Assembly: GCA_029245245.1 (NCBI GenBank)
Contig: JAQWPT010000006.1
Coordinates: 1 to 37,989, forward strand
Length of the DNA stretch: 37,989 bases
Source of the DNA: Phycisphaerales bacterium
Lineage (GTDB): Bacteria; Planctomycetota; Phycisphaerae; Phycisphaerales; SM1A02
Reading direction: 5' to 3'
Part shown: positions 1 to 37,989 of the stretch, piece by piece
Layout of the letters: each line of letters starts with the position of its first letter
How positions within the stretch are numbered: the stretch's first letter is position 1
Position numbers and translations under genes: made by a program
Notes under the pieces: generated by a model
What the model was told of the DNA's origin: nothing
What the model saw: the letters and a program-made list of their open reading frames with translations, nothing else
Databases searched by the model: none

Positions 1-732
1 CACAGAGAGCACCAGCGGGGTGGCCAGTGCGGCAAGGAGAAGGTAGGCCCGCTCGTAGCGGTGCCAGTGCCGCATGCTGCCACGCCAGCCCAGGGAGAAG
101 AACCCGTAGGCGATGGCCTTGACTCGATTGTTGGCCCGGTCCCGAAGGGTCGCGAGATCGGGAATCATGCCCACGTACCAGAACAGCAGCGACACGGTGA
201 AGTAGGTGCCCACCGCAAAGACGTCCCAGAGCAATGGGCTGCGGAACTGCGGCCACATGTCCATCTGGTTGGGAATCGGAAAGAGCCAGTAGGCCAGCCA
301 GACTCGACCGATGTGGATGCCAGGGAACAGGCCGGCGCAGATGACAGCGAAGATGGTCATCGCCTCCGCGAAGCGATTGATCGACGTCCGCCACTTCTGT
401 CGGAACAGGAAGAGGATCGCGGAGATCAGCGTTCCGGCGTGGCCGATGCCGACCCAGAAGACGAAGTTGACGATCGGGAACCCCCACATCACGGGGTTGT
501 TGTTGCCCCAGACGCCGACCCCGGTAACCACCAGGTAGCCCACGAGCACCAGGAGCGTGCTGGCGAGACAGGCGGAGATCACGAGGGAAACGTACCAGAG
601 CTTCGGAGGCTTGGGCGCCTCGTTGACCGCGCAGATCTCCTCGGTCACCGAACCGAAATCGGTGTGACCGAGCACGAGCGGACTCCGCTGTCGCGGGTCA
701 TCGACCGTGTTGTCAACACGGAGCGTGGTCAT
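1..732 (-). CDS. actC: ActC-like NrfD-family membrane subunit of alternative complex III (partial, C-terminus beyond left edge)
   Basis: The first 244 codons of an NrfD/polysulfide-reductase-type integral membrane protein are visible; the reading frame is open to base 1. The ATG at 732 overlaps the actB stop as ATGA, so the two are translationally coupled. After a soluble N-terminus of about 50 residues there are hydrophobic helices, beginning near [20 protein letters not shown], and then a segment with [20 protein letters not shown], which is typical of the quinol-site helices of ActC/NrfD proteins. By family knowledge ActC sits in the inner membrane, binds menaquinol or quinol and passes electrons to the Fe-S subunit ActB. 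Family members are usually over 450 residues, so about half is missing. The order actA-actB-actC is the canonical alternative complex III order, so identification is strong. Confidence 0.93.
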
Positions 733-3700
733 CCGTCGCGGTCACTCCGTGCTCGGGTGGGCCGGGTGGCATGGGAGTCGTCGCCGTGATCACCATCATG
801 TCCTCCGCCATGACCGCCCGAGTGGTCCTCGGGGTATCGCTCGCCATCAATGGGATTGCTCAGGCGTGCGAGGTAGCGGTTGCGAGGCTTGACATGCAGT
901 TCGCCGAGCAGTTCGTAGGCCCGGTTGCTGGCATGGAGTTTCGTAACACGGGCATCGGGATCCATCAGGTCCCCGAAGACGATGCAGTCGTTGGCACAGG
1001 ACTGGGCACAGGCCGGAGTGATGGTCCCGTCGGGGATCACGATCCGCTTCGCGCGGGCCTTGGCGGCATCGGACTGCTTGACCCACTCGTTCTTGGTGGC
1101 GATCTTCGCAGCCTCGATCCGCTGGGTGCAGAAGGTGCACTTCTCCATCACACCGCGCATCCGCACGGTCACTTCCGGATTGAACTGCATCCGACGCAGC
1201 GGATCGCCGCCGCTCTGGCGGAGCACGTAGTAGTCCGGCTGCACCTGGAGGAATCCGGTGGACCGCAGTGGTTCGCGTCGGAAGTAGTCGAAGTAGTTGA
1301 ATCGCCGCACCTTGTACGGGCAGTTGTTCGAGCAGTAGCGGGTGCCCACGCAGCGGTTGTAGACCATCGCGTTGAGCCCGTCGGCAGTGTGGACGGTGGC
1401 CGCGACCGGACAGACCTGCTCGCACGGTGCGTTCTCGCACTGCTGGCATGTCACCGGCTGCATGGCGACCGAACTCGGGTGATCGGTGTCGTAGTGGCCC
1501 GGCGTCACTTCCTTGAAGCGGAAGTACCTGTCGATGCGAAGCCAGTGCATCTCCCGTCCACGCAGGATCTGATCCTTGCCGACGATGGGAATGTTGTTCT
1601 CGGCCTGGCATGCGACGACGCATGCACCGCACCCGGAGCAACTGTTCAGGTCGATCGCCATCCCCCACCGGTACTCTGCCCCATCGAACTGCTGGGCCTG
1701 CCAGAGGGAGAGGCCATGCGGAGCATGCTCCAGGTCCGACACGAAGTGTGGATTGGCGTCATAGGTCTCGATCGATGCTTCACGGAAGAGGACCGGCAGT
1801 CGTTCCGCCGTTCCCTGGCCTCCGACGGAATCGATCGCGAAGTGATCCTGCACGGTCGCCAACGGGTAGGTTTCGCCGGTTCCTGCGATGGCTGCACCGC
1901 TGCGGGACCAGAGGTTGCCTGACGTTCGCAGCGGGTAGAAGTCGAACCCGGCGCCGGAGCAGACCTGGCCCGCAAATCGCCGACCGTAACCCAGTGCCAG
2001 TGTCGCCGTCCCCGCAGCCTGTCCGGTCTGGACGAGCGCCGCGGCCTCGACGGTGGTTCCATCGACCGTCACCTTCACCATGTCCCCGGTGGCCACCTTG
2101 AGTGACTCGGCCGTTGAAGGCCCGAGGATGACCGCGTTGTCCCAGGTCAGGCGGGTGATCGGGTCGGGCAGCTCCTGGAGCCAGCCGTTGTTCGCCCAGC
2201 GACCGTCATAGACGGAGTAGCTGCCGCGGAACTCGAGTTCGATGCCGCCGCCGCGGGCCTTGAGAGCCGCTGCCGCCTTGCCGGCATCGGAAGCCAGTGA
2301 TGCGGAGCGTGCCTTGGGAGCCTCCTTGGTGGCATCGGAACTCTTGAGCACGCCGACATGCAGGGTGGCTCGCCATGACGGGTCGAAACCAAGCGTCGTA
2401 TCACCTTCGCCCTTGACTGTATTAAAGGTGCGACGCACCAGGTCGAAACCGGCCGTGGTATCCGAAGCGGTCACCTGGGCGAGCAGCTCCAACGGCGATC
2501 GACCGTCAAACAGGGGGAGGATCAGCGGCTGGCAGACGGAGTAGGCCCCGTTCCACGCCCGACCATCGCCCCAGCATTCGAGTTCGTGGGCCCGGTTGAG
2601 GTGCCAGGTACACGTCTGCGACGTTTCATTCTCAGTGAGAGAAAGGTGAATCGATGTTTCGACCTTGGCCAGTCCCGTGGCGAAGTCGAGATCCGCGGGG
2701 GCGTCGAAGGACGGGTTGCCGCCGAGGATCAGCAGGGTGCCGACATCACCGGCATCCATTGCGGTTGCAAGATCCTCGATGGACCCGGTCTGCATCGCAT
2801 CCGAAGCCTGCCGCGTGTACGAGACGGTTCGGCCACCGTTGCCGGCGGCATCGTTGATCACGGCCACGAGGTGATGGACGATCGGAGGCTGCGACGGGCC
2901 CGCCAGGACCGCCGAGGCGCCGGTGTTGGCCTTGAGATTCTCGACCAGCACATCCACCTGCGGAGTGTCGACGCCGGAATCGGCGAAGGGAGCGGCCAGC
3001 GACGCGTTGCCGGTGATGCCCGCTGCAACGCGGGCGGCGAGTACGACCATGTGTGACGATGGCATTGCATACCGATCGTCGGCCGAAGCGCCGGTGGTGG
3101 TCAGCCCCGCCTCGACTGCGATCATGCGGCTCATGGTTCCATGGTCGGGTTTCCGACCGGCGGCCCAGCCGCGGGACAACACGAGCATGTCGGGATGCAT
3201 CCCGAGGAAATCACTGTCGATTGACAGGATGAACTTGGCGCGGGACAGGTCGTACTGGGCGCGGAACCGGCTGCCGAACGCAGCCTCGAGGCCCGCGGCA
3301 CTGTTGGTGTCGGCCAGCGGGTCCCATGTCACCCAGGTCGCCTTCGGGAACTGGAGTCGCATCTGCGACTGCTGTGCGATCACCGAGGGAGAACTCGTTG
3401 CTTCCGAAAGAATCCAGAAGCCCTCGCCCTTGGTACTACGCAGAGCATCGAAGTGCGGCCCGGCGAAGGCATCCCACTTCTTCCAGGTTGCGCGAAGGCG
3501 CTTCTCGCCCGAACCCATCCGGGGATCCCGTGAACGATCCATGTCGTAGAGGCCCAGCACGGTGGCCTGCCCGTAGCGGGAGGAGGCACCGAGGCTGCCG
3601 GGGTGGTCGGGATTGCCTTCGATCTTGGTGGGACGACCGTTGTAACTGGTGACCAGTTGGCCGGTGGCGACGCCCTCGACCTCCATGATCGTCGCGTACG

Positions 3701-3974
3701 CATCCGGCATGCCCGGAGCGGAGCCCTCGGGTCGCTTCGCGTAGGGAAGGATGTGTTGTTCGGGCCAGCGGCGGCAGCCAGCCATGCCAAGGCCGGCCAG
3801 GGCCATCGAAGCGCCCATCACCTTCATGAAGTGACGGCGATCCTCTTCCATGAGCTCCGAGGCTCCCGAGGGGAACTCCCGGTGCAGGAACGTCTTGAAC
3901 TCCGGGGTCTCCGAAAGCTCATCGAGGCTGCGCCAATATGTCCGGCCCGTCGGGCCCTGCTTCAGCGATGACAT
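729..3974 (-). CDS. actB: ActB: Fe-S / molybdopterin-oxidoreductase-like subunit of alternative complex III
   Basis: A 1081-residue protein. The N-terminus has the ActB hallmark YWRSLDEL...[14 protein letters not shown] Tat-like signal follows: RRHFMK at about 46-51, a hydrophobic stretch, and a Cys at 67 preceded by LGMAG that could be lipidated. Residues of about 80-740 are a molybdopterin-oxidoreductase-like fold which in this family carries no cofactor. The C-terminal part holds four ferredoxin-type cysteine groups: [11 protein letters not shown] near 775, [14 protein letters not shown] near 843 with a [12 protein letters not shown] group after it, CTFCTQR near 945 and CAQSCANDC near 988. 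The subunit would take electrons from quinol via ActC and relay them to the haem subunits on the periplasmic side. The start overlaps the actA stop by 13 bp. The C-terminus is an unusual His/Gly/Asp-rich tail. Confidence 0.95.
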
Positions 3975-4627
3975 GTTGAACAGTCCTGCAACGTTCGAAT
4001 CTCATTGAGCTCGACCCAGTGAGCGCCTTCGGCAAGTCGCTGGGCATCGGTCATGTCCCAGCCCCATTCAAGTTGGGTGACGAGGTCCGGGTTCCGGACA
4101 TTCGGCGTGGGATGACGATGGCACTCCAGGCACCAACCCATGCTCAGGGTCTCGTGCTGGTAGACGGTTTCCATGGTGTCGATTCGACCATGACACTCGA
4201 CACAACTGACTCCACGCGTGACGTGGGCCGAGTGGTTGAAGTAGGCGTAATCCGGCGTATCGTGAACGCGGATCCACTCCATGGGCATGCCCGTGGTGTA
4301 ACTCTCCAGCAGCGGCTTGATGCTTTCACTCTCGGGGTGAATCTGCGTGTGGCAGTTCATGCACGTGCTGGTGGGAGGCACCGCCGCCGCGGCGGCGTAC
4401 TCAACCGTGTTGTGGCAGTACCGACAGTCGATTCCCAGGTCACCTGCATGCACTTTATGACTGAAGGGGACTGGCTGCGTCGGCATGTAACCCACGTCAG
4501 TAGTCTTCGGGCTGAATCCCCACGCAACCATGAATGCGACATACAGGGGCGCAGACATCGCGACCACGATGACCGTGGGCAGAAGCAGGTTCGACCATTT
4601 CGGGAAGACGTAGTGGAAGCGGCCCAT
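3962..4627 (-). CDS. actA: ActA: pentahaem c-type cytochrome subunit of alternative complex III
   Basis: Five CXXCH haem-binding motifs are present in order: CRYCH, CMNCH, CVECH, CLECH and CSTCH, the last at the very C-terminus. A single membrane anchor lies near the N-terminus (LLLPTVIVVAMSAPLYVAFM), followed by the family signature PVPFSHKVHAGDLGIDCRYCH. ActA is the pentahaem subunit that accepts electrons from ActB and passes them to a downstream cytochrome or oxidase. The frame is open upstream to 4783 with further ATGs (for example 4684). I chose the ATG at 4627 (MGRFHYVFPKWSN) because the anchor follows directly and because a promoter (4688-4716) and a CRP-like box (4658-4673) lie just in front of it; the 4684 start would put that box inside the gene. 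No clear Shine-Dalgarno sequence precedes 4627, so the start remains uncertain. Confidence 0.92.
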   Translation of the reverse strand: MGRFHYVFPKWSNLLLPTVIVVAMSAPLYVAFMVAWGFSPKTTDVGYMPTQPVPFSHKVHAGDLGIDCRYCHNTVEYAAAAAVPPTSTCMNCHTQIHPESESIKPLLESYTTGMPMEWIRVHDTPDYAYFNHSAHVTRGVSCVECHGRIDTMETVYQHETLSMGWCLECHRHPTPNVRNPDLVTQLEWGWDMTDAQRLAEGAHWVELNEIRTLQDCSTCHR

Positions 4628-4657
4628 GAGCGATCGAGGGGGGGGTAAGACTGAGAC

Positions 4658-4673
4658 TGTGAACTTTTTCACA
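4658..4673 (-). promoter_or_regulatory. Perfect TGTGA-N6-TCACA box (CRP/FNR-family operator candidate) before actA
   Basis: The sequence reads TGTGA, six bases, TCACA. This is identical to the classic half-sites of CRP-type regulators and compatible with other members of the CRP/FNR superfamily. It lies 31 bp upstream of the chosen actA ATG and about +8 to +23 relative to the start of transcription predicted from the promoter at 4688-4716, a position typical of repression. The match is seen directly; the regulator is inferred. Confidence 0.5.
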
Positions 4674-4687
4674 AAGTTGAGCATGCC

Positions 4688-4716
4688 ATGATCCGCTTCC
4701 GAGCCGTTCATGTCAA
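4688..4716 (-). promoter_or_regulatory. Sigma-70-type promoter for actABC
   Basis: On the minus strand a perfect -35 hexamer TTGACA (4716-4711) is separated by exactly 17 bp from GATCAT (4693-4688), four of six matches to TATAAT. Transcription would start near 4681, giving a leader of about 55 nt to the ATG at 4627. Confidence 0.5.
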
Positions 4717-4782
4717 GCCAGATAGCCTGCAAGTTGATTGCATGCATGCCCTTTCTTTGTGCTGCGCGCAGCATGAACATCA

Positions 4783-4799
4783 TTGAGAACTGTTCTCAA
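4783..4799. promoter_or_regulatory. 17-bp perfect palindrome, operator candidate
   Basis: TTGAGAACTGTTCTCAA is an 8-1-8 perfect inverted repeat in the divergent region between actA and the small ORF/tatD. Its core fits the 7-1-7 architecture of Fur-superfamily boxes (TGANAA...TTNTCA), though no regulator can be assigned from sequence alone. On the plus strand its left half could be a -35 (TTGAGA) with TATGAA 16 bp downstream, so it may control the rightward transcript. A second 12-bp palindrome, GCTGCGCGCAGC, lies beside it at 4761-4772. Confidence 0.45.
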
Positions 4800-4936
4800 C
4801 TAGTTATGAATTCTTACTCATGTATAGGGCACACGAAACACCCCCACCTCTCTATATGGAGTCGGAGGGAACCAATCCCTTCACGACCCGAACAGTTCAG
4901 TGCGCTCGGGACTGTCGATTCAGAAGGTGTTTCAAC

Positions 4937-5038
4937 ATGACCCTGCTCGTAGCCATTCCAATCCTGATGACACTCGGTCTGCCCCTTGTACTCGCCGCGT
5001 GCCCCCACGCCGAAGAACCCTGGGAAACCAGCGACTGA
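4937..5038 (+). CDS. Possible 33-residue lipopeptide / small membrane protein
   Basis: The ORF reads MTLLVAIPILM followed by a continuous hydrophobic run and a lipobox-like LAAC with Cys at 22, leaving a short acidic tail (CPHAEEPWETSD). AAGG lies nine bases before the ATG. The composition fits a type II signal peptide with a 12-residue mature lipopeptide, or a one-helix membrane peptide. It lies 51 bp upstream of tatD on the same strand. There is no family I recognise, and an ORF this short could occur by chance. The hydrophobic stretch and lipobox are what make it worth listing. Confidence 0.35.
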   Translation: MTLLVAIPILMTLGLPLVLAACPHAEEPWETSD

Positions 5039-5089
5039 ACCGGGAGGCATCAAGCGTGGTACCTTCCGCCCAGGAACGGGGCGACTGCC

Positions 5090-5875
5090 ATGCTCGACAC
5101 GCACTGCCACCTGACATCCTCGAAACTGGCGCCCACGCTCGCGTCGGTGCTGACCAACGCCCACGATGCGGGGGTCCACGGGATGATCACGGTTTCCACC
5201 TCCTCCACCGACTGCCCGGCCGGACTCGAGGTGGCACGAGCACATTCGAACATCTGGTGCACGGCCGGCATTCATCCGCACGAAGCTGATCAGGAACCGG
5301 ACTGGGAGACGATCCGCAGGGTCGCCGACGATGACTGCTGTGTCGCCTGGGGAGAACTCGGCCTCGACTGGTACTACAAGGACCCCGCTCGGGAATCACA
5401 ATTCGCCCTGCTTGCAGCGCACCTTGAACTGATCATGGCGGCCCGGGGGCGACAGGCGACCATGCCCATCGTGATTCACTGCCGAGAGGCCTACGACGAC
5501 CTCCTGGGCATCCTGGATGAATCGGGCCTCGACCCCACACGCTTTGTCTTCCACTGCTTCACCGGCAATGCCGCCACGGTCGAGCGACTGGTGGAGTTCG
5601 GCGCATGGGTCAGCTTCACCGGCATCGTGACCTTCGGCAATGCCCCCGACATCCAGGAGGCTGCAACCCGGGTCCCCCTGGAGCGAATGATGGTTGAAAC
5701 GGATGCCCCCTACCTGAGCCCCGAGCCCGTACGCACGATGCGGCCGAACGAGCCGTGCAACGTCGTGCACACCGCCCGATTCCTTGCTGGCCTCCGCGGC
5801 ATCGACGAAGCCACCTTCGTCAAGACGATGGATGCCAATGCGATCAGGTGCTTCGGACTCGACCACCCGGGCTGA
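5090..5875 (+). CDS. tatD: TatD-family metal-dependent hydrolase (DNase)
   Basis: A 261-residue TIM-barrel hydrolase of usual TatD length. The metal-binding H-x-H is at residues 5-7 (MLDTHCHL). It is followed by the WGELGLDWYY glutamate segment, the VIHCREA histidine, FHCFTG, and the closing ETDAPYLSPEP aspartate motif. TatD enzymes are cytoplasmic metal-dependent 3'-5' nucleases or deoxyribonucleases with roles in DNA repair and quality control. The ATG at 5090 places the family motif at the expected N-terminus; no strong Shine-Dalgarno sequence precedes it. It converges with the DUF1573 gene, with only nine bases between the two stop codons. Confidence 0.95.
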   Translation: MLDTHCHLTSSKLAPTLASVLTNAHDAGVHGMITVSTSSTDCPAGLEVARAHSNIWCTAGIHPHEADQEPDWETIRRVADDDCCVAWGELGLDWYYKDPARESQFALLAAHLELIMAARGRQATMPIVIHCREAYDDLLGILDESGLDPTRFVFHCFTGNAATVERLVEFGAWVSFTGIVTFGNAPDIQEAATRVPLERMMVETDAPYLSPEPVRTMRPNEPCNVVHTARFLAGLRGIDEATFVKTMDANAIRCFGLDHPG

Positions 5876-5884
5876 ACGGTACCG

Positions 5885-6757
5885 TCAATCCGAATCCGGT
5901 TCTCCAACCGGGACCTCCGGGTCGAACGTGATGTCGGGGACATCCGGAATCCAACTCTTGTCATCGATGCCCATGCCTCGGAATCCAGCATCCCCGTTCA
6001 CCAGCAACGTCGTCACCTGCCCGTCGGGCATGGTCACCGGAATCTCCGTTCGCTCCGGAGGCGCACCCGTCGACTTCACGAGCACCTCGCCCTCGTAGAG
6101 ATTGGGCGTGCCGAGTCGATGCACACCCTGCTTGGTCAGCCGCCACCCCTGGAACTCGATGGTGAGCCCCTCCGGTGCATCGAAGACAGGCGTCGGAGGA
6201 CGTGCGTCGCCCCACCCTTCCACGTACAACCGCGCATTGCTCTGCTTGATGCCCAGAGTGCCCTCACTCGGACGCCGGATTGAAATGCTGCGAGGCGTAT
6301 GACGCAGGCTGTCACGCATCCGGCCACGGGCTGACAACCAGAGCACCAGCGGCGAATGGTTTTCCAGCACGACCTTGATGTTGGAATCCAACTTGTGGGA
6401 CTCCTTGACCGAAAGAGTCACCGGGAGTTCCATGCGCTGCCCCGGCTCCAGGAACGGTTCGCCCGGGCCCGCCCAGGTGCAGCCGCAACTGGGGACCGTC
6501 TTGAGAATCCGCACCGGCTCATCGGACGTGTTGACCAGCACGAAGGTGTGCTCAACCACGGACTTCGGAGCATCGATGAGTACGACACCAAAATCATGGT
6601 GCCCGGATTCAACCGGCTGCAGCGGCGAAGCCATGACCAGTTGCAGAATCCACCACGCCAGAAAGAAGAGTCCCAGCAGCAACAGGAGAATGCTGAATAC
6701 CTGCATCGGCTTGAATCGCCGCTTGCCCCTGCGAACCGGAATGGTGGTCGTGGTCAT
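5885..6757 (-). CDS. DUF1573-containing membrane-anchored protein
   Basis: From the ATG at 6757 the protein has 290 residues: a basic N-terminus (VRRGKRRFKP), one strong membrane helix (VFSILLLLLGLFFLAWWIL), and an extracytoplasmic domain starting HHDFGVVLIDAPKSVVEHTFVLVNTSDEPVRILKTVPSCGC. That is the DUF1573 pattern: an Ig-like fold with the 'HxFxxxNxg...i..v.pSCGCT' signature. The function of the family is not established; in planctomycetes and Bacteroidetes these proteins are common and probably periplasmic. The frame stays open upstream to 6913, but the extra residues are low-complexity and would overlap the clpB promoter region, so the MTTTTIPV start was preferred. It is divergent from clpB and convergent with tatD. 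Confidence 0.85.
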   Translation of the reverse strand: MTTTTIPVRRGKRRFKPMQVFSILLLLLGLFFLAWWILQLVMASPLQPVESGHHDFGVVLIDAPKSVVEHTFVLVNTSDEPVRILKTVPSCGCTWAGPGEPFLEPGQRMELPVTLSVKESHKLDSNIKVVLENHSPLVLWLSARGRMRDSLRHTPRSISIRRPSEGTLGIKQSNARLYVEGWGDARPPTPVFDAPEGLTIEFQGWRLTKQGVHRLGTPNLYEGEVLVKSTGAPPERTEIPVTMPDGQVTTLLVNGDAGFRGMGIDDKSWIPDVPDITFDPEVPVGEPDSD

Positions 6758-6802
6758 GGTGGCAGATGATAGGACTTCCCGAGGCAACCGGTCCCGGGTT
6801 TC

Positions 6803-6817
6803 CTGCCATGCTGGCAG
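6803..6817. promoter_or_regulatory. Inverted repeat upstream of the clpB sigma-54-type promoter
   Basis: CTGCCA-TGC-TGGCAG is a perfect 6-3-6 inverted repeat about 65-80 bp upstream of the expected clpB transcription start, a position compatible with an enhancer-binding protein site. A second tight palindrome, CCAGCC-GG-GGCTGG, lies at 6840-6853. Either could equally serve the divergent DUF1573 gene. Confidence 0.3.
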
Positions 6818-6856
6818 TCCGACCCCCCTTCCCGGGCCCCCAGCCGGGGCTGGTGA

Positions 6857-6872
6857 TGGCACGCATGTTGCA
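6857..6872 (+). promoter_or_regulatory. Sigma-54 (RpoN) -24/-12 promoter before clpB
   Basis: TGGCACGCATGTTGCA matches the sigma-54 consensus TGGCACG-N4-TTGCW at every fixed position, with the invariant GG (6858-6859) and GC (6870-6871) separated by ten bases. It points toward clpB. Transcription would begin around 6883, leaving a leader of about 40 nt with a GGAGGGA ribosome site just before the ATG at 6925. The match is direct; use of the promoter is inferred. Confidence 0.65.
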
Positions 6873-6924
6873 CCCTTCCGGGGGGGGAACGAGGACACCT
6901 TGACCGCCCCCACGGAGGGAATGC

Positions 6925-9567
6925 ATGAATCTCGATCAGTTCACGACCCAGGCCCGACAGTCCATTGCGACGTCGCAATCGATCGCCACCGGAATGCAGC
7001 ACGCTGAGCTGTTGCCCCTGCATGTGCTGTCGGCCATGCTCGATGACAGCGAACAGGGCACGCTGGCAACATCGATCATCGATCGCTGCGGGACCAGCCC
7101 CGCATCCCTGCGGGATGTCGTGACGGCGGAACTTGACCGGCTCCCGACGATCAACGCTCCGGGTGGACACCTCCCCCAGGCTGGTGCCGGCTTCGTCAAG
7201 CTCATGAGCACCGCGGGAACGCTCGCCAAGGAGATGGGCGACCAGTACATCTCCATCGAGCACCTCCTGCTGGCCCTGGCAAAGGTACCCTCGGCGGCCC
7301 ACGACGCCATGAAGACCCTGGGACTCGACAGCGATACCCTCGGCAAGGCCATCGAGGCCATCCGCGCCAGCAGTGGCGTGTCCAACATCACCGACCCCGG
7401 CGCCGAGTCGAACTACGAAGCACTCGCCAAGTACGCCATCGACCTGAACGAACTCGCGTCGTCCGGCCGGCTCGATCCCGTCATCGGCCGCGACGAGGAA
7501 ATTCGTCGCTGCATGCAGGTGCTCAGTCGACGCACCAAGAACAACCCGGTACTCATCGGCGAGCCCGGCACGGGCAAGACCGCCATCGCCGAGGGGCTCG
7601 CCCTGCGCATCATCAATGGCGACTGTCCCTCCGGCATGCGGGACTCCCGCATCATGGCCCTCGATGTCGGCCAGCTCCTGGCCGGCACGAAGTTTCGCGG
7701 CGAATTCGAGGAGCGGCTGAAATCCGTCCTCCGGGAAGTCACGGCCGCCGAGGGCCGGATCATCCTCTTCATCGACGAACTGCACACCATCGTCGGTGCC
7801 GGCGCTGCGGAAGGCTCCGTCTCCGCCGGCAACCTCCTCAAGCCGGCGCTGGCACGCGGCGAGTTGCGCTGCATCGGCGCCACTACCCTCGACGAATACC
7901 GACAGCACATCGAGAAGGATGCCGCCTTCGAGCGCCGCTTCCAGCCCGTCTACGTGGAGGAGCCATCGGTCGAAGACACGATCGCGATCCTGCGCGGCCT
8001 CAAGTCGCGTTACGAAGCGCACCACGGCATCCGCATCCAGGACGGTGCACTCGTAGCCTCCGCAATGCTCTCGCACCGCTACATCTCCGATCGCTTTCTC
8101 CCGGACAAGGCCATCGATCTGCTCGACGAAGCCTCCTCGAAACTCCGCCTGGAGAACGACTCCATGCCCGTGGAACTCGATGAACTCCGGCGACGCATCA
8201 TGCAGCTGGAGATCGAACGCGAAGCATTGAAGATCGAGAAGGACAGCGGCTCGAAGGATCGCCTGCAGCGTGTCGAGGCGGAACTGTCCGAGCTCGAAGA
8301 ACGCAACCACGCCTTGACAGCCCAGTGGGACGTCGAGAAGGCCGAGCTGGACGAGATCCGCGACGTGAAGGAGGCCATCGACGCCGCCAGCATCGAACTC
8401 GAGCAGGCCCAGCGCCGAAACGATCTGGAGGCGGCCGCCCGCATCCAGTACGGCACCCTTCCGGAACTCGACAAGCGACTGGCTGCGGCCGAGGCGAAAC
8501 TCGCCGAACGCACCCGCGACGGGCGCACCCTCGTACGCGAGGAGGTGGACGCCGAGCAGATCGCCGAGGTCGTGGAAGTCTGGACGGGCATTCCCGCCGC
8601 ACGACTCGTCGAGGGCGAACGCGAGCGGCTGCTGCGCATGGACCATGAACTGCAGCAGCGTGTCGTGGGCCAGGACGAAGCGGTCACCGCCGTCTCCGAC
8701 GCGGTCCGGCGCAGCCGAGCCGGGCTCGACGAGGCGAACCGACCCATCGGGTCCTTCCTCTTCATGGGCCCCTCCGGTGTCGGCAAGACTGAACTCTGCA
8801 AGGCCCTGGCCGAGTTCCTCTTCTCCACGGAAGACGCCATCGTCCGCATCGACATGAGCGAATACATGGAACAGCACGCCGTGGCCCGGCTCATCGGAGC
8901 CCCTCCCGGCTACGTCGGGTACGAGGAAGGTGGCCGGCTCACCGAGGCGGTCCGCCGACGCCCCTACTGCGTGGTGCTCTTCGACGAGATGGAGAAGGCC
9001 CACCCCGACGTGAGCAACATCCTCCTGCAGGTGCTCGAGGACGGGCGCCTCACCGACGGCCACGGTCGAACCGTGGACTTCACGAACACCATCGTGGTGA
9101 TGACGAGCAACATCGGTTCGCAGCAACTGCTTGAGATGTCCGAGGCCGGTGCCGTGGATGTCGAAATCGAAGCCCACATGCGCGAACTGCTCAAGAAGAC
9201 CCTGCGTCCCGAGCTGCTGAACCGGATCGACGACACGATCGTCTTCCACCAGCTCACGAAGGAGCAACTGCGGAAGATCGCCTCGATCCAGTCCCGCACC
9301 CTCGGTGCCCGCATGGCCAACCGCGGCCTGGAACTGGAGATGACCGACGCGGCGCTCGACGCCCTCGTCGCCGAGGGCTGGGACCCGCACTTCGGCGCCC
9401 GGCCCATGCGGCGCGTGCTGCGACAGCGGGTCGAGAACGAGATCGCCTCGCGCATTCTCGCCGGCGACATCACCGAGGGCGACCTCGTGCGGATCGACGC
9501 CGAGGGCGAGGTGTTCCGCTTCGAAACGATCCACGACGCCAGTTACGAGCCCTCCAACTGCGAATGA
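6925..9567 (+). CDS. clpB: ATP-dependent disaggregase chaperone ClpB
   Basis: An 880-residue AAA+ protein of ClpB length and order. It has an N-terminal Clp-N repeat domain (about 1-150) and NBD1 with Walker A GEPGTGKT near 212 and Walker [10 protein letters not shown] near 279. A coiled-coil middle domain (about 410-540, rich in E/R/L heptads) is the feature that distinguishes ClpB from ClpA and ClpC. NBD2 has Walker A GPSGVGKT near 615 and the [10 protein letters not shown] Walker B region. ClpB hexamers extract polypeptides from aggregates together with DnaK. GGAGGGA lies shortly before the chosen ATG; another ATG four bases upstream is out of frame. A near-perfect sigma-54-type promoter precedes the gene, whereas I saw no CIRCE element or obvious sigma-32 promoter. 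Two hairpins follow its stop codon. Confidence 0.97.
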
Positions 9568-9579
9568 ACTCTCTCTCCT

Positions 9580-9614
9580 GCCGGCTCGCTTCTCCCTCTC
9601 TCCCGCGAGCCGGC
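9580..9614 (+). terminator. Hairpin after clpB (no T-tract)
   Basis: GCCGGCTCGC (9580-9589) and GCGAGCCGGC (9605-9614) form a perfect 10-bp stem with a 15-nt pyrimidine loop, 13 bp after the clpB stop. It lacks a following T-run, so it may be a transcript-stabilising or Rho-assisted end rather than a classic intrinsic terminator. Confidence 0.45.
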
Positions 9615-9624
9615 ACTCTCCTCC

Positions 9625-9659
9625 TGGCACGGCCCCTGCTTCACGCGGGGGCCGTGCCA
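9625..9659 (+). terminator. Second hairpin after clpB, overlapping a sigma-54-like box
   Basis: TGGCACGGCCCC (9625-9636) pairs perfectly over 12 bp with GGGGCCGTGCCA (9648-9659), with an 11-nt loop and no T-run. The left arm plus loop also read TGGCACGGCCCCTGCT, one base away from the sigma-54 consensus and spaced GG-N10-GC, 52 bp before the lipoprotein gene. The two readings cannot be separated by sequence alone; the strong stem favours a terminator. Confidence 0.45.
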
Positions 9660-9692
9660 CATGGATTCCCGCTCGTGCCCTACCATGTCGCC

Positions 9693-10103
9693 ATGCGAAC
9701 CCTCCTGCTTATCGCCTTCGCCGCTTCGTTGACCGCCTGCCACTCGCAGTTGAAACCACCGGCCGAGCGCCTCGAGGGCACCTGGTCGAGCACCTACGAC
9801 GGCACCGTGATCCAGCTCATCGCCGAGGACGACACCAGCGGCGTCTACGTGATCCGCGATCCGGACGCGCCGATGCAGCTGCTGACGGGCAACTTCGACG
9901 CCACGCAGACGGAGATCACCTTCGTCGATGAACTCGGGGACTGTGAAGGAGTGGACGGTCGCTACGAGTACGCGATTCTCACCAGCGCCATCCAGCTCGA
10001 CCTCGAGCACGATGACTGCCCGCGTCGAGAGTCCAAGGCCACCACCGAAGCATGGGTCAGGGTGTTCACACCTGACCCCGATGCCGACAGCGACGCACGC
10101 TGA
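9693..10103 (+). CDS. Small putative lipoprotein, unknown function
   Basis: A 136-residue protein with a type II signal peptide: MRTLLLIAFAASLTAC, with the lipobox Cys at 16. The mature part begins HSQLKPPAERLEGTWSSTYDG, followed by a beta-rich sequence (TVIQLIAEDDTSGVYVI, TEITFVDELG). Two cysteines lie in the second half (DCEGVDG and HDDCPRR) and the tail is acidic. This layout, a 'GTW' start and alternating strands, resembles small lipocalin-like or META-like domains, but I do not recognise a family. The frame is open upstream to 9564, inside the hairpin region; the ATG at 9693 was chosen because it starts the signal peptide exactly. Its stop abuts the aroC stop on the other strand (TGATCA shared edge). 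Confidence 0.75.
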   Translation: MRTLLLIAFAASLTACHSQLKPPAERLEGTWSSTYDGTVIQLIAEDDTSGVYVIRDPDAPMQLLTGNFDATQTEITFVDELGDCEGVDGRYEYAILTSAIQLDLEHDDCPRRESKATTEAWVRVFTPDPDADSDAR

Positions 10104-11267
10104 TCACAGTTCGCGGGCGAGTTCCAGGTACGAGCGGTAGGACGCCTCGACCTCGGCCATGGTGTCGCCGCCGAACTTCTCGAGGAAGGCCCGGGCCACC
10201 TCGAAGCCGACCACGTTCTCCATGACGACACTTGCCGCCGACAGGGCGCACACGTCGCTGCGTTCGTAGTCGCTGCGCTCCGCCTCCTTGGTCTGGAGGT
10301 TCACGCTGGGCATGCCCTGGAGCAGGGTGCTGATGGGCTTCATCGCCCCACGGACCACGACGGGCATGCCATCGGTCATGCCGCCTTCGAGTCCGCCGGC
10401 GTTGTTGCGAGGTCGGGTGAAGCCCACGCACGGCTCGCTGCGCAGGGCCGGATCGAACTCGATCGCATCGTGTACCTGGGATCCGACATGGAAGGCCACG
10501 TCCTTGCCCATGCCGATCTCCACCGACTTGAAGGCCTGGATGCCCATGACCGCAGCAGCGAGCCGGCTGTCGAGCTTGTCGTCCCAGTGCATGCACGAAC
10601 CGAGCCCGATCGGGCAACCGAACACGTGCACCTCGCAAAGACCACCGACGGTGTCCTTGGTCTCCTTGGCCTTGCGGATGTGGGCGCGGATGGACTCGGA
10701 AGCGGCCTCGTCGGGGCAGTAGACATCGGAAGCATCGCGACGTTCCCGCATCGCATCGACGTTCGCGGCATCCACCTGGACATCGCTGACCACGTCGAGC
10801 ATGCCGCGGACGAATCCGAAGATCTCGATACCGAAGGATCGGAGCAGGCAACGGGCGACGGCCCCACCGGCGGTGCGGGCCGCGGTCTCGCGGGCGCTGG
10901 CTCGTTCCAACGTGTCACGACAGTCGTCGGTCAGCCACTTGATTGCACCGGAGAGGTCCGCGTGCCCCGGGCGAGGCCGGTGAATGCGCGGTGTCCGTTC
11001 CAGGTCGTCGAGTCGACTGTCCTTGTTGGGGACCTGCAGGACCAGCGGTGATCCCATGGTTCGGCCGAGGCGGACACCCGACAGCCAGGTCACGGCATCG
11101 GTTTCGATCCGCATCCGGCCACCACGCCCGTAGCCACCCTGGCGACGTTTCAGTTCGGCATTGATGAAGTGCTCGTCGAGCTCCAGGCCCGCGGGCAGCC
11201 CATTGAGCATCGCGATCCCGCAGGGACCGTGTGATTCGCCGGCAGTCTGGCAGGTGAGGTGGGTCAC
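10104..11267 (-). CDS. aroC: Chorismate synthase
   Basis: A 387-residue protein of usual AroC length. The N-terminus carries the AroC signature TAGESHGPCGIAMLNGLPAGL. RRQGGYGRGGRMRIETD with SGVRLGRTMGSPL follows, then the conserved central segment THRPRPGHADL-type (HRPRPGHADLSGAIKW) and RASARETAARTAGGAVAR. Near the C-terminus is the GGMTDGMPVVVRGAMKPIST motif. The enzyme converts 5-enolpyruvylshikimate-3-phosphate to chorismate using reduced FMN. It lies only four bases downstream of the aroDE stop and is probably co-transcribed with it, so this locus supplies three shikimate-pathway steps. The remaining pathway genes are not in the window. Confidence 0.97.
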   Translation of the reverse strand: MTHLTCQTAGESHGPCGIAMLNGLPAGLELDEHFINAELKRRQGGYGRGGRMRIETDAVTWLSGVRLGRTMGSPLVLQVPNKDSRLDDLERTPRIHRPRPGHADLSGAIKWLTDDCRDTLERASARETAARTAGGAVARCLLRSFGIEIFGFVRGMLDVVSDVQVDAANVDAMRERRDASDVYCPDEAASESIRAHIRKAKETKDTVGGLCEVHVFGCPIGLGSCMHWDDKLDSRLAAAVMGIQAFKSVEIGMGKDVAFHVGSQVHDAIEFDPALRSEPCVGFTRPRNNAGGLEGGMTDGMPVVVRGAMKPISTLLQGMPSVNLQTKEAERSDYERSDVCALSAASVVMENVVGFEVARAFLEKFGGDTMAEVEASYRSYLELAREL

Positions 11268-11271
11268 GCGG

Positions 11272-12816
11272 TCAGTCTATCAGTTGCCGCCACTGCTCGA
11301 CCGGCGCCTCGTTTCCCGTCCAGGCCTTGAACTGCCGCACGGCCTGCGCAAGGAACATCGCCTCCCCGGTCACGACGGCGGTACCCAGCGACTCCGCCAA
11401 CTCCACCAGCGGGGTCCGCCGTGGTGCGTAGACGCATTCATAGACCACCTGCGCCTCCTCGAGCATCCAGGACCGCAGCCCCAACTGCTCGATGGGATTG
11501 CCCTCGGGGTCGGGGCCGCCGGCCATTCCCACGGACGTGGTGTTGATCACGGCGTCGTACCCGGACACCTCGTCCCAGTCCCCGAGGGTGCACATCGGGT
11601 CATCCATGGTCTCGACCAGAGCCTGGGCACGATCGGTGCTTCGGTTGAAGACATCGACACGGGCACCTGCGGTCAACAACCCGGCCACCGCAGCCCGGGC
11701 CGCACCTCCGGCACCGAGGACTGCAATCCGCGAACCCGACGGCTCGATCCCGAGTGTCTCGACGACGGCCGGGGCATCGGTATTGTCGGCGACGAGCGTG
11801 CCGTCATCGTTGATGATGATCGTGTTGGCGGCACCGGCTCGCAGGGCGATATCGGTCACCTCACCTCCGAGTTCCTGGACGTAGCGAAGCGCGTGTTCCT
11901 TATGCGGCAGCGTGACGCAGAGTCCGCGCACCGGAATGGACCCATCCGTCAGCAGCGTGGATACCGTGGCCTTGAACGACTCCCAGCCCGGAGCAACGGG
12001 CAGGGGGAGAAACACCCCGTCGTAGCCGGTGATCTCGAAGCCCGCGTTGTGCACGACCGGGCTGAGGGTGTGCCCCAGGAGCGACCCGATGATCCCGAAG
12101 ACCTTGGTGGACTCGGTCAGCGACCGGAGTCGGTACTGCTTGAGCATGGTGTCCAGATCGCACTGCCCCGACGCGGTCGGCCCCGAGGCGCTCGACGCAA
12201 AGGTGAGTACTCCTCCGGCCGGTCCGGCGAGTACCCGACTGGGCAGTCCCGCTTCACCCATGCACAGCGCGATGGTCGGACCGACCGACGCCTGCAGCAG
12301 GTGAAACGCCTCGAAGTTGTCACGCACGGACCGTGCACGCCAGGCGAACTTTCGAATCGACGCCGCGTCGACACCGGCCATCGCCTCGACCGTCTGCAAC
12401 AGGTCCTCGGGACGACCCTCGATGTCGTGCATGGAGAGGATCAGACCGGTCTCGACGTCCTGCCAACGCGACCAGGCACCCTGCAGTTCGTCGCTCTCGA
12501 CCCATGATTCGTACTCGAGATCGATGTAGCGTGGCACCACGCCCGCATCCCGCAGGCCATTGAGAATGTCGGCGAGGTCCTCGGGCTCTCCGTCGAACTG
12601 CCCACCTTCCTCCTCGCTGCGAACCGTGAGGATGCATGCACAGGGCGCGTCCTCGACCAGAGTCGCCATCGCGGGAACAGTTTCCACGTCCGCCAGTTCG
12701 TCAACACGCCATTCCACGAGATCGGCACCGGATGCCACGGCATCCTTCGCCTCGTTGAGCGCACCGGCAACCTCGGACGGGTCCGACACCAGGATGGAAA
12801 CTGCGAGCAGTGTCAC
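11272..12816 (-). CDS. aroDE: Bifunctional type I 3-dehydroquinate dehydratase / shikimate dehydrogenase fusion
   Basis: A 514-residue two-domain protein. Residues 1-235 are a type I dehydroquinase: WRVDEL at 36-41, catalytic His130 in SMHDIEG and the Schiff-base lysine 156 in IRKFAWRA. Residues of about 238-514 are shikimate dehydrogenase: GSLLGHTLSPVVHNAGF at 244-260, catalytic Lys306 in VTLPHKEHA, DNTD at 344-347 and the NADP-binding GAGGAARA from 368. The fusion performs two consecutive reactions, 3-dehydroquinate to 3-dehydroshikimate to shikimate, as in the plant DHQ-SDH enzymes. The start codon is GTG (12816) and sits inside a 15-bp palindrome (12807-12821). aroC follows four bases after the stop. 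Confidence 0.95.
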   Translation of the reverse strand: MTLLAVSILVSDPSEVAGALNEAKDAVASGADLVEWRVDELADVETVPAMATLVEDAPCACILTVRSEEEGGQFDGEPEDLADILNGLRDAGVVPRYIDLEYESWVESDELQGAWSRWQDVETGLILSMHDIEGRPEDLLQTVEAMAGVDAASIRKFAWRARSVRDNFEAFHLLQASVGPTIALCMGEAGLPSRVLAGPAGGVLTFASSASGPTASGQCDLDTMLKQYRLRSLTESTKVFGIIGSLLGHTLSPVVHNAGFEITGYDGVFLPLPVAPGWESFKATVSTLLTDGSIPVRGLCVTLPHKEHALRYVQELGGEVTDIALRAGAANTIIINDDGTLVADNTDAPAVVETLGIEPSGSRIAVLGAGGAARAAVAGLLTAGARVDVFNRSTDRAQALVETMDDPMCTLGDWDEVSGYDAVINTTSVGMAGGPDPEGNPIEQLGLRSWMLEEAQVVYECVYAPRRTPLVELAESLGTAVVTGEAMFLAQAVRQFKAWTGNEAPVEQWRQLID

Positions 12817-12821
12817 ACTGC
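12807..12821. promoter_or_regulatory. 7-1-7 palindrome over the aroDE start codon
   Basis: GCAGTGT-C-ACACTGC is a perfect inverted repeat that includes the aroDE GTG start. It lies in the 53-bp gap shared with the divergent HugZ-like gene. It could be an operator for either gene, but part of it is coding, so chance is not excluded. Confidence 0.3.
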
Positions 12822-12869
12822 CATCCTACCCAAACCCACCTGCTCCACGGTCCCCGCTAGCATGGCGGC

Positions 12870-13535
12870 ATGTCAACGCCCCCTTCTGGTCCCGATCGGC
12901 CCGATGACCCGTCTCCCCTGGAAGATGGAACCGCCATCATCGAGGAGGCCTGCAACCTCCTCTGGAGCTGGTCAAAGGGGGATCTTCGATTCGACGACAA
13001 CATCGTGCCCTGCCGGTTCGTCCATGCCAGTGACGGCCGACTCGTGGCCCCGGTCATGGTCGCCGCGATGCACACCTCCGACACGGTCCTGATGATTCCC
13101 GACGAACACGCCCCGGTCCTGGAGCTGCTCCTCTCGATAGCACCCTTCGAAGAAGAAGGTCCCGACGGTCGCTGGGCCGACCGATGGCGCATCTACCACG
13201 GTGAAGAGGAGGACATCAACTGGGTCTTCCTCGACATCGACATGGGTCGAATGAGCGGCATCGTCATCGACGGCGATGCGCTGGTTCGCATCAACCCGCT
13301 GGCCGAGGACGAACCAGGCCTCTGCCGCGCGATCAACGAACTCGGACCGGCCGTGCTGCATCAGATGTGCCGGAGCCGCATCAAACAGGATGTCGAATCG
13401 CCACTGGTCGTGGGGGTCGACCCCACCGGCCTCGATCTGCGTGCGCGGTTCGACGTGCTGCGCATTCCATTTCCAATGGCGATGGACCTCCCCGAAGACA
13501 TCCTCCGCGCCGTCAAGAGCTGGGGATCGGGCTGA
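12870..13535 (+). CDS. HugZ-like protein (PNPOx-like split barrel plus DUF2470-like C-terminus)
   Basis: A 221-residue soluble protein. The N-terminal two thirds suggest a pyridoxamine-oxidase-like split barrel: IVPCRFVHASDGRLVAPVMV, then an acidic DRWRIYHGEEEDINWVFLDIDMGR, and DGDALVRINPLAED. The last 60 residues (AVLHQMCRSRI...VVGVDPTGLDLRARFDVLRIPFP) match the DUF2470 pattern in which a 'D..G.DLR...R.PFP' strand pair closes the domain. Proteins of this two-domain type include HugZ haem-utilisation oxygenases, but many act on unknown flavin or haem ligands. It is divergent from aroDE with a short shared promoter region. The family assignment is from recalled pattern similarity, not from a search. 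Confidence 0.6.
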   Translation: MSTPPSGPDRPDDPSPLEDGTAIIEEACNLLWSWSKGDLRFDDNIVPCRFVHASDGRLVAPVMVAAMHTSDTVLMIPDEHAPVLELLLSIAPFEEEGPDGRWADRWRIYHGEEEDINWVFLDIDMGRMSGIVIDGDALVRINPLAEDEPGLCRAINELGPAVLHQMCRSRIKQDVESPLVVGVDPTGLDLRARFDVLRIPFPMAMDLPEDILRAVKSWGSG

Positions 13536-13620
13536 GATCCGGCTCCATGAAGGCGGCGCGTGCGTCGGGCGACATCAGTCGCGGCGACGTGTAGTTGCGC
13601 AGCAGGATCCGCTTGTCCAT
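13513..13620 (-). CDS. Possible 35-residue small ORF downstream of the GNAT gene
   Basis: MDKRILLRNYTSPRLM and a proline/serine-ended tail are encoded between the convergent HugZ-like and GNAT genes; the 3' end overlaps the HugZ-like gene by 23 bp. Nearly all codons end in G or C (AAG CGG ATC CTG CTG CGC AAC TAC), as in the surrounding genes, which argues for real coding. The ORF is in the same frame as the GNAT gene, starting nine codons after its TGA, so it could be a separate small protein, a readthrough extension or a decayed C-terminus. No family is recognised. Confidence 0.35.
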   Translation of the reverse strand: MDKRILLRNYTSPRLMSPDARAAFMEPDLSPIPSS

Positions 13621-13647
13621 CACGTCCGGGTGCTCACACCCATGAAC

Positions 13648-14898
13648 TCAATAGGCCCAGTCGATGCATGGAGTTGGAAGCACGAACTGACGATCCAGGG
13701 CCTCGATCAACCCGGTGGGCCCGGACAAATCGGTGCTGATCGCCAGTGCACTCGCCTGGTGACCCCCGAGCCAGAGACGCGTGAAGGCGTTGACGCTCGC
13801 CTCCAGTGTCGGCAGCGCGTCGTCATGCCCGCGCTCGGCACTGGATGCACCATTGATGCGCACGATCCAGTCTCCTCCGACGCCACGCCAGGGAGCATCT
13901 GCAGGAAGGTATCCCTCGATCGGGTCGGTCAGCCGCAGGTTGAAGGCAAGTGTCGCTCCAGGGAGGTTGATCGCTGCGACGCAACGCGGGAGGTCGCAGA
14001 TGCGGTTCTGGTTCGTACCCACTGCAAGGGTTCGCTTGCCGAAGGCGGAATCCCGGGTCATCCGGTTCCATGCGAGGGGGCGGTCGATCAGGTCCTGCAT
14101 CGAGATGCCGGGGGGATCCTCCATGCGGAAACCATGCACCTGGTCACCAAGGCTCTTGAACACCCCGAGCAGTTCGCGCAACTGCTCCCGGGTCGACCAT
14201 GTCATGTTCCAGACCCAGTACGGTCCATGCTCCTCCTTGCCTCCCGGGTCGATCGCCGCAAAGTGACTGATCGTCCCGCCCGGTCCGTCGCGGTACCCGA
14301 GCACGAATGTCCCCTCGTTCCACTTCATCTCGTAGGCCGTATTCCGCCAGTCCGTGATCTGGACCTGCCCATGGACAACCCGACGCGCCAGTCGACAGGC
14401 GTGCAGTTGCTCGGCATCCTCGATGCCAAGGCGAAGCGGCGGCCTCGAAGCGCGAGGAACCTTCAATGCCCGTGGATCGATCGTCATGACCCGCATCTTC
14501 ATCGACGTCCCGAACCCGAGACGATCGTAGAACCCCGTATCGAAGACACCCAGGCTGGCAACGGCTGCCCCGCCTGCCGCATCCTGCGCAATGCACTGGG
14601 CCGTCAATGCGGTTGCATGGCCCTGCTGGCGGCCGGCTCGGCCGGTGTAGACGCCGGCCACGATCGCCAACGGGAGGTCATGTTCGAGCACCCGCATGGT
14701 GCCCCCCAGCATGCTCACCGCAATCTCGGCTTCGCCATGGACTTCGCAGACTCGCGTGCGACAGGCTTCCAGGTAGAAGTCCATGCCCTCGGTGTGCGGC
14801 TTCTTGTCCTCGATCCAGCCGATCTCCCGCCAGATGCGGAGCATCGCGTCCTTGTCACGTTCTCGATCGTAGTCTCGCGCGTCCACGGCGAGCCTCAC
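13648..14898 (-). CDS. Eis-like GNAT N-acetyltransferase with C-terminal SCP2-like domain
   Basis: A 416-residue protein starting with GTG (14898), which overlaps the hldE stop as GTGA. The N-terminal GNAT domain has the acetyl-CoA loop AGVYTGRAGRQQGHATALTAQ and the Eis-type continuation ASLGVFDTGFYDRLGFG. A second GNAT-like region follows, and the last 120 residues (CVAAINLPGATLAFNLRLTDP...TRLWLGGHQASAL) are a sterol-carrier-like domain. The chain ends in DWAY; Eis proteins use their terminal carboxylate in catalysis. The family includes aminoglycoside acetyltransferases and enzymes of unknown substrate. Being the last gene of an LPS-linked operon, it may act on an envelope component, but that is inference. 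Confidence 0.8.
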   Translation of the reverse strand: MRLAVDARDYDRERDKDAMLRIWREIGWIEDKKPHTEGMDFYLEACRTRVCEVHGEAEIAVSMLGGTMRVLEHDLPLAIVAGVYTGRAGRQQGHATALTAQCIAQDAAGGAAVASLGVFDTGFYDRLGFGTSMKMRVMTIDPRALKVPRASRPPLRLGIEDAEQLHACRLARRVVHGQVQITDWRNTAYEMKWNEGTFVLGYRDGPGGTISHFAAIDPGGKEEHGPYWVWNMTWSTREQLRELLGVFKSLGDQVHGFRMEDPPGISMQDLIDRPLAWNRMTRDSAFGKRTLAVGTNQNRICDLPRCVAAINLPGATLAFNLRLTDPIEGYLPADAPWRGVGGDWIVRINGASSAERGHDDALPTLEASVNAFTRLWLGGHQASALAISTDLSGPTGLIEALDRQFVLPTPCIDWAY

Positions 14899-16367
14899 CC
14901 GTCGGCCATGCGTTCGATCACGCTTGTGGAGCTCAACCCGGGTCGGTGACCGAGCACATGCAGTTCGATGCCCAGTTCGGTCACCAGGTCGTGCTCGTTG
15001 ATCTCCTCGGGCCGGTAGTCACCGCCCTTGACGTAGATGTCTGGTGCGACGGCACGGATCAGTTCGTGCGCAGTGGGTTCCGGAAAGGCCACGAGGTAGT
15101 CGATGCATCGGAACTCCGACAGGATGTCCAGCCGCTGCTTGAGCGGGTAGACCGGACGTTCCGGGCCCTTCTGCTTCGCGACTTCTTCGTCGACATTCAC
15201 GCCGACGACGAGCACGTCACCGAGGTTCGCCGCTTCGCGAAGGTAGGCCACGTGCCCGGCATGCACGACATCGAAGCACCCGTTGGTCAGGACGATCCGT
15301 TGACCGGCTTCGCGGTGCACGGCCAGTTCCGTGGACAGTTCATCAAGCGTTCGAACCGTTCGATCCGGGGGCGCCTGACGGAGCATGATCTCACGGCGGA
15401 CCCGGGCCAGCGGAATCGGTTGTGCCCCGAAGACCTCGACCTCGAGACCGGCGGCGGCATTGGCGAACTCGACCGCCTCCAGCCAGGACAAGCCGTTGGC
15501 ACGACCGGCGGCCAGGGCCGCAAGCACCATGTCTCCGGCCCCGGTCACGTCGTAGACACTGCGGGTCGTGGTGGGCACGTGCAGGGGTTCCTCGTCGCCG
15601 CGGAGCAGCATGGAACCGTGGCGGTCAAGGGTCAGCACCATCGATTCGAGCCCGAGCCGTTCCATGAGTTCCATCGGGGGACCGGCATCGGGAATGGTGT
15701 CCGGGAATCGATGCTCGATCGCCTGCTCGAGTTCGGTCCGGTTCGGCGTCATCGTGGTGGCACCCGCGTAGCGAGCCCAATCCACGCTGCTGGCGGGATC
15801 GACGTACACCGGCGTCTGCGCCGCACGGGCCAGCTCGATCACGGCCTGGCACAACGACTCGCTGCACACTCCCTTGCCGTAGTCCTCGAGGCAGACGATG
15901 TCGGCGGATTCGATGCGGGCCTCGATCACCGACAGCAACTGCTGCTCGATCACGGCCGGAATCGGATCGGTCGTTTCAACGTCCACGCGGAACATCTTCT
16001 GGGGGTGACGGTGCTGGGCCAGCCCGACAAGACTGCGCTTGACTGTCGTGGGGCGATCGGCGTCCGTCACGAGCCCGTCGATGTTGCACGCATCTCCCTG
16101 CAGCGACTGTCGCAACCACGCCCCGGCCTCGTCGTCTCCGACCACGCCGCAGCAGTGCACCTTGCCACCGAGACCCTGCACGCAGGCCGCCACGTTGGCG
16201 GAACCGCCAGCGGTACGTTCGAGGCGATCGGAGCGAAGGACGGGAACCGGCGCATCGGGACTGAGCCGCTCGGCGTCCCCGTACAGGAACTCGTCGAGCA
16301 TGAAGTCACCGATGACCAGGACCGTGAAGTCACCGAATCCCGCCAACTTGTCCAGAAGCGTGCTCAT
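14895..16367 (-). CDS. hldE: Bifunctional heptose 7-phosphate kinase / heptose 1-phosphate adenylyltransferase
   Basis: A 490-residue protein from the ATG at 16367 (MSTLLDKLAGFGDFTVLVIGD). The N-terminal ribokinase-like domain shows GGSANVAACVQGLGG, VVGDDEAG and the catalytic TGAGDMVLAALAAG. The C-terminal part from about residue 340 is a cytidylyltransferase-like domain with TNGCFDVVHAGHVAYL (the HxGH nucleotide-binding motif) and a later YVKGGDY. It makes ADP-D-glycero-beta-D-manno-heptose precursor for inner-core LPS. The frame is open far upstream, but that extension overlaps lpxK and is unlike the family. The gap to lpxK is 32 bp. With lpxK and a GT9 enzyme alongside, an LPS core of heptose type is implied. 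Confidence 0.95.
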   Translation of the reverse strand: MSTLLDKLAGFGDFTVLVIGDFMLDEFLYGDAERLSPDAPVPVLRSDRLERTAGGSANVAACVQGLGGKVHCCGVVGDDEAGAWLRQSLQGDACNIDGLVTDADRPTTVKRSLVGLAQHRHPQKMFRVDVETTDPIPAVIEQQLLSVIEARIESADIVCLEDYGKGVCSESLCQAVIELARAAQTPVYVDPASSVDWARYAGATTMTPNRTELEQAIEHRFPDTIPDAGPPMELMERLGLESMVLTLDRHGSMLLRGDEEPLHVPTTTRSVYDVTGAGDMVLAALAAGRANGLSWLEAVEFANAAAGLEVEVFGAQPIPLARVRREIMLRQAPPDRTVRTLDELSTELAVHREAGQRIVLTNGCFDVVHAGHVAYLREAANLGDVLVVGVNVDEEVAKQKGPERPVYPLKQRLDILSEFRCIDYLVAFPEPTAHELIRAVAPDIYVKGGDYRPEEINEHDLVTELGIELHVLGHRPGLSSTSVIERMADG

Positions 16368-16399
16368 GAAACCGGCACCATGGTACCGCGCCGACGATG

Positions 16400-17407
16400 T
16401 CAGCCCGCGATGGCCCCCTCCAGGAGGGCGACCAGTGCGGCCTGCCCCGAGTGGAAACACAATCGCAACTGCGGGACCACCAGCGGCACCGGGCATCCGG
16501 CATCGATCAGGGGCTGTGCCTTGACGCGATCCTTGGCAGTCATGAACACGCCATCGATCTCGCCAGCAGCCTTGAGCAGGCGATCGATCTCGGCCCCATC
16601 GAATGGCGCGTGATCCCGAGCCGGCATGTCCACCACGATCTCTCCACCGGCCTGCCGCAACTGGGCGCGGGCCGCCTCGGGATTCCCGATGCCCAGTCGG
16701 CATGCGAAGCGGCGGCCCGAAAGCCACTGGCAGTCCTCGAAGCGGGTCACACCCGCCTCGTGCACCTCGATGCCCATCCACTGGTGATCGGTCCAGGCCA
16801 GTGGCGGTCGACCGTGCAGGGCCTCGATGCGAGCCGAGAGATCCGGATCCACACCGGCAGACCGCGTCACGATCACCGCGTGGGCGCGGCGGAGCGATGT
16901 CAATGGCTCACGAAGATGCCCCGCAGGCAGCAGTCGCAACTCGTCCAGTGGGCGAGTGGCATCCACCAGCACCAGGTCGAGATCGCGGTGCAGGCGGCGG
17001 TGCTGAAATCCGTCGTCGAGAATGGCGCATGTCGTGTGCGCATTCCCCGCGAGATGGCGGCCCAGTGCACCGACTCGATCGGGATCGGCCAGGATGGGCA
17101 CACCCTCCATGGACTGCCGGTACAGCATCGCCTCGTCACTGGTTTCGGGATTCCCCTTGCCATAGCCACGCAGCAGGATCGCAGGATGGTGCCCCTCGTC
17201 ACGCAGTCGGTCGGCGATCCAGTGCACCATGGGCGTCTTGCCGGTCCCACCGGTGGTGAGGTTGCCCACCGAGATGACCGGAAGATCCGCACGATGCACG
17301 CCGCGACCCCGGTCGTAGCGACGGTTGCGCAGTGCGATGATCGCTTTCCATCCCCAGGCCGCAGGAACAGTGATCGGCTGCAGGCACATGGGCAATGGGC
17401 CACTCAT
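16400..17407 (-). CDS. lpxK: Tetraacyldisaccharide 4'-kinase
   Basis: A 335-residue protein of LpxK size. The unusual Walker A is GNLTTGGTGKTP at 49-60, preceded by VISV. It is followed by ILLRGYG, DDGFQHRRLHRDLDLVLVDA (the DDGFQH signature) and, near the C-terminus, FMTAKDRVKAQPL. The enzyme phosphorylates lipid A disaccharide at the 4' position on the inner face of the cytoplasmic membrane. The first 25 residues (ITVPAAWGWKAIIALRN) fit the membrane-associating N-terminal helix. Its ATG overlaps the maf stop as ATGA. Its presence shows that the organism makes lipid A. Confidence 0.95.
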   Translation of the reverse strand: MSGPLPMCLQPITVPAAWGWKAIIALRNRRYDRGRGVHRADLPVISVGNLTTGGTGKTPMVHWIADRLRDEGHHPAILLRGYGKGNPETSDEAMLYRQSMEGVPILADPDRVGALGRHLAGNAHTTCAILDDGFQHRRLHRDLDLVLVDATRPLDELRLLPAGHLREPLTSLRRAHAVIVTRSAGVDPDLSARIEALHGRPPLAWTDHQWMGIEVHEAGVTRFEDCQWLSGRRFACRLGIGNPEAARAQLRQAGGEIVVDMPARDHAPFDGAEIDRLLKAAGEIDGVFMTAKDRVKAQPLIDAGCPVPLVVPQLRLCFHSGQAALVALLEGAIAG

Positions 17408-18012
17408 GCCCGCACCACCGAATCACCAAGAAGTTCCGTCAGTCTTTGCATCGGCAGCCCCATCACCGTGGCCTGGTCGCCCGTGCATTCGATGGGCCAG
17501 CCATCAGCCAGGCGATCCGCGAGATTGTACCCGCCCGCCTTCCCTCGCCACGCATCACCCTCCAGGTAGGCATCGATGGCCTCCGGTGCAAGATCGCCCA
17601 TGTGAACGTGGGCCGTCTCCACGAGGATCCGCCTCGTCTGCTCGGGCCAGTCGATGAGACAGACTCCGGTCATCACCTCGTGGGTGACACCGACGAAGGA
17701 CTCCAGCATGACCCGCGCGTCGTCCCGATCCACCGGCTGCCCGATGATTCGCCCCTGGAGTACGCAGATCGTGTCGGCACCAAGCACGGTGCACGCCGAT
17801 GGTTCATTTCTCGCCGCCAGCAGGCTTGTGGTACCGCGGGCCTTGAGCCATGCCAGTGCCGCAACCCAATCCACCGGCACGCTTTCGCCGCAGTCAAGCA
17901 AGCCATCATCGACGTGCGGGACCTCGACCGAGACGGCCCACCCAGCCTCCTGGAGCAGTTCCAGTCGCCGTGGTGACCGACTGGCCAGCACGATGGGGCG
18001 TTGCGAACTCAC
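17404..18012 (-). CDS. maf: Maf-family nucleoside triphosphate pyrophosphatase
   Basis: A 202-residue Maf/YceF/YhdE-type protein. The N-terminal signature PIVLASRSPRRLELLQEAGW is followed by VLGADTICVLQGRIIGQP and a late domain with EGDAWRGKAGGYNLAD, the place of the family's 'W..kAGaY.iqg' motif. Maf enzymes hydrolyse non-canonical or excess nucleotides to monophosphates and are linked to septum control and house-cleaning. The start is GTG at 18012 and overlaps the upstream glycosyltransferase stop (GTGA). Which subfamily (dTTP/UTP or m7GTP) cannot be decided safely. Its position between a glycosyltransferase and lpxK looks like simple operon packing rather than a pathway link. Confidence 0.92.
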   Translation of the reverse strand: MSSQRPIVLASRSPRRLELLQEAGWAVSVEVPHVDDGLLDCGESVPVDWVAALAWLKARGTTSLLAARNEPSACTVLGADTICVLQGRIIGQPVDRDDARVMLESFVGVTHEVMTGVCLIDWPEQTRRILVETAHVHMGDLAPEAIDAYLEGDAWRGKAGGYNLADRLADGWPIECTGDQATVMGLPMQRLTELLGDSVVRA

Positions 18013-19091
18013 GGAGTGTCGATTCCGGGCGAGGCACCCACTGATTCGATCTTCTCCAGCACATCCGCAACGGCGATGGTGCGCATGATCGAGTCACCAA
18101 GGGATCGATCCCGGTAGTTCACGGGCTGGTTGTCCGGCAACGGAGCTCGAACGACCACATCATCCATGCGATACGGTCCGACCTTCGCGGGATCGGTGGG
18201 ACCGAAGAGGCCCACGCACCGAACTCCACGGTGGGCCAGGCCCACGGCCATGTGCAGTGCCGCGGAATCATTCGACACCACGAGGCGGCAGGATTCGATT
18301 GCCGCCATCATCTCTCCCACGGAAGTCCGGCCCGCGAGGTTGTGGACTCGATCGGAGGGGCCGTCGATCGCGGCACGCAGCGCCTCGACCTCGGCCCGTT
18401 CGGACGGAGCGCCGAGCAGAAGAAGATGCTCCGGCCCGTCGGCAAGCAGATGCCGGGCCAGCTCGACCCACTGCGCCTGTGGCCAGGCCTTGCTCGCCCA
18501 TCGGCTCGTGGTCGCCAGGGCCACCGCCGGCGTGCCGGCGATGACGGCGCCATGCCCGGTGCGCCAGGAGGTCGCTGCCGCGTCGGGGACGTGCAGACGC
18601 ATGTCCGGCACGACCTCGGCTCCGCACGCGCGAACCAACATGAACATTCGATCCACCTCGTGCACCGCCCCGCTGGTCTCCACACGCTGCGTATACGCCA
18701 GCCAGGACAGTTCCCTGGCCCGACGATCGCCGATGCGATGCGCCGCCCCGGTCGCACGAGTCATGAACCCGCTGCGAGACAGGCCCTGGCAATCGAGCAC
18801 GAGGTCGTATTTCGCCGCGCGAAGTCCGCGTGTCCACTCCAACAGTTCGCGGGCCACGGACGGACTCCGCATCCATCGGCCGAACCGACGCCGTGGAAAC
18901 GGAACTACCGCGGACAGGTTCGGGTGCCCGGAGACCGCGTCCACGAAGTCCTCGTGGACCAGCCAGTCGATCCGAGCCTCGGGCCAGGACCGGGCCAGAC
19001 TGGCCAGGACGGGGGCGGTCCGACAGACATCACCCAGTGCACTGGGCTTGATGAGCAGGATTCTCCCTGGCTGATCTGTTGCGGTTGGCAT
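18009..19091 (-). CDS. Glycosyltransferase family 9 (heptosyltransferase-type)
   Basis: About 360 residues from the ATG at 19091. The N-terminus GRILLIKPSALGDVCRTAPVLASL is the classic ADP-heptose:LPS heptosyltransferase start (lysine-rich loop and 'GD' turn). WLVHEDF, an ATTSRWASKAWP segment and a C-terminal nucleotide-binding part (NLAGRTSVGEMMAAIESC, VSNDSAALHMAVGLAH, GLFGPTDP) follow. GT9 enzymes add heptose to the LPS inner core using the product of the HldE pathway encoded downstream. GGAG lies six bases before the chosen ATG; another in-frame ATG four codons upstream has no comparable site. This is the first gene of the envelope operon. Acceptor specificity (WaaC, WaaF or WaaQ type) cannot be read from sequence. 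Confidence 0.9.
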   Translation of the reverse strand: MPTATDQPGRILLIKPSALGDVCRTAPVLASLARSWPEARIDWLVHEDFVDAVSGHPNLSAVVPFPRRRFGRWMRSPSVARELLEWTRGLRAAKYDLVLDCQGLSRSGFMTRATGAAHRIGDRRARELSWLAYTQRVETSGAVHEVDRMFMLVRACGAEVVPDMRLHVPDAAATSWRTGHGAVIAGTPAVALATTSRWASKAWPQAQWVELARHLLADGPEHLLLLGAPSERAEVEALRAAIDGPSDRVHNLAGRTSVGEMMAAIESCRLVVSNDSAALHMAVGLAHRGVRCVGLFGPTDPAKVGPYRMDDVVVRAPLPDNQPVNYRDRSLGDSIMRTIAVADVLEKIESVGASPGIDTP

Positions 19092-19195
19092 TTGGTGCTC
19101 CATGAGGCATGATAATCCGGAGGGGGCTTCGCCACGGTCCAGGCGACTTTCACCCCGTCACGCGGTATCCTCCGAGCCGACACCGGCCACAATCC

Positions 19196-20584
19196 GTGCT
19201 TGCACATGAACTGAACCATCCCGACCCGTCCGACGACTCCGACATCCCGTCGCTGCAGGATTCCGATGCGCCCACGCCGGCTCCCCAGCCCAAGGCGCCA
19301 AGCCCGCCCCCCGAGCCGGAATCGCCCGAGGGCACCGGCGAGGACATGGCCCCACCGGGCAGCAGCACCGCCGGGTTCGATACCCTTCTGGGCAAACTCG
19401 TCGTGGACTCCGGGCTGGTCACCGCCGATGAACTGGAGCGGTGCACCGAGGAACTGCGGTCGATCGACGACATCGATGATCCCCGGACGCTCTCCGACAT
19501 TCTCGCCAGCCGTGACTTCGTCACCCGCCACCAGCTCGATCGGCTGCAGAAGGAGTTCGATGCGAAGAAATCCTCGCAGCGCATCCCCGGGTACCGGATC
19601 CACAAGAAACTCGGGTCGGGGGCCATGGCAACCGTGTTTCTCGCCAAGCAACTGAGTCTCGATCGGCTGGTCGCAATCAAGGTGCTGCCCAAGAAGTTCT
19701 CCGAGAACAGGAACTTCATCGACCGCTTCTACAAGGAAGGCAAGTCGGCGGCCCAGCTGAACCATCCGAACATCGTGCAGGCCTACGACGTGGGCCAGGC
19801 CGGCGACCACCACTACTTCGTCATGGAGTACGTCGAAGGCGAGACGGTCTACGACCGGATCAAGGCCGACAAGCGCATGGAGGAGTTCGACAGCATCGGC
19901 ATCGTCCAGCAGGTCGGGTTCGCCCTGCAGCATGCCCACGAGCGAGGGTTCATTCACCGCGACATCAAGCCCAAGAACATCATGATCAATGGGCGAAACA
20001 AGGTGAAACTCGCCGACCTCGGCCTCGCCCGGGCGCTCGATGACGAAGCCGCTGCCAAGGCGGAAGCCGGCCGCGCCTATGGAACTCCCTATTACATCAG
20101 CCCGGAACAGGTCCGCGGAGAACTCGAGATCAGCCCGGCCGCGGACATCTACGGACTCGGGGCGACCTGCTACCACATGGTCACCGGACGGGTGCCCTTC
20201 TCAGGCAAGAACCCCTCGCAGGTCATGCACAAGCACCTGAAAGCGGAGCTGACACCGCCGGACCAGTTGAACCCCTCCCTGTCGGCGAACTTCTCGCAGA
20301 TCATCGAGATGATGATGGCGAAATCCCCCGCCGACCGGTACCGCAATGCAAGCGACCTCCTGGAGGACCTCGAACTCGTGCAGAAGGGCGACCCCCCGAT
20401 GTATGCCCGGCCAAAGGTCGACCTGTCCAGTTTCGCAGTCAAACTCGGCCAGGCCCAGCCCACGCCGCAGAAGAGCCTGGCCTCCGGCGACGGGGGCTCC
20501 TCCCCGCTGGCGGCGATCAGTATTGCCATCAACGTGGTGCTGGTGCTGATCCTGATCGTCGTGCTCGTCATGTTTGTCGCCTGA
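19196..20584 (+). CDS. Tail-anchored Hanks-type Ser/Thr protein kinase
   Basis: From the GTG at 19196 the protein has 462 residues. After a Pro/Asp/Ser-rich disordered N-terminus comes a helical module (LLGKLVVDSGLVTADELERC ... TLSDILASRDFVTRHQLDRLQ) resembling the repeats of the GspE/PilB N-terminal domain. The kinase domain follows: glycine loop LGSGAMATV, VAIKVL lysine, IHRDIKPKN catalytic loop, DLG in place of DFG, and SPEQ in place of APE. The chain ends with one membrane helix (AISIAINVVLVLILIVVLVMF) and almost nothing after it, so it is tail-anchored with no extracellular sensor. An ATG at 19109 is in frame but lies at a candidate -10 (GATAAT, 19111-19116), so a later start is favoured; neither start has a clear ribosome site. 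Confidence 0.9.
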   Translation: MLAHELNHPDPSDDSDIPSLQDSDAPTPAPQPKAPSPPPEPESPEGTGEDMAPPGSSTAGFDTLLGKLVVDSGLVTADELERCTEELRSIDDIDDPRTLSDILASRDFVTRHQLDRLQKEFDAKKSSQRIPGYRIHKKLGSGAMATVFLAKQLSLDRLVAIKVLPKKFSENRNFIDRFYKEGKSAAQLNHPNIVQAYDVGQAGDHHYFVMEYVEGETVYDRIKADKRMEEFDSIGIVQQVGFALQHAHERGFIHRDIKPKNIMINGRNKVKLADLGLARALDDEAAAKAEAGRAYGTPYYISPEQVRGELEISPAADIYGLGATCYHMVTGRVPFSGKNPSQVMHKHLKAELTPPDQLNPSLSANFSQIIEMMMAKSPADRYRNASDLLEDLELVQKGDPPMYARPKVDLSSFAVKLGQAQPTPQKSLASGDGGSSPLAAISIAINVVLVLILIVVLVMFVA

Positions 20585-20622
20585 GCGGACAGCAAAACGT
20601 TGCGTGCGGGTATCATGTCCGC
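20585..20622 (+). promoter_or_regulatory. Inverted repeat filling the kinase-fsa gap
   Basis: GCGGACA at 20585-20591 pairs perfectly with TGTCCGC at 20616-20622. The repeat spans the whole 38-bp gap and ends at the base before the fsa ATG, with a smaller GCAA-AACG-TTGC hairpin inside. In RNA this would sequester the fsa initiation region, so translational control or coupling to kinase translation is possible. No strong Shine-Dalgarno sequence is visible there. Confidence 0.35.
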
Positions 20623-21279
20623 ATGCAGATCTACATCGATACCGCACGCATCGAGGACATCCGGGAAGCCGCCGACATGGGCGTGCTGGACGGAGTCACG
20701 ACCAACCCGAGCCTCATCGCCAAGGAAGGCGTGGATTTCCACCAGCGGATGAAGGAGATCTGCGACGTGGTCCCCGGCCCGGTCAGCGCCGAGGTCGTCT
20801 CGACCGAATCGGATGCCATGCTGGAAGAAGCCCAGCCCCTGCTGTCGATCGCCGACAACATCGTCATCAAGCTGCCCTGCACCGTCGACGGACTTCGAGC
20901 CTGCAAGCAACTGTCCACCAATGGCGTCCGCGTGAACATGACGCTCTGCTTCCAGCCACTGCAGGCCATGCTGGCCGCCAAGGCCGGAGCCTTTCTCATC
21001 AGCCCGTTCCTGGGCCGGCTCGATGACATCGGCCAGGACAGCATGGAACTCATCCAGCAGATCCGCACGATCTACGACAACTACGGGTATGACACGAAGG
21101 TGCTGGCCGCCTCGATCCGCCACCCGATGCACCTGGTCCAGTGCGCCCTGGTGGGCGCCGACGTCGCCACCGTGCCCTTCAAGGTCATCCAGCAGATGAT
21201 GAAGCATCCGCTGACCGACAGCGGGCTCAAGAAGTTCCTCGAGGACTGGGCGGCGATGAATACCCCCAGCCTGTGCTGA
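20623..21279 (+). CDS. Transaldolase / fructose-6-phosphate aldolase-like protein
   Basis: A 218-residue protein of the short TalC/FSA type. The start MQIYIDTARIEDIREA is followed by GVTTNPSLIAKEG and the Schiff-base lysine at 83 in NIVIKLP. VNMTLCFQPLQAMLAAKAGA, the SPFLGRLDDIGQDS segment and AASIRHPMHLVQCALVGADVATVPF complete the family pattern. Members transfer dihydroxyacetone units (transaldolase) in the pentose phosphate pathway, or split fructose 6-phosphate. Transaldolase and FSA activities differ by few residues and cannot be told apart here. It follows the kinase gene by 38 bp on the same strand and converges with ridA. Confidence 0.92.
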   Translation: MQIYIDTARIEDIREAADMGVLDGVTTNPSLIAKEGVDFHQRMKEICDVVPGPVSAEVVSTESDAMLEEAQPLLSIADNIVIKLPCTVDGLRACKQLSTNGVRVNMTLCFQPLQAMLAAKAGAFLISPFLGRLDDIGQDSMELIQQIRTIYDNYGYDTKVLAASIRHPMHLVQCALVGADVATVPFKVIQQMMKHPLTDSGLKKFLEDWAAMNTPSLC

Positions 21280-21281
21280 GG

Positions 21282-21746
21282 TCAGTCGACTTCCACGACG
21301 AGTTCAACCTCAACTGAAGCACCCAGGGGCAGGGCGACCGAGCCGACGGCGGCCCGTGCATGTCGACCCGCATCTCCGAAGACCTCGAGCATGAGTTCAC
21401 TGGCACCATTGGCGATCTGGGGTTGGCCCGTAAAGCCGACATCCGACGCGATGAAGACCCCGAGGCGGACGATGCGACGAACCCGATCCAGGTCCCCCTC
21501 CAGATGAGCATCAAGCACCGCCAAGGCGTTGATTCCGCACTGACGAGCCGCGGCGATGGCCTGCTCGGGTGAAACCTGCGATGGAACCGTCCCGGTCGCC
21601 AGGAGGGCCCCCTCACTGAAAGGGACCTGGCCACTGATATAGACCAAATCACCGGTCTGTACGGAAGGCACGTAGGCTGCAACCGGCTTGGGAGCCTCGG
21701 GAAGCCGAATTCCAAGGGACTCGAGTCGATCATTGACTTGGGGCAT
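21282..21746 (-). CDS. RidA/YjgF-family protein
   Basis: A 154-residue protein from the ATG at 21746, with GGAG in front of it. It belongs to the longer RidA-like branch (about 150 residues): LPEAPKPVAAYVPSVQTGDLVYISGQVPF near the N-terminus, AARQCGINALAVLDAHL in the centre, and the HARAAVGSVALPLGASVEVELVVEV end containing the conserved arginine that binds the substrate carboxylate. RidA proteins hydrolyse reactive enamine/imine intermediates from amino-acid metabolism, although this branch is less studied. The frame is open upstream to 21884, but that extension shows no family similarity. It converges with the transaldolase gene, two bases apart. Confidence 0.9.
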   Translation of the reverse strand: MPQVNDRLESLGIRLPEAPKPVAAYVPSVQTGDLVYISGQVPFSEGALLATGTVPSQVSPEQAIAAARQCGINALAVLDAHLEGDLDRVRRIVRLGVFIASDVGFTGQPQIANGASELMLEVFGDAGRHARAAVGSVALPLGASVEVELVVEVD

Positions 21747-22177
21747 CTGGGAACTCCAACTCACTCTGGGAGGCCAAAAAACACGTCCGAGAACAGCCTT
21801 GGCCTTGACCGAGGCCAGCATGGGGGTACGCTTTACATGCGAGGAGTGCTCCTCGTGGGCATTTGCCCTGGTCCGGTGCGGCAATCATACCGTGATCAAA
21901 CGTCATTCTTTGCCGGTTCCCCGGCCCCTTCATCTCCGCCGCCCCCGATCGACATTCGAATCAGCACTCATGGATGGTCGATTTTCCGGCCTCCGTGTTC
22001 GTTTCGTAGCATTGCTGCGACCGATCACCGGATCCCCCATGGGCTGTTGTACCGGACGTTTTTCGTTCCGGGCCGGTTCTGCCGGATCCCGGTGTATCGT
22101 GGAGAGAGCGGACAAGAACCTTGTCACAACGCACTCATAGATTTCATCCTTATTCCTGAGTACTTGGAGCTAGAGAC
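21747..22177. other. 431-bp intergenic region between ridA and the prepilin genes
   Basis: No credible gene is seen: the long frames crossing it lack codon bias and family similarity. It contains a perfect inverted repeat, CGAGGAG-TG-CTCCTCG (21840-21855), about 95 bp upstream of the ridA ATG, and a CCGGATCCC direct repeat. Before the first prepilin gene lie TGAGTACT and a GGAG ribosome site. No riboswitch consensus was recognised. The divergent promoters of ridA and the prepilin genes must be here, but no hexamer pair is convincing. Confidence 0.4.
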
Positions 22178-23158
22178 ATGAAAACCAAAAGAGGATTCAC
22201 CCTCATCGAACTGATGGTCGTCATCTCGATCATCGCCCTCCTGATGGGCCTGCTGCTGCCGGCCCTGGGCTCGGCCATGGCCACCGCCCGCGCCAAGAAG
22301 TGCGCCACCAACCAACGTGGCATGGGCCAGGGCCTCGCCTCGTTCGCCGCTGATTTCAACGGCGACTTCTTCATCCCCGGCGAAGTCTGGCGTGCCTCCG
22401 TCATGACACCCAGTGGACCTCAGTACATCTGGGGCCAGGGCGATCCCAACTTCTTCCTCAACAACACCGGCGACCTGAACTCCGGCATGGTTGCACTGAA
22501 GTACTGGGTTCCCAACATCGTCATCAGCCCCTGCGAAGTCAACAAGGAAGTTGGCGTCAAGGGCGAGATCGCCGAGAACGGCAACATCGTCGCCTACGAC
22601 CACAGCGCCTACAACCCTTCCGAGGGCAGCTACTGGGCCCAGCAGTCGGCTCCGGGTGGCATTCGTGCCAACCTGAACAACCCCGGCGACAAGAAGAGTC
22701 ACGTCAGTTACACGAACCAGACCCTCATGGGGGACCGGCTTCGCAGCAAGTGGCACTCCACCGCCGGCTCTGATTCCTCCCTGCTCGGCCTTCGTGGTAC
22801 CGAGGGTGGAATGATGCGGGACGCCGAAGATGGCTCCGGCGAATGGACCCGTTCCCCCGTGCACGACTTCATGGGCCCCTCCGGCTCCTGGATGTCCGGC
22901 ATCCTCTGGGGCGACAACTCCATCACCACCGAGACCAACTACTACCCCGCCAACTCCCGGTACGAGCCTCGAATCGGCGAGTACAGCAATGGCATCAAGA
23001 AGGACCACATCTTCCAGTGCGAGTTCACGGGCTCCACGGATGACAGCGGCAACCCGAGCAACTACCTCGCAGGAGACAACTACTTGTCGTACTCCTACCT
23101 GGCTGGTGACGAGGGCTTCCCGAACCTTCTCGTAACCCATGACGAGTTGAAGGACTGA
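22178..23158 (+). CDS. Large prepilin-like protein (type IV pilin/T2SS pseudopilin N-terminus)
   Basis: A 326-residue protein. The prepilin peptidase site is MKTKR|GFTLIELMVV with the conserved Glu at mature position 5, followed by a hydrophobic helix ending LLLPALGSAMATARAKK. The rest is a large Gly/Asn/Asp-rich extracellular domain ending in LLVTHDELKD. Shared blocks with the next gene are LLGxRGxExG, SGxWMxxxxxGDN and NxYPAxxxY, so the two are paralogues. This architecture (prepilin helix plus a large C-terminal domain with a 'GDN' strand) is abundant in planctomycetes and has no settled function; secretion via a type II or type IV pilus-like system is likely. GGAG stands eight bases before the ATG. 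Confidence 0.88.
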   Translation: MKTKRGFTLIELMVVISIIALLMGLLLPALGSAMATARAKKCATNQRGMGQGLASFAADFNGDFFIPGEVWRASVMTPSGPQYIWGQGDPNFFLNNTGDLNSGMVALKYWVPNIVISPCEVNKEVGVKGEIAENGNIVAYDHSAYNPSEGSYWAQQSAPGGIRANLNNPGDKKSHVSYTNQTLMGDRLRSKWHSTAGSDSSLLGLRGTEGGMMRDAEDGSGEWTRSPVHDFMGPSGSWMSGILWGDNSITTETNYYPANSRYEPRIGEYSNGIKKDHIFQCEFTGSTDDSGNPSNYLAGDNYLSYSYLAGDEGFPNLLVTHDELKD

Positions 23159-23184
23159 GTACTCCAACTCACGGAGTTCAATGC

Positions 23185-24111
23185 ATGAAACGTCGTGGCT
23201 TCACCCTGACTGAACTGCTGGTCGTCATTGCGATCATCGCCATCCTCGTGGGCATATTGCTGCCCGCCCTGGCGAACGCGCGGGCTGCGGCCCGGATGGT
23301 TGACGAGCAGAAAAGGGTGCAGACCATCAACGAAGGACTATCGGCCTGGGCGGCTTCCAACAACAGTCGGAAGCCGATCCCGGGCCAGGTCCGGACTCTC
23401 AAGGATCCAAGGCTGGACAAGTTCGTTCCCGGTTCGGGCCCCGAAGATGCCCTCCAGAACGATCATGGTTCCATGCTTTCGCTGTGCATCATGAACAACC
23501 TGTTCACGACGCCCGCGACCGTCTCGGACATGGATCCGAATCCGAACCTCTTCGTCTATGGTGACTACGACTACAAGGGATATACCCAGTACGTGTCGGA
23601 CGACGAGCCCGGCGTGTTCTGGGACGATGGGTTCAGCAACAACCTCAACCGCACTGGTGAAGGCTTCAACAACTCGTATGCCATCACACCCATTGCCGGC
23701 GCCCGTCGCCTCAGGCAGTGGGAACGGCAGGCCGACTCCAACTTCGTCCTGCTGGGCACGCGAGGGCCGGAAGAAGGGAATCAGGAACTCCTGATTCCCG
23801 GCCAGGACCAGTCCCTGACCACGGAATGGTTCGGACGCAGTGGTGAGTGGATGGGGTTCTTCGTCTTCGGCGACAATCACGTCGAGCAGTCATCCAACTT
23901 CTACCCGGCCAAGTGCCTCTACAAGGATCCGGCCAACGACCCTCCAAACGAGTTGTTGCCGGACAACCTCTTCAAGGCGGAAGCACGACACCCGGAGTAC
24001 AACGAGGAAGTGCAGCTGGGCGGGGACATCTTCCTCACCCACGTGGATGAAATCAATGAAGTCATCGATGACAACCCCTACAACGTCGAATACGAGCCGC
24101 TGCACGATTGA
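23185..24111 (+). CDS. Second, paralogous prepilin-like protein
   Basis: A 308-residue protein. It begins MKRR|GFTLTELLVVIAIIAILVG, a standard prepilin cleavage and helix segment with Glu at mature position 5, then ARAAARMVDEQKRVQTINEGLSAWA. The C-terminal domain shares LLGTRGPEEG, GRSGEWMGFFVFGDNHV and NFYPAKCLY with the preceding gene and ends with an acidic FLTHVDEINEVID region. It follows that gene by 26 bp with GGAG ten bases before its ATG and is terminated by the strong hairpin at 24135-24162. The two probably form an operon whose products assemble or are secreted together. Overall sequence identity between the pair is modest, so the duplication is not recent. Confidence 0.88.
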   Translation: MKRRGFTLTELLVVIAIIAILVGILLPALANARAAARMVDEQKRVQTINEGLSAWAASNNSRKPIPGQVRTLKDPRLDKFVPGSGPEDALQNDHGSMLSLCIMNNLFTTPATVSDMDPNPNLFVYGDYDYKGYTQYVSDDEPGVFWDDGFSNNLNRTGEGFNNSYAITPIAGARRLRQWERQADSNFVLLGTRGPEEGNQELLIPGQDQSLTTEWFGRSGEWMGFFVFGDNHVEQSSNFYPAKCLYKDPANDPPNELLPDNLFKAEARHPEYNEEVQLGGDIFLTHVDEINEVIDDNPYNVEYEPLHD

Positions 24112-24134
24112 GCGGCTCCAATCGGGATCTTTCA

Positions 24135-24170
24135 CAGGCCGGACGCCCAGGCGTCCGGCCTGTTTCCTTT
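24135..24170 (+). terminator. Intrinsic terminator after the prepilin operon
   Basis: CAGGCCGGACGC (24135-24146) and GCGTCCGGCCTG (24151-24162) form a perfect 12-bp stem with a CCAG loop, followed by the T-rich run TTTCCTTT. This is the clearest intrinsic terminator in the window. It lies 23 bp after the second prepilin stop and separates it from nfeD. Confidence 0.9.
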
Positions 24171-24193
24171 CCCTCCTGGCCTAGAATGCACTC

Positions 24194-25855
24194 GTGCCAC
24201 ATTCCACGCACTCCATTTCGACGAGATGCCTCCTGCTTGCCATCCTCGGTCTGTTCCTGGCGACCCCCGGCACGATGGGCGTCCCCCTGGCGGCGGTTCC
24301 AGCGGTGCGAAAGGCTGACAACGTTGCGATCCTCAGCATCGAGGGTCCGATCACCAGTGTCACCGCCAACTCCCTGAAGCGTCGCATGGATACGGCTCTG
24401 GCCGACGGAGCCGACACGATCGTGATCCGGCTCGATACCCCCGGTGGCGAGTTGATGTCGACGCTGGAGATCTGCCGAATGCTCAAGGCCGAGGCTCCCG
24501 CCAACACGGTGGCCTGGGTCGATCCGTACGCGTTCTCCGCAGGGACCGTCATTGCCCTGGCCTGTCGTGAGACGGTCATCTCACCAGGTGGCATGTTCGG
24601 CGACAGCGCCCCGGTGAGCCCGATGGGGCCCATTCCCCAGACAGAACGGGCGAAGATCGAATCGCCCCTGCTGGCGGAAGTCGTGGACTCGGCGCGGCGC
24701 AATCACTACGACGAGCAGATTGTCCAGGCCTTCGTGAGTCTTGGCATCGAGTTGTGGCTGCTTGAGAACACCGAAAGCGGACAACGCATCGCCGTCGATC
24801 GTGCCGAGTACAAGACCATCTTCCAGGAGGAACCACCGGACACGATCCCGGCCATCACGCCCAGCGAAGCAGAGGCGACACCGATCGCACCCTGGTTTGA
24901 AACCATGATGAGCGGAGCCGGCGGCAGCGGCCCCGCGAGCGAAGACCTCTCCGGCATGGTGCAGCGACCGTCTTCGCGAACCCGGCTCGGACCCGGTGAT
25001 CGTGAACAATGGGTTCCCCTGGGCCAGATCGTCTCCTCGGATCGACTGCTGGCACTGACACCCTCGGAAGCCATTGCCTACGGACTCGTGCCGAGAACCA
25101 TCGCCAACGAGAGTGAGCTGAAGGCCTTCCTCGGGGCCAACTCGATCAGGCAATACGACCGGTCGTGGTCGGAAACACTGGTGATGTTCCTCGTGAGCTG
25201 GCCGGTTCGGATCATCCTCATCGTGATCTTCCTTGTCTGCCTCTTCGTGGAATTCGCGATCCCGGGTACTGGAATCTTCGCTGCGGGATCGGCTGGTGCC
25301 CTGCTGATCCTCCTGGGCGCCCCATGGATCGTGGGCCTTGCCCAGTGGTGGGACATCCTGTTCGTCTTCCTCGGCCTCGCTCTTGTCGGCGTGGAACTCT
25401 TCCTGCTTCCCGGTGGCCTCATTGCGGGCATCGGCGGCGCCCTGCTTCTGCTGGCGGGATTGGTGGGCACCTTCGTCTCCGGCGACATGAACTCCACCGA
25501 AATGGTCGATGGAATCTTCCGGGGCATCATGATCGTGATTGCCGGCCTCATCACCTCGGTGGTGATCATGTGGTGGCTTGGCCGAAAATTCGAACACAGC
25601 CGCTTCGCATCACGCTTCATCCTCAAGACCGAACCCATGAACACCGCAGGTGCCGGCGCCGCTGCCGCTTCGACTGGCATCCCCTCCATCGGCGAGGAAG
25701 GCGTTGCCATCACCGACCTGCGACCGGCGGGTCGCATCCGCTGTGGAGACGCCGTCTTCGATGCGGTATCTTCCGGACGATGGATCCGCAAGGGTGATCC
25801 AGTCCGTATCATTCGCAACGAGATGACCATCAAGGTGGAGGCGATCCAGGAATGA
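24194..25855 (+). CDS. Long NfeD-family membrane protein with ClpP-like serine protease domain
   Basis: A 553-residue protein starting GTG. After a signal segment comes a ClpP/crotonase-fold domain: VAILSIEGPITSVTANSLK, TIVIRLDTPGGELMSTLEI and the AFSAGTVIALACRETVISPGGMFG block with the probable nucleophile Ser115. A less conserved linker follows, then several membrane helices (about 325-440) and a C-terminal soluble OB-fold domain (about 470-553). This matches the 'NfeD1a/1510-N plus NfeD' architecture, in which the protease domain cleaves hydrophobic segments of stomatin-like partners. The gene overlaps a second, short NfeD by ATGA, and FloA follows, so the protein probably works with flotillin in membrane microdomains. 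The catalytic lysine could not be assigned with certainty. Confidence 0.92.
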   Translation: MPHSTHSISTRCLLLAILGLFLATPGTMGVPLAAVPAVRKADNVAILSIEGPITSVTANSLKRRMDTALADGADTIVIRLDTPGGELMSTLEICRMLKAEAPANTVAWVDPYAFSAGTVIALACRETVISPGGMFGDSAPVSPMGPIPQTERAKIESPLLAEVVDSARRNHYDEQIVQAFVSLGIELWLLENTESGQRIAVDRAEYKTIFQEEPPDTIPAITPSEAEATPIAPWFETMMSGAGGSGPASEDLSGMVQRPSSRTRLGPGDREQWVPLGQIVSSDRLLALTPSEAIAYGLVPRTIANESELKAFLGANSIRQYDRSWSETLVMFLVSWPVRIILIVIFLVCLFVEFAIPGTGIFAAGSAGALLILLGAPWIVGLAQWWDILFVFLGLALVGVELFLLPGGLIAGIGGALLLLAGLVGTFVSGDMNSTEMVDGIFRGIMIVIAGLITSVVIMWWLGRKFEHSRFASRFILKTEPMNTAGAGAAAASTGIPSIGEEGVAITDLRPAGRIRCGDAVFDAVSSGRWIRKGDPVRIIRNEMTIKVEAIQE

Positions 25856-26415
25856 GCATGCTGCTGGCCCAATCCGCTCCTGCCATGAGCGAAGCCCCGT
25901 TGATCTGGGGCATCATTCTCGTGGGCACCGCGATCGTCCTGCTCTTTCTCGAACTGTTCGTGCCATCAGGCGGCATCCTCTCACTGTGCAGCGCGGTGGC
26001 GGTCCTGGCATCGATCCTCGCCTTCTTCACCTACAGCACATCCGCGGGGATGATCGCCCTGGGGCTGTACATCGTTCTCGGGCCACTGGTCATCTGGGCC
26101 GGCTTTCGATGGTGGGCCACCTCGTCCCTTGGACAACGCATGATTCTCGGTGCCGCGGATGACCCCATCGACCGGACGCCGGACGAAGCCTATGCCGCTT
26201 CCAAGGCCGCGATGCAGGCCCGTGCTCACCAGCTTGATCAACTCATCGGCCGACAGGGCACCGCCGAAACCAAGCTCTTCCCCGTTGGCAGCATCCGGAT
26301 CGACGGGACTCGATACGAAGCCCTCGCCGAGACCGGAATGATCAATGCCGGTGCTGAGGTGCTTGTCATCGCCGCCTACGACAACCAGTTGAAGGTCCGG
26401 CCTGCGGACTCCTGA
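25852..26415 (+). CDS. Short NfeD-family protein
   Basis: A 187-residue protein with an N-terminal membrane region of two to three helices (IWGIILVGTAIVLLFLELFV; LSLCSAVAVLASILAFF; MIALGLYIVLGPLVIWAGF) and a C-terminal soluble NfeD-type domain: LIGRQGTAETKLFPVGSIRIDGTRYEALAE and AGAEVLVIAAYDNQLKVRP, typical of the OB-fold that binds SPFH proteins. It has no protease domain. The start overlaps the long NfeD stop (ATGA), so expression is coupled; a second in-frame ATG lies two codons on. The combination long NfeD, short NfeD, FloA is unusual compared with the common single NfeD-FloA pair. Confidence 0.9.
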   Translation: MSMLLAQSAPAMSEAPLIWGIILVGTAIVLLFLELFVPSGGILSLCSAVAVLASILAFFTYSTSAGMIALGLYIVLGPLVIWAGFRWWATSSLGQRMILGAADDPIDRTPDEAYAASKAAMQARAHQLDQLIGRQGTAETKLFPVGSIRIDGTRYEALAETGMINAGAEVLVIAAYDNQLKVRPADS

Positions 26416-26473
26416 AATCTGGTAGAATCCCCTCCTGCGCATCAAGGCGGGCCAACGCCCCGGGAGCATTTTC

Positions 26474-27481
26474 ATGACCACGTTCGAAATCATCGCCATC
26501 AGTGTCGGCGGCTTCCTTGTCCTGATGATCCTGCTGTTCCTCTTTCAGTTCGTCGGGCTGTACCTGCAGGCATGGGTTTCCGGTGCCAAGGTCCGCTTCG
26601 TCGACCTGGTGATGATGCGATTCCGAAAGGTCAAGCCCCGCGCAATCGTGGAGAACCGGATCACGGCAAAGAAGGCCGGACTCGATATTCCCACCGACAT
26701 GCTTGAATCCCACTACCTCGCTGGTGGCCGGATCACGAACGTGGTTCGATCGATCATCGCCGCGGACAAGGCTCACATCGAACTTCCCTGGGAAGTCGCC
26801 ACCGCGATCGACCTCGCCGGCCGTGACATCCTCGACGCGGTCCGAACCTCGGTCAATCCGAAGGTCATCGACTGCCCCGACCAGGCCCACGGTCGATTGA
26901 CCATCGATGCGGTGGCCAAGGACGGAATCCAACTCAAGGCCCGTGCCCGGGTCACGGTGCGAACGAACATCGCCCGGCTCGTCGGTGGCGCCACCGAGGA
27001 AACCATCATCGCCCGCGTCGGCGAAGGCATCGTCTCAACCATCGGTTCGGCCGCAAATCACCTGGCCGTGCTCGAGAACCCGGATGAGATTTCCCGCACC
27101 GTGCTCGAAAAGGGGCTTGATGCCGGAACCGCCTACGAGATCCTCTCGATCGACATCGCGGACATGGACGTGGGCGAGAACATCGGCGCCAAGTTGCAGA
27201 CGCACCAGGCCAGCGCCGATGAGAAGAAGTTCCAGGCCCAGGCCGAGAAACGCCGGGCCATGGCCGTCGCGCTGGAAGCGGAAATGAAGGCGGAAGCCCA
27301 GAAGAACCGAGCCGTGGTCATCCTCGCCGAGGCGGAGATTCCCAAGGCGATGGCCGAAGCCTTCCGTGGGGGCAACTTCGGAATCATGGACTATTACCGC
27401 ATGAAGAACGTCATGGCCGACACCTCCATGCGATCCTCCATCGCCAACGACGACGATGCGCCCACGACCAAGGGCAAATGA
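26474..27481 (+). CDS. floA: Flotillin-like protein FloA
   Basis: A 335-residue FloA/YqfA-type SPFH protein of standard length. The N-terminal membrane-inserting hairpin ([35 protein letters not shown]) is followed by [30 protein letters not shown], diagnostic of FloA. The SPFH core has [30 protein letters not shown], and an Ala/Glu-rich coiled coil follows ([33 protein letters not shown]). FloA scaffolds membrane microdomains and affects secretion, signalling and membrane fluidity. It stands 58 bp after the short NfeD, and a weak hairpin with no T-run (CCCCTT-CCCG-AAGGGG, 27487-27502) follows the stop. Confidence 0.96.
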
Positions 27482-27543
27482 CGCTACCCCTTCCCGAAGG
27501 GGGAAGCGTGCCGAATGCCCCTTCACGGGGACTTCAGCCCGAT

Positions 27544-27587
27544 CCGATCGAAATACCGATCGAACGAAAATGACTTTGTCGTATGAT
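27544..27587 (+). promoter_or_regulatory. CCGATCGAA direct repeats and -10-like box before the DegT gene
   Basis: CCGATCGAA occurs twice with a 12-bp period (27544-27552 and 27556-27564). TATGAT at 27582-27587 resembles a -10; the second repeat then covers the -35 position, which itself is a poor match. A transcription-factor site overlapping the promoter would explain both. Evidence is limited to the pattern. Confidence 0.3.
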
Positions 27588-27629
27588 TGACCACGTGGGC
27601 ACCCACCCACGCCCGGAGTATCCAAGTCC

Positions 27630-28898
27630 ATGACCTCCAGTGCACCCGCTGTGGACCGCCCCGCCATTCTCGGCGGCGATCCTGCCATCAACCTGTCTCA
27701 CGACGACGCCATGCGATGGCCCATCCTCACCACTGAGGACGAGGAAGCCGTCCTGCGCGTCATGCGCAGTGGCAAACTCGGCGTCAGTGATGAGACCGCG
27801 GCACTGGAAGCGGACTTTCGTGACTGGACCGGGCGCGAGTACGCCGTCGCCCACAACAACGGCACGTCCGCCATCTTCGGCGCCATGCACGCCTTTGGAA
27901 TCGAATCGGGTGACGAGGTCATCGTGCCATCGGCCACCTGGTGGTCGAGCGTCATGCCGATCCTGCACTTCGGTGGAGTTCCAATCTTTGCGGAACTCGA
28001 AAGCGAATGCCTCGGCCTCGACCCCGAAGATGTGGAGCGGAAGATCACCGATCGGACCAAGGCCATCGTGGTCGTCCACCTCTTCGGCATGCCATCGAAG
28101 ATGGACGAACTCATCGAGCTCGCTGACCGCTACGACCTGAAGATCCTCGAGGACGCCAGCCACGCCCACGGCGCCGTCTACAAGGGACGCCCCATCGGAA
28201 CCATGACCGACGCGGCCGTCTTCAGCATGCAGGGCAACAAGCTTCTGCCCACGGCCGAGGGTGGCGTCTTCCTCTGCGACGACGAGGAGATGTACGAGGC
28301 GGTCCTCCGACTCGGACATTACGAGCGGCTCCTGGACCTGACATCCATGAACAAGTACCTCGCCGCTACGGGGCTCGGATACAAGTCCAGGATTTCACCG
28401 TTGTCGGCGGCGATCGGTCGCGTGCAGTTGCGCCACCTCGACGAACGCAACGCAATCCGGAACGAGAACTGCATCCGACTCGGCCACCACCTGAAAACGC
28501 TTGGTTGCATTCAACCGTACCTCGCTCCCGAGGGAATCCAGCGAACATACTTCGAATACCTCATTCGCTATGACGAGTCCGCCACCGGACTGCCCATCGA
28601 CGACTTCACTCGGGCGATGCAGGCCGAGGGTGCCCAACTCTCCGCACCACGCTACCCGCTGCTGCACCAGATGCCCGTCTTTACCCACGGCATCTGGAAG
28701 TCCATCACGCGACTTCCGGAAACAGACGACATGCACGTCTACGACGAGGGCGATCTGCCGATGACCTCGGAGGGCAACGGCTCACTCATCAAACTCCCGG
28801 CCTTTCCCAATGCCGACGAGGGACTCGTCGAGCAGTACTGCACGGCCTTCTCCAAGGTCCTTGCCCATGCGGATGAACTCCCAAGGGAATCCGCATGA
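27630..28898 (+). CDS. DegT/DnrJ/EryC1/StrS-family PLP aminotransferase
   Basis: A 422-residue fold-type I aminotransferase. AVAHNNGTSAIFGAMHAFGI at 72-91 and IVPSATWWSSVMPILHFGGVPIFAE are the cofactor-binding and substrate blocks. LEDASHAHGA holds Asp175, which pairs with the pyridine nitrogen, and FSMQGNKLLPTAEGG contains the PLP lysine (Lys204). Family members transaminate nucleotide-linked keto sugars or aminocyclitols, or make AHBA-type aromatic precursors. The SATWWSSVMP segment differs from the usual 'TF.At...v' of sugar aminotransferases, so the substrate is uncertain. Its stop overlaps the acyltransferase start (ATGA), suggesting that the aminated product may be acylated; that is inference. 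Confidence 0.9.
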   Translation: MTSSAPAVDRPAILGGDPAINLSHDDAMRWPILTTEDEEAVLRVMRSGKLGVSDETAALEADFRDWTGREYAVAHNNGTSAIFGAMHAFGIESGDEVIVPSATWWSSVMPILHFGGVPIFAELESECLGLDPEDVERKITDRTKAIVVVHLFGMPSKMDELIELADRYDLKILEDASHAHGAVYKGRPIGTMTDAAVFSMQGNKLLPTAEGGVFLCDDEEMYEAVLRLGHYERLLDLTSMNKYLAATGLGYKSRISPLSAAIGRVQLRHLDERNAIRNENCIRLGHHLKTLGCIQPYLAPEGIQRTYFEYLIRYDESATGLPIDDFTRAMQAEGAQLSAPRYPLLHQMPVFTHGIWKSITRLPETDDMHVYDEGDLPMTSEGNGSLIKLPAFPNADEGLVEQYCTAFSKVLAHADELPRESA

Positions 28899-29677
28899 CC
28901 GAAGCCGACCAGGGAATTCTGCCTGATGCCGCCGCGGTGGAGCAACGCATCCGCTCCCGCCGTGCTGCCATCATGCGCACCATCATCCACCTGTACTTCG
29001 ACTTCCTGAAACTCATCCTCAGGTCGAGGTGGTACAGCGAAGGACGCGAGCACATCGAGAACCTGGATACTCCGTTCATCCTCGCATCCAACCACACGGG
29101 CCATGCCGACACGCATTGCATTCTCCGGGTCCTGCCCCCGGATATCGCAAAGCGCACCGCTGTCGCCGCAGCATTCGACTACTTCGGCACGACCAGGCGA
29201 CTGTCCCTGAAGCGATCCCTGATCCAGTTCTGCTCGACGGCGGGCTGGAACGCCTTCGGCTTCGACCGCCGGGACCAGTCGATCCGCTCGGTGAAGACCT
29301 CCGCACGGCTGCTTCGCAACAACTGGTGCCTGCTCCTGTACCCCGAGGGCACCCGCAGTCGCAACGGCCGCATGGCCCATTTCAAGCCCGGCGTCTCGGT
29401 GATCTCCAGGCTCAGTCACTTCCCGGTCATTCCCACATGCGTCATTGGTGGCGCTGCACTGTTCCCACACGGCAAGTGGTTCCCCCGTCCAGCCGTCGTG
29501 CAGATCCGGTTCGGCGAACCGATGTACGCTCACAAGGGCCAGACGCACGAGGAGTTCACGGCCGAGATCGAGTCCGCGGTTCTCGAACTGCTCAAGGCCG
29601 GAGAAAAACCGTCCTCAACCGGACGTCCCGACAAGTACGGTCACGCCGCGCACGCCCGCAGCGGCGCCCGCTCCTGA
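28895..29677 (+). CDS. PlsC-type 1-acylglycerol-3-phosphate O-acyltransferase family protein
   Basis: A 260-residue acyltransferase. The catalytic H-x4-D motif is NHTGHAD (His67, Asp72) inside FILASNHTGHADTHCILR. The glycerophosphate-binding FGFDRRD segment and the LYPEGTRSRNG motif follow, then the VIPTCVIGG and FPRPAVVQIRFGEPM blocks. PlsC enzymes acylate lysophosphatidic acid at the inner membrane. Related proteins acylate other lipid or amino acceptors, for example in ornithine-lipid formation. The ATG overlaps the DegT aminotransferase stop, a coupling that hints at a dedicated acceptor rather than housekeeping phospholipid synthesis. The C-terminus is a basic, Ser/Gly-rich tail. Confidence 0.9.
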   Translation: MTEADQGILPDAAAVEQRIRSRRAAIMRTIIHLYFDFLKLILRSRWYSEGREHIENLDTPFILASNHTGHADTHCILRVLPPDIAKRTAVAAAFDYFGTTRRLSLKRSLIQFCSTAGWNAFGFDRRDQSIRSVKTSARLLRNNWCLLLYPEGTRSRNGRMAHFKPGVSVISRLSHFPVIPTCVIGGAALFPHGKWFPRPAVVQIRFGEPMYAHKGQTHEEFTAEIESAVLELLKAGEKPSSTGRPDKYGHAAHARSGARS

Positions 29678-29701
29678 CGTTTCCGACCTCGACGTCTCTT
29701 C

Positions 29702-31024
29702 ATGGATCCAGACACCACACCATTCCTGTTCACGCTCGCCAGCACCGGCCCCACGCTGCTGCAGGTGGTCCTGCTGTGCCTGCTTCCCCTGCTCATCTGC
29801 GGCAGCGCGTTCTTCAGTGGAAGTGAAACGGCACTGTTCGGCCTCACTGCCAGTGAACGCCTCGAACTTCGCCGACAACAGACTGTCGGAGCCCGAGCGG
29901 CGCTGCGCCTGCTGCAACAGCCGCGGCTGCTCCTGATTCTCCTGCTGCTGGGCAACATGACAATGAACGTCTTCTTCTTCATCATCAGCAGCGTGCTGAT
30001 GATGAACAACCTCTTCGGCTGGCTCGGCGACATCATCTTCGGCATCAGCGTACTGCTGGCGATGGTCATCTGTGGAGAACTGTTGCCGAAGTTCATCGCC
30101 AGCACGTTCCGACATCGCTGCCTGCGATTCGCCGCCCCGATCCTGCTGGCACTTCACCGTGGCCTGCTCCCGCTCTGGCGTGGACTGGACCTGATGGTGG
30201 TCACCCCGTTGAGCCGCCTGGCCTTGTCCCGACCGGACATGCAGGGTCTGACCGGAGAGGAACTGCAGGCCCTGGTTGAACTGTCCGGACGGGAGGGCGT
30301 GGTCGATGCCGACGAGCAGCAACGACTGGGCGATGTACTTCGACTGGGCTCGACGATCGTGCGCCGCGCGATGACTCCCCGTACGAGAATGAAGAGCCTG
30401 CAGATCGATGCCACCGACGATGAAATCCGGGCCATGATCCACGACACGAAACTCACCCGGATCCCCATCTGCAAGGACGACATCGACTCGATCGCGGGCA
30501 TCCTGCACGCGAAGACCTGGCTCATGAACGGCCGAAATGGATCCGCACATATTTCTGAATCGATGTCTCCCCCGAGCTACATCCCCGAAGTGACCACCCT
30601 CGACAAGGTGCTGGATCATTTTCGAGACACAAGCACCCAGATGGCGATCGTCGTGGACGAATACGGTGGTACGGCCGGAATCATCGCTCTGCACGACGTG
30701 GTCGAACAACTGGTGGGCGACATTCGTGACACCACCGAGCCGACCACCCAGAGCGCGAGATCCATCGGTCCCAACCAGTGGATCGTCGATGGCAATGCCA
30801 GTTCATCGGCCTGGATCAACCTCTTTGGCGTCACCCTGGGCTTCCTTCCCGCGGGCACCATTGGAGGCCTGGTCACCCAGATTCTGAACCGTCGACCGGA
30901 AGTGGGTGACGTGGCTCGACTGGCCAACGTACGCATGGAGGTGCATCACATCGAGCACGAGCAGGTGATGACGGTGCTGCTGACGCTCGAAGATGATTCC
31001 ACCGGCAAGGAGGCGGCACCATGA
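29702..31024 (+). CDS. CNNM/CorC-family transporter (DUF21-CBS-CorC_HlyC)
   Basis: A 440-residue protein. An N-terminal DUF21 membrane domain of about three to four helices begins LQVVLLCLLPLLICGSAFFSGSETALFGLTASERLELRR, with the family motif SGSETA. A CBS pair lies at about 220-330 (RAMTPRTRMKSLQID and MAIVVDEYGGTAGIIALHDVVEQLVGDI), followed by a C-terminal CorC_HlyC domain (IDGNASSS..., VGDVARLANVRMEVHHIE). The family includes magnesium efflux proteins such as CorC/MpfA and the 'hemolysin' HlyC relatives; no haemolytic role is implied. It is coupled by ATGA to a shorter relative, so the two may form a heteromer. Confidence 0.92.
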   Translation: MDPDTTPFLFTLASTGPTLLQVVLLCLLPLLICGSAFFSGSETALFGLTASERLELRRQQTVGARAALRLLQQPRLLLILLLLGNMTMNVFFFIISSVLMMNNLFGWLGDIIFGISVLLAMVICGELLPKFIASTFRHRCLRFAAPILLALHRGLLPLWRGLDLMVVTPLSRLALSRPDMQGLTGEELQALVELSGREGVVDADEQQRLGDVLRLGSTIVRRAMTPRTRMKSLQIDATDDEIRAMIHDTKLTRIPICKDDIDSIAGILHAKTWLMNGRNGSAHISESMSPPSYIPEVTTLDKVLDHFRDTSTQMAIVVDEYGGTAGIIALHDVVEQLVGDIRDTTEPTTQSARSIGPNQWIVDGNASSSAWINLFGVTLGFLPAGTIGGLVTQILNRRPEVGDVARLANVRMEVHHIEHEQVMTVLLTLEDDSTGKEAAP

Positions 31025-31995
31025 GCGATCTGCTGATCCTCCTGTTCCTGCTGCTGATCATCGTCGGACTGCTCGGCAGCGCCTTCTACTCGGGCATGGA
31101 AACCGGCCTCTACACGATCAACCGGGTGCGGCTGACGGTGCGCGCAGGGCACGGAGACGCAAGGGCCGCCTGGCTGCAGCGACTCATCCGACGCCCCATC
31201 CTGATGTTGACCGTCCTGCTGCTTGGAAACAACATCGCCAACTACGCAAGCAGTTTCGGAATCACCGGCCTCCTGGATCACGTGGGCATCTCTCCCGTGA
31301 GCGCAATCTTCATCAACGCCGCCATCCTCATTCCCCTGCTGTTCATCTTCGCCGAGGTCCTCCCCAAGGAACTCTGGAGGACACAAACGGACCGGTGGTC
31401 CTACCAGGGCACGCCCCTGCTTCGAACCACAAGCCGACTGCTGACCATCATCGGGCTGGTCCCGCTGGTCGCCTGCATCGCGAAACTCATCGGCAGCGAT
31501 CCTTCCACCGTGGTCAACTCGTCCAAGACGCGACTGGGCCAGTTGCTCAAGGAAGGAGTCGGAGCCGGCGTGCTCAGCGAATCACAGACGACCCTGCTCG
31601 ACCGGGCCATGGCGATGCGTGAACTGTCCGTCACCGGCGAGATGGTGCCCTGGTCGCAGGTGCGAACCCTGGCCGCGGACCTGTCCGGCGAGGTACGACT
31701 GGATGTCCTCAAGGGCCACAACCACACCCGGCTCCCGGTGGTGGAGCACGACGGGCGTGTCATCGGCGTGGTCTCGGTGCTCGATGTGCTGCTGAACCCG
31801 GACACGTCGACGCGAAGCATGTTGACACCTCCACTGCAACTGCCCGGCACGATGCCGGTCCCAGCTGCACTGGAAGCACTGCGAACCAATGAACGGATTC
31901 TCGCGATCGTCACTGATGACGGTGGACATCCACAGGGCGTTGTCACCATGAAGGACCTCGTCGAGGTGCTCACCGGTGAACTGGAAGCCTGGTAG
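31021..31995 (+). CDS. Short DUF21/CBS protein paralogous to the preceding gene
   Basis: A 324-residue protein with the same plan: a DUF21 membrane domain (LLLIIVGLLGSAFYSGMETGLYTINRVRL, with SGMETG in place of SGSETA; INAAILIPLLFIFAEVLPKELW) and then two CBS repeats (VTGEMVPWSQVRTLAAD, LPVVEHDGRVIGVVSVLDVLL, ILAIVTDDGGHPQGVVTMKDLVEVLTGELE). It ends there, without the CorC_HlyC domain of its neighbour. Its ATG overlaps the upstream stop. A truncated partner of this kind suggests a regulatory or heteromeric subunit; that is inference. It converges with the penicillin-acylase-family gene nine bases away. Confidence 0.9.
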   Translation: MSDLLILLFLLLIIVGLLGSAFYSGMETGLYTINRVRLTVRAGHGDARAAWLQRLIRRPILMLTVLLLGNNIANYASSFGITGLLDHVGISPVSAIFINAAILIPLLFIFAEVLPKELWRTQTDRWSYQGTPLLRTTSRLLTIIGLVPLVACIAKLIGSDPSTVVNSSKTRLGQLLKEGVGAGVLSESQTTLLDRAMAMRELSVTGEMVPWSQVRTLAADLSGEVRLDVLKGHNHTRLPVVEHDGRVIGVVSVLDVLLNPDTSTRSMLTPPLQLPGTMPVPAALEALRTNERILAIVTDDGGHPQGVVTMKDLVEVLTGELEAW

Positions 31996-32004
31996 GCCGG
32001 AGTA

Positions 32005-34374
32005 CTACGGGCCCTCGACCTGGACAAGGCGAACCGTTGAAACCGGTTCTCCGGGCAGCAGCCCGGTGGCCGCGCCGGTCCGCCACGCTTCATGCAGGTC
32101 TCGATAGTGGCTGGAGAGAAAATGCCCACTCTGACCGCCGGGGGTCTGGAGGATGCCCGCCTGTTCATGACCGGGCCCCACCACGAGCCGGGCACTGGCA
32201 CCGAACCGGGGGTGGGCGACACGCACAGCCGAAGGGTGGCCGGACTGGGGATGCCTCGGCAAGTCGAGTTGCGCACCACCCCATGGCGTCCCCTTGGAGA
32301 ACGGGTGCATGATTTCGCTGCGATTGACCAGTCCCCAGGGGAGGTCCAGTCCGCCACCTTCGCCCTCCTCGGCCGCCATGGTTTCGACGACACTTCGGAA
32401 GAGCACTTCATGTGCCTCGTCCCATGAGTCGAATCGAATCGGGATGCAATCCAGATCCGCCTGGTCGATCAGGCGATGCAGGGCCGTCTGATCGACACGG
32501 ATGGTGTAATCCATGCTGCCGGGGAGCACCCGCTGCAGTACTTCCTCGGTGAGAAGCCTGTCCAGCATCAGCAGAATGCGGAAGCCGACCTGATCGGCCT
32601 CGGCGGTGCCATTCCAACTGGCGATGTGTGCACGGGCGCGACGAATATCGACGTTCTCCTCATCTTCGTCGATGAGGGCAAGGATGCGCTGCTGAAGCGG
32701 GCGAAGGTGCGGCATCGCCGTATCCAACTGCATCGCGGCCAGTTCCTGCTCGTTGAATCGATCCTGCTGGGCAAGGAGGGTCCCGATCCGGGCGGCCCGG
32801 GTCGGTGGCGCCCAGTCACGCCCGAGTTTCCGTGCCGTCTCCAGGGATGCCATGCGGTTGTTGGCGCTGTAGAGCACGCCGGAAGAAGGATCCATGACCC
32901 GCGGACGATCTGCTTCATCCAGCCATCCGTTCCAGTGCTCGCCATCGGTCCAGAACACGGGTGTCAGTCCATCGATGCCGGCGCGGTTCGGGAATCGGCC
33001 CGTGATCGTCCACCCGATGTGCCCCTCCCGGTCCGCAACCAGCGCGTTCTGAGGCGGGCCCGCCCATGCTGCAAGACTGGACAGCGCTTCGTCCGTGGTT
33101 CGCGACCGGGGTACGTCGAGGATCCCCAGGTCCAACCCACCGGGTTCGGTCAATGTCCATTTGCGCACTCTGGGAAACACATCGCTCATGCTTGAGAACA
33201 CCGGTCCCCAGCGTGTCATGCGGATATCAAGATCCTTCGGTTCAGCACGAGAGATTTCGATCGTCTCACGCCCCCAGCCATAGGTCTCGTAAATGGGTGA
33301 CCCGTCTTCGTCCGTCGCCACCTGGTACTGGTTCGGATCGGTCGGATGTTCTTGAATGCGTACGATGTCCTGCGTATCCGCCTCGGTATTCGTGAAGCCC
33401 CAGGCCACGTAGCCGTTGGTACCGATGGCGACGCCCGGCAGCCCCGGAAGGCTCAGCCCGAAGACCCACCAGGCCTCCGAGGGTTGATCATCCATCTCCG
33501 GCCAGGCGGCGGACGAACCCGGCGGCGCGTAGAGGCCGAGCCGGTACCAGGTTGACGGTGCCGTAAGACCAAGGTGGGGATCGTTGGCGAGAATGGCGCC
33601 ACCGTGCGCAGTGCGATCACCGGAAACGACCCACGCATTCGAACCGGGCACCAGTCGTTCCTGGATCGCCGGGCCGCCTCCGACCTCCTCCACGACTCCG
33701 TCGCAGGATGGAATCGCCGGCAGTTCCACCGGCTCCTCCTGCTGCATCGGCTGGTCCTCGGCGTGGACGTCGGGGAAGAGGAACTCCATCAGTTCCCGAG
33801 ATCCGTTCTGGAGCACGAACTCACGATCCAGTTCACTCTGCATCGCCGAACTGCACAACTGGTCGCCCATCGACAACAGGACCAGGATGCTGTCGGCGGG
33901 CGTCCACGGTTTCGGTGTCGTCTGCAGCAACAGGTACTCGGGAGGAGCCGCCTGCAGATCGGAAAGCCCGGCATTGACACCATGTGCATAGGCCTCCAGG
34001 CATGCGAGGTGCTCCGCAGGAAGTTTCGCCAGGACACGGTCGGCCACGCCGCGAAGCATGAACTTCCGCTGGGTGCGATCAACATTCGCCATCGCCGAGC
34101 CCATCAAGGCGGCGAGTTCACCACCGGCGTATCGGCGCATCATGTCCATCTGGAAGAAACGGTGCTGGCCATGCAGAAACCCCTCCCCCTGGCAGAGGCC
34201 GTTCATGGTCCCGGCCACGACCCAGGGTACGCCCTCGGCATCGATGCGAAGCGTCACTTCCGCCTCGACGAGACCTGACACGGCGATCGTCCGGTCACCG
34301 GACGGTGGAACGGACTGGCTGGGCGACTGGACGAGGGCCAGGGTCATCAACGCTGCGGTGGGCACGATCATCAT
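32005..34374 (-). CDS. Penicillin acylase family (Ntn-hydrolase) protein, probably exported
   Basis: A 789-residue protein with an N-terminal signal-like segment (MMIVPTAALMTLALVQS). The alpha part has PWVVAGTMNGLCQGEGFLHGQHRFFQMDMMRRYAGGELA. A variable spacer follows, then the autocatalytic site LVPGSNAWVVSGDRTAHGGAILANDPHLGL with the nucleophile Ser245. Conserved later elements include GVAIGTNGYVAWGFTNTEADTQD and VADREGHIGWTITGRFPNR. The family cuts amide bonds of beta-lactams, acyl-homoserine lactones or other acyl amides. The true substrate is unknown, and quorum-signal hydrolysis and peptide salvage are both possible. The start overlaps the recJ stop (ATGA), so the gene is expressed behind recJ. 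Confidence 0.92.
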   Translation of the reverse strand: MMIVPTAALMTLALVQSPSQSVPPSGDRTIAVSGLVEAEVTLRIDAEGVPWVVAGTMNGLCQGEGFLHGQHRFFQMDMMRRYAGGELAALMGSAMANVDRTQRKFMLRGVADRVLAKLPAEHLACLEAYAHGVNAGLSDLQAAPPEYLLLQTTPKPWTPADSILVLLSMGDQLCSSAMQSELDREFVLQNGSRELMEFLFPDVHAEDQPMQQEEPVELPAIPSCDGVVEEVGGGPAIQERLVPGSNAWVVSGDRTAHGGAILANDPHLGLTAPSTWYRLGLYAPPGSSAAWPEMDDQPSEAWWVFGLSLPGLPGVAIGTNGYVAWGFTNTEADTQDIVRIQEHPTDPNQYQVATDEDGSPIYETYGWGRETIEISRAEPKDLDIRMTRWGPVFSSMSDVFPRVRKWTLTEPGGLDLGILDVPRSRTTDEALSSLAAWAGPPQNALVADREGHIGWTITGRFPNRAGIDGLTPVFWTDGEHWNGWLDEADRPRVMDPSSGVLYSANNRMASLETARKLGRDWAPPTRAARIGTLLAQQDRFNEQELAAMQLDTAMPHLRPLQQRILALIDEDEENVDIRRARAHIASWNGTAEADQVGFRILLMLDRLLTEEVLQRVLPGSMDYTIRVDQTALHRLIDQADLDCIPIRFDSWDEAHEVLFRSVVETMAAEEGEGGGLDLPWGLVNRSEIMHPFSKGTPWGGAQLDLPRHPQSGHPSAVRVAHPRFGASARLVVGPGHEQAGILQTPGGQSGHFLSSHYRDLHEAWRTGAATGLLPGEPVSTVRLVQVEGP

Positions 34375-36128
34375 TGTGTTCTCTTCCCGGCCTCGGTCGC
34401 GAGGTCCAGGATCTCCAGTTCAGCGGTGACGCGATTGCGCCACGAGTTCAGGTTTGCACGGGCCACGATGTCCACCCGCATGCCTTCCGCCAGCGTACCG
34501 GCACGGTCACCCTGCTTCCACCACACGGCGCGGACCGTGCCCGCCCCGCCATCGGCGGCCAGTCGAAGTGACAGGTGCGCGTTGCCGGTGCCCATGGGCT
34601 TGACCTCGGTGATACGCAGGTGCTCGATGCGCAGGCGTGGTCGAGCATTGCCTCGGCCGAAGGGTGCCATCTGTTCAAGTTCGGTGACTGGCCCGGCCTC
34701 GATCTCGGACAACGCCGCATCGGCATCGACCACCAGCCAGGGCACGAGATCCTCGCGGGAGATGGCATTGTTGGCATGGCGGGTCATCGCCTCGGTGAAC
34801 GATTCCAATTCCGATGCATCAAGCGACAGGCCGGCGGCGGCGGCGTGACCACCGTACCCGGCAAGGTGTGCGCGACAGGCCGTCAGTGCATCGTGGATCG
34901 AATAGCCGTCGATCGACCGTGCGGAGCCGCGGCAGTGTCCATCGACCTCCTGCAGCAGGATGGTCGGACGGCCGAAGCGGTCGACAAGCCGGGAACAGAC
35001 GATGCCGAGTACACCGGCATGCCAATCCGGATGCGACAGCACGATGATGCGCCGGTCCGGGCGCGTCATGCCCGCGGCCTCGGCCATCTCCACCGCCTGC
35101 TCGAGCATCTCCCGCTCGGTGCGTTGACGCTGGTCGTTGAGGGTGCACAGTTCTCCGGCGATGCCCTCGGCCACGGCGCGATCGGCCTCGGTCAGCAGCA
35201 GGACCGCGTCACTGGCGTGGCCCATGCGACCAGCCGCGTTGATCCGCGGTGCCAGTCGAAATCCGACACCCTCGGTGTTGATCTTCTCATCCGCGAGACC
35301 GCTGGACTCGATCAGGGCCTGCAGGCCCGGAAGTTTCGTGCTGCGGATGCGGCGCAGGCCCAGCCCCGCCAGCACCCGGTTCTCACCCGTCAGTGGCATC
35401 ACGTCGGCGATCGTGCCCAGCGACACCAGGGACAGGGCATCGGTGAGCACGTGCTGCAGTGCGGCACTGACCCGCTCGGATCCGCACCAGGACCGTGCAA
35501 AGCGGCAGGCCAGTTTGAACGCGACGCCGGCCCCGCAGAGTTCACGATTGGGGTACGCGCTGCCGGGCACACCGGGATGCACGATGGCATGCGCACTGGG
35601 CAGGATGACGTCTCCCTCATCGGAGGCGACTGGCGTGTGGTGGTCGGTAATCACCAGGTCGATGCCCAGTTCACGGGCCAGATCCGCTTCGTCCAGTGCG
35701 GTGATGCCGCAGTCGACCGTGATCACCAGGGTCACGCCTTCGTCGGCGAGTTTACGAAGTGAATCGGCGTTGATCCCGTAGCCTTCCTCGAGGCGATGCG
35801 GGACGTAGGACCGGATCCGAGCCGCGGGGGCGACGGTGCGGACCACGTGCCAGAGAATGGCCGTCGCCGTGATGCCGTCGACGTCGTAGTCCCCGTAGAT
35901 CACGATGGACTCGTCGTTGCGAACGGCCGCCACGAGTCGATCCGCAGCGATGTCCACGCCCGGCAACAGGCCCGGCTCGTGGGTATCGGCCATGCTCAGC
36001 TTGAGAAAGGCCTCCACATCATCGTGGTCGATGATGCCTCGAACGGCCAGGACACGCGACAGCAGCGATTCGCCACCGGGGAACCGGTGCCCATCAGCCA
36101 GTTTCCATCGCCGGGTGAGACCTTCCAT
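34371..36128 (-). CDS. recJ: Single-stranded-DNA-specific exonuclease RecJ
   Basis: About 585 residues, the usual RecJ core length. The DHH phosphoesterase motifs are IVIYGDYDVDGITATAIL, ITVDCGI and LVITDHHTP. The region LCGAGVAFKLACRF, the AAPRINAAGRMGHASDAV-type segment (LAPRINAAGRMGHASDA) and the DHHA1 block SHPDWHAGVLGIVCSRLVDRFGRPTILL follow, then GYGGHAAAAGLSLDASEL. The last part is the OB-fold. RecJ degrades single-stranded DNA 5' to 3' in recombination and mismatch/base-excision repair. I chose the ATG at 36128; a GTG two codons upstream (36134) is equally possible. The stop overlaps the penicillin-acylase-family start. Confidence 0.97.
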   Translation of the reverse strand: MEGLTRRWKLADGHRFPGGESLLSRVLAVRGIIDHDDVEAFLKLSMADTHEPGLLPGVDIAADRLVAAVRNDESIVIYGDYDVDGITATAILWHVVRTVAPAARIRSYVPHRLEEGYGINADSLRKLADEGVTLVITVDCGITALDEADLARELGIDLVITDHHTPVASDEGDVILPSAHAIVHPGVPGSAYPNRELCGAGVAFKLACRFARSWCGSERVSAALQHVLTDALSLVSLGTIADVMPLTGENRVLAGLGLRRIRSTKLPGLQALIESSGLADEKINTEGVGFRLAPRINAAGRMGHASDAVLLLTEADRAVAEGIAGELCTLNDQRQRTEREMLEQAVEMAEAAGMTRPDRRIIVLSHPDWHAGVLGIVCSRLVDRFGRPTILLQEVDGHCRGSARSIDGYSIHDALTACRAHLAGYGGHAAAAGLSLDASELESFTEAMTRHANNAISREDLVPWLVVDADAALSEIEAGPVTELEQMAPFGRGNARPRLRIEHLRITEVKPMGTGNAHLSLRLAADGGAGTVRAVWWKQGDRAGTLAEGMRVDIVARANLNSWRNRVTAELEILDLATEAGKRTQ

Positions 36129-36177
36129 CCCCACAGCCTAGGCACCCCGCGGCGAGCCCGCCAGAGGGGGCGTACCT

Positions 36178-36194
36178 GCCGGGCTTGCCCCGGC
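36178..36194. repeat. Short hairpin between recJ and adk
   Basis: GCCGGG-CTTGC-CCCGGC is a perfect 6-bp stem in the divergent recJ/adk region, with no T-run on either side. Nothing further can be said about it. Confidence 0.3.
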
Positions 36195-36208
36195 TCCCCG
36201 GCAACGCC

Positions 36209-36229
36209 ATACTGGTTCGTCTCCAGTAT
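36209..36229. promoter_or_regulatory. Inverted repeat upstream of adk
   Basis: ATACTGG-N7-CCAGTAT is a perfect 7-7-7 inverted repeat 46 bp before the adk ATG, in the 146-bp divergent recJ/adk region. It could be an operator or a leader hairpin of the adk transcript. Confidence 0.35.
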
Positions 36230-36274
36230 CAACCCCTGCTTTCGGGGGGAATCCACAGGGGTCTTGGAAGCACC

Positions 36275-36892
36275 ATGGAAGCGAAACTCAAGTCCATTCT
36301 CCTCTTCGGCCAGCCCGGCGTCGGCAAGGGCACTCAGGGCGCAATCCTCGGGACCATTCCCGGCTTCTGCCACCTCGCCACCGGTGACATGTTCCGCGGC
36401 CTGGACCGGGAATCGGAACTGGGACGCGAGTTCCTCAAGTACTCCACGAAGGGGCTGCTGGTTCCTGACGAACTGACCTGTCGCCTGTGGCGCCAGTACG
36501 TTCAGGGGCTCATCGACACCAACAAGTATCTGCCTGGATCCCACGCCCTGCTCCTGGACGGCATCCCACGCAGCCCGGTGCAGGCAAAGACCCTCGACGA
36601 GCACATCGAGGTCCTGGCCATCATCCACCTGGTCTGCGAAGACGAAGAGGAACTCATTCAGCGCATGAAGCGCCGAGCCGAGATCCAGAACCGGCCCGAC
36701 GACGCCGACGAGTCGGTGATTCGCCGTCGCTTCGAAGTATTCCATACCGATACATCAAGGGTGCTCGAGCACTACGATCCATCGCTGATCCACACCGTCA
36801 CTGCCACGGGCGCCCCGGGCAAGATTCTGCTGAACATCCTGAATGTCGTCATTCCCGCCATGGAAGGCCACTTCGGCAACCCGCTGGGCTGA
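36275..36892 (+). CDS. adk: Adenylate kinase family nucleoside monophosphate kinase
   Basis: 205 residues from the ATG at 36275 (MEAKLKSILLFGQPGVGKGTQ, P-loop at 12-21). CHLATGDMFRG, the family motif LLLDGIPRSPVQAKTLDEHI and RRRFEVFHTDTSRVLEHY follow. The LID segment between RMKRRAEIQNRP and DDADESVIRRR is short and has no zinc cysteines, so this is a short-LID form. It transfers phosphate between ATP and AMP. The frame extends upstream to 36185, but the added residues cover the inverted repeats and do not resemble the family. It is a few dozen bases upstream of ssrA on the same strand. Confidence 0.88.
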   Translation: MEAKLKSILLFGQPGVGKGTQGAILGTIPGFCHLATGDMFRGLDRESELGREFLKYSTKGLLVPDELTCRLWRQYVQGLIDTNKYLPGSHALLLDGIPRSPVQAKTLDEHIEVLAIIHLVCEDEEELIQRMKRRAEIQNRPDDADESVIRRRFEVFHTDTSRVLEHYDPSLIHTVTATGAPGKILLNILNVVIPAMEGHFGNPLG

Positions 36893-36942
36893 TTCCGCAT
36901 TACGTTTCGCACAATGACCACGGCCCCGTTGTCATCTGCGGG

Positions 36943-36948
36943 TACAAT
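36943..36948 (+). promoter_or_regulatory. -10-like element before ssrA
   Basis: TACAAT (five of six matches to TATAAT) lies 20 bp upstream of the mature tmRNA 5' end, which would leave a 5' leader of about 14 nt for RNase P removal. The -35 region is poor. TTGTCA at 36929 is too close to act with it. Confidence 0.4.
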
Positions 36949-36968
36949 GGTCTGGTTCTTTGACATCT

Positions 36969-37319
36969 GGGGCCGAATGGTTTCGACCGGGCAGGGAAGG
37001 CCTGTCGTTGCATGTCGTGGAGCATCCAGGCCACGTAAAAAGGATGCACACTTTTATCTGCCAACACGCAGTACGCACTCGCGGCCTGATATAGGTCCGC
37101 GACGGGTCACACTCGACGCCCGATAGAGTGTGCCCCGCTGACATCGGGCTGGTTCCAAGGCGCTGACATTCCTCCTTGGAATAAGACAACTGTCTGTCAT
37201 GGCTTCTTCACGTGGTGGGTCACCGAGCGGTGATGAGGCCGAGATTCAACTGGTGACTATGCATGTAGACGCGGCTTGCTGACTGTTTCGGCACGGGGGT
37301 TCGAATCCCCCCGGCTCCA
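36969..37319 (+). ncRNA. ssrA: Transfer-messenger RNA (tmRNA), one-piece form
   Basis: The 5' end GGGGCCGAATGGTTTCGACC and the 3' T-arm/acceptor GGTTCGAATCCCCCCGGCTCC-A are the tmRNA hallmarks; GGGGCCG pairs with CGGCTCC over seven bases (one G-U). GTAAAAAGGATGC precedes the mRNA-like part. The tag frame is GCC AAC ACG CAG TAC GCA CTC GCG GCC TGA (37060-37089), giving ANTQYALAA plus the charged alanine (AANTQYALAA). This is close to the AANDENYALAA type and ends in the protease-recognised ALAA. The tag stop is followed by pseudoknot-forming sequence. The discriminator A is followed by CTT, so CCA is not encoded. tmRNA with SmpB rescues stalled ribosomes; smpB is not in this window. Confidence 0.95.
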
Positions 37320-37324
37320 CTTTC

Positions 37325-37505
37325 GCCGTCCTTTGCGAACGGAACGGGTGTTCGAAGCCCGGAGCGAACCGATGGCTGCGCCTGTCGCCCTCGACGACCC
37401 ATGAAGGGTCGCCCTCGGGCACCAGGCATGGTCCTCGATCCGCTCCGGACTTCTCGGCACCACGCTCCGTTCGCGCAGGACGGCTTTTTCGTTTTTGGTT
37501 TTTGG
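37325..37505 (+). ncRNA. ~160-nt near-continuous hairpin with triple T-tract directly after ssrA
   Basis: The left arm from 37325 (GCCGTCCTTTGCGAACGGA) pairs with the right arm ending 37484 (TCCGTTCGCGCAGGACGGC). Pairing continues inward with few mismatches, for example GAAGCCCGGAGCG (37354-37366) with CGCTCCGGACTTC (37441-37453), GCCTG (37380-37384) with CAGGC (37423-37427), and the apical CGACCC-ATGAA-GGGTCG (37395-37411). The structure is closed by TTTTTCG-TTTTTGG-TTTTTGG (37485-37505). It behaves like an intrinsic terminator whose loop has grown to about 120 nt, or a distinct structured RNA. The pairing is directly visible; function and family are unknown. Confidence 0.6.
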
Positions 37506-37522
37506 ATATTGAGATCCGGGCT

Positions 37523-37639
37523 TCAGGCTACGAGTCCGACTCGGCGTGCGTACGGGTTGCCTGGGCCTCCGGGGTTGCCCTTGACGAACCGCCCCCGCTC
37601 GTCTCTTCCGTTACGCCCGTTTGCTGACGGTAGTTTCAT
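37523..37639 (-). pseudogene. Truncated DUF5681-like remnant
   Basis: A 38-codon frame beginning MKLPSANGRNGRDERGR contains GRFVKGNPGGPGNPYARRVG and then stops (LVA*). The GRF-x-x-GN-x-GGPGNP signature with a following basic 'ARRV' is the N-terminal pattern of DUF5681-type proteins, commonly tied to phage and other mobile DNA and frequent in planctomycetes. Full members continue for well over 100 residues, so this looks like a broken N-terminus. It is on the minus strand between the post-ssrA hairpin and the ankyrin ORF. Family recognition is from memory of the pattern. Confidence 0.5.
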
Positions 37640-37687
37640 GGGTGGTTGTACGGGGCTCGCAGAGGAACTATCCAAGCTCTTCCATGC

Positions 37688-37989
37688 CTAGTTTTCAGTA
37701 GCCCCATGATCTTTGAGTAACTTGATCATGTCACCTGATTCCGCAAGATCTAACGGAGTTTTACCATCCTTGTCTCTTGGCATGATTTTGCAATTAGCCT
37801 TTATCAGTAACTCCGCGATAAATATGCAATCCATATCTGCCGCCCAATGAAGTGGTGTTCTATGCCACTTTGAGCCGGTGGCGGAGACTTTGGCACCTGC
37901 TTCAATAAGAAGTTTAAACTGTTCAGTTACAGTTTTATGAAATCGCTCCATACTGATCTCAGGTTTGGCAGTTTGGTACACCCCGATCA
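37688..37989 (-). CDS. Ankyrin-repeat protein (possibly 5'-truncated by the right edge)
   Basis: At least 97 residues. Ankyrin-type repeats are visible: LLIEAGAKVSATGSKWHRTPLHWAADMDCIFIAELLIKA and NCKIMPRDKDGKTPLDLAESGDMIKLLKDHGA, with the canonical TPLHWAA and GKTPLDLA turns. The frame is open to the right edge; a GTG at 37981 and an ATG at 37951 are possible starts within the window, but more repeats could lie outside. Base composition is distinctly AT-richer than all other genes here, and codons end in A or T far more often, indicating acquisition from elsewhere. Ankyrin proteins mediate protein-protein contacts; no specific partner is indicated. The stop TAG leads into the ssrA-flanking accessory stretch. 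Confidence 0.75.
   Translation of the reverse strand, partial: IGVYQTAKPEISMERFHKTVTEQFKLLIEAGAKVSATGSKWHRTPLHWAADMDCIFIAELLIKANCKIMPRDKDGKTPLDLAESGDMIKLLKDHGATEN

Follow-up and report, generated by a model that had tools for sequence, protein, structure and literature searches.

Directly behind ssrA, the tmRNA gene near the end of the window (the whole 37,989-nucleotide stretch of DNA analyzed here), about 160 nucleotides fold back on themselves into a giant hairpin, and the question raised by this locus is what such a structure is and how it came to stand there. The original prediction offered three options, namely an expansion within the loop of a terminator, an inserted palindromic repeat, or an independent structured RNA cotranscribed with tmRNA. 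Long palindromes tend to be unstable in bacterial genomes, yet this one, of ~160 bp, is met repeatedly across a phylum, with covariation in the stem and common internal positions. On the analysis described below, the feature is very probably one copy of a Planctomycetota-wide hairpin repeat, mobile in at least one genome, located directly behind ssrA. The locus offers a concrete case of a mobile repeat found behind tmRNA and tRNA genes that may have taken over tmRNA termination.

Position and fold of the hairpin behind ssrA

The ssrA gene, encoding the tag ANTQYALAA, occupies positions 36969-37320 of the forward strand according to ARAGORN and matches Rfam family RF00023 with 146.8 bits at 36969-37322; ssrA scores above the curated cut-off in 83 of 101 genomes of the window's taxonomic family. 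Upstream on the same strand is an open reading frame named by eye as adenylate-kinase-like (36275-36892), the product of which is 89, 86, and 84% identical to its counterparts in G007, G050, and contig C51 of G085 by tblastn. Downstream of ssrA, an open reading frame that is ankyrin-repeat-like by eye (37688-37981, reverse strand) lies at the contig end.

The hairpin spans positions 37325-37484 of the forward strand and comprises a 5' arm (37325-37400), a 5-nt apical loop AUGAA (37401-37405), and a 3' arm (37406-37484). It is predicted to fold into a single unbranched structure of 61 base pairs at -103.2 kcal/mol, as anticipated for some 160 nt folding back around a 5-nt loop, except that several internal loops interrupt the pairing that had been described as near-continuous, and that the hairpin, placed correctly as immediately behind ssrA, begins 4 nt past the ARAGORN end of the gene rather than five. 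The arms at its base, 22 nt each, are 86% complementary according to an inverted-repeat finder. The segment 37315-37520 folds at -108.9 kcal/mol, in comparison to a mean of -75.8 (sd 4.4) for dinucleotide shuffles (z -7.5), and none of 200 shuffles folds as well. Three T5 runs follow directly at 37485-37505, reading TTTTTCG TTTTTGG TTTTTGG just as first described; relative G050 has two. The arrangement thereby has the form of an intrinsic terminator, a GC-rich hairpin paired up to 37484 with T5 at 37485-37489. Counting giant hairpins by the number of pairs in minimum-free-energy folds across 369 kb was uninformative because GC-rich sequence yields many long weak stems.

The regions downstream of 44 distinct ssrA genes were compared, of which 42 had enough downstream sequence to be scored and two (L081, L106) had been included because each contains a hairpin related to that of the window. 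At -103 kcal/mol the window hairpin is the most stable structure among the 42, and the structures ranking second to fourth by energy are also members of the repeat family described below, with 57, 55, and 39 pairs at -85, -78, and -47.5 kcal/mol, respectively. The best structure by energy outside the repeat family has 23 pairs at -40.0 kcal/mol, and another has 37 pairs but only -30.7 kcal/mol. A different long inverted repeat, ATTCGACTCGGGGCCGC..GCGGCCCCGAGTCGAAT, which encloses further hairpins, lies downstream of ssrA in G019 (L004). None of 4227 Rfam models overlaps the hairpin at E<=1, either in the window stretch or at 12 loci bearing relatives; the Rfam matches in those stretches, to tmRNA, tRNAs, and sub-threshold models, fall elsewhere.

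Two comparisons of ssrA loci in relatives bear on the origin of the hairpin. In the same-genus genome G050, ssrA is identical to that of the window's genome (G000) at 338 of 352 positions, and the two loci have in common the flanks CTCCACTT.C and TTTTT(C)GTTTTTG, between which G000 carries the 160-nt hairpin and G050 a 26-nt, 11-bp hairpin with a similar base. The lower stem GCCGTCC/GGACGGC with its T-run, previously singled out as terminator-like, does resemble this short terminator. The polarity of the difference is ambiguous, as insertion into a terminator and deletion leaving a remnant in G050 would both fit. Contig C51 of G085 and genome G004 provide a clean filled/empty comparison: when the C51 flanks are joined without the hairpin, 58 of 67 positions agree with the uninterrupted G004 sequence, and further downstream of the C51 hairpin lies an ordinary terminator.

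The G000 and C51 hairpins are 92.5% identical (148/160), whereas the corresponding ssrA genes are 80% identical (278/347). With the 12 differences between the hairpins, the number of pairs falls from 61 to 57 and the stability drops from -103 to -85 kcal/mol, which is not the picture expected of selection on pairing at this one locus. A second ssrA of G085 (contig C16, L038) has an ordinary terminator and is 77% identical to the ssrA on C51 (L037); given two ssrA genes in G085, C51 may be a co-binned contig. The gene upstream on C51 resembles the window's genus, and downstream the similarity is to G169 of genus g35. For G007, the third genome of the window's genus, the available sequence stops where ssrA ends.

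A dispersed repeat family with preserved pairing

The window hairpin is a single copy of a non-coding giant-hairpin repeat family with units of about 155-160 nt, of which no description was found in the open-licence papers searched, PMC10969869 among them. DNA searches of the 101 genomes of the taxonomic family returned matches in five (the window's own, G085, G035, G014, and G026). The match on contig C51 of G085 (93%) lies behind ssrA, and G035 has a 71% match behind ssrA together with a second copy elsewhere; the weak matches in G014 (L034) and G026 (L035) correspond to no convincing giant hairpin and were discarded. Covariance model R1, built from four copies, matches in 15 of 181 genomes of the taxonomic family. 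Model R2, built from 21 copies including that of the window, matches in at least 29 of the 181 and in at least 41 of 294 genomes sampled across the phylum Planctomycetota, counts that are lower bounds because just 10-16 candidates per genome were scored. The covariance search proposed at the outset found relatives well beyond the window. R2 scores the window copy at 116.9 bits on the forward strand and 15.5 on the reverse, and most matches listed exceed 40 bits; its best score elsewhere in the window's own genome (369 kb) is 15.3 bits, and DNA searches as well as searches with R1 and R2 found no second copy in that genome.

The 21-copy set (A6) consists of 26 matches minus five reverse-strand self-matches; L091 and L100 fell under the threshold, and L097 and L101 were left out. 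A set of 63 copies used below omits the copies of G052, a G007 match (60.6 bits), matches to the core only, and full-length R2 matches lacking a retrieved locus, and a set of 71 adds eight copies from genus g18, five of them core-only with approximate ends. A core pattern designed from copies already known occurs in 114 stretches of named genomes; among the 80 matches listed, 79 are titled Planctomycetota or one of its subgroups and one 'bacterium'. The same pattern, which misses the window copy, has 0 matches in viral contigs.

Judging from the alignments, pairing is preserved across the hairpin family through compensatory changes, as the original prediction had proposed to check. In a four-sequence alignment 19 of 61 pairs show two-sided changes; shuffles give 7.0 and slid controls 1 to 4. 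In an alignment of 21 sequences such changes are found in 26 of 32 pairs versus 21.9 in shuffles, a value reached by 1 of 500, and the alignment cells with two-sided changes number 183 versus 63.8 in shuffles and 19 to 50 when slid; the slid control favors the structures because these derive from the same sequences. Pairing is maintained in 89.8% of cells. The number of further pair types, 59 versus 53.7 in shuffles and reached by 30 of 500, is less striking. Positions invariant in the 21 copies are TCG within GTTCGA of the 5' arm, part of CTCGG in the 3' arm, and GANNC..GNNTC in the apical stem. Among 47 copies aligned to the model, mostly one per genome, identity reaches 90% or more in 14 of 158 columns and 75% or more in 40. 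Compensatory change could be mimicked if one arm were copied from the other, but such copying should remove conserved mismatches; these survive, which suggests a constraint acting on the folded strand.

Tandem arrangements were also observed. Head-to-tail hairpin arrays with 159- and 157-nt units occur in L188 (G018:C96, 1-323), where the array is cut by the contig start, and in L187 (G120:C22, 2037-2378), and six copies in genus g18 (L087, L088, L089, L098, L123, L126) run head-to-tail into a truncated second 5' arm with varying stop points.

Mobility in G052 and the sites of the copies

Mobility of the giant-hairpin family is shown in at least one genome that carries it, G052, an 88% complete draft. 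It contains 79 exact matches to the core motif (0 for the motif read backward as a control) and 58 to a 5' end. The copies are near-identical over ~156 nt, with ends of the form TAGAGCGG..CCGCTCTA, and have little in common beyond CTAG on either side. In the named record of G052, 42 aligned instances at 39 loci remain alike up to CTAG, or to just beyond it, at either end, so that sharp copy ends stand in unrelated flanks; in two further named record sets (17 and 13 instances) the ends are blurred yet visible. Among 22 full G052 copies with both flanks, TA is present on both sides in 13, ten of which read CTA..TAG, and is lacking on at least one side in nine. On contig C94 one copy is nested in the loop of another, reading GATCCTC-TA-[copy]-TA-GATCC, and the same loop is found uninterrupted as GATCCTCTAGATCC in four distinct copies; together these indicate insertion at CTAG with duplication of TA.

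Miniature inverted-repeat transposable elements (MITEs) are short, non-coding, and sharp-ended and occur in multiple dispersed copies, all of which holds for the repeat in G052, and the target-site duplication expected of them is present there as TA in one nested insertion; the window genome has one copy only. The window copy has no TA flanks, and TA lies near both ends in 14 of 63 copies from other genomes, so the TA rule fits some subfamilies and not the window copy. The evidence for mobility concerns the family in G052; the window copy is the sole copy found in its genome and is without the core motif.

Some of the copies outside G052 are found behind transcript ends. Twenty-two of the 71 copies (none from G052) lie directly behind a terminator or a tRNA/tmRNA 3' end on the same strand, compared with one in the mirrored arrangement: a sense terminator is just upstream in 14 (mirrored 1) and a tRNA/tmRNA-like 3' end in eight (mirrored 0). 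The terminator cases are unevenly spread, 12 belonging to genus g18 and two to g131; they include at least one site common to two genomes, and six of the 14 come from the eight g18 copies retrieved after the pattern had been noticed. A looser terminator scan over the 63 copies places a terminator upstream in 10 cases in sense and in 2 in antisense orientation, with 1 downstream in sense and 1 in the mirrored arrangement. The eight tRNA-like cases comprise four ssrA genes, a tRNA-Ala, and three fragments of the same kind of tRNA, and a ninth lies in a tRNA array of G184 identified by ARAGORN. Intact ssrA followed by a family copy occurs in four genomes among the loci examined (G000, G085, G035, and G169), and most copies are elsewhere.

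At L092 (G035:C13), L080 (G065:C48), and L082 (G168:C8) a related hairpin directly follows a ~48-nt tRNA 3' fragment, tRNA-Arg by eye, at which ARAGORN calls no gene; the upstream sequence is near-identical across the three genomes, which represent two genera, and gives the impression of a larger unit. In G169 hairpins are found behind an ssrA 3' fragment (recognized by eye) and behind intact ssrA (G169:C8 near 132457; G169:C1 near 555409). Some genes adjoining copies (L108 1620-3014, L106 11017-11742, L103 494-2791, and L104 718-3042) have similar signal-peptide-like starts and encode products resembling beta-helix repeat proteins by eye.

Alternative explanations and comparison with known systems

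Of the three options in the original prediction, the inserted palindromic repeat is supported by the dispersed relatives and by the sharp ends and TA nesting in G052. An expansion of the terminator loop is consistent with the window locus itself, where the hairpin base and T-runs resemble the short G050 terminator; nevertheless, an ssrA terminator grown in place by palindrome-correcting mutation and unrelated to mobile repeats is very improbable, since copies with common internal motifs are scattered over many genomes and loci other than ssrA, and the 92.5% identical C51 copy stands behind a diverged ssrA with its ordinary terminator further down. Growth by arm copying would also be expected to erase the conserved mismatched internal loops. 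The third option, an independent small RNA or processing or stability element cotranscribed with tmRNA and kept for its RNA function, has found no direct support, although the covariation, the conserved positions in and around internal loops, the strand-specific model score, and the uniformly sense orientation of the nine counted tRNA/tmRNA-adjacent copies are all compatible with it. The restriction of intact-ssrA copies to four genomes among the loci examined, the lack of an overlapping Rfam match, and the G052 ends and nesting, which point to a spreading element, make it unlikely.

The hairpins behind the tRNA fragments of G035, G065, and G168 in two genera, and the G169 copy behind an ssrA 3' fragment besides the one behind intact ssrA, might alternatively mark the attachment region of an integrative element targeting ssrA and tRNA 3' ends. 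This account, weakly tested in that integrases were sought only via the ORF tables of seven loci, is the least probable of those considered, because only a minority of the copies examined stand at ssrA or a tRNA and the unit that moves in G052 is ~156 bp long.

The preferred reading is therefore that a palindromic repeat was inserted behind ssrA and probably serves today as the end of its transcript, and a model of its action can be outlined. Transcription of ssrA would run through the hairpin, and the RNA would close up from the apical stem downward, reaching the GCCGTCC/GGACGGC base shortly before polymerase arrives at the T-runs, such that base and T-runs are predicted to act as the intrinsic terminator of ssrA; tmRNA 3' processing would then likely remove the hairpin. 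Copies behind transcript ends may be retained because they cause little damage at such sites or, alternatively, may reflect an insertion preference. A bolder and rather doubtful extension is that the family represents a phylum-wide mobile class whose unit is the folded hairpin, recognized in single-stranded form, DNA or RNA, by an enzyme that in some lineages would place it one-way behind transcript 3' ends; if so, the head-to-tail arrays of g18 with their truncated last unit would reflect copying of a rolling-circle type.

The failure to find a transposase in a genome that carries dozens of copies, together with the strand bias behind terminators in some lineages, raises the question of how the repeat moves and chooses its sites. 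The genomes searched for enzymes are incomplete drafts. IS630-type elements insert at TA with TA duplicated, and the corresponding DDE_3 domain was found in none of the seven hairpin-bearing genomes, G052 included, among eight searched, its sole match being in G015, which is without the hairpin. DDE_Tnp_1 (IS4/IS5-type) was absent from 10 of 12 genomes including G052, with matches in G045 and G029. Reverse transcriptase (RVT_1) was detected in one of 20 genomes searched (G425) and not in G052. Y1_Tnp matched in 21 of 37 genomes, with none in G052 or G000, and the surroundings (+-1.5 kb) of 30 Y1 loci in other genomes gave a best R2 score of 17.5 bits, slightly over the 15.3-bit background. A RAYT/REP system, in which a Y1 gene is flanked by repeats, was rejected on the basis of the lack of a Y1 match in G052 and G000 and of the negative result at the 30 Y1 loci. 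Thirty end loci in G052 contain full or partial copies only. Integron attC sites were likewise rejected, as both R boxes (RYYYAAC / GTTRRRY) are present on the arms in one of 63 copies.

Among known systems, group IIC introns insert behind terminators in sense orientation. They resemble the hairpin family in that a terminator stem-loop precedes the insertion site, as excerpted from PMC7923331, and differ in that the hairpin has no intron-sized RNA or protein and reverse transcriptase is found in one of 20 genomes. REP and TIR repeats, associated with RAYT and TIRYT tyrosine transposases, are similarly palindromic, mostly downstream of coding regions, and reported in Planctomycetes (PMC3733652, in part); REP elements are however 20-40 bp long, and no Y1 transposase match was obtained in 16 of 37 genomes searched, G052 included. 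The YPAL/RU-2 palindrome of Yersinia (~168 bp), compared by description only, is alike in length, in palindromic structure, in not being AT-rich, and in its targets at or beside dyad symmetry, and unlike in having no terminal TA and in producing duplications of 3-26 bp (excerpts of PMC2229807). The hairpin-forming bacterial MITEs ERIC (127 bp), Correia/NEMIS (107-155 bp), and RUP (107 bp), the last linked to IS630, are described in the same excerpted source (PMC2229807) and share with the present family a length of 100-200 bp, a non-coding and dispersed character, a long stem-loop, and, for the G052 subfamily, TA duplication. Unlike them, the hairpin family is GC-rich, palindromic over nearly its full length, and constant across the phylum at internal positions while its ends vary, and no cognate transposase was found in the genomes searched. 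By analogy, the family works like a bacterial MITE, one that is not to be filed under ERIC, NEMIS, or RUP.
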